Positions 1-64,000 of a stretch of 64,000 bases of DNA are shown in pieces (position 1 is the first letter of the stretch; each line of letters starts with the position of its first letter). This DNA is from Ignavibacteriae bacterium HGW-Ignavibacteriae-1 (lineage in GTDB: Bacteria; Bacteroidota; Ignavibacteria; Kapaibacteriales; UBA2268). The translations under genes and the position numbers were made by a program. The notes beneath the pieces were generated by a model. That model did no database searches and was not told the origin of the DNA. It saw only the letters and a program-made list of their open reading frames with translations. Location of the stretch: the NCBI GenBank assembly GCA_002839825.1, contig PGYU01000003.1, positions 1-64,000 on the forward strand, written 5' to 3'.

Positions 1-7
1 ACCTTTT

Positions 8-295
8 TCATAATTTCACTCCAATGATTGTTATATCATCAATTTGGTTTCTGTCACCTTGGTGCTTCGTAAGTTCTTGCTCAAGAAGCTGTTGTTGTTC
101 TGATAGCGGCTTATCGGCGATTGACTCAAGTAAAGACAAAAAGTGGCGTGAGGCATACTTTTTGCCGGCTTCGTTCATCTTTGGTAGTTCGTTCAGCAGT
201 GAATCAATCCTCTGTTGTCCTTGAACTTGAGATAAAACAATTTGATTACTGAGTAATAAAATTGAAAACAGTAGCAATGTAAATCTTAATCTCAT
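8..295 (-). pseudogene. Remnant of a TPR/SpoIIE-type phosphatase (internal deletion)
   Basis: A 95-codon frame with a signal peptide (about residues 1-22, cleavage near LSQ). The next stretch, QRIDSLLNELPKM, resembles the start of the TPR region of secreted TPR-SpoIIE signalling proteins. From about residue 41 (NEAGKKY) to the end it resembles the extreme C-terminus of a PP2C/SpoIIE serine phosphatase, closing with QIDDITIIGVKL; DDIT is a metal-binding motif of that fold. The whole middle (TPRs, transmembrane/coiled coil, most of the phosphatase domain) is absent, so catalysis is not possible. The reading frame is intact across the joint near base 175. I infer an in-frame internal deletion, or an assembly collapse; a short real secreted protein cannot be excluded. 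No neighbour overlaps it. Confidence 0.55.
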
Positions 296-500
296 AAATT
301 CTCATACTCCAATCAAATTTATTCAACTTACAAATGTAAGAAAGGAAACTATTCAATCCTAATAAAATCAGCAATTATTATATTAAATAATTTTCATTTT
401 TGGAGATTTGGGAGAAAAATTTATGTGAAAGACGCATTTGGGCTATATTTTCATCTAACATTGAGTAAGTGTTAATCATGCTTAACAGTTATATAAAACA

Positions 501-524
501 AAAAGGGAGCTATTGCTCCCTTTT
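501..524 (-). terminator. Rho-independent terminator of the aminotransferase-pckA operon
   Basis: Perfect 10-bp inverted repeat AAAAGGGAGC / GCTCCCTTTT with a 4-nt loop. It lies about 20 bp beyond the pckA stop and, read on the minus strand, continues into a T-rich run. Confidence 0.85.
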
Positions 525-544
525 AAACTTCGACTAAAAATGCT

Positions 545-2200
545 TTATTGCTTTTTGTCTATCCGAGTTGGTCCTGCGTTCCGAACTGAATCGGGACAAC
601 CTTCCGCAAATAGTTTGAAATTCTCAATATAACGTGCGGCAAGACTGTCGTATTTGTTCCAGTACTCATCTTTATTGCCCCAAGCATTTGATGGTTCCAA
701 TACGTCTTCGGGTACTTCAGGACATGATAGTGGCACTTTGAATCCGAATACTTTATCAGTTCTGTATTCTGCATTATCCAACTTGCCGTCAAGTGCAGCA
801 TTGAGTAAATTTCTGGTATGACGAATGCTGATACGCTTGCCGACGCCAAATTTGCCACCTACCCAGCCGGTATTGACTAACCAACATTTTGTGTCGTGCA
901 TTTCCATTTTCTTACGAAGCAAATCAGCATAGTAAAACGGATGATGCACCATAAATGGAGCTCCAAAACAAGCGCTGAAAGTGATTTCGGGCTCGATGCC
1001 AAGTCCGATTTCAGTTCCGGCAATTTTAGAAGTATAACCACTGATGAAATGATACATGGCTTGTTCCATGTCTAATAGTGCAATAGGAGGCAAAACACCG
1101 GTCGCATCGCAAGTTAGGAAAATAATATTTTTCGGATGCGAATAAGCCATCTTTTCTTCAACCACATTTGGAATGAAATCCAATGGATATGATGCGCGAG
1201 TATTTTCAGTCAATCTATCGTCATCGAGGTCAATTTTGCGAGTAGCATTGTCATAGACTACATTTTCTAAAATTGTTCCGAAACGTTTTGTACAATCGTG
1301 AATTTGCGGTTCGTGTTCAGCGGAAAGTCTGATAACTTTTGCATAGCATCCACCTTCAAAATTGAACACACCTGAATCGCTCCAACCGTGTTCGTCATCA
1401 CCAATTAGTTGGCGATTAGGGTCAGCAGATAAAGTAGTCTTACCTGTGCCCGATAGCCCAAAAAATAGAGCCACATCTTGCATTTTGCCAACATTTGCCG
1501 AGCAATGCATCGCCATAACGTCTTTTAATGGCAACAAGTAATTCATCACTGTAAATACCGATTTTTTGATTTCGCCACCATAACTTGAGCCAAGTACAAG
1601 CCCTATACGCGCAGCAAAGTTCAGCACAATCGCTGTTTCGCTTCTTGTTCCGTCAATTCTTGGGTCGCAGCTAAATTTAGGAGCAGCAATCATCGTAAAT
1701 TCGGGAATGTGCTTTTTGTATTCATCGCGAGACTTGGGCAAAATGAACATATTGCGAGCAAAAAGACTTTGCCAAGCATGAGTAGTTATAATTCTGACAG
1801 GAAGTTTGTAATCGGGGTCTGCCCCTGCATAACAATCCTGCACAAAAAGTTCCTCGCCTTCGAGAAATGCTTGTAATCTGGAGAATAAAACTCCAAATTT
1901 TTCGGCTGAATAAGGACGATTATACACACCCCACCAAATGTTATCATGATTTTCGGATTCGCTGACGATAAACTTATCGTTTGCAGCGCGAGCCGTCCAT
2001 TTACCGGTATGAACCACGAGTGGACCACCATCGGTAACGTGTGCTTCGCCACGGAAGACTGATTCCTCGTACAATGCCGAAGCCGGCAAATTCCAAAAAA
2101 CTCTGTCGAGATTTATAAGACCGTTATTGCTTAATTTATAGTCGGACGCAAGTTCGCCGGCTTGTTTTACTGCAGGAGTATCAAATTCTAAATATTTCAT
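545..2200 (-). CDS. pckA: Phosphoenolpyruvate carboxykinase (ATP)
   Basis: Converts oxaloacetate plus ATP to PEP, CO2 and ADP (EC 4.1.1.49), the entry to gluconeogenesis or, reversed, an anaplerotic CO2-fixing step; cytosolic. The kinase-1a P-loop GLSGTGKTTLSADPNR lies near residue 248, followed by the kinase-2/metal motif LIGDDEHGW. The substrate-binding region AARIGLVLGSSYGGE and the YPLDFIPN segment are present. Length (551 aa) is slightly above the usual 530-540. I place the start at the ATG at 2200, whose ATGA overlaps the stop of the upstream aminotransferase by 4 bp and follows an AGGGA ribosome site; a TTG two codons earlier is a weaker choice. The two genes are therefore translationally coupled, and the upstream enzyme may feed oxaloacetate from aspartate to this one. 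Confidence 0.97.
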   Translation of the reverse strand: MKYLEFDTPAVKQAGELASDYKLSNNGLINLDRVFWNLPASALYEESVFRGEAHVTDGGPLVVHTGKWTARAANDKFIVSESENHDNIWWGVYNRPYSAEKFGVLFSRLQAFLEGEELFVQDCYAGADPDYKLPVRIITTHAWQSLFARNMFILPKSRDEYKKHIPEFTMIAAPKFSCDPRIDGTRSETAIVLNFAARIGLVLGSSYGGEIKKSVFTVMNYLLPLKDVMAMHCSANVGKMQDVALFFGLSGTGKTTLSADPNRQLIGDDEHGWSDSGVFNFEGGCYAKVIRLSAEHEPQIHDCTKRFGTILENVVYDNATRKIDLDDDRLTENTRASYPLDFIPNVVEEKMAYSHPKNIIFLTCDATGVLPPIALLDMEQAMYHFISGYTSKIAGTEIGLGIEPEITFSACFGAPFMVHHPFYYADLLRKKMEMHDTKCWLVNTGWVGGKFGVGKRISIRHTRNLLNAALDGKLDNAEYRTDKVFGFKVPLSCPEVPEDVLEPSNAWGNKDEYWNKYDSLAARYIENFKLFAEGCPDSVRNAGPTRIDKKQ

Positions 2201-3414
2201 AACCAATCCCTCACTAATTTTCGTTCACCAATATATAATTCGTTTGGAGCATTGGGGTCCAAAGCCCATTTTATTCTTTCAATTCCTTCAGTAATTTCAC
2301 GTACCGTTCCACATGTTGATAGTCTGAGGAAGCCGTCTAAGCCAAATTCGATTCCGGGCATAGTAAGAACTCTCACTTTGTCCAATAAAAATTTGGATAA
2401 TTTGGTGGAGTCTTTTTGATAATAGCTGAAATCTGCGAAGCAATAGAATGTACCGTCCGGCTTGTATGCTTTCACGCCGTCAAAGGAATTGAGCCTATCC
2501 ATCATAATATTTCTGTTATTTTCCAAAGTCAATCGTAGGCTTTCGACTGAAGATTGTACTCCATTTATAGCTGCAACTGCTGCTATTTGTGTAATCGCTG
2601 ACGGACCTGATGTCTGATGTGCCTGAATGTTGGTCATAGCTTCAATCAATCTTTTATTTCCAACAGCCCAACCAATTCTGAAACCGGTCATAGCATATTG
2701 CTTAGAAACGCCGTTAATTACGATTAACTTAGAATTTTCCGAAGTATCCTTGGCGTAATTATAGCAATTAAGCGGCTTTTTTCCATCGAAAATCAAACGA
2801 TGGTAGATATCATCCATAATCAACCAAATGCTGCGTTGTTCGCAAAATTCGACTATTTCCGCGATGAATTTTTCGGGATACATCGCCCCTGTCGGGTTGT
2901 TGGGGCTATTGATGATGATACATTTTGTATATGAAGTTACTCTTTGTTCGATGTCTTGCAAACGCGGGTAAAAGGAACCGTCTTCGGCATGAACAGGCAC
3001 CGGAACACCGCCGATGAGTTTCACCATTTCCGGATAACTAACCCAATACGGCGCCGGGAAGATGACTTCTTCTTGGGGGTTGAGAATAGCCTGGAGTGCA
3101 ACCATGATTGATTGCTTTGCTCCGCTCGAAGCTATAATATTTTCGGGCTCGACTTTTCGGTTATAAAATTCTTCGGTGTACCTGATTATTGCTTTTTTGA
3201 GGGCTGGAATGCCATCAGCAGGGGTATAACGGATTTCCCCTGAATTGACAAATCCGGCAACTGCCATTAATGCTTCAACGGGTGCTTTTGTTTTAGGTTC
3301 GCCGCCACCGAGATGAATAACCGGTTCTCCTTTTTGTTTCAGGATTGCAGCCATCTCATTCAACTTGAGAGTAGCCGATACACTGACTGATTTTCCGATT
3401 AAACTTAAACTCAT
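2197..3414 (-). CDS. Pyridoxal-phosphate aminotransferase, class I (aspartate aminotransferase type)
   Basis: Fold-type I PLP enzyme of about 405 residues. Seen: a GGGEPKTKAP segment in the place of the usual GEPDFxTP motif, the SSGAKQ cofactor phosphate loop near 97, SPNNPTGAMY near 170, the D201-D202-x-Y cofactor-binding pair, and the PLP lysine K238 in SKQYAMTGFRIGW. This pattern is typical of AspB/AspC-like aspartate or aspartate/prephenate aminotransferases, which transfer the aspartate amino group to 2-oxoglutarate giving oxaloacetate and glutamate. Substrate specificity cannot be fixed from sequence alone. A good ribosome site (AAAGG) lies about 8 nt before the ATG. It is the first gene of a two-gene operon and overlaps pckA by 4 bp. 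Confidence 0.93.
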   Translation of the reverse strand: MSLSLIGKSVSVSATLKLNEMAAILKQKGEPVIHLGGGEPKTKAPVEALMAVAGFVNSGEIRYTPADGIPALKKAIIRYTEEFYNRKVEPENIIASSGAKQSIMVALQAILNPQEEVIFPAPYWVSYPEMVKLIGGVPVPVHAEDGSFYPRLQDIEQRVTSYTKCIIINSPNNPTGAMYPEKFIAEIVEFCEQRSIWLIMDDIYHRLIFDGKKPLNCYNYAKDTSENSKLIVINGVSKQYAMTGFRIGWAVGNKRLIEAMTNIQAHQTSGPSAITQIAAVAAINGVQSSVESLRLTLENNRNIMMDRLNSFDGVKAYKPDGTFYCFADFSYYQKDSTKLSKFLLDKVRVLTMPGIEFGLDGFLRLSTCGTVREITEGIERIKWALDPNAPNELYIGERKLVRDWL

Positions 3415-3720
3415 TGTTTACCTTTGTTTAATGTGAATTTAATTAAAAACATACAATTAAAATGAAAATTTTTTATAAAATCATTTTTTAAAATACAAAC
3501 TTACCGAAAAATTAGATATTATGTCACAATAAAAAAACATTTTTGATGTATTATGCACTTTTCATGTCACGATTTTACTAACTTAACATTCTTTTTTAGC
3601 ATAATCTAATATTTTATTTAGCTTATAGAAATATCAACAAAATAAATGAATTTGTTTTGAACAAAGGTAAATTTTTGTTAATTTTACTAAATTTGAAAAA
3701 TTATAATTGGATATTGTTTA
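3415..3720. promoter_or_regulatory. Divergent promoter region between aminotransferase-pckA and the Ig-domain T9SS protein
   Basis: 306 bp, very AT-rich, no convincing ORF. A TAnnTTTG-type -7 element faces left at 3496-3503 (CAAACTTA on the plus strand) and another faces right at 3688-3695 (TAAATTTG); neither has an exact TTTG at the proper spacing upstream. The sequence ACAAAGGTAAA occurs in opposite orientations near 3418-3428 and 3661-3671; the first copy is the ribosome site of the aminotransferase. No riboswitch or terminator is visible. Confidence 0.35.
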
Positions 3721-6486
3721 ATGAAAAAGTTCGCTACTCTATTAATATTACTAATTATTGCTTATGGTTCTGTCGAAATATATGCCACTAAAACAGGTCG
3801 TGCAACCAGAACATCTACTAGTTCTGCTGGATGTTCGGGTTCAGGTTGCCATGCAAGTGCCAAAAACGCCTCAGTTCAACTTTCAGCGACAAGCTCAAAA
3901 GGGAACTTTATCTTCAAACCTGAAGAATCTGCTTCAATTACTATTAAAGTAGCACATTCTACCGCTGCAGGAGCAGGAGTAAATGCTGCAATTAAAACTT
4001 CTATAACCGGTGAAGATAACACTGGAACAATCAGCGCCGGTAGCGGTACAAAAACAATCGGTGGTGAAATAACTCATTCCAGCCCCAAAGAAATGTCCAA
4101 TGGATACACTGAATTTGATTTCTCGTGGAAAGCCCCTAAAGTACCCGGGAAATATTACTTGAGAGCTGTCGGTTGCGGAGTAGATTTAGATGACAAAGCT
4201 CAAAACTCTGAACAATGGAATTGGATGGAACCTATAGAAGTGATTGTCAAAGGCATGACTATCACCGAGCCAAAAAACGGTATGGATTTTTGTGTAAACG
4301 AAAAAGCCTATATACGATGGACTTTAGCCGGCATAACTCATGTCAATATCGAGCTATCGAGTGATGGTGGCAACTCATGGACATTTATGATTGTTAGCAA
4401 TTTCAATGCTGTTGGTGGCGTTTATGTGTGGGATGTTCCGGCGGGTTTTACTCAAGGTGACAATTACAAAATTAAGATTTCTGATGTTAATGATGCTACG
4501 GTTTCGACAATATCGGATAGATTTGGAATTTACGGGAATTTCACTATTACAAAAGAGCCGATTCCGGCAACATTATGTATAGGTGATGATTATACGATGT
4601 GGGTCGAAGTGACAGGCACTGGTGTGAAGTACCAATGGAGAAAAGACGGGCATCCAATCCCGGGAGCTACTGATTCGGTTTACACAATTAAAAATATTCA
4701 AGCTAATGGCGACGGACATTATGGAGTGCTGCTTAGTTCCTCATGCAACATAATCATGCCGACTAAAGATGCTGAAATTCTTGTCCGACCAAGCACCAAA
4801 ATTCTCCAACAACCTTCTTCATATACTGCATGTATTGGTGAAGAGGTCGCCTTTTACGTCGAAGCTGATGGATATTCGGTAACATACCAATGGTATAAAA
4901 ATAATTCTGAAATTAAAGATGCAAAAAGCAATTCATATGTAATCACTGCTGTTCGAGGCGAAGACGTTGGCGATTACACTTGTAAGGTGACAGGATATTG
5001 CGGGACACCGATAACAACTACTGTTGCTAAATTAGTTTTGAACAGCGCCCCAACTTTGACGAAACATCCGGTCTCGCAAACTTTATGCGAAAAGCAGAAC
5101 CTTACTCTTAGCGTTACAGCAACAGGACTTGAACTAATCTACACTTGGTATCATAATGGCAGTAAAATTGGTACAAATAGCGCTAATTTGTCTATTACAA
5201 ATCTAACACCTTCGAACGCCGGTGAATATTATTGCGAAGTCAGAAATTCTTGCGGCAAAATCGAAAGTAATAAAGCTACAATTAAAGTTGACCCACTGCC
5301 AAAAATTACATCGCAAACAAATATCCAGCAAGTTGTTGTAGGCGAAACGGTTACATTACGCGTCACTGCCGAAGATGCAGATTCGTACCAATGGTATAAA
5401 AACAATGTTAAAATCGAGGGCGCTAACACACCGGAATATATCATTGAAAATTCCGAAGAAGATGACAGTGGCGATTATCAGTGTCGCTTGAAAAATGAGT
5501 GTGGTGAAGTAAGCTCGATTATCATTAAAGTGTCGGTATTATTGCCTCAACCCGGTGCAAGAATGAAATATGCTGTATCGAATATCAATTTTGACGTAAT
5601 TCCATTGGGCTACGAACTTGATACAAATACATTTATAATTCATAATGTTGGCGATGCGGATTTATTGATTGATAGCATCAGAATTGGCGGACTGAACATT
5701 GACCAATTTGAGATACTCGCACCCGGAGATTCGGTGACAATACTGCCGAATGATTCTTTAGCATTATCGGTAAAATGCACTCCGACTATGTCAGGTTCCA
5801 TTTCTGCACATCTTAAATTCTTTACGAATTCGATTACAGATGCCGGATTATTCAACCTTTATTCATTCGGAGGAATATTCCATGTCATTTCAAACAGGAA
5901 ATCAGTATTTTTCGGGACACTCGAAATAAGCGAATCAGACACACGTGAATTCACATTGCTTAACCAAAGCAATTACAAAGTCAAAGTCGTTGATATAGTG
6001 ATGGAATGTAATGGTGAAGAAAGCTCATTTGAGTTGACGCAACCGACATTGCCGTTCACAATTGACGAATCATCATTGGAATATATCACAATGACATTTT
6101 CGCCGAAATACGAAGGTGAAATTGATTGTCAAGCATATTTTGTATTCGAGCGCATTGACAGCTTAGTGCAAGTAGAATTCTTGGGCAACGGCTTGCCGAC
6201 AAGTGTAGAAGATTGGAGCAACTTAACGCTATTATTCCCGAATCCTGCAACCGATTACATTGAAATAAATTATCCCGATGGATTAGGGGTTGATAGTTCC
6301 CCCTCTAATAAGAGGGGGTTAGGGGGTGTTAATATATTCAACACGCTTGGTGAATGTGTAATTACCACTCCTCACCCTTCGACAGGCTCAGATAGCGGGA
6401 ATTTAAGAATAGATATTTCGCATCTTGCTCATGGTGTTTACTTCGTCAAAATCGGGGAGAAGGTACAGATATTTGTGAAGGAATAA
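3721..6486 (+). CDS. Secreted multi-Ig-domain protein with T9SS type A sorting domain
   Basis: 921 residues. A signal peptide (1-22) is followed by a region with C38-x4-CH44 (CSGSGCH), like the Cys/His motif of the Reeler-like choice-of-anchor V module. About residues 178-272 form a beta-sandwich of the ITEPKNG...W type, then four Ig-like domains run from about 275 to 605, each with the YxWYKNG...GxYxC pattern. An ASH-like beta domain (about 615-820) and a C-terminal T9SS sorting domain (about 828-921, FPNPATDYIEINY ... GVYFVKIGEKVQIFVKE) complete it. T9SS substrates are exported across the outer membrane and attached to the surface or released. Adhesion or surface binding is likely; the ligand is unknown. 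Two loops of the sorting domain hold repeat-derived inserts (6299-6318 and 6375-6391). Confidence 0.85.
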   Translation: MKKFATLLILLIIAYGSVEIYATKTGRATRTSTSSAGCSGSGCHASAKNASVQLSATSSKGNFIFKPEESASITIKVAHSTAAGAGVNAAIKTSITGEDNTGTISAGSGTKTIGGEITHSSPKEMSNGYTEFDFSWKAPKVPGKYYLRAVGCGVDLDDKAQNSEQWNWMEPIEVIVKGMTITEPKNGMDFCVNEKAYIRWTLAGITHVNIELSSDGGNSWTFMIVSNFNAVGGVYVWDVPAGFTQGDNYKIKISDVNDATVSTISDRFGIYGNFTITKEPIPATLCIGDDYTMWVEVTGTGVKYQWRKDGHPIPGATDSVYTIKNIQANGDGHYGVLLSSSCNIIMPTKDAEILVRPSTKILQQPSSYTACIGEEVAFYVEADGYSVTYQWYKNNSEIKDAKSNSYVITAVRGEDVGDYTCKVTGYCGTPITTTVAKLVLNSAPTLTKHPVSQTLCEKQNLTLSVTATGLELIYTWYHNGSKIGTNSANLSITNLTPSNAGEYYCEVRNSCGKIESNKATIKVDPLPKITSQTNIQQVVVGETVTLRVTAEDADSYQWYKNNVKIEGANTPEYIIENSEEDDSGDYQCRLKNECGEVSSIIIKVSVLLPQPGARMKYAVSNINFDVIPLGYELDTNTFIIHNVGDADLLIDSIRIGGLNIDQFEILAPGDSVTILPNDSLALSVKCTPTMSGSISAHLKFFTNSITDAGLFNLYSFGGIFHVISNRKSVFFGTLEISESDTREFTLLNQSNYKVKVVDIVMECNGEESSFELTQPTLPFTIDESSLEYITMTFSPKYEGEIDCQAYFVFERIDSLVQVEFLGNGLPTSVEDWSNLTLLFPNPATDYIEINYPDGLGVDSSPSNKRGLGGVNIFNTLGECVITTPHPSTGSDSGNLRIDISHLAHGVYFVKIGEKVQIFVKE
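6299..6318. repeat. Palindromic repeat inside the T9SS sorting domain (loop 1)
   Basis: CCCCCTCT-AATA-AGAGGGGG, perfect 8-bp arms, followed by TTAGGGGG. It is translated in frame as SPSNKRGLGG between two beta strands of the sorting domain. Confidence 0.7.
6375..6391. repeat. CCCTTCGACAGGCTCAG repeat inside the T9SS sorting domain (loop 2)
   Basis: 17 bp matching a short interspersed motif I recall as common in many bacterial genomes. It is preceded by CTCA, is translated as HPSTGSDSG, and lies in the second loop of the sorting domain, directly after the LGECV strand. Confidence 0.6.
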
Positions 6487-6495
6487 GCCACAAAA

Positions 6496-7251
6496 TCACT
6501 TCGCTCGGCAAGGGCAAATTAGCTTCTTAGTTTCATCAGAAATTGTAAATTCAGCGAATGGTTCGAAATCTCGGACCATTTGCTTTATTTTATCGTATCC
6601 TTTGTTGGCACCATCAGTATTTCGCATCCAATAGTCATATGCTTCGTCGTTGTCATAATCACAAAATTGCTTCAATATTGATGCCGAAACATAGCCAGAT
6701 TGATGCCATCCGTTCCAACAATGGAAATAGATTGGTCCCTCGTTTTTGCGATTGATAACATCATACACCATCTGAATGATTTGCTTGATTTCAGTGTTTG
6801 TATTGCCCGTAATCTGGTGGTAATTTAGTGTGTTGCCGTTGGCTTCGAGTTGTTTTTCGGACGAATCATAATTTTTGGAATAAAGATAGACAGCATCAGA
6901 GAAGCCTTCGATGCACAAATTCATCATACCGTCGGGAGGTAGCGGATTGTGATTGTCGCGTTTGGCGGAATTGTGGTAGTAGTTATTTGCACCGCCACGA
7001 TAGGCAACGCCATGCAATATGGGACGCATATTTCGTGTACCGTATAATTCGGGGTGCCCGTTGCCGAAATTGTCCGTGATTTTCTCGTCCGTGCAATTCA
7101 CCTTATATCGCTCGGAATAGTAATGAACTTGCTCGTCCAAAGATTTCATAGTTTCCATTTGCGCTTGAACGCCGATGAAGCCCATGAACACAAGTAAAAT
7201 CGGTAAAAGTATGAATTTTAAGTTTTTCGGTACGAAATATCTATTTTGCAT
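6496..7251 (-). CDS. Secreted tyrosine-phosphatase-like protein lacking the CX5R arginine
   Basis: 251 residues with an N-terminal signal or anchor (hydrophobic 11-30, ending VQAQ). The segment VAYRGGANNYYHN near 83 and IYFHCWNGWHQSGY near 174-187 resemble the substrate loop and P-loop of the dual-specificity phosphatase fold. In active enzymes the P-loop is H-C-x5-R; here H177-C178 is followed by Q184 instead of Arg. It may be a pseudophosphatase, or belong to a family with a different anion-binding chemistry. The stop lies 9 bp from the convergent stop of the upstream Ig-domain gene, and the start is 129 bp past the next gene on this strand, with a terminator between them, so it is probably transcribed alone. 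The fold assignment is moderate; the substitution is directly seen. Confidence 0.55.
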   Translation of the reverse strand: MQNRYFVPKNLKFILLPILLVFMGFIGVQAQMETMKSLDEQVHYYSERYKVNCTDEKITDNFGNGHPELYGTRNMRPILHGVAYRGGANNYYHNSAKRDNHNPLPPDGMMNLCIEGFSDAVYLYSKNYDSSEKQLEANGNTLNYHQITGNTNTEIKQIIQMVYDVINRKNEGPIYFHCWNGWHQSGYVSASILKQFCDYDNDEAYDYWMRNTDGANKGYDKIKQMVRDFEPFAEFTISDETKKLICPCRAK

Positions 7252-7321
7252 TTTAAGAATCCTCTATTTAAAGCTAATTTACACGAAGCAAGATGAATAT
7301 GATTTTATGAACAGTTTCAAG

Positions 7322-7355
7322 CAAAAACAAAAAGCTGCCTCAGAGAAGCAGCTTT
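7322..7355 (-). terminator. Rho-independent terminator
   Basis: AAAGCTGC / GCAGCTTT with a 9-nt loop and, on the minus strand, a following TTTTTGTTTTT tract. It ends transcription of the DUF5602-like lipoprotein gene. Confidence 0.85.
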
Positions 7356-7380
7356 CTATTATAAAATCTATACAAGATGA

Positions 7381-8145
7381 TTACTTATATTCAGTCATAC
7401 CGCTCAATTTCACAATATATTCTTTTGTTGATTCGTTGAAAGTAATATTCAATTTAGACGGATACCATCCTGCAGCCGGGTATTTCGCAGGCTTTTTGAT
7501 AGCTTTGTCCAAATTTGGCTTCGTTTTCAAATATTCTATTGTTATCATAGGCTCGTAGAAGTGCATCTTGCCGTCGTAATAGCCATAAATGAAAGTTTCG
7601 GTAAAAGTACCGCCATTGATTTCTGGTGAAGTCATATCAATAGCATGAAGCCCCATCTTGGGGATAACAACACTTGGCGGAGGCACCATATACCCTTCGG
7701 CTATGTAATCAGCTTCCGGCATTTTGTGAGCTTTAGCAGAATCCTCTCCCATACCGGAGATACCGTCACGAGTTACTTCGTCAATCATATAAAAATGCAT
7801 GTCGAAGTGTGGGACATCATAAATCCCCGGTGGTTCGTGCCCCATTGGGTTCCAATCAACTGTAATATGCTTTACATTTGTTGGTCCGGCTTGAGCAGGA
7901 ACGGGTAAAACCAATTCGGACATTTGATCTCCAAGCCCGTCCAAAGAAGTTTGGCTGAAAACAATTCCAATCGAAGCAGGATTGCCCGAATTGTCCAATT
8001 CTACGAAACTTTTGGCATTCCCATTTCCGAGTGCTTTAGTTTCGGAATAAAATGTTCCGGCTTTAGAAGTATTGGTGGCATCATCGGAACATGAAACCAA
8101 AACAATTGCGAATAACGCAATAAGTGATAAAATCAATCTATACAT
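7381..8145 (-). CDS. Lipoprotein, DUF5602/TTHB210-like
   Basis: 254 residues. A lipobox (VSC at about 17-19) followed by SDD indicates an SPII lipoprotein. The core has HITVDWNPMGHEPPGIY-DVPHFDMHFYMI, a His-rich beta segment I associate with the DUF5602 (TTHB210-like) family. The function of that family is unknown. The clustered His residues (H-x-P-P ... H-F-D-x-H) suggest metal binding, but this is inference. It is a single gene with its own terminator downstream and a 264-bp upstream region in which I see no clear promoter. Confidence 0.6.
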   Translation of the reverse strand: MYRLILSLIALFAIVLVSCSDDATNTSKAGTFYSETKALGNGNAKSFVELDNSGNPASIGIVFSQTSLDGLGDQMSELVLPVPAQAGPTNVKHITVDWNPMGHEPPGIYDVPHFDMHFYMIDEVTRDGISGMGEDSAKAHKMPEADYIAEGYMVPPPSVVIPKMGLHAIDMTSPEINGGTFTETFIYGYYDGKMHFYEPMITIEYLKTKPNLDKAIKKPAKYPAAGWYPSKLNITFNESTKEYIVKLSGMTEYK

Positions 8146-8409
8146 AAAAGCATTCCCTTATAAAAAGTTAGACTTAACACATTTTTAACATACACAAACA
8201 TAAGAATTTTTTTAGTTTTCGCAAAAATATTTTAAAAAAAACAATCATGATATGATTTTTTTTTGCGGACAAACAATATTATTGCCTCTCACTAAATTTT
8301 TTTATGCTTGAAACTAATTTTTATTTGTTGCGTATTAAATATTTTTTTATGTTTAAAGTAAGCGTTTTTACAAATTCAATTTTTTGTTTTAAATTCAGGG
8401 AGTGTTTTT

Positions 8410-9387
8410 ATGAGCAAAGGATTACGTATAATAGCAATTGCAATCGTTGCAATAATAGTAATCATCGGCGGATTGTTTATCTACATATCCAATTTTCTGC
8501 CTAATATATCAGCTGCACAGGACTTGAAGGTTGAAATAACCGATGAGCGTGTCGAGCGTGGCAAATACTTAGCAAATCATGTGATGCTATGTATGGATTG
8601 CCATGCAGAAAGGGATTTCTCGCTTTTTGCAGGACCACCGAAACCGGGAACATTAGCAGCCGGAGGTGATGTTTTTGACCATAGTATGGGTTTCCCGGGA
8701 GTATTTGTGTCTAAAAACATAACTCCTTTCGGGATAGGAGATTGGACTGACGGTGAATTGTTCAGATTAATAACTACGGGCGTAAATCGTGACGGCGACC
8801 CGATTTTTCCCGTTATGCCATATATGAATTATGGGAAAATGGACCCAGAAGACATTAAATCGGTAATCGCATATCTGCGGACTTTGGAACCAATTGAAAC
8901 TAATCATCCGGAATCAAAAGCCGATTTCCCGATGAATTTAATTATGCGGACAATACCTGCTGAAGCTGATATGCAGCCTATGCCGTCAAAATCAAATATA
9001 GTTGAATACGGCAAATACTTGACAAATGCCGCTGCTTGTGCGGATTGCCATACACAATTTGAAAAAGGGAAATTCGTTGGCGAACTATTAGCCGGAGGAC
9101 GTGAATTTTCCTTACCTGACGGTTCGGTAATGAGAACTCCAAACCTTACGCCTCATGCGACAGGTTTAGCAAATTGGACAGAAGAAGCATTTGTCAATAA
9201 GTTCAAAGCATTCGTGGATAGTGCTTATGTGCCACATCCGGTCAAACCCGGCGAATTTCAAACATTTATGCCATGGCAAATGTATGGTGGCATGGATGTT
9301 GAAGATTTGAAAGCTATTTACGCATATTTGCGAAGCATTCCTCCGGTTGATAACCGCGTCACATTAATCACAACAGCCAAGAAATAA
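8410..9387 (+). CDS. Membrane-anchored diheme cytochrome c
   Basis: 325 residues. One N-terminal transmembrane anchor (about 7-30) is followed by two class I cytochrome c domains. The haem-binding CMDCH is near residue 60 and CADCH near residue 211. Candidate distal Met ligands sit in FPVMPYMNYGKM and FMPWQMYGGM, each followed by the typical C-terminal helix (DIKSVIAYLRTLEP; DLKAIYAYLRSIPP). It is probably a periplasmic electron carrier tethered to the inner membrane, like the cytochrome subunits that receive electrons from dehydrogenases; its partner is not next to it. GGGAG lies upstream of the ATG as ribosome site. Single gene closed by a strong terminator. Confidence 0.88.
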   Translation: MSKGLRIIAIAIVAIIVIIGGLFIYISNFLPNISAAQDLKVEITDERVERGKYLANHVMLCMDCHAERDFSLFAGPPKPGTLAAGGDVFDHSMGFPGVFVSKNITPFGIGDWTDGELFRLITTGVNRDGDPIFPVMPYMNYGKMDPEDIKSVIAYLRTLEPIETNHPESKADFPMNLIMRTIPAEADMQPMPSKSNIVEYGKYLTNAAACADCHTQFEKGKFVGELLAGGREFSLPDGSVMRTPNLTPHATGLANWTEEAFVNKFKAFVDSAYVPHPVKPGEFQTFMPWQMYGGMDVEDLKAIYAYLRSIPPVDNRVTLITTAKK

Positions 9388-9410
9388 GATTAATTCTATA
9401 ATTTTTACTA

Positions 9411-9440
9411 AAAAGGACGCCTATAGAGCGTCCTTTTTTT
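9411..9440. terminator. Bidirectional rho-independent terminator
   Basis: AAAAGGACGC / GCGTCCTTTT with a 7-nt loop and T runs on both strands. It lies between the convergent cytochrome c gene and the DUF2520 gene. Confidence 0.9.
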
Positions 9441-9472
9441 TATTTCAAATTCTAAAAGCTTAATAATTAAGA

Positions 9473-10342
9473 TTAGTCACTCATTTTTAAAATTTTGAGA
9501 AAGGAATTGTATGTTGATTCATCAAGTAACTTTCCGGAATACGCTAAAGTTACTGTTGCTAATGACATAGCAATGTAGGCATCTCGCAAATGAGGCTGTT
9601 GGGCTAATTTTTCGATATGCGATTTAACTACTTCAATGTCTCCCCTAGCGATTGGTCCGGTCAACGGAAAACTCTTATCTCCCAAACTATTAATATTATT
9701 TTGGAGCGTGGTTTTCAAGATTTCGGGCAAAAACACAGATGAATCAATTCCTGATGTATCAGCTATTTGCTTAGCTAATTGAATTGCTGCCGTCATAAGA
9801 TTGGAAGAAGCAACTGCTGACAGGTGATATAAAGACTTTTGTTTCAGTACATTAGCATTTAATTTAACAGGAATTCCCTTGAGCTTTGCAATGATTAATT
9901 CAGCAGTTGGATAAGATTCATCACTTGATTCAATTCCCCAAGGAATATTATTAAATGCTTCAATGTTCTCCGCAAAAAATGTTTGGTAAGGATGGCAGGC
10001 TGCTACATTTGCACCCTTATCAATTAATGGCTGGAAAACATCAATTCCGATTGAACCTGCGCAATGTATATAAAAAGTTTTAGCGTGATTGATTGCATTA
10101 TTATCTGCCAATTGCTGAATTGCTCCGGATAAATTCTTGTCATCGGTACAGATGAAAATGCAGTCGCAATTAATATTAATCGCATCAATTGAGCGATAAA
10201 CATTTGATTTCCCTGCTATTTGCGTAATCTTATCATAACTCGAATCCGACCGAGCAACAAGCCAACTTAAACAATTATCCTCCGATAATAATTTAATCAA
10301 GCTTGTGCCCAATTTCCCTGTGCCTATAACGCCAAATTTCAT
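9473..10342 (-). CDS. Rossmann-fold / DUF2520 oxidoreductase
   Basis: 289 residues from the ATG. The N-terminal NAD(P)-binding Rossmann domain (FGVIGTGKLGTSL at residue 2) is followed by HCAGSIGIDVF and AACHPYQTF, hallmarks of the family joining a ketopantoate-reductase-like Rossmann domain to a C-terminal helical DUF2520 domain (about 150-289). The substrate of this family is not known. The ATG at 10342 is preferred over an in-frame TTG 9 nt upstream; it lies 5 nt after the cysS stop, so it is likely co-transcribed and translationally coupled with cysS. Confidence 0.8.
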   Translation of the reverse strand: MKFGVIGTGKLGTSLIKLLSEDNCLSWLVARSDSSYDKITQIAGKSNVYRSIDAININCDCIFICTDDKNLSGAIQQLADNNAINHAKTFYIHCAGSIGIDVFQPLIDKGANVAACHPYQTFFAENIEAFNNIPWGIESSDESYPTAELIIAKLKGIPVKLNANVLKQKSLYHLSAVASSNLMTAAIQLAKQIADTSGIDSSVFLPEILKTTLQNNINSLGDKSFPLTGPIARGDIEVVKSHIEKLAQQPHLRDAYIAMSLATVTLAYSGKLLDESTYNSFLKILKMSD

Positions 10343-10347
10343 AATTA

Positions 10348-11808
10348 TCAAGAATTTATTTCGATTTCAAAACCATCTTTCGAATCTTTAATTAAATATC
10401 CCGCATCAATAATTTTCGCTCTCAATTCATCAGCTAATGCCCAATTTTTATCCTTCTTAGCTTGCAATCTTGCTTCGGCTAATTCAGTTATTTCGCTTGG
10501 AATTAGCTTTTCTGTCGCGGGACGTTGCTCAAATTGCCAAATCGCAAAAATATGATTAAGTTCGTTCAGAAACGCAAGCATTTCATTTTTAGATTCTAAA
10601 TCAGCTTCCACCGCTTTATTTTCATTCATAAAAACAAACAAATTCGCTAAAGCTTTAGGTGTATGCAAGTCATTGCCCAATTCGCCAAAAACCGAATCGC
10701 GTAATTTGACAACGTCGAAAGCATTTTTCCCTGAATTAGAATCGTCCATCAAGTCGTAAATATACTCTTGAATACGCATTCTTGCTTTGCGTGCAGCCGA
10801 AATGCCATCATGAGTGAAATTATATTTTGTGCGATAATGAGCCGAAAGCATCGCAAACCTTATGTCGAGCGGGTCGAGCGATTTGTTGATTAAATCACGC
10901 AAAGTAAAGAAATTCCCTGCGGATTTGGACATCTTTTCGCCTTCGACTTCCAGAAAATCGTTGTGTACCCAATAATTGGTAGGCTCGCAACCGTAACCGG
11001 CTTTACTTTGAGCGATTTCGTCTTCGTGGTGCGGAAATTTCAAGTCCACCCCACCGGTATGAATATCGAAAGGCAGCCCGAGCAATTCATACTCCATCGC
11101 CGAACATTCGATGTGCCAGCCCGGACGCCCGGGATAGTTTGCGCCCTCAATTTCAAAATCCCACTGTGGCTCGCCCTCTTTGGGAGCTTTCCAAAGCACA
11201 AAATCGCTGACATGTTCGCGCTCGTACTCATCGGCATCAATTCTTGCACCCGATTTGAAATTATCGAAATCAATTTTGAAAAGTTTGCCGTAAGTATCGC
11301 TCTGTCTCCACTTTGCAACGTCAAAATAGACTGAGCCACCTGCAACATAAGCATATCCGTTTTGGATGATTTGCTTAATCAAAGTCTGCATTTCCTCGAT
11401 ATAATCAGTGGCTGCGGGCAAAGCGTAGAAATCTTCGACGTCAATCCCCAAACTTGAAATATCCTCTGTGAAGGAATCGAAATAAAACTCAGTTAACATT
11501 TTCAAATTTTCGATTGCGGACTCAGTTTGCTCGCCCATTTCCGGCAACCATGCTTCGGAGCCGATGCGGCTGTCGCGAATAGTCTTGTCGTCAATGTCGG
11601 TGATGTTCATTACCCATTGCAAATCATATTGCCCGACCACTCTGAGCACACGTTGCAAGAGGTCTGCCATTAGGAAAGCCCTCATATTGCCGATGTGGGC
11701 ATAGTTATACACCGTCGGACCGCACGAATACATGCGCACTGTGTTATCCGTAATTGGCTCAAATTCTTCGATAGTCTTGCTTAGCGAGTTATAAAGTTTG
11801 ATTTTCAT
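10348..11808 (-). CDS. cysS: Cysteinyl-tRNA synthetase
   Basis: Class I aminoacyl-tRNA synthetase (EC 6.1.1.16), 486 residues, normal length. The catalytic Zn-ligand C29 lies in YSCGPTVYNYAHIGN, where AHIGN is the HIGH signature. GWHIECSAM carries further zinc/active-site residues, and the KMSKS loop appears as GEKMSKSAGNF. The DALR-type anticodon region and C-terminal domain follow. It is the first gene of a two-gene unit with the DUF2520 oxidoreductase. No T-box or other RNA leader is visible upstream. Confidence 0.97.
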   Translation of the reverse strand: MKIKLYNSLSKTIEEFEPITDNTVRMYSCGPTVYNYAHIGNMRAFLMADLLQRVLRVVGQYDLQWVMNITDIDDKTIRDSRIGSEAWLPEMGEQTESAIENLKMLTEFYFDSFTEDISSLGIDVEDFYALPAATDYIEEMQTLIKQIIQNGYAYVAGGSVYFDVAKWRQSDTYGKLFKIDFDNFKSGARIDADEYEREHVSDFVLWKAPKEGEPQWDFEIEGANYPGRPGWHIECSAMEYELLGLPFDIHTGGVDLKFPHHEDEIAQSKAGYGCEPTNYWVHNDFLEVEGEKMSKSAGNFFTLRDLINKSLDPLDIRFAMLSAHYRTKYNFTHDGISAARKARMRIQEYIYDLMDDSNSGKNAFDVVKLRDSVFGELGNDLHTPKALANLFVFMNENKAVEADLESKNEMLAFLNELNHIFAIWQFEQRPATEKLIPSEITELAEARLQAKKDKNWALADELRAKIIDAGYLIKDSKDGFEIEINS

Positions 11809-12096
11809 TTCATTTCCATTCTTCTAAATTTAAAATTCAAGTGCAATGACGATTCAATTCATATGATATGACTAAAATGAAAAGTAAATTTTTTGCCGTC
11901 CCGTCAGTTATTCTATAGTTAGTGAATAGGCAATTGTTACAAAAACGACTATAATTCAAGATTCATCCCTATTCTTCAATTACAACAACTGACGTAACAT
12001 GAAAATTGGAAAAGTAAATTTTTTATTTTGTTAATCAATCCGTAATTTTAAATTCTTTAGAAATGTAAATTGAAAAAAATATTTTGGAAAGTTAAA
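11809..12096. promoter_or_regulatory. Divergent cysS/purH intergenic region with 16-bp direct repeat
   Basis: 288 bp without a gene. The sequence GAAAAGTAAATTTTTT occurs twice in the same orientation, at 11879-11894 and 12009-12024. The octamer CGTCAGTT (near 11901) and its complement AACTGACG (near 11987) form a long-range inverted pair. These could be regulator sites for purH; nothing proves it. Confidence 0.35.
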
Positions 12097-13650
12097 ATGA
12101 GCAACTCAAGTTCGCATGTAATTAAAAGAGCGTTAATATCAGTCTCGGACAAAAGCGGTATTGTAGAATTCAGCAAGGAATTGGTCTCACTCGGGGTCGA
12201 AATTTTTTCCACAGGTGGCACAGCTGACCTATTGAACAGAAACGGTGTCGCCGTAAAATCAGTTAGCGAGATGACCGATTTCCCGGAAATTTTGGGCGGT
12301 AGAGTCAAAACTTTGCACCCAAACATTCACGCCGGAATATTAGCAGACTTAGGCAAACCCGACCATTTGAAGCAAATGCAAGAGCACGCCATCACTTCGA
12401 TTGATTTGCTAATCGTCAATCTCTATCCCTTCGAGGAAGTTTACTACAACGACAATGCGACTCACGAGGAATTAATCGAAAATATTGACATCGGCGGACC
12501 AACCATGCTGCGGGCTGCTGCCAAAAATTACAAATGGACATTGCCGGTCGTCAATCCCGAGCAATACGACGAAATAATCGAATTGATGAAGAAAAATGGC
12601 AACACGATTCCCGAAGCATTCCGCGCAAAATTAGCCGGAGAAGTGTTCTCGCTCACATCCTATTACGATTCGCTGATTTCGCAATATTTGAACAAATTCA
12701 ACAAAATCGAGATCCCAACGCGAATGACAATCCCTGTAAACAAAGAATATGACTTGCGTTACGGCGAAAACCCGCATCAAAAAGCAGCACTTTTGGGACG
12801 TTTCAGCAAAGTATTCGCAAAAATTCACGGGAAAGAGCTTTCCTTCAACAACATTTTGGATATAAACGCCGCTGCAAAGCTGATAATCGAATTTGACGAG
12901 CCTACAGTAGCAATTATTAAGCACACAAATCCATGCGGAGTCGGGACTGCTGCCACACTTGCAGAAGCATACCAAAAAGCATTCGCGACCGATACCGTTT
13001 CGCCATTCGGTGGCATAATTGCCGTGAATCGCAAAATAGACCTGGATTCGGCACTTGCGATGCACGATATTTTCACAGAAGTAATAATTGCACCTGATTT
13101 CAGCTACGATGCCTTAGAACTGCTCACTCGCAAGAAAGACAGACGCTTAATCAAAGCCGATTACGACTTAATTGCCGATTTCACCGGCACTGACGTCCGT
13201 TCGGTGGTGGGTGGATTTTTGCTGCAAGATGAAAACAAGGAACTATTCGACGACAGCAAAATGCAAATCGTCACACAACGCAAACCGAGCGAATCCGAGT
13301 ATAAAGCCTTGATGTTTGCGTGGAAAATTTGCAAGCACGTAAAATCGAACGCCATCGTATATTGTGCCGACGACCGGACAATGGGAATCGGTGCCGGGCA
13401 AATGTCGCGCGTGGATTCGTCGAGAATCGCAGTCGAAAAAGCAAAATTGATGGGGCTCGACCTTGATGGCACCGTCGTTGCATCGGACGCTTTCTTCCCC
13501 TTTGCAGACGGCTTGATGGAAGCTGCCAAAGCCGGAGCCACAGCAATTATTCAGCCCGGCGGTTCAGTCCGCGACGAAGAAGTCATCAAAGCCGCCGATG
13601 CCAACAACTTAGCAATGATATTCACGGGGATGCGCCATTTTAAGCATTGA
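12097..13650 (+). CDS. purH: Bifunctional AICAR formyltransferase / IMP cyclohydrolase
   Basis: Performs the last two steps of IMP synthesis (EC 2.1.2.3 and 3.5.4.10). 517 residues from the ATG at 12097, which follows the ribosome site GGAAAG; a TTG nine codons earlier is less likely. The N-terminal MGS-like cyclohydrolase domain shows ISVSDKSGIVEF, STGGTADLL, GGRVKTLHPNIHAGIL and NIDIGGPTMLRAAAKN. The formyltransferase domain shows RYGENPHQKAAL, IIKHTNPCG (catalytic Lys-His), PFGGIIAVNR, GIGAGQMSRVDS and IIQPGGSVRD. Complete and intact. The purine gene guaA lies elsewhere in the window (56.7 kb), so the pathway is not clustered here. Confidence 0.98.
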   Translation: MSNSSSHVIKRALISVSDKSGIVEFSKELVSLGVEIFSTGGTADLLNRNGVAVKSVSEMTDFPEILGGRVKTLHPNIHAGILADLGKPDHLKQMQEHAITSIDLLIVNLYPFEEVYYNDNATHEELIENIDIGGPTMLRAAAKNYKWTLPVVNPEQYDEIIELMKKNGNTIPEAFRAKLAGEVFSLTSYYDSLISQYLNKFNKIEIPTRMTIPVNKEYDLRYGENPHQKAALLGRFSKVFAKIHGKELSFNNILDINAAAKLIIEFDEPTVAIIKHTNPCGVGTAATLAEAYQKAFATDTVSPFGGIIAVNRKIDLDSALAMHDIFTEVIIAPDFSYDALELLTRKKDRRLIKADYDLIADFTGTDVRSVVGGFLLQDENKELFDDSKMQIVTQRKPSESEYKALMFAWKICKHVKSNAIVYCADDRTMGIGAGQMSRVDSSRIAVEKAKLMGLDLDGTVVASDAFFPFADGLMEAAKAGATAIIQPGGSVRDEEVIKAADANNLAMIFTGMRHFKH

Positions 13651-13684
13651 GGGGAAGTAACCGAACCCGAAAAATTAAAGCAAT

Positions 13685-13753
13685 GAACCTCACCCCGACC
13701 CTCTCCGAAGGAGATGGAGCAAGAAAAACATAGCCCACGAATTTATTCGTGGG
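13685..13753 (+). repeat. Composite interspersed repeat A+B, copy 1
   Basis: 69 bp. Part A begins GAACCTCACCCCGACCCTCT and contains the near-palindrome CCTCTCCGAAGGAGATGG. Part B is AACATAG followed by CCCACGAAT-TT-ATTCGTGGG (perfect 9-bp arms, 13734-13753). A second copy with the same order, length and spacing lies at 45001-45069 (63 of 69 positions equal by my alignment). It is located just after purH, at the left border of the accessory island, and the B hairpin followed by ATTTTTG may also act as the purH terminator. Confidence 0.85.
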
Positions 13754-13814
13754 ATTTTTGTTTTGGGGTATATAACAACAGAAAGGACAATATTGAGATC
13801 TAATATAGTGATTT

Positions 13815-14471
13815 CTAGGCGGGAATTCTTACAATAAATTGATGAATACCTGCAATTAAAAGTTTTACTTGGTCGTTGTTGTAATCGTTATAGTTACCAT
13901 GAGCTGCTTTATTTCTTAAGTCAAGCCATGCCGTAACATTTTTTTGGTCTAGTACTGTGTAAACATTTAATTTTGCTAAGTCAGCATTTAATTTATCAGC
14001 TTTTACTGGTTTACCCGCAATGTCGACTGGAACACCATTTTTGATCGCAAGTTTTTTTAAATGGCTTTCCAATGTTGAACCCGCAAGAACAGCAGCAGGG
14101 TCTTTGTATCCACTGTCAGATAAGTGTTGAGCCATATCCAAAAAGTCAGCGAAGATATCTGCATGAACTAACTCTGCTAGGTTTTGAATAGAGCCAGAAG
14201 CTAAGTCCTCTCTTAATGCTTTAACTACACCTATGATTGATGATGTATGTTTATGTAAAGATGGATCTTGCTTAATAATTCTCTCAATTTCTTGACTGAA
14301 AGTGGAATTGACACCAGTAATCCGATGAATGGCTGCGATAGTTCTTGTAACTAAACTTTGTCTATCTTCTTTTGGCAAGTCACTTAAATCGTGTTGTTGT
14401 GAATCTTGTCGCATAGTTTTATGTATGCCAATTAAGTTGTCAAGTTGTTGTATAAATACTGTGTAGTCCAT
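13815..14471 (-). CDS. HEPN-like protein, possible defence or RNase function
   Basis: 218 residues, not membrane-bound. The N-terminal half is helical (SLVTRTIAAIHRITG...). The C-terminal half carries AAVLAGSTLESHLKKLA, WLDLRNKAAHGNYNDYN and a closing helix. The R-N-K-A-A-H segment fits the R-x4-6-H motif of HEPN RNase domains, and the helix starting AGSTLE fits the same fold. HEPN proteins often act in abortive infection or toxin-antitoxin systems; that role here is inference. The gene has its own Bacteroidota-type promoter (14553-14584), nearly identical to that of the neighbouring TPR-HEPN gene, and both lie in an AT-rich island unlike the flanking housekeeping genes. Confidence 0.6.
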   Translation of the reverse strand: MDYTVFIQQLDNLIGIHKTMRQDSQQHDLSDLPKEDRQSLVTRTIAAIHRITGVNSTFSQEIERIIKQDPSLHKHTSSIIGVVKALREDLASGSIQNLAELVHADIFADFLDMAQHLSDSGYKDPAAVLAGSTLESHLKKLAIKNGVPVDIAGKPVKADKLNADLAKLNVYTVLDQKNVTAWLDLRNKAAHGNYNDYNNDQVKLLIAGIHQFIVRIPA

Positions 14472-14552
14472 ATTAATGTTGATCTCAGTTTAATTTTCGG
14501 TATTTTCTAATTACAATATCTCTATATCTATTATAAGCATTCATATTTGATG

Positions 14553-14584
14553 CAAACATAATCAAATTTGTTATTACTTGCAAA
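14553..14584 (-). promoter_or_regulatory. Promoter TTTG-N20-TATGTTTG of the HEPN-like gene
   Basis: Read on the minus strand, TTTG (14581-14584), a 20-nt spacer and TATGTTTG (14553-14560) match the Bacteroidota primary-sigma consensus exactly. 31 of 33 bases are shared with the promoter at 16001-16032. Confidence 0.7.
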
Positions 14585-14687
14585 TATTTTGTTTCGGTAG
14601 TTTGTGTCTATTGAAAGAAATATGTAGGTTCAACTCTGAACAAAAAACACCGGTTTGCAAGAACGATAATAGCAATTTCCTCTTCAT

Positions 14688-15931
14688 TTATATTAAATTA
14701 TTTATTAGTTCTGATGCACTAATATAACATAAATTAGCTTTAGAGTCGTCCAACTCCTCAGATTCTCGAAGCTCTTTACCGGGATGGACGTAGTTTCGAT
14801 AAATTCTGGAAATATTCCCTAGATGTACATATTGCTTTTCAAGTTTTTTATTTTGTTCAATATATTGAAGTAAGTCATTCAATGTTGCTTCATATAAGTC
14901 TCTCGAAACTTTTTGGTTATTAAAATCATAAATGACTGTAGTTATTTTATTTTTTTTCAAATAAGATATTAACAAAGTTTCAATAATTGAACCAGATAAT
15001 ATTATGGTTGTTTTATTATTTTTAGCTAAATAGTTAAAGGTTAATTCGTCTAGTCTCTTTTAATAATTTTCTTAAATTCCTTATTAAGCTTTTCAATTTT
15101 TTTTAAATTTCTGAAATAGTTTACTTCATCAAGTGTCTTCATGTTAATTAGTTCTAAGGCATTAATCCAATTCTGATTAATCTCATTCCGCTTAATATTC
15201 ATAAGTGTCTTTTCTAAAAAAGGATTAATCTCATAGACAACTTCATTATAAACTCCTCTTTGACCAGTATTTAATATATAGTTTTTATCAAGCCATTGTT
15301 CTCTAAGAAATTCGGCTTTTTGGTCATCTGTTTGAATAAATATTCTAAACTTCCATTTGGGAATTGGAAGTATTCCATTGCTGTAATTTTCATCCTTTTT
15401 AGAATTTTGAATAAATAGCTTTAGTTTCGTGATAACAAAATCATTTTCCCGTTCTAATAATGTAGTTGAGTGCTTGAATTTTAGTTCTTTTTCTCGTTGT
15501 TCTGATAATAATAAATTTAGACTATCGTAATTATTTTTTATAATTTCATCAACTGCATCGATTTGAAATGCTCTTGAAATAAGTTCAAAAGCTTCCTTAA
15601 ATTTTCGTTTTTTTGACTTTATGTTTGAAAGATTATTTAAGATAGAAGGATTATCAGGTTCCTTGGTAAGTAAAAATTCATAAATGGATTCGGCAGAATT
15701 TTCATTTTTCATTTCAACATAGGCAAAAGCAAGTTCGAAATTAAAAAGCAATGTCTTATCCGAAATATTTTTTGACAAATGATTGAAAGTTTTGATAATG
15801 GCTTCATATTGTTTTTCTTTTGATAATGAAGAAGCTAAAACATCAAAAAGGATTTGAGCTTCAAACTCATTATTCTTTTGTAAGAGTTTGAGTATTTCTT
15901 TAATTTGGTCATTTATTTCTTTCTGTTTCAT
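14688..15931 (-). pseudogene. TPR-HEPN-like gene split by a frameshift
   Basis: Two frames overlap tip to tail. The first (15931 to 15050, 293 aa) is a helical TPR-like protein (repeats about 40-150, e.g. AEDS-like SAESIYEFLLTKEPDNPS). It ends ...KKIIKRD-TAG. The second frame is open from 15059 to 14688 and would continue RLDELTFNYLAKNNKTTI, then a helix LSGSIIETLL and a R-N-Y-V-H segment typical of HEPN-like domains; it has no good start of its own. Adding one A to the AAAA run at about 15058-15061 would fuse them into one protein of about 415 residues. So this is either a recently broken gene, a sequencing error in a homopolymer, or, less likely, programmed frameshifting. The promoter lies at 16001-16032. 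The function of the intact form is unknown; a defence-like role is inferred from the neighbour and the fold. Confidence 0.6.
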
Positions 15932-16000
15932 TACTTTGTTTAGCGCTCGTTATACTTACCAATATCTCATTATTTTCACTAGTCCTCTATAATTCTAATA

Positions 16001-16032
16001 CAAACATAATCATATTTGTTATTATTTGCAAA
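16001..16032 (-). promoter_or_regulatory. Promoter TTTG-N20-TATGTTTG of the TPR-HEPN gene
   Basis: On the minus strand, TTTG (16029-16032), 20 nt, then TATGTTTG (16001-16008). It is nearly the same sequence as the promoter of the HEPN-like gene 1.4 kb away. The intergenic stretch 15932-16252 holds this promoter, repeat B, the long palindrome at 16144-16176 and the ilvE terminator, and no ORF. Confidence 0.7.
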
Positions 16033-16100
16033 TTTTCATCCCATCTTGGTAACAACTTACACGACAATAAACTTGGGCTATGTTTACGTCCATCCTTCCC

Positions 16101-16129
16101 CCCACGAATGAATTCGTGGGCTATGTTTT
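16101..16129 (-). repeat. Repeat B, inverted copy
   Basis: CCCACGAAT-GA-ATTCGTGGG (16101-16120) followed by CTATGTTTT, i.e. the reverse complement of part B of the composite repeat at 13727-13753. A further GGGCTATGTTT fragment lies at 16075-16085. It forms the right border of the accessory island, opposite in orientation to the left one. Confidence 0.8.
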
Positions 16130-16143
16130 GAATACTATTATTT

Positions 16144-16176
16144 ATTCATCCGATGACTCGGAGTCATCGGATGAAT
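16144..16176. repeat. 33-bp near-perfect palindrome
   Basis: 16-nt arms starting ATTCATCCGATGACTC around the single central G at 16160, with perfect complementarity. There is no T run after it on either strand, so it is not a classical terminator. No second copy was noticed in the window. Confidence 0.8.
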
Positions 16177-16200
16177 CGCTTCTGTCTTTCCAAATAAAAA

Positions 16201-16229
16201 AAAGCCCACAAATTAATTTTGTGGGCTTT
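16201..16229 (-). terminator. Rho-independent terminator of ilvE
   Basis: Perfect 12-bp arms AAAGCCCACAAA / TTTGTGGGCTTT with a 5-nt loop, then TTTTTTTA on the minus strand. It lies about 24 bp after the ilvE stop. Confidence 0.92.
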
Positions 16230-16252
16230 GAAAATATATAGTTTATTTGTAA

Positions 16253-17332
16253 TTAATCGAAGTTTTTGATATTAATTATCCAGTCGTGTTTGTCCTCGAT
16301 TTCGCCGTATTGGATGCCGGTGATGTGGTCGTAGAATTTTTTTGCATATTCGCCGATTTGCATATCGTTGATGACAATTGTTTCGCCGTTGTAATGCAAT
16401 TGCCCGACGGGCGAAATAACCGCTGCAGTTCCGGTTCCGAAGACTTCGTTTAATTTGCCTTCGGCATGTGCATCGAATACTTCTTCGATGGCAATTGAAC
16501 GCTCGGAAATCGGAATCCCGAAATCTCTGGCAAGCGTTAATACTGTGTCGCGCGTTACGCCTTCCAATATTGAGCCTGATTCGAGTGGCGGCGTAATCAA
16601 AGTGCCGTCAATGACGAACATGATGTTCATCGCCCCTACTTCGTCCACAAAATGCCTGCCGACACCGTCCAACCAAAGCACTTGCGAGTAGCCCGATTTT
16701 TTGGCTTGTTCGCTCGCCAATAGCGATGCAGCGTAGTTGCCTGCGGTCTTGGCTGTGCCGAGTCCGCCACGTACAGCACGAACGAAATCTTTTGCTACTA
16801 ATATTTTCACAGGCGCCATTCCCTCGGGATAGTAGGATGCAACGGGCGAAGTCATGATAATGTGGCGGAAAGTTTTTGATGAATGCACACCTAAGAAGTT
16901 GCCGTCACCGAATACCACAGGGCGAATGTAGAGTGAGTGCCCTCTGGTGCGTGGCACCCAATTGTGGTCCACTTTGATTAATTGGACTAAGGCATCCATA
17001 AATTGTTGTTCGTCGAATGGTGGAATAACGACCCGCGAGCCTGAATGATTCAGACGTTTGGCATTTCTGTCAATGCGAAATAAATTCACGGAACCATCCA
17101 CCGAACGAAATGCTTTCAGCCCTTCGAAAATTGATTGTCCGTAATGCAAAGTGCACATCGCAGGTTCGCACGGAAATGTGCCGTAAGGTATGATTTCGCC
17201 ATCGTTCCACTCTCCGTCCTTATAATTTGATACATAAATATGGTCTGATAAATAAACTCCAAAACCGAGATTATCCCAATCCACACTATTATGCTTTGAT
17301 ATTTGTGTTTTTGTAATTTTAATATTTGCCAT
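16253..17332 (-). CDS. ilvE: Branched-chain amino acid aminotransferase
   Basis: Fold-type IV PLP enzyme (EC 2.6.1.42) of the longer IlvE subfamily, 359 residues. Seen: HYGQSIFEGLKAFR near 63, R89/R93 in LFRIDRNAKRLNHS, IRPVVFGDG, the PLP lysine K195 in GGLGTAKTAGNYAAS, and DEVGAMNIMFV. It transfers amino groups between Leu/Ile/Val and 2-oxoglutarate in the cytosol. A clear ribosome site GGAG precedes the ATG. Single gene with its own terminator. It is 39 bp downstream of the M49-like peptidase gene on the same strand, so read-through from that gene is possible. Confidence 0.96.
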   Translation of the reverse strand: MANIKITKTQISKHNSVDWDNLGFGVYLSDHIYVSNYKDGEWNDGEIIPYGTFPCEPAMCTLHYGQSIFEGLKAFRSVDGSVNLFRIDRNAKRLNHSGSRVVIPPFDEQQFMDALVQLIKVDHNWVPRTRGHSLYIRPVVFGDGNFLGVHSSKTFRHIIMTSPVASYYPEGMAPVKILVAKDFVRAVRGGLGTAKTAGNYAASLLASEQAKKSGYSQVLWLDGVGRHFVDEVGAMNIMFVIDGTLITPPLESGSILEGVTRDTVLTLARDFGIPISERSIAIEEVFDAHAEGKLNEVFGTGTAAVISPVGQLHYNGETIVINDMQIGEYAKKFYDHITGIQYGEIEDKHDWIINIKNFD

Positions 17333-17371
17333 TTTTATCTCCTTAATAATTTTTATTTATTCTGTTAAATC

Positions 17372-19030
17372 TTAATAAATATATTCAGTTGCAATATCTC
17401 TCGGAATTGCTTTTAATATTTCAATTTCTTTTTTTAATTCGTCAGATAGTACAGCGTATTTAGCCAAAATTTCGCCTGCTTTGTCATAATCGCCGTTCAC
17501 TTGTGTCATAAGTATTAAATTGGATAATTCGCCCATTTTTTCAAAAAATAAATCATCGTTCAAATCAAGTTTCCCTTCGGCAGTTGTAAATATTACGCCT
17601 TGCTCTTTTAGGTAATTAAGTTGAATTAAATTTGCATTATAATGTGCACCTGAGCCAAATCTAATTGAGCGATAAAGCCCTGCGAGATAGGTTGCTTTAG
17701 CTTTTTCGATATATTCTTGGTCTTTGATGCCACTTTCGAGCAAATATTTATGATTGTACATGCTCAATGCATCAGCTTTGCATTCTTCGATAGCCGAATA
17801 TCTTTCTTTTAGAGCATTTCTGATTTCCATATTTTTTTTGCCGTTTACATATTTTGGTCCCAAAGCGTGCGAAACTTCGTGCAAAGTGACAAAACTTGTG
17901 AATGCTTTTTTGTCAACGTATTTATTGCGTTCCGGAGTCAGCAAAGTTTTGCCGATTTCAGCAACAATTTTATCAAATTTTGCTTCCATATGATTTTTGT
18001 ACATCGAAAGCTTTCTGCCTTTTGCTTCGGCAACTTTTGGGTCGTTTGGCAAAGCAGCAGCAATTGTTTTCACACCTTGGTTGCAATCACCGCCGAAATA
18101 AACCACATTAACTACTTGAATTACGTTGCCTTCGCCGATATTTTTTTGCTTGAATTTATTTTCAAGAGGCAATGAATTTTCAAAATTTTGCATGTTGCTT
18201 TTGTACAATTCGAGTTCGGCAGAAGCTTCAAAATCTTTGACCAAAACAACGGCTTCGTGAGCAGTTTTGTAATTGAATAATTCATCTTGATAATTTTCGA
18301 TAGGACCGATAACAAGATCAACGTTGTTGCCTTCGAGTTCCATCCAAGCTAAATCGCTTTCGTAATAATCGTCGGTTCTGGTTGCGGTAGCGCGTAATTG
18401 AAGATATTTTTTGAGAGAAGCGTTATCGGCAAGTTCTGCTGCTTCTTCGAGCAAACTTGCGAGCCTTTCGGTCTTTTCATACTTTTGATGGTATGGAACA
18501 GCTTTGAGCGTACCATTTTCGCGGACGATGATAGTATATTGGCTCTTGAAAGCTTCTGCTTGGTCGGGATTAGCTGCAATAAATGCTTCAAACTCTTCTT
18601 TAGTCATGTCTTCGGGGTAAAAACCACCACCTTGAGGGCGTTTCGCAACTCCAGAGCCAACGAATCTGTCATTATCGTAAAGTGGGTCGTAGGGACCGTA
18701 ATTAATCTTGACATACTTGAGAAAATCTTTCGCTTCGTCAGTATTCAAAGCCATAAGCGAATCGCGTGTTGAGATTGCATCGTGGGTAGATTGTTCCCAA
18801 AAAATATCGTCAACTATTTTTCCGGCTTCGACAAGTTTGGCAACGAGCGCACGTTCGCGTTCCGTAAGCCCGGACAAATCAGATTTGAGCGTAACGGGTG
18901 CATAAGCATTGATTCTTTCAATGACCATAGCGTGTTCATCACTCATCTTAGGCTCCTCTATAACTTCTTTTTCGGCACATGACACAAATGCAAAAGACAC
19001 AAAAAGCACTAAACTCAATAAATTTTTCAT
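17372..19030 (-). CDS. Lipoprotein, M49-like (dipeptidyl-peptidase III family) zinc peptidase
   Basis: 552 residues from the ATG at 19030; an in-frame TTG 21 nt earlier would only lengthen the signal. SPII lipobox FVSC near 16-19, so anchored on the outer face of a membrane. Zinc site: HEVSH (HExxH) in TLHEVSHALGPKY and, about 50 residues on, EECKAD, which supplies the third ligand as in M49 enzymes. Canonical DPP III has the longer HExxGH; this HExxH form is found in bacterial relatives annotated as Zn-dependent hydrolases. The NVVYFGGDCNQGVKT segment and C-terminal helices also match that group. It probably removes dipeptides from peptides, though activity of the variant group is not certain. 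Confidence 0.75.
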   Translation of the reverse strand: MKNLLSLVLFVSFAFVSCAEKEVIEEPKMSDEHAMVIERINAYAPVTLKSDLSGLTERERALVAKLVEAGKIVDDIFWEQSTHDAISTRDSLMALNTDEAKDFLKYVKINYGPYDPLYDNDRFVGSGVAKRPQGGGFYPEDMTKEEFEAFIAANPDQAEAFKSQYTIIVRENGTLKAVPYHQKYEKTERLASLLEEAAELADNASLKKYLQLRATATRTDDYYESDLAWMELEGNNVDLVIGPIENYQDELFNYKTAHEAVVLVKDFEASAELELYKSNMQNFENSLPLENKFKQKNIGEGNVIQVVNVVYFGGDCNQGVKTIAAALPNDPKVAEAKGRKLSMYKNHMEAKFDKIVAEIGKTLLTPERNKYVDKKAFTSFVTLHEVSHALGPKYVNGKKNMEIRNALKERYSAIEECKADALSMYNHKYLLESGIKDQEYIEKAKATYLAGLYRSIRFGSGAHYNANLIQLNYLKEQGVIFTTAEGKLDLNDDLFFEKMGELSNLILMTQVNGDYDKAGEILAKYAVLSDELKKEIEILKAIPRDIATEYIY

Positions 19031-19051
19031 CTTTTTTAAACCTTTTTTCAA

Positions 19052-19369
19052 ATTTACATCTTAAACATATTCCAAATTACAAACAATGTATTGTATTACA
19101 AAATGAAAAAAGCACTTAAATGAATTTTATGTCATAAATTTTAGAAAAACTTAACAACAAAAAATTGATGTTTTTTTATTATTTGCTTTATTTTCAATGT
19201 TTTAACAGATTTATCAATAAAAAATGACTTAGAACATGTTGTACAGATTCTTTATTATTTTGACAAAGGTTTGCTGTTAATAAGTACTTTTTTAGTATCT
19301 TGGTATCCGTTGTTGTCTCAATTGCTTCATTAAAATTTTGAAAATTTTCATAACTAATTTTTTTCATAG
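19052..19369. promoter_or_regulatory. Divergent intergenic region, possible transporter promoter
   Basis: About 320 bp, AT-rich, no gene. A fair rightward promoter match is TTTG at 19270-19273, 22 nt, then TATCTTGG at 19296-19303 (one mismatch in TAnnTTTG, spacer slightly long). On the other strand TAAATTTG (19049-19056) lies too close to the peptidase start to be convincing. Confidence 0.3.
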
Positions 19370-20836
19370 ATGAAATATAGTTACAAAGATGGCGGGCTGA
19401 TATTAGGTTTAATCGTATTTTTCATGCTGCTAATCTTCCCGGTCAGCGATGAGCTTGTTGCATCGAGAATGGCTGCAATTGCAGTATTGATGGGTATTTG
19501 GTGGATGACTGAGGCGTTGCCCTTGGCAGCGACCTCACTTGTACCGCTACTGCTATTCCCCTTGTTGGGCATAATCAACGCCACTGAAACCGCAAAAGAG
19601 TACTTCAACTCTACAATTGCGATTTATATTGGCGGATTTTTGATTGCTCTATCAATGCAAAGATGGGATTTGCACCGAAGATTGGCTCTCAAAACCATTT
19701 TGGTGATTGGCAAAGGTCCTTCGGGAATTGTTCTCGGATTTATGATTGCATCGGCATTCATTTCGATGTTGATTTCAAATGTAGCCACCACTGTGATGCT
19801 ACTGCCGATTGGAATGGCAATAATTTTGAAAGTGGAAGAAAGCTTCAAGTCCGAAATTACGAAAGAATTCAGCTTGAGTTTGATGCTTGGGATTGCATAT
19901 GCAGCCTCAATAGGCGGAGTTGCGACACTTATCGGTACCGCGCCAAATTTAATTTTCAAACGAATTTATGAAATGAATTTCCCTGAAGCCGGTGAAATCA
20001 CTTTCGGGTCGTGGTTCTTGTTTGGATTTCCGATTGCGATGATAATGTTAGCTTTAGCGTGGATTGTCCTTACCAAAATTTTATATAAGCCATCTCCCGA
20101 ACTCGTGATGAATAATGACGTTATTCGCGAAGAATACAAATTACTCGGCAAAATGGCGTTTGAGGAGAAGTTAGTTGCAATAATCGCCGGAATGACTGCA
20201 CTATTGTGGCTTACAAGGACTAATCTCGAGATTGGAGATTTGATGCTACCGGGTTGGGGGCAATTGCTACCTTTTGGCGATATGATTGATGATGCCACGA
20301 TTGCGATTTTTGCAGGATTGCTACTATTTATAATACCTGCGAAAAAGCGTCCACACAGACTGTCGCCAGATACTGTCTTTATGAAAATTCCATGGGATGT
20401 GATTTTGATTTTTGGTGGTGGATTCGCCCTGGCAAAGGGTTTTACAGTATCTGGATTGTCCGAAGTAATCGGCAGCGTTCTGACCGGAATTACCGATATT
20501 CACCCTCTGATACTAACATTGACAGTTTGCCTGCTTTTAACGTTCCTGACGGAATTAACATCAAACACCGCAACAACTAACACCGTATTGCCAATTCTTG
20601 CAGCAGCGGCGATTGCAGGCGGCATAAATCCACTTTATTTGATGTTGCCCGCTACAATTTCGGCATCTTTTGCATTTATGCTACCGGTGGCAACTCCACC
20701 TAATGCAATAGTTTATGGTTCGGGCAAAATTAAGGTCGAGCAGATGATGAAAGCGGGACTGATTCTCAATTTGATAGGTGTGCTCGTAATAACGGGCATG
20801 TTTAAGTTATTTGGTACAAGTGTTTTCGGTAACTGA
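19370..20836 (+). CDS. DASS-family sodium/dicarboxylate (anion) symporter
   Basis: 488 residues, about 11-12 transmembrane segments, SLC13/DASS family. The two re-entrant-loop signatures are present: SNVATTVMLLPI near 140 with GTAPNLIF near 193, and SNTATTNTVLPILAA near 400 with VATPPNAIVYGSG near 445. The duplicated Ser-Asn-Thr motifs bind Na+ and carboxylate. The likely role is uptake of succinate, fumarate or malate, fitting the nearby PEPCK and citrate synthase, but sulfate or citrate transport cannot be excluded. Apparently monocistronic or followed by leuS 62 bp downstream. Confidence 0.9.
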   Translation: MKYSYKDGGLILGLIVFFMLLIFPVSDELVASRMAAIAVLMGIWWMTEALPLAATSLVPLLLFPLLGIINATETAKEYFNSTIAIYIGGFLIALSMQRWDLHRRLALKTILVIGKGPSGIVLGFMIASAFISMLISNVATTVMLLPIGMAIILKVEESFKSEITKEFSLSLMLGIAYAASIGGVATLIGTAPNLIFKRIYEMNFPEAGEITFGSWFLFGFPIAMIMLALAWIVLTKILYKPSPELVMNNDVIREEYKLLGKMAFEEKLVAIIAGMTALLWLTRTNLEIGDLMLPGWGQLLPFGDMIDDATIAIFAGLLLFIIPAKKRPHRLSPDTVFMKIPWDVILIFGGGFALAKGFTVSGLSEVIGSVLTGITDIHPLILTLTVCLLLTFLTELTSNTATTNTVLPILAAAAIAGGINPLYLMLPATISASFAFMLPVATPPNAIVYGSGKIKVEQMMKAGLILNLIGVLVITGMFKLFGTSVFGN

Positions 20837-20855
20837 TAGTTCGGCTAAAAAAGCG

Positions 20856-20863
20856 TATATTTG
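20856..20863 (+). promoter_or_regulatory. Possible -7 box of leuS
   Basis: TATATTTG matches TAnnTTTG about 35 nt before the leuS ATG; no TTTG is found at the proper distance upstream. Confidence 0.35.
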
Positions 20864-20898
20864 TAGCTTGTATATTGTAGAATTAACAGATTACGAAA

Positions 20899-23445
20899 AT
20901 GGCTTATTCATTCAACGAAATAGAACAAAAATGGCAATCATATTGGTTGCAGAACGAAGTTTACAAAACAGGCGAATCTACCGATAAACCGAAATTTTAC
21001 GTACTTGATATGTTCCCGTATCCGAGTGGTGCAGGGCTTCATATCGGACATCCCGAAGGCTACACAGCGACTGATATCATAGCGCGATTTAAGCGAATGA
21101 AGGGATTCAACGTGTTGCACCCGATGGGATTCGATGCATTCGGTTTGCCTACCGAGCGATATAGCATGACAACGGGAATTCACCCGATTGATGCCACCAA
21201 AGCGAACGTTGATAATTTCAAACGCCAACTTAATTTGCTGGGCTTAAGCTATGACTGGTCACGCGAAATAAATACCACGGAACCGAATTACTACAAATGG
21301 ACTCAGTGGATGTTTTTGATGATTTACAATTCATGGTATGATGACAAAGCCGCTAAATCGCGTCCAATCAGCGAATTGCCAATTCCGGAAAATTTGAAAT
21401 CGCAGAAAGAAATTGATGATTACATTGACAGCAAAAGATTAGCGTTCATTGATATGATTCCCGTGAATTGGTGCGAGGCATTAGGCACAGTGCTGGCGAA
21501 TGAGGAAGTTGAGGAGTGGAAAGGCAAGGGCTACACCGTGGAAAAGAAGCCTATGCGCCAATGGATGCTCCGAATCACAACCTATGCTGAAAGATTGCTG
21601 AATGACTTGGATTTGGTTGAGTGGCCCAATTCTACTCGCGATATGCAATTAAATTGGATTGGTAGAAGCGAAGGTGCCGAAATTCAGTTCATAGCTGAAA
21701 CGGGTGATGTCATCACAGTTTTCACAACTCGCCCTGATACTGTTTTCGGTGCCACTTATTTAGTGCTTGCACCCGAACATAAATTGGTTAGCAAAGTGAG
21801 CACTGCTGAGCAAAAAAACAAAATTCAGGATTATATTGATGTTTCTATATTGAAAAGTGACATCGAGCGCCAAGATTTGACAAAGAAAAAAACGGGTGTA
21901 TTTACAGGTGGATATGCTACCAATCCTGCTTCAGGAGAAAGAATTGAAATTTGGATTGCCGATTACGTTTTGGCTCAATACGGCACAGGCGCTATTATGG
22001 CTGTCCCCGGGCATGACGAACGCGACCACGAATTCGCCGTTCAGATGAAATTGCCAATTAAAATGGTCGTCAAGCCCAAAGATAGCGATGATTGGGACAT
22101 TATGGCTTCCGCTTTTACTGAAAAAAATGGATTTTCCGTTAATTCGGAAAATTCTGAAGTGAAATTGAGCGGATTGCCAACGACAGAAGCGATTTCGACT
22201 ATAATTTCATGGTTGGAAGCAAAAAATATCGGCAAAGGGAAGATTCAATATAAATTGCGTGATTGGCTGTTTTCACGTCAGCGTTATTGGGGCGAACCAA
22301 TCCCAATCATGTTTTTCGAGGACGGCACCAAACGAGCCTTGGAAAATGATGAATTGCCCTTGATTTTGCCCGATGTTGAGCATTTCAAACCTGCCGGAAC
22401 GGGCGAATCACCTTTGGCTAATGTCGAAAAATGGGTCAATTTCATTGACAAAAAGACCGGAAAAAAGGCGAAATTCGAGACTAACACTATGCCGCAATGG
22501 GCTGGGAGCTGTTGGTATTATTTGCGATACATTGACCCGCACAATGACGATATTTTTTGCGATTCCGAGAAAGAACGCTACTGGATGGAGCCGTCGGGAG
22601 TTGATTTATATGTTGGTGGCGCCGAACATGCCGTTTTGCACTTGCTGTATGCGCGGTTTTGGCATAAAGTGCTTTTCGATTATGGCTATGTCTCCACGCC
22701 GGAACCGTTCAAAAAGCTGTTCCACCAAGGGTTGATTTTGGGCGAAGATGGCGAAAAAATGTCAAAATCCCGCGGAAATGTCGTCAATCCTGATGATATA
22801 GTGAAAGAATATGGTGCAGACTCGCTACGATTGTACGAAATGTTTTTGGGACCTTTGGAAGCTGTTAAACCTTGGCAAACCAATAACATAACAGGTGTGT
22901 TTAATTTCTTGAATCGTGCTTGGAGAATGATTGCAACCGACGAAGGCACATTATCTCCGAAAGTTGCTGATACTGCGTTGAGCCCCGAGCAGGAATATGT
23001 CTTGAATTATACAATCAAAAAAGTTGCCGACGATATCGAGAATCTGAGCTTCAACACGGCTATTGCGCAAATGATGATTTTTGTGAATGAATTTACCAAA
23101 GCGGAAGTAAAGCCATTAGATGCGATGAAGAAATTTGTCCTATGTCTGGCGCCATTTGCACCGCACATCGCCGAGGAACTTTGGCAGATTTTGGGTCATT
23201 CGCAAAGCGTCGTGTTCGAGGAATTCCCTGCTTATGATGAAACAAAAATCGTGCGTAACGAGATTGAATTTGTTGTTCAAGTTAGTGGAAAGATTCGTGC
23301 AAGAATTCAGGTAAATATTGATATGGCTCAAGATGAATTGGAGGCGCTTGCACTCGAAGATGCAGCCGTACAAAAGCATATTGACGGCAAAGAGATTCGC
23401 AAAGTAATTTTCGTAAAGAATAAATTGATTAATTTTATTGTTTAA
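20899..23445 (+). CDS. leuS: Leucyl-tRNA synthetase
   Basis: Class I synthetase (EC 6.1.1.4), 848 residues, bacterial type. HIGH motif in [14 protein letters not shown] near 46; the CP1 editing domain (about 220-410) includes [19 protein letters not shown] and the editing-site stretch [21 protein letters not shown] in [16 protein letters not shown] near 620; the C-terminal anticodon-binding helices and small tail end KLINFIV. Editing residues look intact. Followed by a strong terminator. Confidence 0.98.
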
Positions 23446-23460
23446 TATTTAAATTATTTA

Positions 23461-23502
23461 AAATGGGAGATGAAATTTATTTTTCATCTCCCATTTTTTT
23501 AT
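23461..23502. terminator. Rho-independent terminator of leuS
   Basis: Perfect 15-bp arms AAATGGGAGATGAAA / TTTCATCTCCCATTT with a short loop and a T run. It can also serve the convergent DUF5777 gene. Confidence 0.93.
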
Positions 23503-23534
23503 ATTTAAATAAATAATTAATATTTTTGTTCGAT

Positions 23535-24347
23535 TTACAATACTCTGGTAATGAGGAAAGTGATATGCAACTTATCGTCCAATGAGCCTGTCATAAATTG
23601 GGAGAAATTCGTGTAAACGTTGTTGGAGAGTGCCACTTTGAAGAAGTGCCCCGCAGTTTCAATTTCCATGCCGAGCGAGTATGTGTTGTAGAATTGCCTC
23701 CAGCCGTTCAAAGTCGGGTTGGCTTCGGCAATCACGCTCCAGCGCTCATCGAAAAAGTATTGGGCGTATGCACCCATTGTCCAGGAATTGATTGGTTCTT
23801 CACAAAATAAATTGGCATTGTACAAAAATCCGGGTGAAATCCCTAATCCAAGCGATTTACCAACCATAGTATTTGCGATTATGAAACCGTAATATTGCCA
23901 CAGTCTCGATTTATCTTCAGGCTCGTTCACAACCTTGGAATTATAAGCGACGCCACCATTCACAGCAATTGCTAAGGGCAAAACATCGTTATTTATTTCC
24001 AAAACTTTCCATTTTAATTGTAAGTCTATATTTCCATTTAAATTACTGCGTCCCAATTGTGCAAAAAGGTCGTCAGTGATTCCATAACCTAAACCAAGAC
24101 GCATATAGACACTGCCGTCAAAGCCGAAAAGTTCGTCAATGCCTTCTGAAACAGGCACTATGAATTTATGCGAAATATGGAAATAAATATCGCCTTGTTG
24201 CAAAGTTTCCGTTGTCGGCAAATTTAATGCATCAGGCGATGAAAACAATTGCAAAGGTATTTCAGCCGGTGCTTCACGCTTCCAGCTTGGTTGCGAGTGT
24301 GCAATTACAAAGGAAATAAATAAAAATAATATTACAAAATATTTCAT
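23535..24347 (-). CDS. Outer-membrane beta-barrel protein, DUF5777 family
   Basis: 270 residues with a signal peptide (1-18, AHSQ). ALNLPTTETLQQGDIYFHISHKF and the following alternating strands (LGLGYGITDDLFAQLGRS ...) match the DUF5777 barrel pattern. It is the last gene of a three-gene operon with a YceI protein (11 bp upstream) and a CX4CH cytochrome-like lipoprotein. The function of DUF5777 is not known; the company suggests a respiratory or isoprenoid-related envelope role, which is inference. Confidence 0.7.
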   Translation of the reverse strand: MKYFVILFLFISFVIAHSQPSWKREAPAEIPLQLFSSPDALNLPTTETLQQGDIYFHISHKFIVPVSEGIDELFGFDGSVYMRLGLGYGITDDLFAQLGRSNLNGNIDLQLKWKVLEINNDVLPLAIAVNGGVAYNSKVVNEPEDKSRLWQYYGFIIANTMVGKSLGLGISPGFLYNANLFCEEPINSWTMGAYAQYFFDERWSVIAEANPTLNGWRQFYNTYSLGMEIETAGHFFKVALSNNVYTNFSQFMTGSLDDKLHITFLITRVL

Positions 24348-24358
24348 GGTCTCCCCAA

Positions 24359-24922
24359 TTAATTATTGCTTTTTACAAAAAAATCAAGCGTAAGTTGAAT
24401 ATCTTCGCTGATACGAACAAACATGAATTTCGGCACTTTAATATTATAATCAGTCAATTTTACGATAAATTGCGATTTTAGCTGATAGCCTTCCGGCACT
24501 TTATATATTTTCCCATTTATTTTAATATCGCGTGTGACTCCATGAATAAACATTTTACCGCCGACAACTACGTCAAATTCAGTTTGGGAAATGTCTTTAA
24601 CTGATGTAATATTACCTTTGAAATTTGTAAATTGATATTTATCGGTATGCAGGTAATCTTCGCGCATGTGGCGATTTCTAAGCCCGATTCCCGTATCAAC
24701 GGAATTCAAATCAACTTCGAAATAAACTTCGGCATCCTTCAAATTATCTGATTTCATGTAAAGATAGCCGTCAATCTTGTTGGTCACACCATCAAAACTT
24801 TCAACCGGCATTTCGGAAGTAAATTTGACAAGATTTTTCTTCGTCTTATCTACTTGATATTCTTGAGCATTAGCAAAATTGAATGCGACAAGAAATATTA
24901 TTATATATATTAGATTTTTCAT
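24359..24922 (-). CDS. YceI family periplasmic protein
   Basis: 187 residues with a signal peptide (1-19, NAQ). Lipocalin-like YceI fold: YQVDKTKKNLVKFTSEMPVE at the start, the conserved LNSVDTGIGLRNRHMREDYLH near 75, and FKGNI and HGVTRDI further on. YceI proteins bind polyisoprenoids or amphiphiles in the periplasm; some take part in electron-transfer chains. Middle gene of the operon: 16 bp after the cytochrome-like lipoprotein and 11 bp before the DUF5777 barrel. Confidence 0.85.
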   Translation of the reverse strand: MKNLIYIIIFLVAFNFANAQEYQVDKTKKNLVKFTSEMPVESFDGVTNKIDGYLYMKSDNLKDAEVYFEVDLNSVDTGIGLRNRHMREDYLHTDKYQFTNFKGNITSVKDISQTEFDVVVGGKMFIHGVTRDIKINGKIYKVPEGYQLKSQFIVKLTDYNIKVPKFMFVRISEDIQLTLDFFVKSNN

Positions 24923-24938
24923 TTCACTTAATCCTTAA

Positions 24939-25349
24939 TTAATTATTTAAAGCTCCGTTTTCAATCCACACTCTCAATGTGTCAATCATGTATTGAGGTA
25001 GTTTTCCGGTCGGAGGCATTACGCTGCTTGTATTTGCACTAACTCTTTGGAATAAATAGCTGTTATCGGGGTCACCGGGTTCGACATACATTGTTTCATC
25101 ATATGCAATTTTATTAACAATATTATTATAAGCGGCTCCTGATGACAAAACCAAGCCACCGGCTGGAATAGAACCTGCATGGCAACCTGAAAGTGCACAA
25201 TTCTTGCTTAATAATTCTGACTGAATCGAAGAAAAAGTTGCAACAAATTTAACGTCATCCAAATTTGTTGGACATTCGCTCACAATTCCTTCTTCGCATG
25301 AAGCAATAAATATTGCAAATATTGCTATTATTATTAATTTCCGAAACAC
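24939..25349 (-). CDS. Small cytochrome-c-like lipoprotein with CX4CH motif
   Basis: 136 residues; lipobox with Cys18 (IASC). The centre has NCALSGCHAG, a Cys-x4-Cys-His haem-type motif, followed by GGLVLSS, EPGDPDNSYLFQRV and MPPTGKLP (candidate distal Met), ending DTLRVWIENGALNN. That order is that of the planctomycete-type cytochrome c domain. The spacing is CX4CH rather than CXXCH; such spacing is known from cytochrome c3, but haem attachment here is unproven. First gene of the operon with YceI and DUF5777 proteins. Confidence 0.65.
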   Translation of the reverse strand: MFRKLIIIAIFAIFIASCEEGIVSECPTNLDDVKFVATFSSIQSELLSKNCALSGCHAGSIPAGGLVLSSGAAYNNIVNKIAYDETMYVEPGDPDNSYLFQRVSANTSSVMPPTGKLPQYMIDTLRVWIENGALNN

Positions 25350-25423
25350 GATGACTCCTATCTATTTTTACTACTATTTATATTGACGAATTTAATCAAA
25401 TACTTTACATTTGTTAATAATAA

Positions 25424-27568
25424 TTAATTAACAGGGGTTTCTACAATAATTTGAACGGTACGGCAATAGCTGCGACCGAATGGCGAATTATTATCGAAAA
25501 GCAGAATATCGCTGCCGATATTTCTAATTGCCAAATTCTCGGGTTTAACGTTTAATATTTTCTGAACTTCCGCAGTACGTCTGCCGGCAAGTTCGCGATT
25601 ATATTCGAATTCACCTGTTCTATCAGCGTATCCTAAAATTGTGACTTTCGAATTTGGCTCAATTTTTTTCTTAATTTCATCAACAATTGATTTATTAATC
25701 CCTTTAATATCAGCCTTATCATAATCGAACAAAATTAGAGAATACTTTTCGACTCGCTTATCATCTTTCATTTCGAAGCGTTTTTTACGAATTGTAAGTT
25801 GCTTGATGTCGCGGGAATCTGAAACAGAGCCAATTTGCCCTAATTTATCCTTGACATCCAAATTAATTTGAACGGGTCTTTCCAAAGTCGGGATTGGTTC
25901 AATTTCGATGTCCCACCTTACTCTTTCAGGGTTGCCGGTACCTTTGAAATCACGCAACAACACATTATCTTGCATAATATTGATGCTCCATTCGGCAACT
26001 CCTGCGTCAGATTGAACGATTGGGTCTGCCATCAATGTTGGAGGATTCGCCTTGCGGATAATGTCTTTCATACTGACAGGGCTCAGAATAGCTGAATTAT
26101 TCGAACTAATCTCAACTCTGCGGTTTTCCTCAACACCTTCGGGACGGTCAATATTGCCCGGGAATTCCGGTAAATTGCGCGCTTGAATTGTCATGCGGTT
26201 TGGATTAATGTCCCACACAGTCTCTAAGTATTTTGACACATTATTCGCTCGCTGGCGAGATAGTTCTGTGTTGCCACGTTCGGAATTAGAGTTGCTGTTA
26301 GTTCCGGTCAAAGTGATTTTCGCTGATGGATTTTCCTGCAGCCTTTTACCTACGATATTAAGCATTTGAGCATAAATTTCTAAAGTTGCCCATGGCAAAT
26401 CATCCATACCAAATTGTGCTTGTTCAGTTTTTGAAAGCAAATTAAGTTTTGAGGAATTCAAATCAGACGAGCTTTCCGGGAAAAATACATAAGGCAAAAT
26501 TGGGAATAATTCCTCCGATTCGATTTCTTCGATAATTATTGTAGGATTCTCGACTACGGCTCCTTCCGTTGATAATCCGTAAGTATTCAAAGCAACTGTA
26601 AGAATTGCATCTTTTGGCAATTCCTGTAAATAATTTTCGGTAACTGTGATGATTTCTACCTCAGTTGACGGGTCGATCATGTTGAAGAGGCTCTTTCGGC
26701 TTTCTGAAACTAATTTAATGCTTGGAGATTTCAATCCAACAATATAAGTTGTCAAAGTATCGCGTTCGTATCTGTATTCTTGAATTCTTTTCATTTCTTG
26801 GCTTTCATAAACAGGGAATTTGACCGCTACACCTAATTTAAGATTTGAGGCATACCAAGATTCTGATGAAATTTGGTTCAAAGCTTGGTAATATCTAACT
26901 TCGGGAACTAAAAATGAATTTGGACCAATGGGTACTTTGTAACCCAATCCAAGATAAAGATGGAATAAAGTCCCCGGCAAACCCGGAATTTCATCGCCTT
27001 GGCTTTCGTTACGGATGCGGGATTGTTCATTTTTGAAAATTACATCATTCGGAGTGAGCAAAGTTTCGGATTGGTCGAAAGTCCCTTCCAAAGGGAATCC
27101 AAGACGGAAACCACCCGAAAGTAGTAAGCCTTTTACAAATTCGTAATCTACACCGGGTTCGATATAGAAAGTTTGGAGCGATGATTCAATCAAATATTCC
27201 GATTCGGCATTGGCAACTCCAACTGTTTCATAAGGTGGAGTGCTCGAGACAAGTTCCGAATTTCCGATGATTTGTGTTTCGGACAAATCTGCACCGAGTG
27301 AGTTAAGCCCAACGCGTGCAGTAAGATTTAGTTTGCTTTGCAAAGGATATTCAAACAAGGCTCCGAAATCGAATCCGGTACCATTGCCACCCGTGAATTT
27401 TGGGCAGCAATTGGGATATCCGGGCAATTTTTGAAAGTCAGCGGTGTGCATATTCAGATTGAGCCCGCCATATGCGCCCCAATAAAACATTACGTCACGA
27501 TTTTCTTGAGCATTCAGACAAATTGTAGATATAATTAAAACTAAAATTAAAGAATATTTTCTCATCAT
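25424..27568 (-). CDS. OmpA-family outer-membrane protein with N-terminal barrel
   Basis: 714 residues. A signal peptide (1-20, LNAQ) is followed by an N-terminal beta-barrel (about 25-250), a linker with beta segments, and two OmpA-like peptidoglycan-binding regions: an atypical one at about 360-490 (SRQRANNVSKYLETVW ... RRVEISS) and a canonical one at the C-terminus (LFDYDKADIKGINKSIVDEI, GYADRTGEFEYNRELAGRRT). It tethers the outer membrane to peptidoglycan. It follows a 1524-residue T9SS protein by 7 bp, so the two are one operon and may form a surface complex. The barrel resembles that of the separate protein at 63.1-64.0 kb. GAGG precedes two adjacent ATG codons; either may start. Confidence 0.85.
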   Translation of the reverse strand: MMRKYSLILVLIISTICLNAQENRDVMFYWGAYGGLNLNMHTADFQKLPGYPNCCPKFTGGNGTGFDFGALFEYPLQSKLNLTARVGLNSLGADLSETQIIGNSELVSSTPPYETVGVANAESEYLIESSLQTFYIEPGVDYEFVKGLLLSGGFRLGFPLEGTFDQSETLLTPNDVIFKNEQSRIRNESQGDEIPGLPGTLFHLYLGLGYKVPIGPNSFLVPEVRYYQALNQISSESWYASNLKLGVAVKFPVYESQEMKRIQEYRYERDTLTTYIVGLKSPSIKLVSESRKSLFNMIDPSTEVEIITVTENYLQELPKDAILTVALNTYGLSTEGAVVENPTIIIEEIESEELFPILPYVFFPESSSDLNSSKLNLLSKTEQAQFGMDDLPWATLEIYAQMLNIVGKRLQENPSAKITLTGTNSNSNSERGNTELSRQRANNVSKYLETVWDINPNRMTIQARNLPEFPGNIDRPEGVEENRRVEISSNNSAILSPVSMKDIIRKANPPTLMADPIVQSDAGVAEWSINIMQDNVLLRDFKGTGNPERVRWDIEIEPIPTLERPVQINLDVKDKLGQIGSVSDSRDIKQLTIRKKRFEMKDDKRVEKYSLILFDYDKADIKGINKSIVDEIKKKIEPNSKVTILGYADRTGEFEYNRELAGRRTAEVQKILNVKPENLAIRNIGSDILLFDNNSPFGRSYCRTVQIIVETPVN

Positions 27569-27575
27569 TTCCTCG

Positions 27576-30500
27576 TTATTTGGTTATAATAATTGGTAAA
27601 GTAAGCACTTGCGTAGGCGAACTGATTTCGGTATAGTACAAGCCTGATGGCAATGATTGAACTCCAATAGTCAATTCGTAAATTCCGCCCGGATTTGTAT
27701 TTATATAATCAGTATGAACTGTATTGCCGCTCAAATCTCTGATTGAAATAGTATGTGTGCCTTTCTCGAGTGCCCGAAGAGTCATTTTGACAAAGCCGTT
27801 AGCGGGGTTAGGCGACAAAACAGCCGAGAATGGTTCATTTCTCTCTAATAGGCGTTCGTCGCCCTCCTCGCAAATTTCAATTGTGAGCGAACCCGGAGTT
27901 GTAGCGATTTCTTTCACTCGTGAGCCATAATTATGAACGATATCACCAAGTTCAAGAATTGTAGATTTTTCATTGCCCAACATTGCATATCCGGTCAATT
28001 CGGTCAAAATAAATTCTTCACCAACATTATTGTTTAGCATAGTTGTTTCGATTGGAATGCGAATCTCAATTATACGTTGATTGCCGATATAATTCTCGCT
28101 AACAATTTGACCATTACTCACAGCTACCGGATAATAAAGGCTGCGATTGAAGCTCAATATTATTGATTCGAGTATGAATTGGTCTGTAATTGGATTAACC
28201 ATATCAACTCTGGCATAAATCGGAACTTTGAAATTGTCGTCTGTCGGGTCGGCTATCAAATCCGGCAACCTCAATGACATTGCAAAAGAAGGTGAGCCTG
28301 AGCCATTCAAGTCAAACGATACAATGCGTTCGCAACCGCCAACATTAAGCACTAATTCCATTGTTGCAGGATAATCAATTTCGTCTTGAGGAGTAAATGT
28401 GAAACTCATTGTCAAAGTATTATTATCGGCAGCATCCAATACAAAATTAGTCGGGTCGGGTGTGTAGCTCCAAGCATTAGGGTCGCCTGTGAAATTGACC
28501 GACATAATTTGAATATTCCAAGGACCTTGATTGACCAAAGTCCAATCTCCATTTTCTGACTCGCCCACGAAAGCATTCAAATCAATTGCCAATGGGCTTG
28601 TAGTAATTTCGCCTTCAATAACAATAGCTCTTATAATGTATGAATATGTCTCGTAATTCCCGTTTCTATAGATTTCAACTTCAAATTCCGCGAGATAAAC
28701 GCCATCTGCTGCACCATCTGAATCAAAGAATATTTGTGCACCCGTTTGATTGAATGCAGGAGTTATAGTATCCGGGGGCGTGATAGCCGATTGGTCATTG
28801 AAAAATCTTCCTGTTGCATCAATTAGGTTTTCACTCAAAATTATGTATGGAGCTGACGAATTGTTCAAATAATCAAAAATCTTAAGATGGCGAATCGGAT
28901 TAACTATACAAGGCGGGAATACACCCATTTCCAATGTATCAACTTTATTGACAGTGCTCGGAGTCGGGAAACTCAATACCACTTCATCATCAAATTCAAT
29001 TGTTGGGTATGATAACAAACCGTTTGCTCTGATAGGAATTTCAATTGAATCAATGCATGGCTTATCGAAATAAACTTTAATCCAACCATTCGTAATGCCG
29101 GCAGTTTCGGAAATTAATGTCGCTGTAAACTCCGAATCACTAAATCCACTTATGGTCAATGGATTGGGCACTCCGGCGACTAAGCCGGGGAATTGAACCG
29201 ATAAAGATGAAATAAATTCATCGAAATCGGCATTGTTTGTCATTACAATTTGCCTTTGAGTTTCGAATCCGACGTAAACGTTTCCGAAATCTATTGATGC
29301 CGGAGCAGCCGTTACATTGAATCCCATAACCTCGGCTGTAAGAGTAATTTCAATCGGATTATTATCTGGGTCATCAGTAGTTAGTAACAAGCGAGCAGTT
29401 TTCACTCCTGTTGCTGCGCCCATTGGGTCAAATTTGAGAGCTATTGTAAATCCGGAAGGAGGATTCTCGTTCGCATTTAATGTTATAGGATACTCGACCA
29501 CATTCGTAATAGTAAACATACTTGCATCTGCACCATCTATAGTTGGCTGGAAGAATGTGATGTCTGTCGTTCCGGTATTTTGAATTTTTATAGTATCGAA
29601 TACTATCATACAATGCGGCACACGACCGAAATCAACTAAATATTTGTCAATGTCCAACGCTGATTGGACAGCCGTACCAAATAGTTCAGTATTATTTTCG
29701 GCATCGCAACTAATGTCACTTTTAATTGAAAATGAATTCAAAATTGCATTAAAATCACCTTCAGAAGTCGGAGTAAATCTAACCGTCACCTCAATGTCAT
29801 CACCAATAGCAATAGTAGTGGGAGGCGCAGGAAAAGTAGAAACAACCGAAAATGGATTGCCAATGCTTGGGAAATTTTCAAATCTTAGCGGCGTTGTGCC
29901 TGTATTTCGTAAAACGACGACTATATCCGATGATTGACCGACGCGAGTTTCAGGGAATGTGAAATCATCGGGGTTAACGCCAATTGTAGTTAATTCGGGC
30001 TCGTCAATATCCGATACAAAAATGTCCACGAAAGCCGGATTTTGTAATGGGTCGTTATTAGGAATTCTGAGGCGATTTGTTATGTTAGTTTTAGCTCCAC
30101 TCAAATATTTATATTTTATAACAACTTCAATTTTATTGCCCGGAGCGATACTAACATCACCAATGGGAGAATCAATCCAAAATCCGTTATATACTGACAC
30201 CCAATTAGTATCATCTAAAGTCACCAATAAATTATTATTTGCAGTAGCATCATTTTCAATTTCAAAAGTTATTGTCAAAGTATCTCCCGAACAATGAATG
30301 CCTGTATATTCGGCCTCATCGGGGAAAATCCCTTTAGAGTTGAGATCTACAAGAAAAATATTTGCTGCTGATTGGGACATAATGTGAGTTGGGACAGCAA
30401 CATAATCAATACTCGAAGAATTTTTGATTTCTTGCACTGCTACGAGATAAAATATTTTGTCAGGGTCCGGCAATATTACGTTTTGATTCCAAATGCCCGT

Positions 30501-32150
30501 AAAACCATCAGCAACTTCGCCGATTAAAGTCCAATCTGTACTTTCAGATTTCATGTATAATTCAGTCTTGCCTTGGCGATCGTTAGAATTTTGAAATCCG
30601 GTAAGAGTAAAATCACGAGTAACCCATTTGGAACTGTCAGTAACTAATCCGCGAAAAGATGAAGCATTCGCCGGTAAAGAAGTTAATCCGCCTTGTACAA
30701 GAACATCGTAGCGTATTCTGCCGGCTCCACCGGTCGTTGTAACGCCATCTTTGGTGTTTGTGCCGCCGGTAGCAAAAATTTGTACGTTAGTTACATTAGT
30801 TTTAGTATGAACACCAACATGCCCACCTGAACCGCTGCCGCCTTGGCTATCGCCACAACCGTTAATTGCTCCGGCTTTGCCGTTAGCACTTACAGCGATA
30901 GATTCGATACTTGAACCAAAAAGACGTATGGCACCACCGCCGCCACCACCTGCAGCAGAGCAGTCAAAAGCACATTGTGGATTGCCACCCGCTCCTCCTG
31001 AACCACCTGCAATCGGCACGACCATATCATTACCATGGACAAAGCCGTTAGTGTTTCCTCTGCCGCCTTGCCCTAAAGTAGCATAACCGGCTGCACCGCC
31101 CGGAGTATTTTGTCGGTAACCGCTTCCGGCGCCAAATCCCCCATCGGGGTCGCAATTATTACCACTATTGCATCCGGTACCGGATAATCCAAAAGGATGC
31201 CCCGTACCACCACCCGCAGCTTCGTATGCAGGAGTTGTACCACCGAGGACAGCATTTATACTATAACCACCAATTTTATTATCAACTATCAAATTTGGCC
31301 CGCTACCAATACCGGCTGCGGCATATGCATCAGTTGAAACCGGATTTCCCGAACGATTTCTGCCACCGGGACCACCGCCTGTAAAGCCATCACCACCACG
31401 AAAGCCCATGCCTGTCCAGTCGCAAAAACTGCCACCGCCACCGCCACCGCCGGCTCCGCCTTGTTGAACTAAATTATTTCCTTCTTCTCCGGCATTGACA
31501 CTTATTATTGTTCCCGTTGTACCGCGAATTGGTCCTTTGCTTAATAATACAAAAGGTAAATATCCTTGGTTTCCGGCTAAATTCGGGTCGCAATCATTCG
31601 TAGAGACCTTATATTCTCTGCCACCAAGTTGGAGTGAATCAAATATCATTGCCCCTCTCGGAGAACGCGGACCCAAGCCACCTACACCGAAAACCACATC
31701 AGTTTGGTTGACATTGCCGTCGAAAAAGGGTCGCGAACGCACAATATAGTAGTTAAATGGAGCAGATTCCACTCCATTTACCACAACTTTCAATGGAATT
31801 ACAAATTCCGAACTTAAGGAAAGAGCTTCATAAGAACTGGGTGACAAAGTATGCGAAACAAATATCTGAGTCGAAATCATTCTGCCATCCCAACTTACTG
31901 TAACCGGTCCGATAGTAATTTTGGACTCATCTGCCGCATTGGCTGTAATCACCCGCACGTTATCACCCGGGTTGTTTAGGTGAAATCCGTCATTGCCGTA
32001 TGTTTTGAAACTATGAGGAGCGATTATCTCCACATATATATTCATTCCGGGGGCGCCAATATCAGGGATCATATACGCAACTTGTGGTTGCGATATAAGG
32101 TTTGTCAGTACAGCTAATCCCAAAACAAAACAGGTCAAAATTATTCTCAT
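27576..32150 (-). CDS. Giant secreted Gly-rich protein with choice-of-anchor D modules and T9SS sorting domain
   Basis: 1524 residues. A signal peptide (1-20) leads to a beta region, then a glycine-rich stretch (about 210-480, runs such as GGAGGGGGGGSF and repeated GxGG), then a beta region. Several ASH/choice-of-anchor D-like modules follow (about 725-1050, each beginning like FPETRVGQSSDIVVVLRNTG or IDFGNVYVGFETQRQIVMTN), then further beta domains. It ends in a T9SS type A sorting domain (about 1440-1524, SPNPANGFVKMTLR ... LPSGLYYTEI). Export by T9SS to the cell surface is expected. A structural or adhesive role is inferred; there is no catalytic motif. First gene of an operon with the OmpA protein. 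Confidence 0.85.
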   Translation of the reverse strand: MRIILTCFVLGLAVLTNLISQPQVAYMIPDIGAPGMNIYVEIIAPHSFKTYGNDGFHLNNPGDNVRVITANAADESKITIGPVTVSWDGRMISTQIFVSHTLSPSSYEALSLSSEFVIPLKVVVNGVESAPFNYYIVRSRPFFDGNVNQTDVVFGVGGLGPRSPRGAMIFDSLQLGGREYKVSTNDCDPNLAGNQGYLPFVLLSKGPIRGTTGTIISVNAGEEGNNLVQQGGAGGGGGGGSFCDWTGMGFRGGDGFTGGGPGGRNRSGNPVSTDAYAAAGIGSGPNLIVDNKIGGYSINAVLGGTTPAYEAAGGGTGHPFGLSGTGCNSGNNCDPDGGFGAGSGYRQNTPGGAAGYATLGQGGRGNTNGFVHGNDMVVPIAGGSGGAGGNPQCAFDCSAAGGGGGGAIRLFGSSIESIAVSANGKAGAINGCGDSQGGSGSGGHVGVHTKTNVTNVQIFATGGTNTKDGVTTTGGAGRIRYDVLVQGGLTSLPANASSFRGLVTDSSKWVTRDFTLTGFQNSNDRQGKTELYMKSESTDWTLIGEVADGFTGIWNQNVILPDPDKIFYLVAVQEIKNSSSIDYVAVPTHIMSQSAANIFLVDLNSKGIFPDEAEYTGIHCSGDTLTITFEIENDATANNNLLVTLDDTNWVSVYNGFWIDSPIGDVSIAPGNKIEVVIKYKYLSGAKTNITNRLRIPNNDPLQNPAFVDIFVSDIDEPELTTIGVNPDDFTFPETRVGQSSDIVVVLRNTGTTPLRFENFPSIGNPFSVVSTFPAPPTTIAIGDDIEVTVRFTPTSEGDFNAILNSFSIKSDISCDAENNTELFGTAVQSALDIDKYLVDFGRVPHCMIVFDTIKIQNTGTTDITFFQPTIDGADASMFTITNVVEYPITLNANENPPSGFTIALKFDPMGAATGVKTARLLLTTDDPDNNPIEITLTAEVMGFNVTAAPASIDFGNVYVGFETQRQIVMTNNADFDEFISSLSVQFPGLVAGVPNPLTISGFSDSEFTATLISETAGITNGWIKVYFDKPCIDSIEIPIRANGLLSYPTIEFDDEVVLSFPTPSTVNKVDTLEMGVFPPCIVNPIRHLKIFDYLNNSSAPYIILSENLIDATGRFFNDQSAITPPDTITPAFNQTGAQIFFDSDGAADGVYLAEFEVEIYRNGNYETYSYIIRAIVIEGEITTSPLAIDLNAFVGESENGDWTLVNQGPWNIQIMSVNFTGDPNAWSYTPDPTNFVLDAADNNTLTMSFTFTPQDEIDYPATMELVLNVGGCERIVSFDLNGSGSPSFAMSLRLPDLIADPTDDNFKVPIYARVDMVNPITDQFILESIILSFNRSLYYPVAVSNGQIVSENYIGNQRIIEIRIPIETTMLNNNVGEEFILTELTGYAMLGNEKSTILELGDIVHNYGSRVKEIATTPGSLTIEICEEGDERLLERNEPFSAVLSPNPANGFVKMTLRALEKGTHTISIRDLSGNTVHTDYINTNPGGIYELTIGVQSLPSGLYYTEISSPTQVLTLPIIITK

Positions 32151-32324
32151 TGCTTACCTTTTATTATATTCTAAAAATCATGTCAAATACTACAAAACAA
32201 ATATTTAAAATAAATATTGCATACATGTTATAACAATATTTTTAGGAAAATGTAACAAAGATTTCGAAAATAATTTGTAAAATTTTTTGGCTCAATATTT
32301 GTTCTATTCATTATGGGGGTAAAT

Positions 32325-33221
32325 ATGAATTTAAAAGAAGCAATTAATAAATTTTTAGACTATTGCGAGTCCGAGAAATCGTTCTCCGGGAAAACTGTTG
32401 AGAGCTACAAAACAGCCTTGGAACAGTTCGAAGAGTATTTCTTTTCGCAATATGGCGAGAATCCTGACATTACAATGATTGAATCCGATGACATCAAGCC
32501 ATTTCTGGGATGGATGCACGACAAGGGTTTGAAACGAAATTCACTCCGAATGAAAATTGCGGCAGTGAAATCTTTTTTCAAATATTGCAAAAAGAAGGAT
32601 TTAATCACACTCAATCCGGGTTCGACTGTGACCACTCCCAAAAAGGAGAAGCGTTTGCCGTCGTTTTTGTTGAAAAATGAAGTCGAAAAAATGCTTGACG
32701 GATTTGACACCACAACACCCGAAGGGGCAAGGAATAATGCCTTGGTAGAACTGATTTACAGTTCAGGATTGCGTATAAGCGAAGCATTGAATTTGAAGTT
32801 AGATGAATTGGATTTGCGTAGCGGAACAATACGAATACTCGGGAAAGGCAACAAACAACGGATTGTTCCGATCGGCGAGAAAGCTATAAAAGCTATTGAT
32901 GAATATAAAAATTTGCGAAGCCAAGTCTCGGCGAAAATCTCCGGAGATTACCTGTTCATCGGTAAATCGGGCAAAAAACTCGATGCCTCGGTTGCATATC
33001 GAATAATTAACCGCAAAATGGGCTTAGTCAGCGAATCGAAGCAAAAAAGTCCTCATGTGTTGCGTCACAGTTTTGCGACTCATTTGCTTGACAACGGTGC
33101 CGACATCCGCTCCGTGAGCGAAATGCTCGGACATGCATCGCTCAGTACAACACAAATTTATACTCATTTATCAGTTGAAAAATTAAAAGAAAGCTACAAA
33201 AAAGCACATCCGAAGGCATGA
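32325..33221 (+). CDS. Site-specific tyrosine recombinase XerC/XerD
   Basis: 298 residues from the ATG at 32325, the classic XerD length; it follows GGGGG, whereas the ATG four codons earlier has no ribosome site. N-terminal SAM-like core-binding domain (about 1-90). The catalytic domain has the first Arg in SSGLRISEALNL, a Lys in GKGNKQRIVP, H-x-x-R in HVLRHSFATHLL, then LGHASLSTTQIYTH with the nucleophile Tyr. Its normal role is to resolve chromosome dimers at dif with a partner recombinase. No flanking att-like repeats, so probably the housekeeping Xer rather than a mobile integrase. Confidence 0.92.
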   Translation: MNLKEAINKFLDYCESEKSFSGKTVESYKTALEQFEEYFFSQYGENPDITMIESDDIKPFLGWMHDKGLKRNSLRMKIAAVKSFFKYCKKKDLITLNPGSTVTTPKKEKRLPSFLLKNEVEKMLDGFDTTTPEGARNNALVELIYSSGLRISEALNLKLDELDLRSGTIRILGKGNKQRIVPIGEKAIKAIDEYKNLRSQVSAKISGDYLFIGKSGKKLDASVAYRIINRKMGLVSESKQKSPHVLRHSFATHLLDNGADIRSVSEMLGHASLSTTQIYTHLSVEKLKESYKKAHPKA

Positions 33222-33278
33222 AATAATTCATTGCCAATTTCTTCTATTTTAAATTAATTAAAAATATAAAATTCGACA

Positions 33279-34262
33279 ATGGAAAAAGTAAAAGTTTCAG
33301 TGATTGGTGTAGGGCATTTAGGTAGTATTCATGCACGATTGTGGACAAAGCACGAGAATGCCGAGTTAGTAGGTGTGCGAGATATAATTCCCGAACGTGC
33401 AACCGCTTCGGCTGAGGAGAACAATTGCAAAGTGTTTGACGATTTGGAATCTGCTATCGAAGCCGCAGATGCAGTAACGATTGCAGTGCCTACTTCGATT
33501 CATTTCGAAATCGCAAAAGCTTGTATTGAGCGTGGCAAGCACTGTTTAATCGAGAAACCCATTACCGAAACTTACGATGACGCCATGAAATTAATTGATT
33601 TGGCAAAGCGACATAATGTGCAAATTCAAGTTGGGCATGTGGAAAGATTCAATCCTGTGATTAGTGCCATCAAAAAATACAATATCAAACCCCTATTTAT
33701 CGAAGCTCACAGGTTGGGTCAGTTCAAACCGCGAGCCCGCGACGTGTCGGTAATCCACGATTTGATGATTCATGACATTGATATAATTTTGTGGTTAGTC
33801 AAATCCAAAATTATCAGCGTTCATGCAAATGGTGTGAACGTTTTGACCGATACGACTGATATTGCAAACGCAAGATTGACATTCGAAAACGGTGCAGTGG
33901 CAAACATTACGGCATCGAGAATTTCTGCCAATCCAATGCGTAAGATGCGAATTTTCCAACGCGACACTTACTTCTCGCTTGATTTCCAAAAGCTCTCGGT
34001 TGACGTTTTTAAAATTTACCCCGATGACGAAAAACCTGATAGTGGCACTCCTGCAACTATGCTCGGCTCTTTGGAAACGGGCTTGAAGAACAAAAATATA
34101 TTTTTCGAGAAGCCGCATGTAGAGGAAATCAACGCAATTTTGGAAGAACAAAAGGCTTTCGCTGACACGATACTGACGAACTCACCTATTCAAGTGGGTG
34201 CCTTCGAAGCCAGCGAAGCATTGAGAGTCGCCGAAATAATTATGTATCAAATTTACAATTGA
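33279..34262 (+). CDS. Gfo/Idh/MocA family oxidoreductase
   Basis: 327 residues. N-terminal Rossmann domain with VIGVGHLGSIHARLW at residue 7; the substrate-site EKPITETYDDA near 92; the C-terminal alpha/beta domain includes VIHDLMIHDIDIILWLV with the conserved Asp/His. NAD(P)-dependent sugar or sugar-nucleotide dehydrogenase by family. Bacterial relatives include UDP-GlcNAc 3-dehydrogenases of lipid A synthesis, but no lipid A genes are adjacent, so the substrate is open. Independent gene, 57 bp after xer. Confidence 0.88.
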   Translation: MEKVKVSVIGVGHLGSIHARLWTKHENAELVGVRDIIPERATASAEENNCKVFDDLESAIEAADAVTIAVPTSIHFEIAKACIERGKHCLIEKPITETYDDAMKLIDLAKRHNVQIQVGHVERFNPVISAIKKYNIKPLFIEAHRLGQFKPRARDVSVIHDLMIHDIDIILWLVKSKIISVHANGVNVLTDTTDIANARLTFENGAVANITASRISANPMRKMRIFQRDTYFSLDFQKLSVDVFKIYPDDEKPDSGTPATMLGSLETGLKNKNIFFEKPHVEEINAILEEQKAFADTILTNSPIQVGAFEASEALRVAEIIMYQIYN

Positions 34263-34268
34263 TAATTT

Positions 34269-36739
<2,471 letters not shown>

Positions 36740-36760
36740 TCAAAATTGATAATCATTATT

Positions 36761-36774
36761 GACGATGAATCGTC
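36761..36774. promoter_or_regulatory. Short palindrome between ligA and lspA
   Basis: GACGAT-GA-ATCGTC in the 77-bp divergent gap, a possible operator acting on either side. Confidence 0.3.
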
Positions 36775-36807
36775 ACTACATTTTTAAAAATAAGAAAAAA
36801 TTAGTCA

Positions 36808-37488
36808 ATGGAATTTGAAAATCAAAAAAACGAATCTCTACATAGAAGAAAAATTTACCCTTTTTTCATGGTCGCATCGCTCTTAATTTTGTTCGATCAA
36901 GCGACAAAACTCTATTTCAAAGGCTTCCATCTTTTTGGCATCGTCCACGAAGGTGCTGAGTACGGTATGCCAAATCCAGTAATAGGCGATGTTTTGCTAT
37001 GGACTTATATCGAAAATCCGGGAATGGCATTCGGAATCGAATTTGGAGCCGGGAAAATATTCTTGAGCCTATTTTCAGTCATTGCAAGTATAGCATTGGC
37101 ATGGTTGATTGTCAGAATATCCCAAAAATCAATCGGGATTTTAATTGGCTTTACATTGATTTTCGCCGGAGCTGTCGGGAATCTGATTGACAGAGTGTTT
37201 TATGGCGTATTTTACGGTTATGCACCTTTATTTTACGGCAAGGTTGTGGACTTTGTGCAAGTAGATATTCCCGATATTGATATTTTGGGATGGACTCACT
37301 TCCCCATTTTCAACATTGCCGATTCTTGTGTCACAGTGGGAGTTACCTTCTTGATTATATTCCACAAACATTTACCAGAATGGCATGACTTATTCCCCAA
37401 AAAAGAGACAGATACAGTCGAGAACGAAAATTTGAACTTAATCAATGAAAGTGAATCAAAAATAAGCCCAACAGCTAAAGAAGAATAA
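36808..37488 (+). CDS. lspA: Lipoprotein signal peptidase (signal peptidase II)
   Basis: 226 residues. Aspartic membrane protease cleaving before the lipidated Cys of prolipoproteins (EC 3.4.23.36); the window encodes many such lipoproteins. Four transmembrane segments; conserved NPGMAFGI near 72, the first catalytic Asp in GAVGNLIDRVFYG near 125 and the second in FNIADSCVTVG near 172. It is longer than the common 160-170 residues because of an N-terminal tail of about 18 residues and a charged C-terminal tail (about 190-226). First gene of a three-gene run with rluA-type synthase (3 bp) and nitroreductase (9 bp). Confidence 0.95.
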   Translation: MEFENQKNESLHRRKIYPFFMVASLLILFDQATKLYFKGFHLFGIVHEGAEYGMPNPVIGDVLLWTYIENPGMAFGIEFGAGKIFLSLFSVIASIALAWLIVRISQKSIGILIGFTLIFAGAVGNLIDRVFYGVFYGYAPLFYGKVVDFVQVDIPDIDILGWTHFPIFNIADSCVTVGVTFLIIFHKHLPEWHDLFPKKETDTVENENLNLINESESKISPTAKEE

Positions 37489-37491
37489 AAT

Positions 37492-38583
37492 ATGGACACC
37501 GAAAGTGACATAAAAGCGCAATATCCTGAGCATATTGAAACGATAATTACAATTTCTGTACCCAAAGCGCATAAACCCGAACGGCTCGATGTTTATCTGA
37601 CTCGAAGCGTAGCCAATGCAACTCGAACAAAAGTTCAAAAAGCAATTGACGACGGTTTAGTAACAGTCAACGAATTGCGTGCAAAAGCATCTCAAAAAGT
37701 CAAAGCAAACGACCAAATCATTTGCAAATTGATGAAGCCGCCACCAATCGAACTAATTCCCGAGCAGCTTCCACTTGAGATATTCTACGAAGATGAGCAA
37801 CTATTGGTAGTCAACAAAGCTGCCGGAATGTGCACTCACCCGGGCTATGGAAACAGATACGGAACGCTTGTCAATGGGCTTATGTATCATTTTGGGTTAC
37901 GAGAAAGCATCAAATTGGAAGATTATGATGAGGACGACGACGATACAGCTGAAGAGTTAGATAGCGGCCAAATTTTTGCATCCGATTCTTTGCGTCCGGG
38001 AATCGTTCACCGCTTAGACAAGGACACATCGGGATTGCTTGTCATAGCCAAAAACGACGCATCATTGGCAAATTTGAGCAAACAATTTGCTGACCGTACC
38101 ACCGAACGCTTCTATTATGCAATTGTGTGGGGCATTGTGAAAGATGACCATGGCGTAATTGAAAATATGCTCGGACGTTCAATCCGCGACAGAAAGATTT
38201 TCGCTGTTGTGAAATCTGACGGCAGAATCGCCAAAACCGAATACGAGGTACTTGAACGATTTCACTTTGCAACACTTGTGAGATTGAAATTGCATACAGG
38301 CCGAACTCATCAAATCCGCGTGCATATGAATCATATCAAGCATCCCATATTTGGCGATACGAGTTACGGAGGCGATAAGCAAGTTTACACCTATTTACCG
38401 GAAATAAATGCAATTTCCAAAAAATGTTTGAAAATGGTAAACAGGCAGTTGCTTCACGCAAAAACACTTGGATTCACGCACCCGACAACAAAAGAATTTC
38501 TAAAATTTGAATCTGAATTGCCCGTTGATATGAAAGAGATCATTCAGGTATTAAGCGAATTAGACATTTCACAAAACACATAG
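37492..38583 (+). CDS. RluA-family pseudouridine synthase
   Basis: 363 residues. N-terminal S4 RNA-binding domain (about 25-80, RLDVYLTRSVANATRTKVQKAI), then the RluA catalytic domain with the nucleophile Asp in GIVHRLDKDTSGLLVIAK near 165, FYYAIVWG, and LHTGRTHQIRVHM near 275. Most like RluD, which modifies helix 69 of 23S rRNA; the exact target is not certain. An acidic insert (EDYDEDDDDTAEE, about 143-155) lies just before the catalytic motif and is unusual. Second gene of the lspA operon. Confidence 0.92.
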   Translation: MDTESDIKAQYPEHIETIITISVPKAHKPERLDVYLTRSVANATRTKVQKAIDDGLVTVNELRAKASQKVKANDQIICKLMKPPPIELIPEQLPLEIFYEDEQLLVVNKAAGMCTHPGYGNRYGTLVNGLMYHFGLRESIKLEDYDEDDDDTAEELDSGQIFASDSLRPGIVHRLDKDTSGLLVIAKNDASLANLSKQFADRTTERFYYAIVWGIVKDDHGVIENMLGRSIRDRKIFAVVKSDGRIAKTEYEVLERFHFATLVRLKLHTGRTHQIRVHMNHIKHPIFGDTSYGGDKQVYTYLPEINAISKKCLKMVNRQLLHAKTLGFTHPTTKEFLKFESELPVDMKEIIQVLSELDISQNT

Positions 38584-38592
38584 AGGCAAATT

Positions 38593-39207
38593 ATGATTAT
38601 CAAAAAAGCAGTTACAAGCGAGCCAATAAACGAAGTAATCAAAAACAGATGGAGTCCGAGAGCATTTGACCGAAACCGTCAAATTCCTCGTGAGATGTTA
38701 GTTTCGATTTGCGAAGCAGCGCGCTGGGCGCCAAGTTGCTTTAATGACCAACCATACCGCTATATTGTTTGGGATATTCATCATAATAAATCAGCATTTG
38801 ACAGAGCTTTCAATTGCCTTGGCGAATGGAATCAAAAATGGGTGCAAACAGCTCCCGTACTGTTTGTAGCTCTTGCAGATTCGATTTTTAGAAAAACCGG
38901 CAAAGACAATCGTTGGGGTCAGTATGATACCGGAGCAGCGAGCATGAGTATTTGTCTGCAAGCAACATCTTTAGGGCTTATGGCTCATCAGATGGGTGGA
39001 TTTGACGGTGATAAATTGAAAAAGGAATTTGGAATTGACGAACGATTCACACCAATGGCAATGATTGCAGTTGGTTACCAAGCCCAAATTGAGGTGCTTG
39101 ATGAAAGTTATCACAAAGACGAACTCAAAGCTCGTGAGAGAATTCCGCTCGGACGCAATTTTTTTGATAGCGAGTGGGAAGTGCCAATTTTGAAAGATTT
39201 TGCATGA
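38593..39207 (+). CDS. Nitroreductase family protein
   Basis: 204 residues. FMN-dependent NADH/NADPH oxidoreductase fold: RWSPRAFDRNRQIPREML near 20, EAARWAPSCFNDQPYRYIVW near 40-60 (FMN phosphate and ring contacts), DTGAASMSICLQATSLGL near 115 and LGRNFF at the end. The natural substrate is unknown for most members. Last gene of the lspA operon, ribosome site GAGG. Confidence 0.9.
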   Translation: MIIKKAVTSEPINEVIKNRWSPRAFDRNRQIPREMLVSICEAARWAPSCFNDQPYRYIVWDIHHNKSAFDRAFNCLGEWNQKWVQTAPVLFVALADSIFRKTGKDNRWGQYDTGAASMSICLQATSLGLMAHQMGGFDGDKLKKEFGIDERFTPMAMIAVGYQAQIEVLDESYHKDELKARERIPLGRNFFDSEWEVPILKDFA

Positions 39208-39337
39208 TGAATTTGTTTTGCTGTTTCAAATGATCTTAGATGAGTTCTAAACGAAACGTCAACTTTCAACGTGTTCATATTTTATGTTCCGATAGTAAAT
39301 TACTACGGATTCAATTTGTTAACTAAATGATGAATTC

Positions 39338-40393
39338 ATGACTCTATTATTTGTTTACTTATTTATAGCTTTGATTATATCCTTCCTTTGTTCAATAATG
39401 GAAGCAGTGCTCTTATCAACTCCACTTTCATATTTGAAAGCAAAAGCATCAATGGGTGATAAGTCTGCGTTAAAATTCATCAAGCTAAAAGAAAATGTGG
39501 ACAGACCGCTATCGGCAATATTATCTCTCAATACCGTTGCACACACTGTTGGAGCTGCCGGAGTCGGGGCACAAGCTACTTTGGTATTTGGAGAAGCCTA
39601 TTTCGGCATCGTTTCAGCTGTACTGACATTATTAATTTTAGTACTAACGGAAATCATCCCAAAAACACTCGGTGCAAATTATAGTCGTGAACTAATGGGC
39701 ATTGCTGCTAATACTATCAATGCAATGATATTCATTACATATCCATTGGTTATCATGTCGGCAGTTTTGACTAAGTTATTATCTCGCCAAGGAACCGAAT
39801 TGACTACAAGCCGCGAAGAAATTTCAGTATTAGCACATATAGGTACAGAAGAGGGAATTTTCGGCGATAAAGAGAACAAAATCATTCAAAATCTCATCAA
39901 ATTGAAGAGTATCCGAATTTCTGACATCATGACTCCGAGAATTGTGGTGGTCATTGCAAATGAGGAAATGACTTTGCAGGAATTTTTGAAAAATAAGGAT
40001 TTTCTTCATTTCTCGAGAATCCCAATTTACGAAGGCAATCGCGACAATATCACAGGTTATATTTTTCGCGAATTAGTATTTGAAAAGTTGGCAGAAGACC
40101 AATTTGACCTGAAATTGAAGGACATAAGAAGAGAGATTGTTACTTTCGCCGAAACAACAACGCTATTCTCAGCTTGGGAAGAGATGCTCAACAAAAAAGA
40201 GCATATAGCATTAGTATCGGACGAATACGGCGGAATGGACGGAATTGTAACTCTTGAAGATATAATTGAAACCCTCCTCGGCTTTGAAATTGTTGATGAA
40301 AAAGACAAAGTTGATGATATGCAAAAATTTGCGATGGATAGGTGGAAAACCAAGCAAATGAAATACCGATTACTGAATGAAGATAGAGATTGA
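39338..40393 (+). CDS. CNNM/CorC-type (DUF21-CBS) membrane protein
   Basis: 351 residues. The DUF21 transmembrane domain (about 1-190, three or four helices, FLCSIMEAVLLSTPLSYLKA) is followed by a CBS pair (ISDIMTPRIVVVIA near 195 to LEDIIETLLGFEIVDE near 310). CNNM/CorC proteins transport Mg2+ or other divalent ions or resist cobalt. The CorC_HlyC C-terminal domain is absent; the protein ends about 30 residues after the CBS pair. A second, longer paralogue lies at 42098-43432. Confidence 0.9.
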   Translation: MTLLFVYLFIALIISFLCSIMEAVLLSTPLSYLKAKASMGDKSALKFIKLKENVDRPLSAILSLNTVAHTVGAAGVGAQATLVFGEAYFGIVSAVLTLLILVLTEIIPKTLGANYSRELMGIAANTINAMIFITYPLVIMSAVLTKLLSRQGTELTTSREEISVLAHIGTEEGIFGDKENKIIQNLIKLKSIRISDIMTPRIVVVIANEEMTLQEFLKNKDFLHFSRIPIYEGNRDNITGYIFRELVFEKLAEDQFDLKLKDIRREIVTFAETTTLFSAWEEMLNKKEHIALVSDEYGGMDGIVTLEDIIETLLGFEIVDEKDKVDDMQKFAMDRWKTKQMKYRLLNEDRD

Positions 40394-40535
40394 AAATAAG
40401 AATTTCGTTTATTTCCCACTAAAGTATTGTTCTATTCTGTCTTTTCAGAAGCTAAAATTATTTTGGATTAATATTCGTTACAATATTTGGTAATTCAAAA
40501 ATTTCACTATTGTTTCAAAAATAATTTTGTAGAAT

Positions 40536-41177
40536 TTGAAAAAAAATAAACCCCATAGTTATTGCCCTTTGTGCCTGAATGTAGATAATTTTTCATTTTG
40601 TAATGATTTTTATCATTGTAGCAATTGCGCCGGTTATTTTCGTCCAAGTGAATTGCTACCATCAAGAGAAGAAGAGCGAGAAAGATACGAATCACACAAT
40701 AATGATGTGAATGACCCAAGGTTTCGGAAATTTGTCGAGCCAATTACCTCTTCCATTTTGCAGAACTACACACCTAATAGCAAAGGCTTGGATTTTGGAG
40801 CCGGAACGGGACCCGTGATTGAAACAATTCTGAAGGAAAATTCATTCGATGTGGCATTGTATGACCCACTTTTTCACAATTACCCTGATGTGCTTGATGA
40901 GCAGTACGATTACATTGCATGTTGCGAAGTGATTGAGCATTTCCATAATCCGGGCTTTGAATTTGATAAATTTTCAAAAATGCTAAATCCGCAAGGAACC
41001 TTGTATATTATGACACAACTTTACGACAGCAGTATTGATTTTGGCAGTTGGTACTATATACGGGATAACACGCATGTTTTCATTTATCAAAAAGATACAA
41101 TGAGATGGATAAGAGACAAATACAAATATTCGTCAATGAGTATTGAGGGACGAATGATAACAATGCGAAAAGCGTGA
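40536..41177 (+). CDS. SAM-dependent methyltransferase with N-terminal zinc ribbon
   Basis: 213 residues. Two CxxC pairs at the N-terminus (CPLC ... CSNC, about 9-32) form a zinc ribbon. The class I methyltransferase core follows: GLDFGAGTGPVIE near 86 (motif I), YDYIACCEVIEHFHNP near 128 (motif IV/post region) and GTLYIMTQLY. The substrate is unknown. The start is TTG at 40536; a stop codon (TAG at 40530) lies just upstream and the next ATG falls after the core motifs, so a non-ATG start is forced. Confidence 0.82.
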   Translation: MKKNKPHSYCPLCLNVDNFSFCNDFYHCSNCAGYFRPSELLPSREEERERYESHNNDVNDPRFRKFVEPITSSILQNYTPNSKGLDFGAGTGPVIETILKENSFDVALYDPLFHNYPDVLDEQYDYIACCEVIEHFHNPGFEFDKFSKMLNPQGTLYIMTQLYDSSIDFGSWYYIRDNTHVFIYQKDTMRWIRDKYKYSSMSIEGRMITMRKA

Positions 41178-41197
41178 TGGGGCTTCCCTAAACGAAA

Positions 41198-41228
41198 AAA
41201 GCCCACCTTTCGGTGAGCTTTCTTTTTC
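41198..41228 (+). terminator. Rho-independent terminator of the methyltransferase gene
   Basis: AAAGCCCACC / GGTGAGCTTT (one mismatch) with loop TTTC and a following TCTTTTT. Confidence 0.8.
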
Positions 41229-41229
41229 G

Positions 41230-41303
41230 CTCCTGAGCAGGGACTTGAACCCCGGACCCTCTGATTAACAGTCAGATGCTCTAACCAACTGAGCTACTCA
41301 GGA
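41230..41303 (-). tRNA. tRNA-Asn (GTT)
   Basis: 74 nt on the minus strand. Acceptor TCCTGAG pairs with CTCAGGA, discriminator G. The D arm contains AGCTCAGTTGGTTAGAGC; the anticodon stem CTGAC/GTCAG... is closed by loop CTGTTAA with anticodon GTT; the T arm has GGTTCAAGTCC. No CCA is encoded. A consensus promoter lies 13 nt upstream. Confidence 0.97.
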
Positions 41304-41316
41304 ATAAATTAGATTA

Positions 41317-41347
41317 CAAAAGTAAGGATTTTTTTTAAATTTGCAAA
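41317..41347 (-). promoter_or_regulatory. Promoter of tRNA-Asn, TTTG-N19-TACTTTTG
   Basis: On the minus strand, TTTG (41344-41347), 19 nt and TACTTTTG (41317-41324): an exact match to the Bacteroidota consensus, 13 nt before the tRNA. The rightward box TAAATTTG (41336-41343), a possible recO promoter, overlaps it. Confidence 0.8.
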
Positions 41348-41373
41348 GAGAAAATTTCAAAAAATAAAAAAAA

Positions 41374-42105
41374 ATGATTGTAAAAACTGAAGCTGTCGTT
41401 TTAAAAACTGCCAAACAAGGCGATACAAGCAAGATTGCATCGCTTTATACCGATTCGCACGGGCTCATTAGTGTGATTGCCAAAGGTGCTCGAAATTCCA
41501 AAAGCAAGTTTGGCTCTGCACTTGAGCCGCTTTCGATTGATGAAATCACCTTTTATCATAAGCCGAGTACGGAATTGTATCTGCTATCCAATGCCGATAG
41601 CACAGGGAAAATACGAAAACTGCAATCGAACACAGAATATTTGATTCACGGATTGATGATTGCCGAAACGATTATGATTTCTCAAGTAAAGCATAGTCCA
41701 AATGCCGAACTGAGCTTCATATTGAAAGAATCTCTCATGGAATTGAATCGTGCATTGTGCGACCCGTTTGCGATTTTTGCTTCGTTTTTGCTGAAATTTT
41801 CAAATGAAATGGGATTTGCTCCCGAAATTGAAAATCTTCACGACATTTCACCACTTGTGCATATTACTGTAAGTCTGCAAAACGGTTGTTCTTGCACTAA
41901 TCGAAGCGACAAAACTATACAGCTATCTGCTGATGCATACAGTCTTATCAGCAAATTTAATGAACTTCCTTACGATGCTTTAGAAGGACTAAAATTAAAT
42001 TTTAATCAACGATTAGAAGTATTTTCCTTTCTTGTTCGTTATATAAGCTATCATTTTGACAAAAGGTTTGTTCTTAAAAGTGCAGGTTTACTAAATTATG
42101 GATAA
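41374..42105 (+). CDS. recO: DNA repair protein RecO
   Basis: 243 residues. N-terminal OB fold (IVKTEAVVLKTAKQGDTSKIASLYT...LISVIAKGAR, 1-80), helical C-terminal domain with a partial zinc-site remnant (NGCSCTN, about 171-177). RecO loads RecA on SSB-coated DNA in the RecFOR pathway. Its stop overlaps the next gene by 8 bp, so the two are coupled. Confidence 0.9.
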   Translation: MIVKTEAVVLKTAKQGDTSKIASLYTDSHGLISVIAKGARNSKSKFGSALEPLSIDEITFYHKPSTELYLLSNADSTGKIRKLQSNTEYLIHGLMIAETIMISQVKHSPNAELSFILKESLMELNRALCDPFAIFASFLLKFSNEMGFAPEIENLHDISPLVHITVSLQNGCSCTNRSDKTIQLSADAYSLISKFNELPYDALEGLKLNFNQRLEVFSFLVRYISYHFDKRFVLKSAGLLNYG

Positions 42106-43432
42106 TGCGGGCGGAGACCCTTATACGGGGTACGAAAATTATTTCAACAGCGAAAATTGGCTCATTCTGCTGATTTTGCTTATTCTTAGTCTTGTTATTT
42201 TTGCCTCAATCAAAGCAGGTGGTCACGCACTTAAGAGATTTCGCAGCTATTTTGACGAATCCGAACTCGGTAATAATTCAGCATTGACACGAATGGCTCT
42301 GAATATTTCGGACAATTTTAAAACATATTCATATGCCGAGCATGTCGCTTCGACGGTCATATTTGCAGTTTCAGCTGTGGTGTTTTATGAATTTGTGTTC
42401 CACTTTGCCTTTATTCATAATGCAGATGATGCACTCAAAATCGCTTTATTGACATTGTCAATCGTAATATTTGGGATACTTTCTTATATTTTCGGTGTTG
42501 TAATACCAAGAAATTACGCATCTAAAAATTTGATATTTTCTGCAAGATTTTTTGCATTGCTTTTCCGGATGATTTTCCTTATTACGTTTCCAATTGTACA
42601 TTTAATCAAGTTCATTGATAACAAAACTAAGAATAATTTCCAAAAAGATGATTCCGATAGTGCGGCAAATGAAGGAACGGAAGAGATTCGATATTTGATT
42701 GAAGAAAGCTCAAAAAGTGGATATTTGGACGAAGACGACCATGAACTGATGGAAAATGTGATTGATTTTACCGAAACCACCGTAAAGCAAATTATGGTGC
42801 CAAGGAATAAAATTGTAGCGGCTGAAATCAATTCCGAATCTCAGGTAATCATCGGGAAAATTATCGAAGAGGGCTATTCGCGTATGCCTGTATTTGAGAA
42901 AACTATTGATAATATTATCGGGATTGTGAATACAAGAGATATTTTAATTGCTCAAATGCATGGAAAACTCGATGATTTGAGAGATTTCTTACGCGAAACA
43001 GTTTACACCAAGGAAAATGAGAATATTGATGCACTGCTCAAGATTTTGCAACAGAAACGTTTGCAATTAGCAGTTGTTCTTGATGCTTTTGGAGGTACCG
43101 CCGGAATAGTGACAATGGAGGATATTCTTGAAGAGCTTGTTGGCGAAATTCAAGATGAATATGATGAGGAGCAGGCTTTGGTTGAGTTCGTTTCGGAAAA
43201 TTCGTTCATCGTAAAAGCGTCTGCAAGTATAGTAGATTTGAACGAGATTTTGCCAAAGGAATTACCCGAAAGCGACGATTATGAGACTTTGGGCGGATTG
43301 ATTACTACTGAAACAGAAACAATTCCGGAATCCGGTGAACAGCATGTCTTGTTTGGTTACAACATGGTTATATTAAATCGTTCAAACAGATATATCGAAA
43401 CTGTAAGATTGGATTTGTTATCAGATGAATGA
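42098..43432 (+). CDS. CNNM/CorC-type transporter with CBS pair and CorC_HlyC domain
   Basis: 444 residues. A transmembrane region (about 20-190) precedes TVKQIMVPRNKIVAAEI (first CBS, near 227), GGTAGIVTMEDILEELVGEIQDEYD (second CBS end, near 330) and the C-terminal CorC_HlyC domain (about 355-440, FIVKASASIVDLNEILP ... ETLGGLI). In Bacteroidota such a protein (GldE) is linked to gliding/T9SS lipoproteins, but ion transport is the general family role. It overlaps recO by 8 bp. Full-length paralogue of the gene at 39.3 kb. Confidence 0.88.
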   Translation: MDNAGGDPYTGYENYFNSENWLILLILLILSLVIFASIKAGGHALKRFRSYFDESELGNNSALTRMALNISDNFKTYSYAEHVASTVIFAVSAVVFYEFVFHFAFIHNADDALKIALLTLSIVIFGILSYIFGVVIPRNYASKNLIFSARFFALLFRMIFLITFPIVHLIKFIDNKTKNNFQKDDSDSAANEGTEEIRYLIEESSKSGYLDEDDHELMENVIDFTETTVKQIMVPRNKIVAAEINSESQVIIGKIIEEGYSRMPVFEKTIDNIIGIVNTRDILIAQMHGKLDDLRDFLRETVYTKENENIDALLKILQQKRLQLAVVLDAFGGTAGIVTMEDILEELVGEIQDEYDEEQALVEFVSENSFIVKASASIVDLNEILPKELPESDDYETLGGLITTETETIPESGEQHVLFGYNMVILNRSNRYIETVRLDLLSDE

Positions 43433-43629
43433 TTTATGAAAATTTAATTAGCAAATTTTATTGAAAAATGAATAAGTATTAATTTTTCATTTAAAATAAA
43501 ATGTATAAATTATGTTGTTAACAGATGTCAAAACTGCTAATTGTTGTTATGAATGTTCTTTAATTTGCATAGTCAGATAATCAATTGATTCTCAAATCAT
43601 ATTATTTTAAGTATCTTTAAAGGTTAATA

Positions 43630-44907
43630 ATGTCATTACTTCATTCTAAACTCGCTCAAATACTGCCAAAACAGGCAGAAGAAATTCGAAATATGCTGAA
43701 AGAACATGGAGATTTTGTTGTTTCAGAAGTAACATTAAAACAGGTTTATGGTGGCATGAGAGGTGTCAAAGGACTGGTTTGTGATACATCAGAAGTACCA
43801 CCGGACAAAGGTTTGATTATTCGAGGCATCGAATTAAAAGAAATTACAGAAAAGCTACCTGAAGAAATCTTATGGTTATTGCTTACCGGAGAACTCCCAA
43901 ATCAAGCTGAATTAACAGACTTGCAAAAAGAACTTACCGCTCGGAATGCTGTTCCTCAATACGTGTGGGACGTGATTGACAGTATGCCGGCTGATTCTCA
44001 CCCTATGGCAATGTTCAATACGGCGATTTTGGTAATGCAGAAAGAATCTGTATTTGCCAAAAGATACGACGAAGGTATGCCGAAATCTGAGTATTGGGAA
44101 GCCACTCTTGATGATTTTCTTGATCTTACAGCAAAATTACCTGCAATAGCAGGCTATGTTTATCGCAAAAGATTCGGCAAAGGTCCACGTATCGAGCCGG
44201 ATAATTCTAAAGATTGGTCGGGCAATTACGTTCACATGTTAGGATTGGAAGATAATAACGGTGAATTCACTAAATTAATGCAACTTTATTTAACACTTCA
44301 TTGCGACCACGAAGGTGGAAATGCAAGTGCATATACATCAACTGTTGTAGCATCTACTTTGTCGGATTTGTATTATTCGCTTTCGGCAGGTTTGAACGCA
44401 TTGGCAGGTCCACTCCATGGATTGGCAAATCAAGAATGTTTGAAATGGGTGTTGGAAACTATGGAACAATTCGGTGGTGTACCGAGCGACGAAGATTTGG
44501 AAAAATTTGCTTGGGAAACACTTGATTCAGGTAGAGTAATTCCGGGTTACGGACATGCCGTACTTCGTATCACTGACCCAAGATACGATGCCTTCCTTGC
44601 TTTCGGCAAAAAGCATATGCCAAATGACCCTGTATTTGCCACAGTATCAAAAGTTTTTGATGTTGTGCCGAATGTATTGCGTCAAGTCAAGAAAATCAGC
44701 GACCCATGGCCCAACGTTGATGCCGGTTCGGGAGCTTTGTTATATCATTACGGATTGAAAGAATTCAGCTACTATACAGTTTTGTTTAGTGTTTCGAGAG
44801 CATTGGGAATTGGTGCACAAGCCGTTATTGCACGTGCTTACGGATTGCCGATTACTCGCCCGAAATCACTTCCAACCGCAAAATATGCAAAGATGGTTAA
44901 AGGATAA
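43630..44907 (+). CDS. Citrate synthase, eukaryotic (mitochondrial) type
   Basis: 425 residues; condenses oxaloacetate and acetyl-CoA (EC 2.3.3.1). The N-terminus (KLAQILPKQAEEIRNMLKEHGD ... VYGGMRGVKGLV) and the length match the eukaryotic-type subfamily known from some Bacteroidota/Chlorobi-group bacteria. The catalytic triad is visible: His in GPLHGLANQE near 273, His in GYGHAVLRITDPRY near 310, and Asp in VDAGSGALLYHYG near 365. Intact. Single gene ended by a strong terminator. Confidence 0.95.
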   Translation: MSLLHSKLAQILPKQAEEIRNMLKEHGDFVVSEVTLKQVYGGMRGVKGLVCDTSEVPPDKGLIIRGIELKEITEKLPEEILWLLLTGELPNQAELTDLQKELTARNAVPQYVWDVIDSMPADSHPMAMFNTAILVMQKESVFAKRYDEGMPKSEYWEATLDDFLDLTAKLPAIAGYVYRKRFGKGPRIEPDNSKDWSGNYVHMLGLEDNNGEFTKLMQLYLTLHCDHEGGNASAYTSTVVASTLSDLYYSLSAGLNALAGPLHGLANQECLKWVLETMEQFGGVPSDEDLEKFAWETLDSGRVIPGYGHAVLRITDPRYDAFLAFGKKHMPNDPVFATVSKVFDVVPNVLRQVKKISDPWPNVDAGSGALLYHYGLKEFSYYTVLFSVSRALGIGAQAVIARAYGLPITRPKSLPTAKYAKMVKG

Positions 44908-44938
44908 TTTCGAAATCTTTTGCTTGATAATTAAAATG

Positions 44939-44969
44939 GAAGCTGCTCATATTGGGCAGCTTTTTTTTT
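44939..44969 (+). terminator. Rho-independent terminator of citrate synthase
   Basis: GAAGCTGC / GCAGCTT arms with an 8-9-nt loop followed by nine T. The stretch 44908-45214 contains this terminator, composite repeat copy 2, a promoter and a leader ORF. Confidence 0.92.
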
Positions 44970-45000
44970 AGGACGAGACACTAATACAAAAATGCTTGAA

Positions 45001-45069
45001 GAACCTCACCCCGACCCTCTCCGAAGAAGAGGGAGAAAGACAAACATAGCGCATGAATTTATTCGTGGG
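45001..45069 (+). repeat. Composite interspersed repeat A+B, copy 2
   Basis: 69 bp with the same two parts and spacing as 13685-13753, six differences. It ends 13 bp before the promoter of the accessory operon. The B palindrome arms are partly degenerate here (GCGCATGAAT ... ATTCGTGGG). Confidence 0.85.
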
Positions 45070-45081
45070 TGGAGAAGATGA

Positions 45082-45113
45082 TTTGCTTTATTCATTTCAA
45101 TTATGTATGTTTG
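45082..45113 (+). promoter_or_regulatory. Promoter TTTG-N20-TATGTTTG of the accessory operon
   Basis: TTTG (45082-45085), 20 nt, TATGTTTG (45106-45113): the exact Bacteroidota consensus, and the same -7 octamer as the two promoters in the 14-16 kb island. Confidence 0.7.
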
Positions 45114-45145
45114 TATGAATAAAATTTTTTGTTGTGGAGAAAAAT

Positions 45146-45208
45146 ATGGAATCTGGTAAGTTTCGAAGTCTCAAGCTAAATAAAATTTTGGCAATTTTAA
45201 AATACTAA
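45146..45208 (+). CDS. Possible 20-residue leader peptide
   Basis: ATG preceded by GGAGA at 5-6 nt spacing, one of the better ribosome sites of the region, encoding MESGKFRSLKLNKILAILKY then TAA, 6 bp before the next gene. Short, basic and partly amphipathic. It may be a leader controlling the operon, a small active peptide, or chance. Confidence 0.3.
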   Translation: MESGKFRSLKLNKILAILKY

Positions 45209-45214
45209 TCTAAA

Positions 45215-45613
45215 ATGAAAAAAACGAAATGGTTAATATACACAGTAGTAATCGGACTAATTCCATTTATAATTAGGACGTTTATTACGTTGTTTGACAA
45301 AACTGCTACTTTTAGCTACTGGTTAAACGAAGCGGACTTTATAGTTTTTGGATTGGTATTAAATCTTACGAACATCAATGAATTAGAAGACAGGGATTTT
45401 GAAGATAAAAGATGGAAATCTAAAAACATTGGAACATCTGTTTTTTTTATTATTATTTTTGCTGCAATTTTCGCAATCGTAACCTATACAGACTTTAAAG
45501 CAAGTCCTGATATAAATACAACAATGGTAAAATCTTGTTCTATTGTTTTAGCTATTGTATCATTTATTATTAGCTATTCAATTTATGACCGTTTAACAAA
45601 TTTAGAGAAATGA
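45215..45613 (+). CDS. Three-TM membrane protein of unknown function
   Basis: 132 residues. Predicted transmembrane helices at about 6-22, 74-93 and 103-120, plus a semi-hydrophobic segment (35-52, ADFIVFGLVLNLTNINEL). A charged cytoplasmic-looking patch ELEDRDFEDKRWKSKN separates the first two. I recognise no family. It overlaps the next small ORF by 4 bp (ATGA) and is the first full gene of the accessory operon. Confidence 0.65.
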   Translation: MKKTKWLIYTVVIGLIPFIIRTFITLFDKTATFSYWLNEADFIVFGLVLNLTNINELEDRDFEDKRWKSKNIGTSVFFIIIFAAIFAIVTYTDFKASPDINTTMVKSCSIVLAIVSFIISYSIYDRLTNLEK

Positions 45614-45744
45614 ATACAATAATTTTAATACTGACAATATTAGCAACAATTATCGGGCTTTATATTTCGATAAAAACATTTATTGAAACAAGGAAAAAAT
45701 ACTATAATGACTTTTTAAAAAGGAAGAGAAATGAAGAAGCTTAG
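45610..45744 (+). CDS. 44-residue single-TM protein
   Basis: Starts MNTIILILTILATIIGLYIS (one membrane helix, residues 3-22) and continues with a basic tail (KTFIETRKKYYNDFLKRKRNEEA). It overlaps the upstream stop by 4 bp (ATGA) and the downstream start by 14 bp, which strongly supports real translation of this short frame. No family recognised; small membrane subunits of this form occur as partners of larger proteins in defence and transport systems. Confidence 0.65.
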   Translation: MNTIILILTILATIIGLYISIKTFIETRKKYYNDFLKRKRNEEA

Positions 45745-46708
45745 GTCATTTATTTATTTGGACAATTACAAAATGTATTCTATCTCTTCTCAACTTTTTG
45801 AAGGACTCACAGAATATATTTTAAGGACTGAGAACGAAACTATAAAAGAAGAAGAATCCCAAAAAGGTCCTGTAGGTAGCGGTCGCGTATTGGCTGAAAT
45901 TATTGAGAAGAACACAAATGAAACTGAAAAAAAATTTCTTCACGATTATTCTTACAACCTTTTTGAAGACACATTAAAAAATGAAAAAAGAGTTTTAGAA
46001 CTTAACGCAAGTAATATAAATGAAGAAATTGAAAAAATATCAGATTACAGCTTTGTAAAAATTTCAGGAAATGTTATTTTTAATGACTTAAAAATAATTG
46101 AAGATACTATGAAAAACTACAACAAGATAGGTGCAGCTTTTGGTTACTTTACACATCGCAACACTATTAATGAAGATATTGAAAAGCTTAACACATCAAT
46201 AAATAATATTAAAGATAGAAATCAAAAGGCAAAAGCAAAAGCAACTATAAAACCAAATATATACTTTAACAAGTTACTTAAGGAACATGGATTACATTTA
46301 GAACAAGATTTTTTGGATCATTTTGTGTACATCCTAAACTTTGGGTACAATCAACAGTTTGAAGTCCAATTGCCTGTCAAGTCATCAACAGACGAGTTTT
46401 ATCTCTTTAGTGCCCAATTGAAAAGAGAAAATTTAAAAGATGACGAATTGTCAATTATTAAAAAATATTCACGAGAAACAGAAAAAGAGTTTAAACTTTT
46501 TGGCATTATAACACAACGTTTAACGGAAAAAAGCAAAAGAAATCTTTTTGAAGATATTAAAGCATATCAAGAAAATATTAATCAACCGAATTTGAAAGAA
46601 ACCTTAATGGATATGATGTCAAAACTAACAAAATTGGAAGCTTCATTTATTGGAAAAATGAATTATGAATACGTAATTGACCCTATAGCACTTTATTTAG
46701 AAATTTGA
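45731..46708 (+). CDS. Soluble protein, DUF6414-like
   Basis: 325 residues, no signal or membrane helix. The N-terminus, MKKLRSFIYLDNYKMYSISS then QLFEGLTEYI, resembles what I recall of DUF6414 proteins of unknown function. A charged helical middle (about 30-180, many Glu/Lys/Asn, likely coiled coil) and a C-terminal alpha/beta part follow. It starts inside the 44-residue gene (14-bp overlap), so the three products are probably made together. A membrane-tethered complex is a reasonable inference; a defence role is only a guess. Confidence 0.6.
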   Translation: MKKLRSFIYLDNYKMYSISSQLFEGLTEYILRTENETIKEEESQKGPVGSGRVLAEIIEKNTNETEKKFLHDYSYNLFEDTLKNEKRVLELNASNINEEIEKISDYSFVKISGNVIFNDLKIIEDTMKNYNKIGAAFGYFTHRNTINEDIEKLNTSINNIKDRNQKAKAKATIKPNIYFNKLLKEHGLHLEQDFLDHFVYILNFGYNQQFEVQLPVKSSTDEFYLFSAQLKRENLKDDELSIIKKYSRETEKEFKLFGIITQRLTEKSKRNLFEDIKAYQENINQPNLKETLMDMMSKLTKLEASFIGKMNYEYVIDPIALYLEI

Positions 46709-46878
46709 TTCAATAGGCTTGGACCTTAATTATATGAGCTCAAATCAAATATAAATAAAAGACTTTCCAGGTTTTTGAAATTAGGTTATGCTATTATTTG
46801 GTGGAAATGATGGGATTTTCATGCTTAGGTTTGTCTCAAATACAATTTGTGATTCGATGTTAATTGCTTCATTTATTC

Positions 46879-46913
46879 AACCTTCGGAAGGTTTTGAACC
46901 TTCGGAAGTTTCA
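46879..46913. repeat. Tandem AACCTTCGGAAGGTT palindromes in a coding frame
   Basis: AACCTTCGGAAGGTT followed by TTGAACCTTCGGAAGTTTC, translated QPSEGFEPSEVSE. 21 bp (46893-46913) are identical to 48399-48419 inside gatD. Confidence 0.85.
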
Positions 46914-46953
46914 GAGATTAAAATTTTGAATATGCTTGGTGAATGCGTAAGAA

Positions 46954-46993
46954 ACCTCACCCCGACCCTCTCCGAAGGAGAGGGAGTAAGAAT
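46954..46993 (+). repeat. Repeat A inside the orphan sorting domain
   Basis: 40 bp, 38 of them identical to part A of the composite repeat at 13686-13725. It is translated in frame as NLTPTLSEGEGVR, directly after the LGECV strand. CCTCTCC-GAA-GGAGAGG is a palindrome. Confidence 0.88.
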
Positions 46994-47076
46994 TGATGTT
47001 TCTTCTTTAGCACCCGGAATGTATTTCATCAGAATCGGAAACAAAGTACAGAAATTTATAAAGTTGTAGAGAATCT

Positions 47077-47107
47077 GAGGCTGTCTCAAAAGGACAGCCT
47101 CTTTTTT
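47077..47107. terminator. Rho-independent terminator
   Basis: GAGGCTGTC / GACAGCCTC, 7-nt loop, six T on the plus strand. It lies between the orphan sorting domain and convergent gatD. Confidence 0.88.
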
Positions 47108-47120
47108 AGCTTCTAATCAC

Positions 47121-48512
47121 CTATTTTCTAAACTTTGATATAAACTCTTCAACTTCGGGGATGCCGCCTTGATAGACAAGATAGCCGTTTGAAGGCTCTC
47201 TATCAGTGGTTTCACCGTTGATTGGGTCTAACATAATTGATTTTACTTTTTCCAAATCCGAACTTTGCCCCAAAGCCCAACAAAGTTTCATGTAGGCAAC
47301 TTCGGGAAGCATGTTTGCAGTAGGTACAACACCGAGGTCCATCATTTCACGACCTGTCTCGTAAACGTACATTTGGACATAGCCCCAAAGCGTTTGAACG
47401 GTCATGTAAACTGCAACACCTTTATCTTTCGCTCTTTTCAGCGCAGGATAAAGCGGCTTGTTGACGTGACCAAGTCCGGTTCCGGCAATCACAATGCCCT
47501 TATATCCCGAATCAATCATCGAATCAATCATATCGGGCATCATATTGGGATAATAATAGACCATCCCTACTCTTTCCTCAAAATATGGAGCCAAAATGAA
47601 ATTATTGTCAGTTCTGCGGCGCTTGTAATCTTGTCTGAGCGGAGAAATTTTATTCCTGTCAATCATTGCCAAGGGTATATCTCCAATTGTGCGGAAAGTT
47701 GAGCGATATGACGAGTGCATTTTACGAACTCGAGTTCCGCGATGCAGTAATCCGTAAGAATCTGACGTAGGTCCGAACATACAAACCATAACTTCAGCAA
47801 TATCACTTTCTCCGGCTGCTTTGACAGCATGAATCAAGTTCAATGCAGCATCCGATGATGGTCTGTCGGACGAACGTTGCGAACCAACCATGACGATGGG
47901 CACAGGTGAATTTTGAATCATGAACGATAAAATAGCTGCAGTATGGTGCATTGTATCAGTACCATGACCGATTACAATGCCTTTTACGCCCTTTTCAATT
48001 TCTTTAGCGATTGCATTTGCAGTGCCAATCCATTGTTCGGGACCCATATTTTCGGAAAATACGCCGTAAAGTTTTTCTGTTTCTAAGTTGCAATAGTCAG
48101 CTAATTCAGGGACAGAACCGTAAAGCTCGCCCGGTGAAAATGCCGGAATTACAGCACCTGTACGATAATCCAAACGACTTGCGATAGTACCGCCGGTGCC
48201 AAAAAGTTTGACGCGTGGTTTGCCTTTGTCATAGGGAAACGCCTTTTCAGGGATTTTGTAATTTGCTACTTTGCGACCTTTGATTACAATTGAGGAAATT
48301 TTATCGGCTCTGATACCAATATTATAACCTGTTGCCATTTTCAAAACTAAGTGCAATTTATCTGCGGTTTCGGAGCGTGGCAAAATTATACCCGAATATT
48401 TTGAACCTTCGGAAGTTTCGACATCAATATCGCTCCACACGAAAGCACCCCATTTCTTCATTACATCGAGCGTAATGCTGCTGTATCCTTTGAATAATTC
48501 CTTATCTTCCAT
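47121..48512 (-). CDS. gatD: Glu-tRNA(Gln) amidotransferase subunit D (asparaginase-like)
   Basis: 463 residues. The N-terminal beta domain typical of GatD (about 1-95, SGIILPR ... LHLVLKMATGYNIGI) distinguishes it from plain asparaginases. The type I/II asparaginase catalytic domain follows: LFGTGGTIASRLDYRTGAV near 108 (first Thr nucleophile), GIVIGHGTDTMHHTAAIL near 184 (second Thr, Asp; the Lys follows in the usual order) and VMVGSQRSSDRPSSDAA. GatD releases ammonia from Gln or Asn, which GatE uses to convert Glu-tRNA(Gln) to Gln-tRNA(Gln). It overlaps gatE by 11 bp. A 21-bp repeat unit (48399-48419) is read in frame as ETSEGSK in the N-terminal domain. Confidence 0.9.
   Translation of the reverse strand: MEDKELFKGYSSITLDVMKKWGAFVWSDIDVETSEGSKYSGIILPRSETADKLHLVLKMATGYNIGIRADKISSIVIKGRKVANYKIPEKAFPYDKGKPRVKLFGTGGTIASRLDYRTGAVIPAFSPGELYGSVPELADYCNLETEKLYGVFSENMGPEQWIGTANAIAKEIEKGVKGIVIGHGTDTMHHTAAILSFMIQNSPVPIVMVGSQRSSDRPSSDAALNLIHAVKAAGESDIAEVMVCMFGPTSDSYGLLHRGTRVRKMHSSYRSTFRTIGDIPLAMIDRNKISPLRQDYKRRRTDNNFILAPYFEERVGMVYYYPNMMPDMIDSMIDSGYKGIVIAGTGLGHVNKPLYPALKRAKDKGVAVYMTVQTLWGYVQMYVYETGREMMDLGVVPTANMLPEVAYMKLCWALGQSSDLEKVKSIMLDPINGETTDREPSNGYLVYQGGIPEVEEFISKFRK
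48399..48419. repeat. Palindromic repeat unit inside gatD
   Basis: 21 bp containing GAACCTTCGGAAGTTTC, identical to 46893-46913. It is translated on the minus strand as ETSEGSK just before the YSGIILPR strand. Confidence 0.75.
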
Positions 48513-50439
48513 TACTCATCTCCGAATTTAATAAACTTGAAACCATTTCGCTAACCATTTTTCCGTCCACTCTGCCTCTTAAGTCGTCCATTATTATTCC
48601 CATCACGATTTCGTATTTTTTCTCGGGATTGATTAATGTTATATGATTGATTTGCTTCATTGCCATACCTACGCGAATATTAATTTCTTCATCAGTGCAT
48701 GGGCTCGGCAATTTTGATTCATCAATCTCGCCATTACGCAAAAACATATCCAAAGCTATTAGTACTGCATCTTTTAGAATTTTTCCTGATGAATAAAGTT
48801 TGAAAACTTTTTCAAACTCATCGTGAGTTAATTTTTCAATTGGCAAACCACGTCTGCGTAATCTTTTTGGATATTGGATAATCGCCGAGGCAACAAAAAC
48901 CGGGTCTAAGTTGAAAGGTTCGGCGATTAGCAACTCGAAAGATGGAGCAAATCTTGAAACAGCCAATTCTTCGAGCAAGTCATCGGGAACGCCGAGCTTA
49001 GTATATTTTTGGGTACGAATCCAAATTTGTTCGGGTGCTCTGGCACGAATAAGTTTCTTTCTTTCATCGGTGATTGGCTTAGGCGGCAAATCGGTATCGG
49101 GATACATTCTTTCGGGTCCGGGCAAAATCCTTTCAAAACCATTGGTTCCGTCCGGATATGCTTGACGAGTTTCAGAAGGTATGCCAATTGTAGCTTCGCG
49201 GGCACGAATGATAATTTCATTTGCTCCCATTAATGCATCAGCGTCATCGCCCCAAACTAAGATAAGAGCATCATCGGCAGTTACGTTCATAAATTTCTTG
49301 AGTGCCACCCATTCTGCCGATGCGAGTGTTTCGCTGATATTATCGGAATGGATAATATTTGGCAATGTTGTAAGGCAAGCAATTACGCGGACTCTATCCG
49401 AAATTTCTTTAGAAAAATAAGTATCAGTTTGAGTTTGCCATTTCAAATAACCTGCAAATCCGTCAAGTTTGACACAATTAACCTTGAAACCATTATGAAT
49501 AGCATCGGCAATAGGTTTGAAGTGAGTCTTCTTAATAATTTTAGTCACATCTTCGAAATTCGCTTTGAAAGTATCCGGAGTTATGCCTTTATTAGCAAGC
49601 GACTGCCTCATTCTGAGCAAATTCCATTGTCTCATAGCTTCGTTGTATGTCAACAGAGGAATTCGTTTAATACTCGGGACACCTTTGATTTCTATACGTG
49701 TGCCGCCCGTAACGCTGACATTTACGTCTTCGCGTCCTGCGCCAACACCTGTACGAACTCTACCGGTTGAACGAACTAATCTGCGGAGAATTTGATTTAC
49801 TTCAGCCACTTCCTGAGGTGTCTTCATCTCGGGATAAGTGACGGTTTCAATCAAGGGCATACCCAATCTATCAGTCAAATAGACTCTTCTATGCCCAACG
49901 TCACTTGTTTCGCGGCATGAATCTTCTTCGATTGACATTTGAATAATATTGATATATCTGTCTTTATATGGTATCCTTCCGCCTACACTTGTGATTGCGG
50001 TACGTTGAAAACCTGTCGGGATACTTCCGTCCAGGTATTGCTTACGTGCAATGTGGAGTTCGTCCACAATATATGCATCGTAGAGCATACCAACTTCAAT
50101 CGCAATATCAAGCGCTTGCTCGTTAATTTGAAACGGCGGCGTGTCGTCCATTTCGTAAGTACATACTGTATCATAATGGATACGATATATAATATCCTTC
50201 TTGGTTTTAAATTCCATCAATGCAGTACCATCATACTCGCCAAGCTCCGACAAAGTCGGACGCATATGCCGAAGGATTTCGGCATTGTATGATTTTTGAT
50301 ATTTGCCTGCCGGACAACGACAAAACAATTTCTGGTCTGTCAGTAATTGTTGATGCACTTCGAGCCCGGACATGAAACCTACGCGAGCGTAGTCTTCGGG
50401 GGTCATCTCATCAAAGGGTTTAAATTCAAAATCGTACAT
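48502..50439 (-). CDS. gatE: Glu-tRNA(Gln) amidotransferase subunit E
   Basis: 645 residues from the ATG at 50439, which follows GAGGG at 4 nt; an ATG six codons upstream lacks a ribosome site. The GatB/GatE kinase-like catalytic core has GFMSGLEVHQQL near 20, CRCP, MDDTPPFQINEQALDIAIEV near 95, RKQYLDGSIPTGFQRT, IEEDSCRE and the GatE-type VRTGVGAGREDVNVSV-GGTRIEIKGV near 235-262. A GatE-specific AspRS-like insert (about 280-430) and a C-terminal YqeY-like tail (about 500-645) follow; both the insert and the length exclude GatB. First gene of the gatE-gatD operon. A -7 box TAATTTTG lies at 50498-50505. GatDE is considered the archaeal enzyme, so its presence here is exceptional. Confidence 0.9.
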   Translation of the reverse strand: MYDFEFKPFDEMTPEDYARVGFMSGLEVHQQLLTDQKLFCRCPAGKYQKSYNAEILRHMRPTLSELGEYDGTALMEFKTKKDIIYRIHYDTVCTYEMDDTPPFQINEQALDIAIEVGMLYDAYIVDELHIARKQYLDGSIPTGFQRTAITSVGGRIPYKDRYINIIQMSIEEDSCRETSDVGHRRVYLTDRLGMPLIETVTYPEMKTPQEVAEVNQILRRLVRSTGRVRTGVGAGREDVNVSVTGGTRIEIKGVPSIKRIPLLTYNEAMRQWNLLRMRQSLANKGITPDTFKANFEDVTKIIKKTHFKPIADAIHNGFKVNCVKLDGFAGYLKWQTQTDTYFSKEISDRVRVIACLTTLPNIIHSDNISETLASAEWVALKKFMNVTADDALILVWGDDADALMGANEIIIRAREATIGIPSETRQAYPDGTNGFERILPGPERMYPDTDLPPKPITDERKKLIRARAPEQIWIRTQKYTKLGVPDDLLEELAVSRFAPSFELLIAEPFNLDPVFVASAIIQYPKRLRRRGLPIEKLTHDEFEKVFKLYSSGKILKDAVLIALDMFLRNGEIDESKLPSPCTDEEINIRVGMAMKQINHITLINPEKKYEIVMGIIMDDLRGRVDGKMVSEMVSSLLNSEMSNGR

Positions 50440-50760
50440 ATCACCCTCGTTATTCATATAGTCATTATAAATATATAAGTGTCAAAATATAGAAAAGCAA
50501 AATTACGAAATTTTTGGCATATTTATGACATTTTAGTCATTTTTATCTTTAATCAATAAATTTATGACATTTGTTCATAGTTTAAGTATGATTAATTTTA
50601 ACTTTATTGTTATCTAAATAACTTTATTTTGCATTTTTTTCATCTTTTTTGTGATAATTTTATTTATTTTCTTGCATAGTACAATTTTATTTATTAATTT
50701 TACATGAACGATAAGGAATATTATAAATAAGTTCTTATAAATTTGACGAAGGTGTAGGAT
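50440..50760. promoter_or_regulatory. Divergent region between gatE and the multihaem cytochrome
   Basis: About 320 bp, very AT-rich, no ORF supported. ATTTATGACATTT occurs twice in direct orientation (near 50521 and 50561), a possible regulator site. Candidate -7 boxes: TAATTTTG leftward at 50498-50505, TAAATTTG rightward at 50738-50745; no exact -33 partner for either. Confidence 0.35.
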
Positions 50761-52110
50761 ATGAACAAAATCCATCTCTTTATTATTGCTCTTACAACAG
50801 TCTTTCTGTTTATAGCAAGTTGCTCTGACGATGATCCGTCGAACAACAACAACAACAACGAAAGTGTAGCATCTTGCGAAGGTTGCCACACAAATTACGC
50901 TCATCTCAAAGCTGTAGCTAAGCCATATGTTGACCCGGGTGGTGGCGGATGCGGTGGCGATGTCCCCCACATCGAAGTCTATGACGCTGTCTATCTTGGT
51001 GGTGAAGGATTTGAAGAATACAAAAAATCAGAACATTACAAGTTGGATTGTATTGCTTGTCATAACGGTGTTGACGAAACTGACGACAAAGCCATTGCTC
51101 ATGGTGGCGATTTTGTTGCCAAACCATCTCAACATGCTGAGGAAAAATGTTCTACATGTCATGAAGACATAGTTGCAGGGCATACAAACAGTTTGCATCA
51201 GCAAGGTTGGGGGCAAAAACGAAAAGTTACAATGCGTTCAGGATTGAGTGGAGCGCACGAATTCTCCAAATTATCTTTCGAAATGCAACAAGGATATGGT
51301 AAAAATTGTGCTACTTGCCATGCAAGTTGCGGTGATTGCCACGTCAATCGCCCTCATGCGTCAGGTGGCGGATTGATGGCAGGACACAATTTCAGCAAAG
51401 AACCCGACATGCTAAACACATGTATCGCTTGCCATAAAACTCGCGGGGGTCACGCATTTTTAGGTGTAGCACCCGGCACAAAGCCTGACGTACATCAGAC
51501 CAAGGGAATGACATGCACAAGTTGCCACAGCCAAGAAGAAATTCACGGTGACGGCACAACGGTAGAACATCGCTATGCTTATTCAAAACTTCCCGAATGT
51601 ACAGACTGCCATTCGGATATTGCCGGTAAAAATAACTACCATAGCATACATATGAACACATTTAATTGCCAAACTTGCCATTCGCAAAAATATAACAGTT
51701 GCGGCAGTTGCCACGTTGGCGGTGAAGGTGTCAGAATCACTTCATATCAAGATTTCAAAATTGCTATGAATCCAATTCCGAATGATAAGCCATACAAATT
51801 CGCTCTTGTGAGAAGAACGCCCGGAGCACCTGATACATTCGAGAAATTCGGCACACCAAAATATTCAAACTTTGAAGCATTTCCGACATATAATTACACA
51901 ACACCCCACAACATATTGCGTTGGACTGAAGTCACTCAAGTTGCTTCAGGGAAAAATTGCGGCGACAATTGCCACATCAAAAAAGAAGACGGCACATTCC
52001 GCAATAAGAAACTTTACCTTTTTGAAGAGGATTTGTTAGAATGGGAAGTTAAAGCAACTAAACCAATAACTGTTGACGGTAAATTGCCAGCAAGTTGGGA
52101 AGTTCAGTAA
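50761..52110 (+). CDS. Multihaem c-type cytochrome lipoprotein
   Basis: 449 residues; lipobox with Cys21 (IASC) then SDDDPSNNNNNN linker. Ten CXXCH motifs are visible: CEGCH, CIACH, CSTCH, CATCH, CGDCH, CIACH, CTSCH, CTDCH, CQTCH and CGSCH. An eleventh site has the unusual CX3CH spacing (CGDNCH) near the C-terminus. Further His residues are available as distal ligands. It is an extracytoplasmic electron-transfer protein, possibly a reductase of a sulfur or nitrogen compound. It is followed 45 bp later by a lipoprotein with two rhodanese domains, pointing to sulfur chemistry. Ribosome site AAGG. Confidence 0.9.
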   Translation: MNKIHLFIIALTTVFLFIASCSDDDPSNNNNNNESVASCEGCHTNYAHLKAVAKPYVDPGGGGCGGDVPHIEVYDAVYLGGEGFEEYKKSEHYKLDCIACHNGVDETDDKAIAHGGDFVAKPSQHAEEKCSTCHEDIVAGHTNSLHQQGWGQKRKVTMRSGLSGAHEFSKLSFEMQQGYGKNCATCHASCGDCHVNRPHASGGGLMAGHNFSKEPDMLNTCIACHKTRGGHAFLGVAPGTKPDVHQTKGMTCTSCHSQEEIHGDGTTVEHRYAYSKLPECTDCHSDIAGKNNYHSIHMNTFNCQTCHSQKYNSCGSCHVGGEGVRITSYQDFKIAMNPIPNDKPYKFALVRRTPGAPDTFEKFGTPKYSNFEAFPTYNYTTPHNILRWTEVTQVASGKNCGDNCHIKKEDGTFRNKKLYLFEEDLLEWEVKATKPITVDGKLPASWEVQ

Positions 52111-52155
52111 TAGTATATAATTATCTTTTTTTTTAAATTACAAGGAGTAAAAACC

Positions 52156-53145
52156 ATGTTGAACAGATTTTCAAAATTCTTCGCTATTTTATTAGCAATC
52201 GTATTCGTCGTTTCATGTTCCGATGATGACACAACAACAACGCCAACGATAAACGAAGGCGAATTGATGATTAAGTATATCGAGGCAAACGGCGACTATG
52301 TGAACACATACTTACCTGCCTTAATCACTGCAAGTGATTTGCATACGCTAAACCAAACAGGTAAAGCTTATATCATTGACTTACGTGCTGATACAGACTT
52401 CGCAACCGGACACATCAAGAACGCTGTAAACGTAAAATTGGCAGACCTACTTACTCATATCAAAACCATTGATATGACAAAATACGACAAAGTCGCATTA
52501 GTATGCTACACAGGTCAAACAGCAGGCTTCGCAACATCTTTGATGAGATTTATGGGTTATGACAAAGTTGTTGACCTGAAATTTGGTATGAGCTCATGGC
52601 ACAATGACTTCGCTGCAAAATGGAAAGGCGCAATTGGTAATTCATATGCTTCACAATTCGTGAATACACCAAGCCCTGCAAAACCTGCAAAAGGCAATTT
52701 ACCGGTACTTACTACTGGCAAAAAGACAGGCAAAGAAATCTTAGAAGCACGCGTTCAAGCATTGCTCACAGAAGGTTTTGGAGCTGCCGGCATCACTGCT
52801 CAAGCAACTTTCCAAGAATTGAACAAATATTATATAGCGAACTATTGGACAGAAGCACAATATCTCGACCCGGGACATATCCCCGGTGCCATCCAATACA
52901 CTCCAAAAGAAAGCTTGAAATATTCAGTTGACTTGACAACATTGCCGACAAACAAACCAATCGTCATCTATTGCCACACAGGAACACAAAGCTCAATGCT
53001 TGCTGCATTCCTCAGACTTTTGGGCTACGATGCAAAATCATTGCTCTATGGTGCTAATTCAATGATTTACGACCAAATGGTTGCAAAAAATATGAGCATC
53101 TGGAAAGACGCAGAAATCAAAGGTTTAGACTACGAAAAACCCTAA
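52156..53145 (+). CDS. Lipoprotein with two rhodanese domains
   Basis: 329 residues; lipobox VVSC near 21 then SDDDTTTTP. Rhodanese domain 1 (about 60-160: YIIDLRADTDFATGHIKNAV, active-site loop VCYTGQT) and domain 2 (about 195-315: HIPGAIQY, active-site loop YCHTGTQ). Both keep the nucleophilic Cys, which is unusual because in many tandem rhodaneses only the second does. Rhodaneses transfer sulfane sulfur from thiosulfate or polysulfide. An extracytoplasmic partner of the preceding multihaem cytochrome is a fair inference. Ribosome site AAGGAG. Confidence 0.9.
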   Translation: MLNRFSKFFAILLAIVFVVSCSDDDTTTTPTINEGELMIKYIEANGDYVNTYLPALITASDLHTLNQTGKAYIIDLRADTDFATGHIKNAVNVKLADLLTHIKTIDMTKYDKVALVCYTGQTAGFATSLMRFMGYDKVVDLKFGMSSWHNDFAAKWKGAIGNSYASQFVNTPSPAKPAKGNLPVLTTGKKTGKEILEARVQALLTEGFGAAGITAQATFQELNKYYIANYWTEAQYLDPGHIPGAIQYTPKESLKYSVDLTTLPTNKPIVIYCHTGTQSSMLAAFLRLLGYDAKSLLYGANSMIYDQMVAKNMSIWKDAEIKGLDYEKP

Positions 53146-53164
53146 TCCAAACTATTTCATTCAC

Positions 53165-53204
53165 AAGCTATCCGATTCACAAGAGTCGGGTAGCTTTTTT
53201 TTTA
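53165..53204 (+). terminator. Rho-independent terminator of the cytochrome-rhodanese operon
   Basis: AAGCTATCCGA / TCGGGTAGCTT (one G-T pair) with a 10-nt loop and nine T. Confidence 0.9.
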
Positions 53205-56200
53205 AACCCAAATATCAAACGAAGCTTTAATGAAATCGTCCATTTCGGCTTTTGTTTCACTGCCATCACCATATGTAAAAGTTGAAGTTATATGCTTCCA
53301 CTCATCTTTAGTCAATCCGTATAAATCGCGAGCAATTATAACTTCAATTTCTGCTCGAAGTAATGTTGGGTCTTCGCTTTCGTGAATCAATATGCCAAGT
53401 TCATTTCTCAGTTCTTCAAATTCCATTTTTCCGCTTGACAAATATAATAGCTTGAAAGCAAGTTCGGACAAACGTTTTTTAACACTCTCGCCGGCTTCTG
53501 CAATTGGCATTTCATAAATAAAGTGCATATTCAGATTAGTAGATATTTTATTTCTCACATAATAATTTAAGGTCAATGAGTTTAATATTGCCATAATATT
53601 AATTATGTCATTAATATTTGTTTGATTAGTAACAATTTTATTTCCGTCAATTTGGTTATTAATATTAATCACATGTATGAGTGAATTACCAATAAAGACA
53701 TTTTTGGGAATTATTGAACAAATCAAAGACCGTTCGTTTGTAGAACTCCCAACAGCTCGATAAGCAAGCCTGTAAGTTTGATAGTCAAGTTTGAAATTCT
53801 CTCCATAATCAAGTGCATCAATCTCTTGTGCAGAAAGTTTATTTTCGGATTTAATCCGATGAAGTACTTTACGTAAAAGTATATCGCAAGCGGCTTCTTC
53901 GTCAATAAAATATCGAGGGATAGAATAATTTGCGTTATATTGGTGAATCATTTTACCCTCGTAAAGCCTCAAAAATTTCCTGCCCTTAGCAATTTTCAAA
54001 TCATCCAAAGAGTTGAATATCTTACTGTCATTTGTCATATCAAATTCGCGTCGTAATTTGATATTAAAATGCGACAATTTTTTGTGGTCACTCAAAATCT
54101 TGCTGCAAATTTCATAATCTTTATCGGATTTGAATTCCATTATGGAGATATTTGTCGGAGAGAATTGTTTTATTTTCTCTATATCGTAGTATATAAAATC
54201 GTCATTATATAAATCATTCGGGTTATGTAAATAAAATTTTGCTTTGAATTTGTAATCAATTCCGTTAATAATCTCTTTTTTTGCATAAACGACAGAAAAT
54301 TTGAATCTGCTATCTACTTCAGGAAATAATCTAACTTTGGTCTCTTTATTTGATTCATTATACCCTCTATTTTCAAAAGAAGATAGCTCAATCAACCTAT
54401 AATCCTCTATTAACATTTTCCTGAGCATATTTGCACCTTCGTCAGTTTGGAAGCCGGAAGGCACAAGCAAACAATACAAAGCATCATCTTTGATAATTTG
54501 GAAATCTCTTTCCATAAAGAATTTGTAAAAATTCGGGTCGCCGGAACTTTGGTGAGAGTATTTTGAATAAAGGTATTGAGTGTATTTCTTGTAATTGTCG
54601 GTATATGAATTCCATTTTACTTTAAATTCAGCATCAGTATTGATTTGCAAATCGAACCATTTGTTAAATTTAAGGACATCCATTTCAAATTTGCCTTGTT
54701 TCGCGAACTCCTTTTTCACAGGTTTAATTGCTTCCCAAGGCGGATTGCTGATAATTCCGTCAAAACCTCGTTGAGCCTTTGGTAATGGATTGCCATGCTT
54801 ATCAAAAAAGCAGAAGAAATATTCGAGAGGGAAAAATAATGCATCGGAGAATTCGGATTCCTCTTTTAATTTACTACGAATAATATCTTTGATACTATTC
54901 ACATTTTCCAGCAATGCAGGATTGAAAACATCATATAAATAACTGTTTCGGATAAGATACAATTCAATAATTTCGGCTTTGAAATTCTCAGTTATTATAC
55001 TAATCTGCAAATCAAAATCTATATCGGATAAAGAATCTCCTTTGATGAAATTCATTCCCAAATTTGGTAAAATATGTTCTTTTTCTTCGGGCAAATATCT
55101 GAAATTATAGATTTGTGGATTGAGTTTAACAGCTTCCTTCCAAATATTTGTTTTTGCAGTATCAATCGCTCTTTCATCTTTATCAGCACCAAAAATGTGT
55201 CTTATTATAATCTTGGAAATAAGAAAAAGTTCGTTGCCGGTTATAAAATCCATATCCTGTCGGAATTGGTCAACAATTCTAACATTTATGGGCGTACTCG
55301 CCAGTTTTTTGCTATCAAATTGACTTGCCCATTCAGTAGATTCTTTCAAACGCTCATAATGAGTATATATTCTCCTTAATACCTTTATCAAAAAGCTTCC
55401 ACTGCCCGATGTGCTGTCAATAATTTTGATAGAAGTGATTTTATCAGTCAACGAGTGAACAAGATTTTCATCTAAGTTGCTTTTTTTCAATTCGGCAATA
55501 AGTTCATTCACAGGTTGCTCAAAAAGTGAATCCACAATCATATCAGCCATATAGACTGTAATTGAAGCCGGAGTATAGTAAATTCCTTCATCTTTACGAT
55601 TTTCGGCTATCCATGTTTCATAAGCTTTGCCGAAAATGTCTTCGTTAATTTTTCTATAATTATAATGAACCAAACCTTTACCAAAAGTGCTTGACCATTT
55701 ATCTAATCCAAGTATTAGCTCGAATACTCTTCGGAAAGTGGTTAAGTTAGATTTGTTTTTGTCAACATAATCCCAAAAATAATGGTCAAAAAGTTCGGTA
55801 TTATAGAAATCTTGAAAAAATTTCTCAATAACATTGAAAAAATTAGAAAATACTTGTTGATTTCCCTTAACGCCCCATCTATCTACCATTTTTTCAAATT
55901 CATCTTGAATAAAGCGATAGGGAATTAAACCGTAATCCTCGAGAGTTTTAATGAAAATGAATTTATTCAAGAAGAGCACAACAACTTCTTCGTGTGAAAA
56001 ATTCGCATTGCTTAACATCTTGACATAACTAAATTCTGAGTACCATTTTTTCAAATCATTAAAAAATGCTGTGTCCAAATCATGCGTATATTCATCATCT
56101 TCTCTTCGCCGAAGAACATCCCACATATTTCCTGTATTTAAGTAATCATTAATCAAATCAACAAAAGTAGTACTCGAAAAGGGTTCGAATTTGATTAGAG

Positions 56201-56645
56201 CGTTACGATTGAAAATATAAACATGCTCGACGTTTGTTAAAATCACATATTCAACATTTCGTTTGCTGAGGTAATTTTTAATCTGATTTTCATGTTTTCT
56301 GTAATTGAAATCAAATCGAGTTAGAGCATTTTTGGAATCTTTATAAGAAAAAAGCGGTTTAAGTTCGATACATATGGGATTACCTGTACCTCTATCATGC
56401 AAAATAAAATCAATAAATCGCCCTTCGATATTGACTTCCGGTTTAACTTCACCTTCAAAAATATTTTTCATAAATTCGTAAAACAGCTGTCCTGTTGCAG
56501 TTTCCGATTTTACTTTACTTCTCAAGGAAGCAATATAATCATTGATTGGTTCGAAGTCAAATTTAACCGAACTTACAGTGTCATAAGGAATAATTTCCTG
56601 TTTGAAAAAGTCACTAATTGATTTTAAAATTTCCTGTTTTGTCAT
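53202..56645 (-). CDS. Type IIG-like restriction-modification enzyme (single chain)
   Basis: 1147 residues. An N-terminal PD-(D/E)XK-type nuclease segment has D79 ... E94-L-K96 (RFIDFILHDRGTG ... ICIELK). A helical linker (about 190-345) leads to the N6-adenine methyltransferase: YYTP at 356-359, motif I as DSTSGSGSFL at 410-419 (the usual form is DPACGSGSF), FGADKDERAIDTAK near 485, and the catalytic ISNPPW at 632-637. The C-terminal third should hold the target-recognition domain. So cleavage, methylation and recognition lie in one protein, as in the Eco57I/MmeI groups. No partner subunits or other defence genes adjoin it. The specificity cannot be read from sequence. Confidence 0.85.
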   Translation of the reverse strand: MTKQEILKSISDFFKQEIIPYDTVSSVKFDFEPINDYIASLRSKVKSETATGQLFYEFMKNIFEGEVKPEVNIEGRFIDFILHDRGTGNPICIELKPLFSYKDSKNALTRFDFNYRKHENQIKNYLSKRNVEYVILTNVEHVYIFNRNALIKFEPFSSTTFVDLINDYLNTGNMWDVLRRREDDEYTHDLDTAFFNDLKKWYSEFSYVKMLSNANFSHEEVVVLFLNKFIFIKTLEDYGLIPYRFIQDEFEKMVDRWGVKGNQQVFSNFFNVIEKFFQDFYNTELFDHYFWDYVDKNKSNLTTFRRVFELILGLDKWSSTFGKGLVHYNYRKINEDIFGKAYETWIAENRKDEGIYYTPASITVYMADMIVDSLFEQPVNELIAELKKSNLDENLVHSLTDKITSIKIIDSTSGSGSFLIKVLRRIYTHYERLKESTEWASQFDSKKLASTPINVRIVDQFRQDMDFITGNELFLISKIIIRHIFGADKDERAIDTAKTNIWKEAVKLNPQIYNFRYLPEEKEHILPNLGMNFIKGDSLSDIDFDLQISIITENFKAEIIELYLIRNSYLYDVFNPALLENVNSIKDIIRSKLKEESEFSDALFFPLEYFFCFFDKHGNPLPKAQRGFDGIISNPPWEAIKPVKKEFAKQGKFEMDVLKFNKWFDLQINTDAEFKVKWNSYTDNYKKYTQYLYSKYSHQSSGDPNFYKFFMERDFQIIKDDALYCLLVPSGFQTDEGANMLRKMLIEDYRLIELSSFENRGYNESNKETKVRLFPEVDSRFKFSVVYAKKEIINGIDYKFKAKFYLHNPNDLYNDDFIYYDIEKIKQFSPTNISIMEFKSDKDYEICSKILSDHKKLSHFNIKLRREFDMTNDSKIFNSLDDLKIAKGRKFLRLYEGKMIHQYNANYSIPRYFIDEEAACDILLRKVLHRIKSENKLSAQEIDALDYGENFKLDYQTYRLAYRAVGSSTNERSLICSIIPKNVFIGNSLIHVININNQIDGNKIVTNQTNINDIINIMAILNSLTLNYYVRNKISTNLNMHFIYEMPIAEAGESVKKRLSELAFKLLYLSSGKMEFEELRNELGILIHESEDPTLLRAEIEVIIARDLYGLTKDEWKHITSTFTYGDGSETKAEMDDFIKASFDIWV

Positions 56646-56690
56646 AATTTCAAGTTTTTTATAAATAATTAATCAAAAAATACTGTTAAA

Positions 56691-58232
56691 TTACTCCCAC
56701 TCGATGGTGCCGGGTGGTTTGCTGGTGATGTCGTAAACGACGCGGTTGATGCCACGGACTTCGTTGATGATGCGGTTGCTCATGCGGGCAAGCACTTCGT
56801 AGGGCATTGGGTACCAATCTGCGGTCATGCCGTCCACGCTGGTTACGGCACGAAGTACGGCGGTGTTCTCGTAGGTGCGCTCGTCGCCCATGACGCCGAC
56901 CGATTTCACGGGCAGCAAGACGGCGAATGCTTGCCAGATTTCGTCGTAAAGCCCGGCATTGCGGATTTCGTCGAGATAGATTTCGTCAGCTTTTTGGAGG
57001 GTTACGATTTTGTCTTTGGTGATGTCGCCCAAAATTCGGATGCCGAGTCCCGGACCCGGGAATGGGTGACGATTTACGAACCATTCGGGTACTCCGAGCT
57101 CGCGACCGACGGCACGTACTTCGTCTTTGAACAGCTCGCGAAATGGTTCGATGATTTTTAGGTTCATTTTTTCGGGTAGCCCGCCAACGTTGTGGTGGGA
57201 TTTAATTGTTGCCGATGGACCTTTGACCGAGACTGACTCGATGACATCGGGATAAAGTGTGCCTTGGGCGAGCCATTTCGCATCGTTGAATTTTGTGGCT
57301 TCCACTTCGAAAACTTCGATGAATTTGTTGCCGATGATTTTGCGCTTCTTTTCGGGGTCGCTAACTCCGTTGAGGGCATCGAGAAAGAGCTTCTCGGCGT
57401 CTATGATGTCAACGGATATATCGAAATGGTGCTTGAATAAATCGTAAATCTGGCGGCTTTCGTTCAGTCGCATCAAGCCGGAATCAACGTGGATGCAATG
57501 CAACTTATCGCCAATCGCTTTGTGCAGCAGCACGGCAAGCACGGTGGAATCTACTCCGCCGCTGAGGGCGCAAATCACTCCGCCATCGCCGACTTTTTCG
57601 CGAATGTCTGCAATAGCTTGCTCGATGAATGATGTTGGTGACCAGATTGCCTCTACTTTGCAAATTTTTCGTAGGAAATTATTCAAAATTATGTTACCTT
57701 GCTCGGAATGATGAACTTCGGGGTGGAATTGCACTCCGAAAATCTGTTTGTCAGCCGAACGAATCGCACAAACCGGCGAATTATCCGAATGAGCAATGAT
57801 TTCAAATCCTTTGGGTGGAGCCGTGAGTGCGTCACCGTGTGACATCCAAACAGTGGTTGCGGCATTGACGCCATCAAAAAGGTCGTCGAATGAGTCAATT
57901 TGCAAAGTAGCTCTGCCATATTCGCGTTTTGCGGCTTTGTCAACCTCTCCGCCGAGTTGGTATGCGGTAAGTTGCAAGCCGTAGCAGATGCCAAGCACAG
58001 GGATTCCGAGCTCGAACACGTTGAATCCGGGAATTGGAGCATCGCTTTCAAAGACGCTCGAAGGTCCGCCGGAAAGGATGAGCCCGTTTGGGTTGATAGC
58101 TTGGAGCGCTTCCAATTTGACAGAAAAGGGGTGAATTTCGCAGTAAACGCCGAGTTCACGGACTTTGCGGGCTATCAATTGTGTGTATTGAGAGCCAAAG
58201 TCTAAGATTACGATTTTTTCAGATATGTTCAT
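56691..58232 (-). CDS. guaA: GMP synthase (glutamine-hydrolysing)
   Basis: 513 residues, EC 6.3.5.2; XMP to GMP. The class I glutamine amidotransferase domain (1-190) has [19 protein letters not shown], the nucleophile Cys in LGICYGLQL near 83 and [11 protein letters not shown] for His/Glu. The ATP-pyrophosphatase domain has the P-loop [15 protein letters not shown] near 222, and the C-terminal dimerisation domain ends with [12 protein letters not shown]. Complete. Codon use around it looks more GC-rich than its neighbours. Confidence 0.98.
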
Positions 58233-58403
58233 GATGAAATTTATTTATGTTTGTAAAATTTGTTTCTGGGGAATGAGGCGAGCAAAAAGTGTTCGTTCAG
58301 TTTGTGATATGACAGGCGAATATGCCCAAAACAGTTGTCAGACTTGGTTGAGCGTATCATTTGAGTATAGTCAATAGTAATCATTATTAACACTAATTTC
58401 ATA

Positions 58404-58432
58404 AAAAATCAATCTCAAATATATTGATTTTT
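58404..58432. other. AT-rich hairpin upstream of guaA and tRNA-Pro
   Basis: AAAAATCAAT / ATTGATTTTT, perfect 10-bp arms, 9-nt loop, in the 294-bp gap 58233-58526. It could be an operator or a weak terminator; otherwise this gap shows only the tRNA promoter. Confidence 0.4.
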
Positions 58433-58482
58433 CGGCACTTAAAAAAGCATCGAGAAAATATAGTCGGATGAAAAAAATATTC

Positions 58483-58513
58483 TTTCAAATGTCGTGCAAG
58501 TTTGCTATTTTTG
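58483..58513 (+). promoter_or_regulatory. Promoter of tRNA-Pro, TTTC-N19-TATTTTTG
   Basis: The -7 box TATTTTTG (58506-58513) is exact; the -33 box TTTC (58483-58486) has one mismatch. The distance to the tRNA is 13 nt, the same as at tRNA-Asn. Confidence 0.7.
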
Positions 58514-58526
58514 TACTTGGTTTGTT

Positions 58527-58600
<74 letters not shown>

Positions 58601-58777
58601 CAAAATTTCCAGCTTAAACTTATGTATTCGCTCCATAAGCTTTCTTAATCCAAACCTCAAGCTCATATTAGTATTTTGTAATTGATATAGAAATTATATT
58701 TTGATTTAATTGTAAATAAAATCATAATCGTAGCACTTAGCAATAATCATGCACAAAGATTGTTATTATCTTTGTAA

Positions 58778-60736
58778 ATGATTTCGACTACAAGCAAAAA
58801 AATATTGAAATGGAATGCAAGAGTGCTGATGCTAATAGCATTTGCTCTACTATCGCCCAATTTGCAATCACAGATGGATACCGATTCTACCGATATTCGG
58901 GATTATCGTGATTCGATAATACGAGTGCCGAACTATAGGCACGGAAAAATGTTCATGCTGGATTCGGCTGTGGCTACAAGCATTATCAAACGTGAATTCC
59001 AATATGTTAATTATACCGGTTTGAGCGACATTTTGAGCAGCAAGAGCGATTTTTATCCACTCTCGCTCGGCTCTTACGGCTTGTTCAATCATTTTATGGT
59101 TGATGGCAGTATGCCCTCGGCGATTTCATTTGCATCGAATGGCAGACCAATGATTGACGTTGGATATGGCAATTTCAATCCTGAGCAAATCGCACCTGAA
59201 TTTTTGGAAAGCATTGAAATCTTCTATGGCTCGAAAGCTTCAATTTTTGGTGATAATTCTCCGGGAGTATTTGTAAATATTCAAGAAGTACGGCACAACA
59301 CCCAAAAACCTTTCACAAAGATTTGGATTGCACAAGGTGGTGCTGATTTTTTGGCAGCCGACGGCATTATCTCGCAAAATTTTCATCCTGAATGGAATTT
59401 CACTGTTGGGTTTAGGAATGTAAATTCAGACGGGCGATTTTCCAACACTTGGGTCAATTCCTGGAATACCCGGATATTATTGCGTTGGAGCCCAAATGAT
59501 TCGACTTCAATTACCTTTACCGAAACTTTTACAAATCACGGTCACGGAAATAGCGGCGGAATTAATACTCATATTGAGCAAGATTACTACGACGAATTGT
59601 CGTCACGCCCTTTGTTCGACGGGCTTAATGAGAGAGTTTTCCGTCACGATTTGAATCTTTCATTTTCTAAAATTTTCCCGACAAATTCTGCAGTTACATT
59701 GACGGCGTACTATTCCCATGCTGATTACGAGCGCTCATCGGGCAGAAATTTCAGTTTCGGAGCTGCCGATACAAGTCGCCAAATCTACACAAACGGATTT
59801 CATTATTACGGCATTTCGGGCAGATACGAACAAAAGCTATTCGGGTTTATGAATTTCAAAACCGGAGGCTACTTCGACAGACGTCAAGCTGACGAATCGT
59901 ATATTCATGAGGCAGTCAAGGGAGTTTCATTTGCGGGATTTGGGCATTTAGCTTTCAATCTTTCAGATTATTTGGTGCTTTCCGGTGGTACAAGGCTGTT
60001 CACATTGTATGAAAATGTTGGTGTAGCAATCGGAGCCAATTTGTTAATGAAAATGTCGGATAAAAGCACACTCGAATTCGATGTATCTCGTTCTAATCGT
60101 CTTCCCCACCCTGCCGAAGGACTGAATTTGCTGAGCGAAGAGCATTATACGGTATTTGCTTTGTTTAATCACAAGTTTGGAGAATCTACCAACTTCAGGC
60201 TCAAAGCATTTGGCAAGAGAATCAACGATTTCATTGCGACGCAAGTTGCTATCACAGGCAGTGACACATTATCAGGGCTCAACATAAGCAATGCCGGTAG
60301 CGTGGAAATGTTGGGATTGCAGAGCACAATTGATTTCCTAGTAGGCAAAGACTTCACAGTATTGATGCGTTTGTGGAGCTATCCAATGGCATCAGGTGAT
60401 TACAAAGATAAATTCCCACTCGTTTACGGCGGAGTGCGATTCTTCTACACTTATTCTCCGGGAAGAAGTATTTTGAGAGTCGGGCTCGATTTGAAAGCAT
60501 CAAGTGGCAGCACAAGCTATTCCTACATGCCATTAAGCCGAACATATTATAATTCAGATTTCGAGTCGGATTTCTCTCCACATGGATTGGATGCATTTGT
60601 CGAAATAAAAATTGGGACAGCATATTTCAAAGCCTCTTTTATGAATTTGCTATCAACAAATTATCACCAAGTAGCTCTATATCCGGATTTGACAAGAAAT
60701 TTCAGGATGAGTATCAATTGGGCATTTTTAGAATAA
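58778..60736 (+). CDS. TonB-dependent receptor-like outer-membrane barrel
   Basis: 652 residues with a signal peptide (about 12-32, LQSQ). The plug-like N-terminus (YTGLSDILSSKSDFYPLSLG ... FLESIEIFYGSKASIFGDNSPGVFVNIQ) has the usual motifs before the barrel; long alternating strands follow to the C-terminal Phe-Leu-Glu. Full receptors often begin with a carboxypeptidase-like domain, which is absent here, and the protein is shorter than many (700-1000). Substrate unknown: no SusD or metal genes adjoin it. It stops one base before the convergent PAP2 gene's stop. Confidence 0.8.
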   Translation: MISTTSKKILKWNARVLMLIAFALLSPNLQSQMDTDSTDIRDYRDSIIRVPNYRHGKMFMLDSAVATSIIKREFQYVNYTGLSDILSSKSDFYPLSLGSYGLFNHFMVDGSMPSAISFASNGRPMIDVGYGNFNPEQIAPEFLESIEIFYGSKASIFGDNSPGVFVNIQEVRHNTQKPFTKIWIAQGGADFLAADGIISQNFHPEWNFTVGFRNVNSDGRFSNTWVNSWNTRILLRWSPNDSTSITFTETFTNHGHGNSGGINTHIEQDYYDELSSRPLFDGLNERVFRHDLNLSFSKIFPTNSAVTLTAYYSHADYERSSGRNFSFGAADTSRQIYTNGFHYYGISGRYEQKLFGFMNFKTGGYFDRRQADESYIHEAVKGVSFAGFGHLAFNLSDYLVLSGGTRLFTLYENVGVAIGANLLMKMSDKSTLEFDVSRSNRLPHPAEGLNLLSEEHYTVFALFNHKFGESTNFRLKAFGKRINDFIATQVAITGSDTLSGLNISNAGSVEMLGLQSTIDFLVGKDFTVLMRLWSYPMASGDYKDKFPLVYGGVRFFYTYSPGRSILRVGLDLKASSGSTSYSYMPLSRTYYNSDFESDFSPHGLDAFVEIKIGTAYFKASFMNLLSTNYHQVALYPDLTRNFRMSINWAFLE

Positions 60737-61696
60737 TCAGGCATTTTTGAAATTCAATTTTTCCTTTACAAACAATCTTACTTTTGGTTCGATGTAAATG
60801 GCAATTACTGCAAACATTGCTCCTGCCATTACATCCACCGCATAATGATAGCGTAAATAGATAGTTGAAATTATTAATGACAATCCAAAAATTAGAATCG
60901 GGTAGCGGAAAATTGACTTATTCCGAAATACAACGTAAATATTAACCAAGGTAACCATAGTATGACCGCTCGGCATACAATCACGGTTTACAAAATCGGC
61001 AGGATTCATTACTCCGGCAGGAATTCCACCTCCGCTATTAACCACATTGCGGAAAAATTCTGTGAGGTACAAACCGGGTAATTCCGTACTCATTGCGAAA
61101 AAGTCATGAATGAAAAATCGTGGACCAATCGCAGGCATAAAGAAATACAGCAAATACGATGTGTAGAAAGCAAACAAGATGCTTCGCGAGAATTCCCCCA
61201 ATTTTTTATCTTCATGTTTTAAATGCAATTCAATACCGTGAGCCAAAGGCATGAAGAAGTACAGCATATAACTCGATTGCATGAATTCGGTCAATGCCGG
61301 AGATGCAAACTGATAAATCCATTCGGTCGGATTGACTCCAAAGATTGCCATGTCCCATGAAATCAAAGTCAAATCATACAAATTGGGATTTATCATTGGA
61401 ATATAATTCTGGATTTGGTCATAGACAATGAAAATCAAAGGTGCAATATAAACTCGTCTGAACAAGGTAAACAGTCTGCCGGCTTGGAATTTCTCATCAA
61501 TAGTAGCAATCGAAATTATTCCTGCCATTATGATGATATTGATATAAATTAAGGTGATTGAGCCATCTATATAGGGCGAAAAAATTATGGCAAGAATGGT
61601 ATAAATGCACAAAATTGACAAGGAATATATGTCGGACATTTTGAGGATTTCTCTCAAATTGAATTGCAGTAGCGGCTCTTTGATTTTGTCAATCAT
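60737..61696 (-). CDS. PAP2-family membrane phosphatase
   Basis: 319 residues from the ATG at 61696 (an in-frame TTG lies 24 nt earlier). About six transmembrane helices. Phosphatase motifs: CMPSGHTMVTLVNIY near 230 (PSGH) and IYLRYHYAVDVMAG near 285 (the R-x3-H-x3-D form); the first K-x6-RP motif is degenerate, as in the PAP2_3/inositolphosphotransferase subgroup. It may act on phosphatidic acid, undecaprenyl-PP or a sphingolipid head group. Overlaps rsmA by 8 bp; last gene of the HIT-rsmA-PAP2 operon. Confidence 0.82.
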   Translation of the reverse strand: MIDKIKEPLLQFNLREILKMSDIYSLSILCIYTILAIIFSPYIDGSITLIYINIIIMAGIISIATIDEKFQAGRLFTLFRRVYIAPLIFIVYDQIQNYIPMINPNLYDLTLISWDMAIFGVNPTEWIYQFASPALTEFMQSSYMLYFFMPLAHGIELHLKHEDKKLGEFSRSILFAFYTSYLLYFFMPAIGPRFFIHDFFAMSTELPGLYLTEFFRNVVNSGGGIPAGVMNPADFVNRDCMPSGHTMVTLVNIYVVFRNKSIFRYPILIFGLSLIISTIYLRYHYAVDVMAGAMFAVIAIYIEPKVRLFVKEKLNFKNA

Positions 61697-62501
61697 TGCG
61701 TTGCTCTCTGATTTTATCAAATAAATTTACAAGTTCGGTTAACGAGAGCTGTTCCGGGCGTTTGCTCAAAATATGCTCAATCGAAGGTGCGAGTTGAGCG
61801 AGCCTATCTTTGGAAATATAATTTTTGATAGAATTTGAAATCATTTTTCGACGTTGATTGAACAAAGTTTTTATAAATTTCATGAAATCATCGTAGTAAT
61901 CTTGCTCAACATGCTTATTCATATCAAGTGAAATCACGCCGGAAGTAACCTTTGGTGCGGGATAGAAACTTCCCGGAGCAATATCAAAATGATACATCGG
62001 AGAGCTCAACATCCATGCAGCAATTGAAGTGATGCCATAAATTCTGCTTCCTTCTTGCGACGTAATCCTTTGCCCAACTTCTTTTTGCACAGTCAACACA
62101 ATTTTCTCGATAATTTCTCTGTTTTCAAGCAATTTAAACAAAATTTCGGTAGATATATTGTATGGAATATTGCCGATAACTTTAATTTTTTTGTTGCCGT
62201 ATTGCTTATAAATTTTCGTGAAATCAAAATCGAGAATGCTTTGGTGGGCGATTTTCAAATTTGGGAATTTTTCGGCTTTGAATTTTTCACGCAAGTATGT
62301 AATAGCATGTTCATCAAGCTCGACGGCGACTAAATTGATTTGATTTTCTAAGAGGATTTCAGTCAGAGCACCCATTCCCGGACCGATTTCGACTACAATA
62401 TCATCTTGCGATACATTGAGGAGAGATACGATTTTTTGGGAAATATTTTTATCAGTGAGGAAATTTTGCCCGAACGATTTTTTGGGTTTAACCTTTTCCA
62501 A
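61689..62501 (-). CDS. rsmA: 16S rRNA (adenine-N6,N6)-dimethyltransferase
   Basis: 270 residues, EC 2.1.1.182; dimethylates the two adjacent adenosines of the 16S 3' hairpin. KKSFGQNFLTDKNI at the start, VEIGPGMGALTEIL near 37 (SAM), VIGNIPYNIS near 112 (catalytic NIPY). The frame opens with TTG at 62501, 3 bp after the HIT gene's stop, and no ATG is available before FGQNF, so a TTG start is likely. It overlaps the PAP2 gene. Confidence 0.96.
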   Translation of the reverse strand: MEKVKPKKSFGQNFLTDKNISQKIVSLLNVSQDDIVVEIGPGMGALTEILLENQINLVAVELDEHAITYLREKFKAEKFPNLKIAHQSILDFDFTKIYKQYGNKKIKVIGNIPYNISTEILFKLLENREIIEKIVLTVQKEVGQRITSQEGSRIYGITSIAAWMLSSPMYHFDIAPGSFYPAPKVTSGVISLDMNKHVEQDYYDDFMKFIKTLFNQRRKMISNSIKNYISKDRLAQLAPSIEHILSKRPEQLSLTELVNLFDKIREQRND

Positions 62502-62504
62502 AGT

Positions 62505-63005
62505 TTACCACCGCGAACAATGTACGAACAATTTTTCGTATGTTTCGTTGATATCCTCCGAAATCACTTTCACTTCGGAAATCACAAGCAAAAAATTAGT
62601 ATCACCGTTCCAACGTGGCAATACATGATAATGCAAATGCGAGGGAACTCCTGCTCCGGCAGCTCTCCCGAGATTTGCCCCAATATTGAAGCCTTGTGGA
62701 GAGTAAACTTCCTTCAATACGCTGACGCACTGCCGCGTAAGGGCAGAAACATCCGCAAAAACTTCATCGGGTAAGGCAAGAATGTCATTTGTATGAATTT
62801 TGGGAGCAATCAACAGGTGACCATTATTGTAGGGGAATTTATTCATCATCACAATTGCATGTTTGGAACTATGCAATACGAGATGCTCGCGAGCATGTTC
62901 GGCATCGCTAACAGCGGTACAAAAGAAACATTCATTGTCGTGTTCCTTTTGTTCCTTAAATGAATCAATATATTCTGCTCTCCAAGGTGACCACAGCCTT
63001 TCCAA
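62505..63005 (-). CDS. HIT-family nucleotide hydrolase
   Basis: 166 residues. Histidine triad GVPSHLHYHVLPRW near 122 (H-x-H-x-H), preceded by ANLGRAAGAG. A Cys pair ECFFCTAVSD near 26 with later His may bind zinc, as in Fhit-like/Hint relatives. MERLWSPWRAEY is the usual start of this group, and it begins with TTG at 63005 after GGAG; no ATG fits. Such proteins cleave AMP or ADP from dinucleoside polyphosphates or adenylylated lysines. First gene of the HIT-rsmA-PAP2 operon. Confidence 0.9.
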   Translation of the reverse strand: MERLWSPWRAEYIDSFKEQKEHDNECFFCTAVSDAEHAREHLVLHSSKHAIVMMNKFPYNNGHLLIAPKIHTNDILALPDEVFADVSALTRQCVSVLKEVYSPQGFNIGANLGRAAGAGVPSHLHYHVLPRWNGDTNFLLVISEVKVISEDINETYEKLFVHCSRW

Positions 63006-63023
63006 AGCTACTCCGTGATTTAA

Positions 63024-63084
63024 TCATAAAAAAATAACCGATTCATCTTGTAGTTTGGATTATCAACTTACAAGAGAATCGGTT
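63024..63084 (-). terminator. Rho-independent terminator of the barrel gene
   Basis: AACCGATTC (63036-63044) pairs with GAATCGGTT (63076-63084), extended by an inner CTTGTA / TACAAG. A T run follows on the minus strand. Confidence 0.88.
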
Positions 63085-63099
63085 CTGAAAATTTAACTA

Positions 63100-63963
63100 T
63101 TAAAGACCGAGTTTAACAGCCCATCTCAAATCTACACCAACTTGCAAAGCATTTACACGCCAGCTTTCTTGGCTCGAAAGATTTGTTACGCCATAGTTAT
63201 AATACATTGCCGGAACAATTACCAAAGTGCCGAACAAAATTTCATACTGAACGCCGGCTTTGATACCGAGACGGAAAGCATTTGAATTCGGTATATCGCC
63301 TTCTTTGATGATTATTACTTGGTCGTTATCAACATATTTGTAGCCTAATTGGTCAATAGCATCTTGGTTCCTTCTGAACTGAGCTTCGAGAGGAGTTAAT
63401 AATTCGTAGCGTTGGTCTTGAGTCTTAGTAAGTGCAAAATCGAAAGTAGGTCCAATAGTGAAACCTAATCCCATACCCGGAATCGGATTGATTTTATAAC
63501 AAACTTCAGCCGAAACAACAGAATAATCTACCTGTTGAGTATGCCTTGTTGAAGAATTGATTATGTCCTCACCGATAGGATCACCGTTACCATCAACAAT
63601 AGTAATTAATGAAGGAATTGGCGCTTCGCTTGTTTCCATAAAAGCCGGCATAGTTGAGTAGAGAACTCTGAAAATGAAAGAGGAAGTAGATAATGTTGCA
63701 TCCTTTCCTAAATGGTGTTCGAAACTGAACCCTACATAAAATCCGTTATCATTACCGTCTTGAAATCTTGGGCAAATCGCTTCATCGAAAGATGCCAAAT
63801 CAACGCTATGAATAGAACGATTATAGCCGAATACAGGACCGATATAGATTGGAACTTCTTCGTATACAGGCATGATTGGGTTGTCTTCGTCACTTTGTCC
63901 GAAGACCATCAATGTAGAAAAAACAGCCGAAATCAAGAGAACAGGTAGAATACGTAACTTCAT
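63100..63963 (-). CDS. Outer-membrane beta-barrel protein
   Basis: 287 residues from the ATG at 63963, which follows AAGGTGG; a GTG three codons earlier is less likely. Signal peptide (about 1-22, VFGQ). It then has alternating strands and two Cys-containing loops; GFYVGFSFEHHLGKDATLS and FDEAICPRFQDGNDNGFYVG resemble the N-terminal barrel of the OmpA protein at 25.4-27.6 kb (KLPGYPNCCPKFTGGNGTGFDFGALFEY), which suggests paralogy. No peptidoglycan-binding domain. Function unknown. Confidence 0.75.
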   Translation of the reverse strand: MKLRILPVLLISAVFSTLMVFGQSDEDNPIMPVYEEVPIYIGPVFGYNRSIHSVDLASFDEAICPRFQDGNDNGFYVGFSFEHHLGKDATLSTSSFIFRVLYSTMPAFMETSEAPIPSLITIVDGNGDPIGEDIINSSTRHTQQVDYSVVSAEVCYKINPIPGMGLGFTIGPTFDFALTKTQDQRYELLTPLEAQFRRNQDAIDQLGYKYVDNDQVIIIKEGDIPNSNAFRLGIKAGVQYEILFGTLVIVPAMYYNYGVTNLSSQESWRVNALQVGVDLRWAVKLGL

Positions 63964-64000
63964 AAAGACCACCTTAAATTAATTATTTAATGATTACAAA

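Follow-up and report, generated by a model that had tools for sequence, protein, structure and literature searches.

A GatDE amidotransferase gene pair in a bacterial genome that also encodes GlnRS

How does a gene pair for GatDE, a Glu-tRNA(Gln) amidotransferase described as archaeal, come to lie in a bacterial chromosome, and what might it do there? The question is raised by the window (the whole 64,000-nucleotide stretch of DNA analysed, from Ignavibacteriae bacterium HGW-Ignavibacteriae-1), in which a gatE gene overlaps a gatD gene. Two reviews (PMC8007984, PMC9499178), in the sections available, describe GatDE as archaea-only and build on that distribution arguments concerning LUCA, co-evolution with tRNA-Gln and the absence of GlnRS from archaea; no report of bacterial GatDE was found in the literature searched.

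The window carries genuine, intact genes for the GatDE heterodimer (Table 1). GatE scored 525.9 bits against NF003107 (cut-off 456) and 458.1 bits against TIGR00134 (cut-off 319.55), and GatD scored 509.9 bits against TIGR02153 (cut-off 324) and 506.2 bits against NF003217 (cut-off 310), with a GatD_N domain at 48.3 bits (cut-off 25.7). GatD also exceeds the cut-off of TIGR00519 (387.4 bits, cut-off 260.5), a wider model for the subfamily of type I asparaginases, and it contains the domain which that model describes. For both subunits the top solved structures were the GatDE entries 1zq1 and 2d6f, aligned over nearly their full lengths (e.g., GatE residues 22-644 with 1zq1_C 9-628; GatD with 1zq1_A at 400 bits), and GatE as modeled by AlphaFold (mean pLDDT 87) matched 1zq1_C best and then 2d6f, at 31-36% identity to the archaeal structures in the fold search. 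The architecture of GatE is complete, comprising the catalytic cradle, the inserted domain and a YqeY-like tail (the tail by Pfam), and its GLEIHQQL and EED motifs are conserved in the alignment. In GatD, residues T109, T185, D186 and K264, which we take to be those of the asparaginase-type motif, are invariant in all 25 aligned GatD sequences. With the start at ATG 50457 the gatE product has 651 residues; an alternative in-frame ATG at 50439, the start position of several homologues and the gene end given by the earlier note, would produce 645 residues. The earlier note's description of gatE, with its insert and tail, overlapping gatD is thus borne out by curated cut-offs, structure matches and the overlap itself, which would fit a single transcript.

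Table 1. Positions of the gatE and gatD genes in the window and the evidence for each.
Feature	Position	Strand	Evidence
gatE, subunit E of Glu-tRNA(Gln) amidotransferase	48502..50457	(-)	NF003107/TIGR00134; PDB 1zq1_C and 2d6f_C; AlphaFold model and fold search
gatD, subunit D: GatD_N and asparaginase domains, 463 aa	47121..48512	(-)	TIGR02153/NF003217; PF18195; PDB 1zq1_A and 2d6f_A; alignment
Overlap of gatE 3' end and gatD 5' end, 11 bp	48502..48512	(-)	ORF coordinates

GatE has in common with the GatB subunit of bacterial GatCAB the GatB/GatE catalytic domain, the YqeY-like tail and, presumably, the reaction, and GatD has in common with type I asparaginases the core with its T/T/D/K motif residues. 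None of the listed GatB models scored GatE above its cut-off (best 136.4 bits against 338), and in a GatB-rooted tree GatE was split from GatB at 100/100 support, on the side of archaeal GatE; together these results rule out its being a GatB. GatD likewise fell below the cut-offs for plain asparaginases (type II, 160.8 bits against 314.3; PRK11096, 143.3 against 506; PRK09461, 136 against 376) and differs from type I asparaginases by the added GatD_N domain, by its GatD equivalog scores and by a gatE neighbor in most loci; the scores and the domain rule out a plain asparaginase. The trees and scores therefore do not place the pair among GatB and plain asparaginases, the outcome which would have spoken against the earlier note.

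That note had also named an archaeal or chimeric contig as a possible flaw. The genome is a draft in 43 contigs, which would leave room for a chimera or archaeal contamination; however, its completeness is 98.84% with contamination of 0.5%, two relatives of the same family encode a GatE 72% identical to that of the window, and the rows closest to the window's GatE in the tree are without exception bacterial. The GC content of gatE and gatD (0.411 and 0.425) is close to the mean of 40 window ORFs (0.398), and the codon usage of the pair ranks an unremarkable 23 and 25 among those 40, so that composition marks neither a foreign insert nor a recent transfer. As GatDE is, moreover, present across the class, we give an artefact practically no weight.

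In this genome GatDE is not the sole route to Gln-tRNA, as a complete GlnRS is encoded elsewhere (G000:C25, 796.5 bits against a cut-off of 425.8). This finding is at odds with one half of the proposal of the earlier note, that the pair serves as the route to Gln-tRNA in this lineage; the other half, that it supplements that route, may hold. An AsnRS was also found over cut-off, and a search of the genome for GatB identified none. Both tRNA-Gln genes have U1-A72 and G73, i.e., they are of the bacterial type which GlnRS would charge, and neither has the A1-U72 and A73 of archaeal tRNA-Gln, a trait of the archaeal substrate and not of the protein family. The check on gltX which the earlier note had suggested was uninformative: all 41 GluRS of the class have the arginine equivalent to R358 of Thermus thermophilus, a residue we take to function in discrimination, but they include the 10 GluRS from genomes that lack GlnRS, and the residue consequently tells nothing in either direction.

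The lack of GatB would nonetheless suit a reading in which this organism makes its Gln-tRNA(Gln) mainly or solely through GatDE, as would five of 50 named GatE-bearing genomes (G407, G413, G415, G417, and G426) in which neither GlnRS nor GatB was found over cut-off and in which an essential role for GatDE would be in keeping. All five, however, are draft bins; three of them (G413, G415, and G426) produced no match whatsoever in the GlnRS search, in which GluRS usually appears weakly, and G426 holds a 91-residue GatB fragment. As GlnRS was also missing from two of six control genomes without a GatE or GatB match, assembly gaps alone yield such cases, and for this reason we did not accept G407 as proof of a sole route. 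An apparent truncation of GlnRS in G403 was similarly rejected, a run of N lying within the fetched stretch, and no loss is claimed. None of the 30 class genomes with GatDE lacks both GlnRS and GatB and, with a full-length GlnRS and tRNA-Gln of the matching type in the window's own genome, we regard a main or sole role there as very improbable. Coexistence with GlnRS is the common state: GlnRS was over cut-off in 88 of the 103 distinct GatE-bearing genomes tested (27 of 30, 42 of 50, and 20 of 25 in three sets, with two duplicates removed).

We consider it probable, on the strength of sequence comparison, that GatDE is a working accessory Glu-tRNA(Gln) amidotransferase beside GlnRS, laterally shared as a two-gene unit. 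By homology, GatD would free ammonia from Asn or Gln at its asparaginase site and hand it over to GatE, which would take Glu-loaded tRNA-Gln and activate the glutamate with ATP, converting it to glutamine. With tRNA-Gln presumably charged directly by GlnRS, the accessory enzyme would most likely rescue Glu-tRNA(Gln) arising from imperfect discrimination by GluRS, or provide a second route under some conditions; we infer activity, substrate and rescue role alike. A wider proposal, which we put forward tentatively, is that GatDE may be a widespread bacterial tRNA quality control that mends Glu-tRNA(Gln) on bacterial-type tRNA-Gln beside GlnRS and bridges swaps from GatCAB to GlnRS.

The closest known system is the archaeal GatDE of Pyrococcus abyssi (1zq1) and of the tRNA(Gln) complex 2d6f, which we take to be from M. 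thermautotrophicus; the two subunits, their full-length alignment and the motif residues are the same. It differs in that here the host is a bacterium with GlnRS and with tRNA-Gln bearing U1-A72 and G73, that the window's GatE is ~10-20 residues longer at its N-terminus, and that bacterial GatE forms a separate clade in the tree. The genome also does not fit the GlnRS-less host that the reviews describe for archaea, which is a trait of the known hosts and not of the protein family. A parallel is the GatCAB of Thermus, Deinococcus, and Bdellovibrio, likewise a tRNA-dependent amidotransferase retained despite direct synthetases, although its product there is thought to be Asn-tRNA, whereas GatDE is expected to be specific for Gln and AsnRS is present here. 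Those bacteria have GatCAB alongside both GlnRS and AsnRS (PMC4206432, in the sections available).

Published GatDE recognizes the A1-U72 pair of archaeal tRNA-Gln (PMC9499178), with which it is held to have co-evolved (PMC8007984, PMC9499178; the accessible parts of both reviews). Set against the U1-A72 and G73 found here, this suggests that either the enzyme is adapted or its substrate is another. A repurposed GatDE might amidate Asp-tRNA(Asn), another aminoacyl-tRNA or a target outside translation, and the possession of GlnRS by most hosts tested, the missing archaeal identity elements and the confinement of U1-A72 in this genome to tRNA-Asn and the two tRNA-Gln (three of 37 tRNAs) would all be compatible with it. 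The motifs and domains are, however, retained, and AsnRS was over cut-off in this genome, in 63 of 71 genomes tested and in all eight class genomes (this one counted) having GatE without GatB, so Asn-tRNA does not require GatDE and its supply was rejected as the purpose of the enzyme. Nor does any neighbor recur widely: apart from gatD, and with antisense ORFs over gatD/gatE excluded, no family occurs in more than five of the 80 best named loci, leaving no conserved operon partner and no sign of a different pathway. tRNA-Gln genes also adjoin gatE in loci L127 and L144, which we count as a link of GatDE to tRNA-Gln. On all these grounds repurposing seems unlikely, and we retain the accessory role on Glu-tRNA(Gln). 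Where GatDE occurs together with GlnRS and tRNA-Gln of the bacterial type, as it does in many phyla, the co-evolution argument can be tested with a single enzyme and a pair of tRNAs, and the question arises of why a GlnRS-bearing cell retains a second enzyme for Gln-tRNA.

The pair is far from confined to this genome. Of 395 genomes from the window's phylum, 30 have a GatE over cut-off, all 30 in one class, as do 25 of 199 genomes from the phylum containing a bin titled Neomarinimicrobiota; among the best 80 named GatE matches, 79 carry bacterial titles, from more than 10 phyla. This presence in many bacterial phyla contradicts the archaea-only distribution claimed by the reviews. gatD adjoins gatE in 29 of the 30 class loci and lies immediately downstream in 63 of the best 80 named loci, and the two genes co-evolve (Pearson 0.91 between pairwise identities, 74 loci). 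As a separate observation, spotted post hoc, the best 80 named loci contain four tRNA genes in all, three of which lie no more than 170 bp from gatE: a tRNA-Gln gene in the bacterial locus L144, another in L127, which belongs to an archaeal bin, and a tRNA-Glu gene in L117.

On a GluRS tree of 41 class genomes, GatDE requires 12 changes, GatB seven, and GlnRS two, a pattern expected for an accessory gene. The association of GatDE with GlnRS in a Fisher test (p 0.003) ignores kinship, and independent-pair tests, of low power, associated GatDE with neither GlnRS nor GatB beyond phylogeny, so that the rescue idea is without comparative support. The window's family alone includes members with GatCAB alone (G109), with GatCAB and GatDE in the absence of GlnRS (G287 and G314), with GatDE and GlnRS in the absence of GatB (the window genome, G160, G196, G389, and G357), and with GlnRS alone (G369), so that each stage of the proposed swap from GatCAB to GlnRS is represented. 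Taken together, the comparisons indicate that the pair is often gained or lost and that its two genes have moved between phyla together.

The earlier note had explained the pair by an inter-domain transfer, and the position of GatE on the archaeal side, apart from GatB, agrees with that in part; a single transfer is nevertheless too narrow a picture, as the pair occurs in many bacterial phyla with lateral exchange. An archaeal origin of bacterial GatDE is what we would presume, the unit having been shared across bacterial phyla after an old exchange with archaea, and this lineage may have acquired it from other bacteria or by inheritance. In the tree (55 of 97 rows, only four of them archaeal and none from Thermoproteota, Asgard, or DPANN) bacterial GatE forms a deep, diverse clade separate from three euryarchaeal GatE (97/96 and 100/97), which could also reflect an old bacterial inheritance, for example from LUCA and mostly lost since, rather than an archaeal gift; a GatDE in LUCA is an idea relayed by one review (PMC9499178, in the part available), and it would be compatible with the functional explanation. 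The patchy spread with its recurrent gain and loss, and the tree positions that cross bacterial phyla, point instead to lateral spread, and the archaeal bin L127 groups with bacteria, although its forced placement among other archaea was not rejected (AU p 0.082). We therefore find old inheritance doubtful and tentatively favor lateral sharing after an archaeal exchange. Within the family, the GatE of G357 is 44% identical to that of the window and its tree position hints at a separate acquisition, which we did not adopt because the branch is long and a single family clade was not rejected (AU p 0.233). None of 63 pattern matches among viral contigs was a GatE relative, and a search of plasmids for GatD at E 1e-60 gave no match; plasmids yielded, besides a distant GatB, a GatE on one Natrinema megaplasmid, split into two pieces in different frames.

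An earlier note on this DNA had claimed a GatDE pair, the Glu-tRNA(Gln) amidotransferase regarded as archaeal, in a bacterial chromosome, and our analysis confirmed it. The gatE and gatD ORFs overlap, as claimed, by 11 bp, both on the minus strand, and their products scored well above the cut-offs of the curated GatE and GatD models. Pfam assigned GatE a GatB_N domain and a tail of YqeY type, and GatD a GatD_N domain together with both asparaginase domains; the top PDB sequences for both were the GatDE entries 1zq1 and 2d6f, aligned over near full length. An AlphaFold model of GatE (mean pLDDT 87, input of 32 sequences from the window and named loci) matched 1zq1_C best among PDB structures (E 4e-50), ahead of GatB structures. 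That GatE might instead be GatB, the subunit of the usual bacterial enzyme GatCAB, is countered by its falling far short of the GatB model cut-offs and by the GatE tree, in which GatB splits off (100/100). GatD scored over the cut-off of the broad model for type I asparaginases too, which its core domain would predict. Residues T109, T185, D186, and K264 were invariant in 25/25 aligned GatD sequences, and we take their functions to be those assigned in the asparaginase family.

Features of the window and of the named GatE loci (L-numbers)
Feature	Location	Strand or orientation	Details
gatE	window 48502-50457	minus	651 aa; alternative start 50439 gives 645 aa, in agreement with several homologues
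gatD	window 47121-48512	minus	463 aa
ORF beside gatDE	window 50761-53145	opposite to gatDE	
Related gene	L129:5005-5706, L133:4707-5405, L135:49-765, L136:5028-5753	divergent	just upstream of gatE; 4/80 named loci
ORF family	L082, L085, L086, L091, L095		~447 aa; ~1.8 kb upstream of gatE; 5/80 named loci
tRNA-Gln(CUG)	L144:5795-5866	divergent	~120 bp upstream of gatE; bin titled Deltaproteobacteria
tRNA-Gln	L127		within 170 bp of gatE; archaeal-titled bin
tRNA-Glu(CUC)	L117:5756-5832		~170 bp upstream of gatE; bin titled bacterium
tRNA-Val	L120		4.2 kb from gatE

The two genes are linked well beyond the window. Among the loci of its class, gatD was beside gatE in 29/30 (27 whole, two clipped by the locus edge), and the remaining locus stops at a contig end. 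Among the named loci, gatD lay directly downstream of gatE in 63/80 and in another arrangement in 3/80, and was not detected within the locus DNA of 14/80. In four of these 14 (L110, L126, L137, and L154) it was not detected even though 6 kb downstream of gatE was covered, and in those genomes GatD may be encoded elsewhere. Pairwise identities of GatE and GatD correlated (r 0.91, 74 loci).

GatE over cut-off was identified in 30 of the 395 genomes of the phylum, every one in the window's class, including 7/9 genomes of its family and 0/25 of the remaining listed members of its order. A scan of named genomes returned at least 552 GatE-encoding stretches, the best 80 of which were used for all named-locus analyses. 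By submitters' own titles, among which misnamed bins are possible, 79 of these 80 are bacteria or bacterial groups (Ignavibacteria, Kapabacteria, Aminicenantes, Phycisphaerae and other Planctomycetota, Neomarinimicrobiota, KSB1, Cloacimonetes, Krumholzibacteriota, Fermentibacteria, CSSED10-310, Gemmatimonadetes, Latescibacterota, WOR-3, Acidobacteria, Myxococcales, Bacteroidales, and others) and one is a Thermoplasmata archaeon; the other 472 presumably include archaea. The nearest named GatE sequences to that of the window, within the best 80, carry the titles Ignavibacteria and Candidatus Kapabacteria; going by these GatE kin and the assigned class label, the host is probably a Kapabacteria-like relative of Ignavibacteria. 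GatE was over cut-off in 25/199 genomes of the phylum that includes G407 (locus L111, titled Neomarinimicrobiota); one of the 25, G532, has two such genes.

In published accounts, GatDE is described in archaea only (PMC8007984), is found today in archaea only (PMC9499178), and is assigned to archaea as GatCAB is to bacteria (PMC7373986). No report of bacterial GatDE appeared in titles and abstract openings of the open-licence literature among the matches listed; PMC4206432, PMC13047044, and PMC12283126 name GatDE in their reference lists and PMC8001834 mentions the archaeal enzyme. Databases using the same models may well label such bacterial genes already.

The earlier note had GatDE serving as, or supplementing, the route to Gln-tRNA. 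As the only route it does not stand, since the host genome (a 3.23 Mb draft, 98.84% complete, 0.5% contaminated) encodes one full GlnRS, along with one bacterial GluRS and one AsnRS over cut-off; GatB was absent, the window GatE being the sole GatB/GatE-domain protein found there. The 37 host tRNAs include two tRNA-Gln genes (CUG, UUG), and their identity elements, which the note had proposed to check, proved bacterial: both have U1-A72 and G73. Within this set U1-A72 is otherwise confined to tRNA-Asn and A1-U72 to tRNA-Trp, and tRNA-Glu has G1-C72 and A73. According to PMC9499178, archaeal GatDE contacts A1-U72 and the D-loop, position 73 of tRNA-Gln is A in archaea and G in bacteria, and GlnRS is missing from all archaeal species; Glu-tRNA(Gln) amidotransferases are said in PMC9976931 to depend on U1-A72. 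The window GatDE thus differs from the archaeal system in coexisting with a GlnRS-type tRNA-Gln.

Coexistence with GlnRS was also the rule elsewhere. In 68 class members, the 30 with GatE comprised 19 with GlnRS and GatB, eight with GlnRS, three with GatB, and none with GatDE alone; the 38 without GatE had GlnRS and GatB (17), GatB (17), or GlnRS (4). G251, one of the three class genomes with GatE and without GlnRS, shows just a 67-position match. Of 50 GatE-bearing genomes picked from the named 80 to favor groups outside Ignavibacteria, 42 had GlnRS and 16 GatB over cut-off; of the 25 from the phylum of G407, 20 had GlnRS over cut-off, and in a further genome the match was large but partial. 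Pooled, GlnRS was over cut-off in 88/103 distinct GatE-bearing genomes, with duplicates counted once (G407 in two sets; G400 = G066). The class takes in Melioribacteraceae, and G066 and the named Melioribacteraceae bin SCALA702 have identical GatE and are one genome, as their GlnRS and GatB coordinates agree. Five of the 50 (G407, G413, G415, G417, and G426) had neither GlnRS nor GatB over cut-off, as would be expected were GatDE their sole route. We do not take them as proof, because draft gaps alone yield such genomes: GlnRS was also missing from 2/6 controls without any GatE or GatB match, so no sole-route GatDE bacterium is established. GlnRS was absent as well from six further genomes with GatB-like matches and no GatE. 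Ignoring kinship, a Fisher test on the 68 class genomes gave p 0.003 for GlnRS and p 0.11 for GatB. Mapped on a tree of GluRS from 41 class genomes, GatDE required 12 changes, GatB 7, and GlnRS 2, and independent pairs revealed no association of GatDE with GlnRS or GatB, the informative pairs being too few for significance.

The window's family, with GatCAB scored from GatB alone, offers a series: GatCAB only (G109); GatCAB and GatDE without GlnRS (G287, G314); GatDE and GlnRS without GatB (the window genome, G160, G196, G389, G357); and GlnRS only (G369). The six GlnRS-bearing members cluster on the GluRS tree, apart from the GatB-bearing ones, with weakish support (92/69), and GatE of the window, G389, G160, G287, and G314 forms one well-supported group with Kapabacteria- and Ignavibacteria-titled bins (100/98). 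This fits GatDE having been present already before GatCAB was swapped for GlnRS, and is the basis for suggesting that GatDE might have bridged the swap.

The GatB-rooted GatE tree (55 rows, four archaeal) contains an archaeal clade (100/97) of three GatE, two of them PDB chains and the third a portion of a Natrinema gene, and a second clade (97/96) that unites every bacterial row with the archaeal bin L127; a topology constrained to place L127 with the remaining archaea was not rejected (p 0.082). The tree sets the window GatE apart from GatB, and with four archaeal rows it gives neither date nor direction to the inter-domain transfer that the note had proposed. Aminicenantes and CSSED10-310 fall among Ignavibacteria, the phylum of G407 appears in at least three separate places, and G156, a class member, is separated from its own family and placed in a group of Bacteroidales type (100/100). 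Such intermixing of phyla is best read as lateral spread of GatE among bacteria. Recent transfer into the host genome is unlikely, as gatDE does not stand out from the rest of the window in GC or codon usage.

Aragorn identified four tRNAs in all in the 80 named loci (847 kb), three of them within 170 bp of gatE. The tRNA-Gln of L144 is of bacterial type (U1-A72, G73). These neighbors, a post hoc observation on few loci, tie bacterial GatDE to tRNA-Gln; the window gatDE has no adjoining tRNA gene. In L127, tRNA-Gln has A1-U72 with G73. The ~447-aa ORF family, whose bins are all titled Ignavibacteria-type or Bacteroidetes, is perhaps a PIN/PhoH-type protein, judged by eye. The sequence cluster of the gene divergent to gatE has a further member in L089, 5 kb away, whose first 90 residues resemble Rex, a redox repressor, below curated cut-offs. 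In the window, the ORF beside gatDE matches cytochrome c models weakly and, judged by eye, contains several CxxCH-like motifs; the ORF after it has two stretches of rhodanese type.
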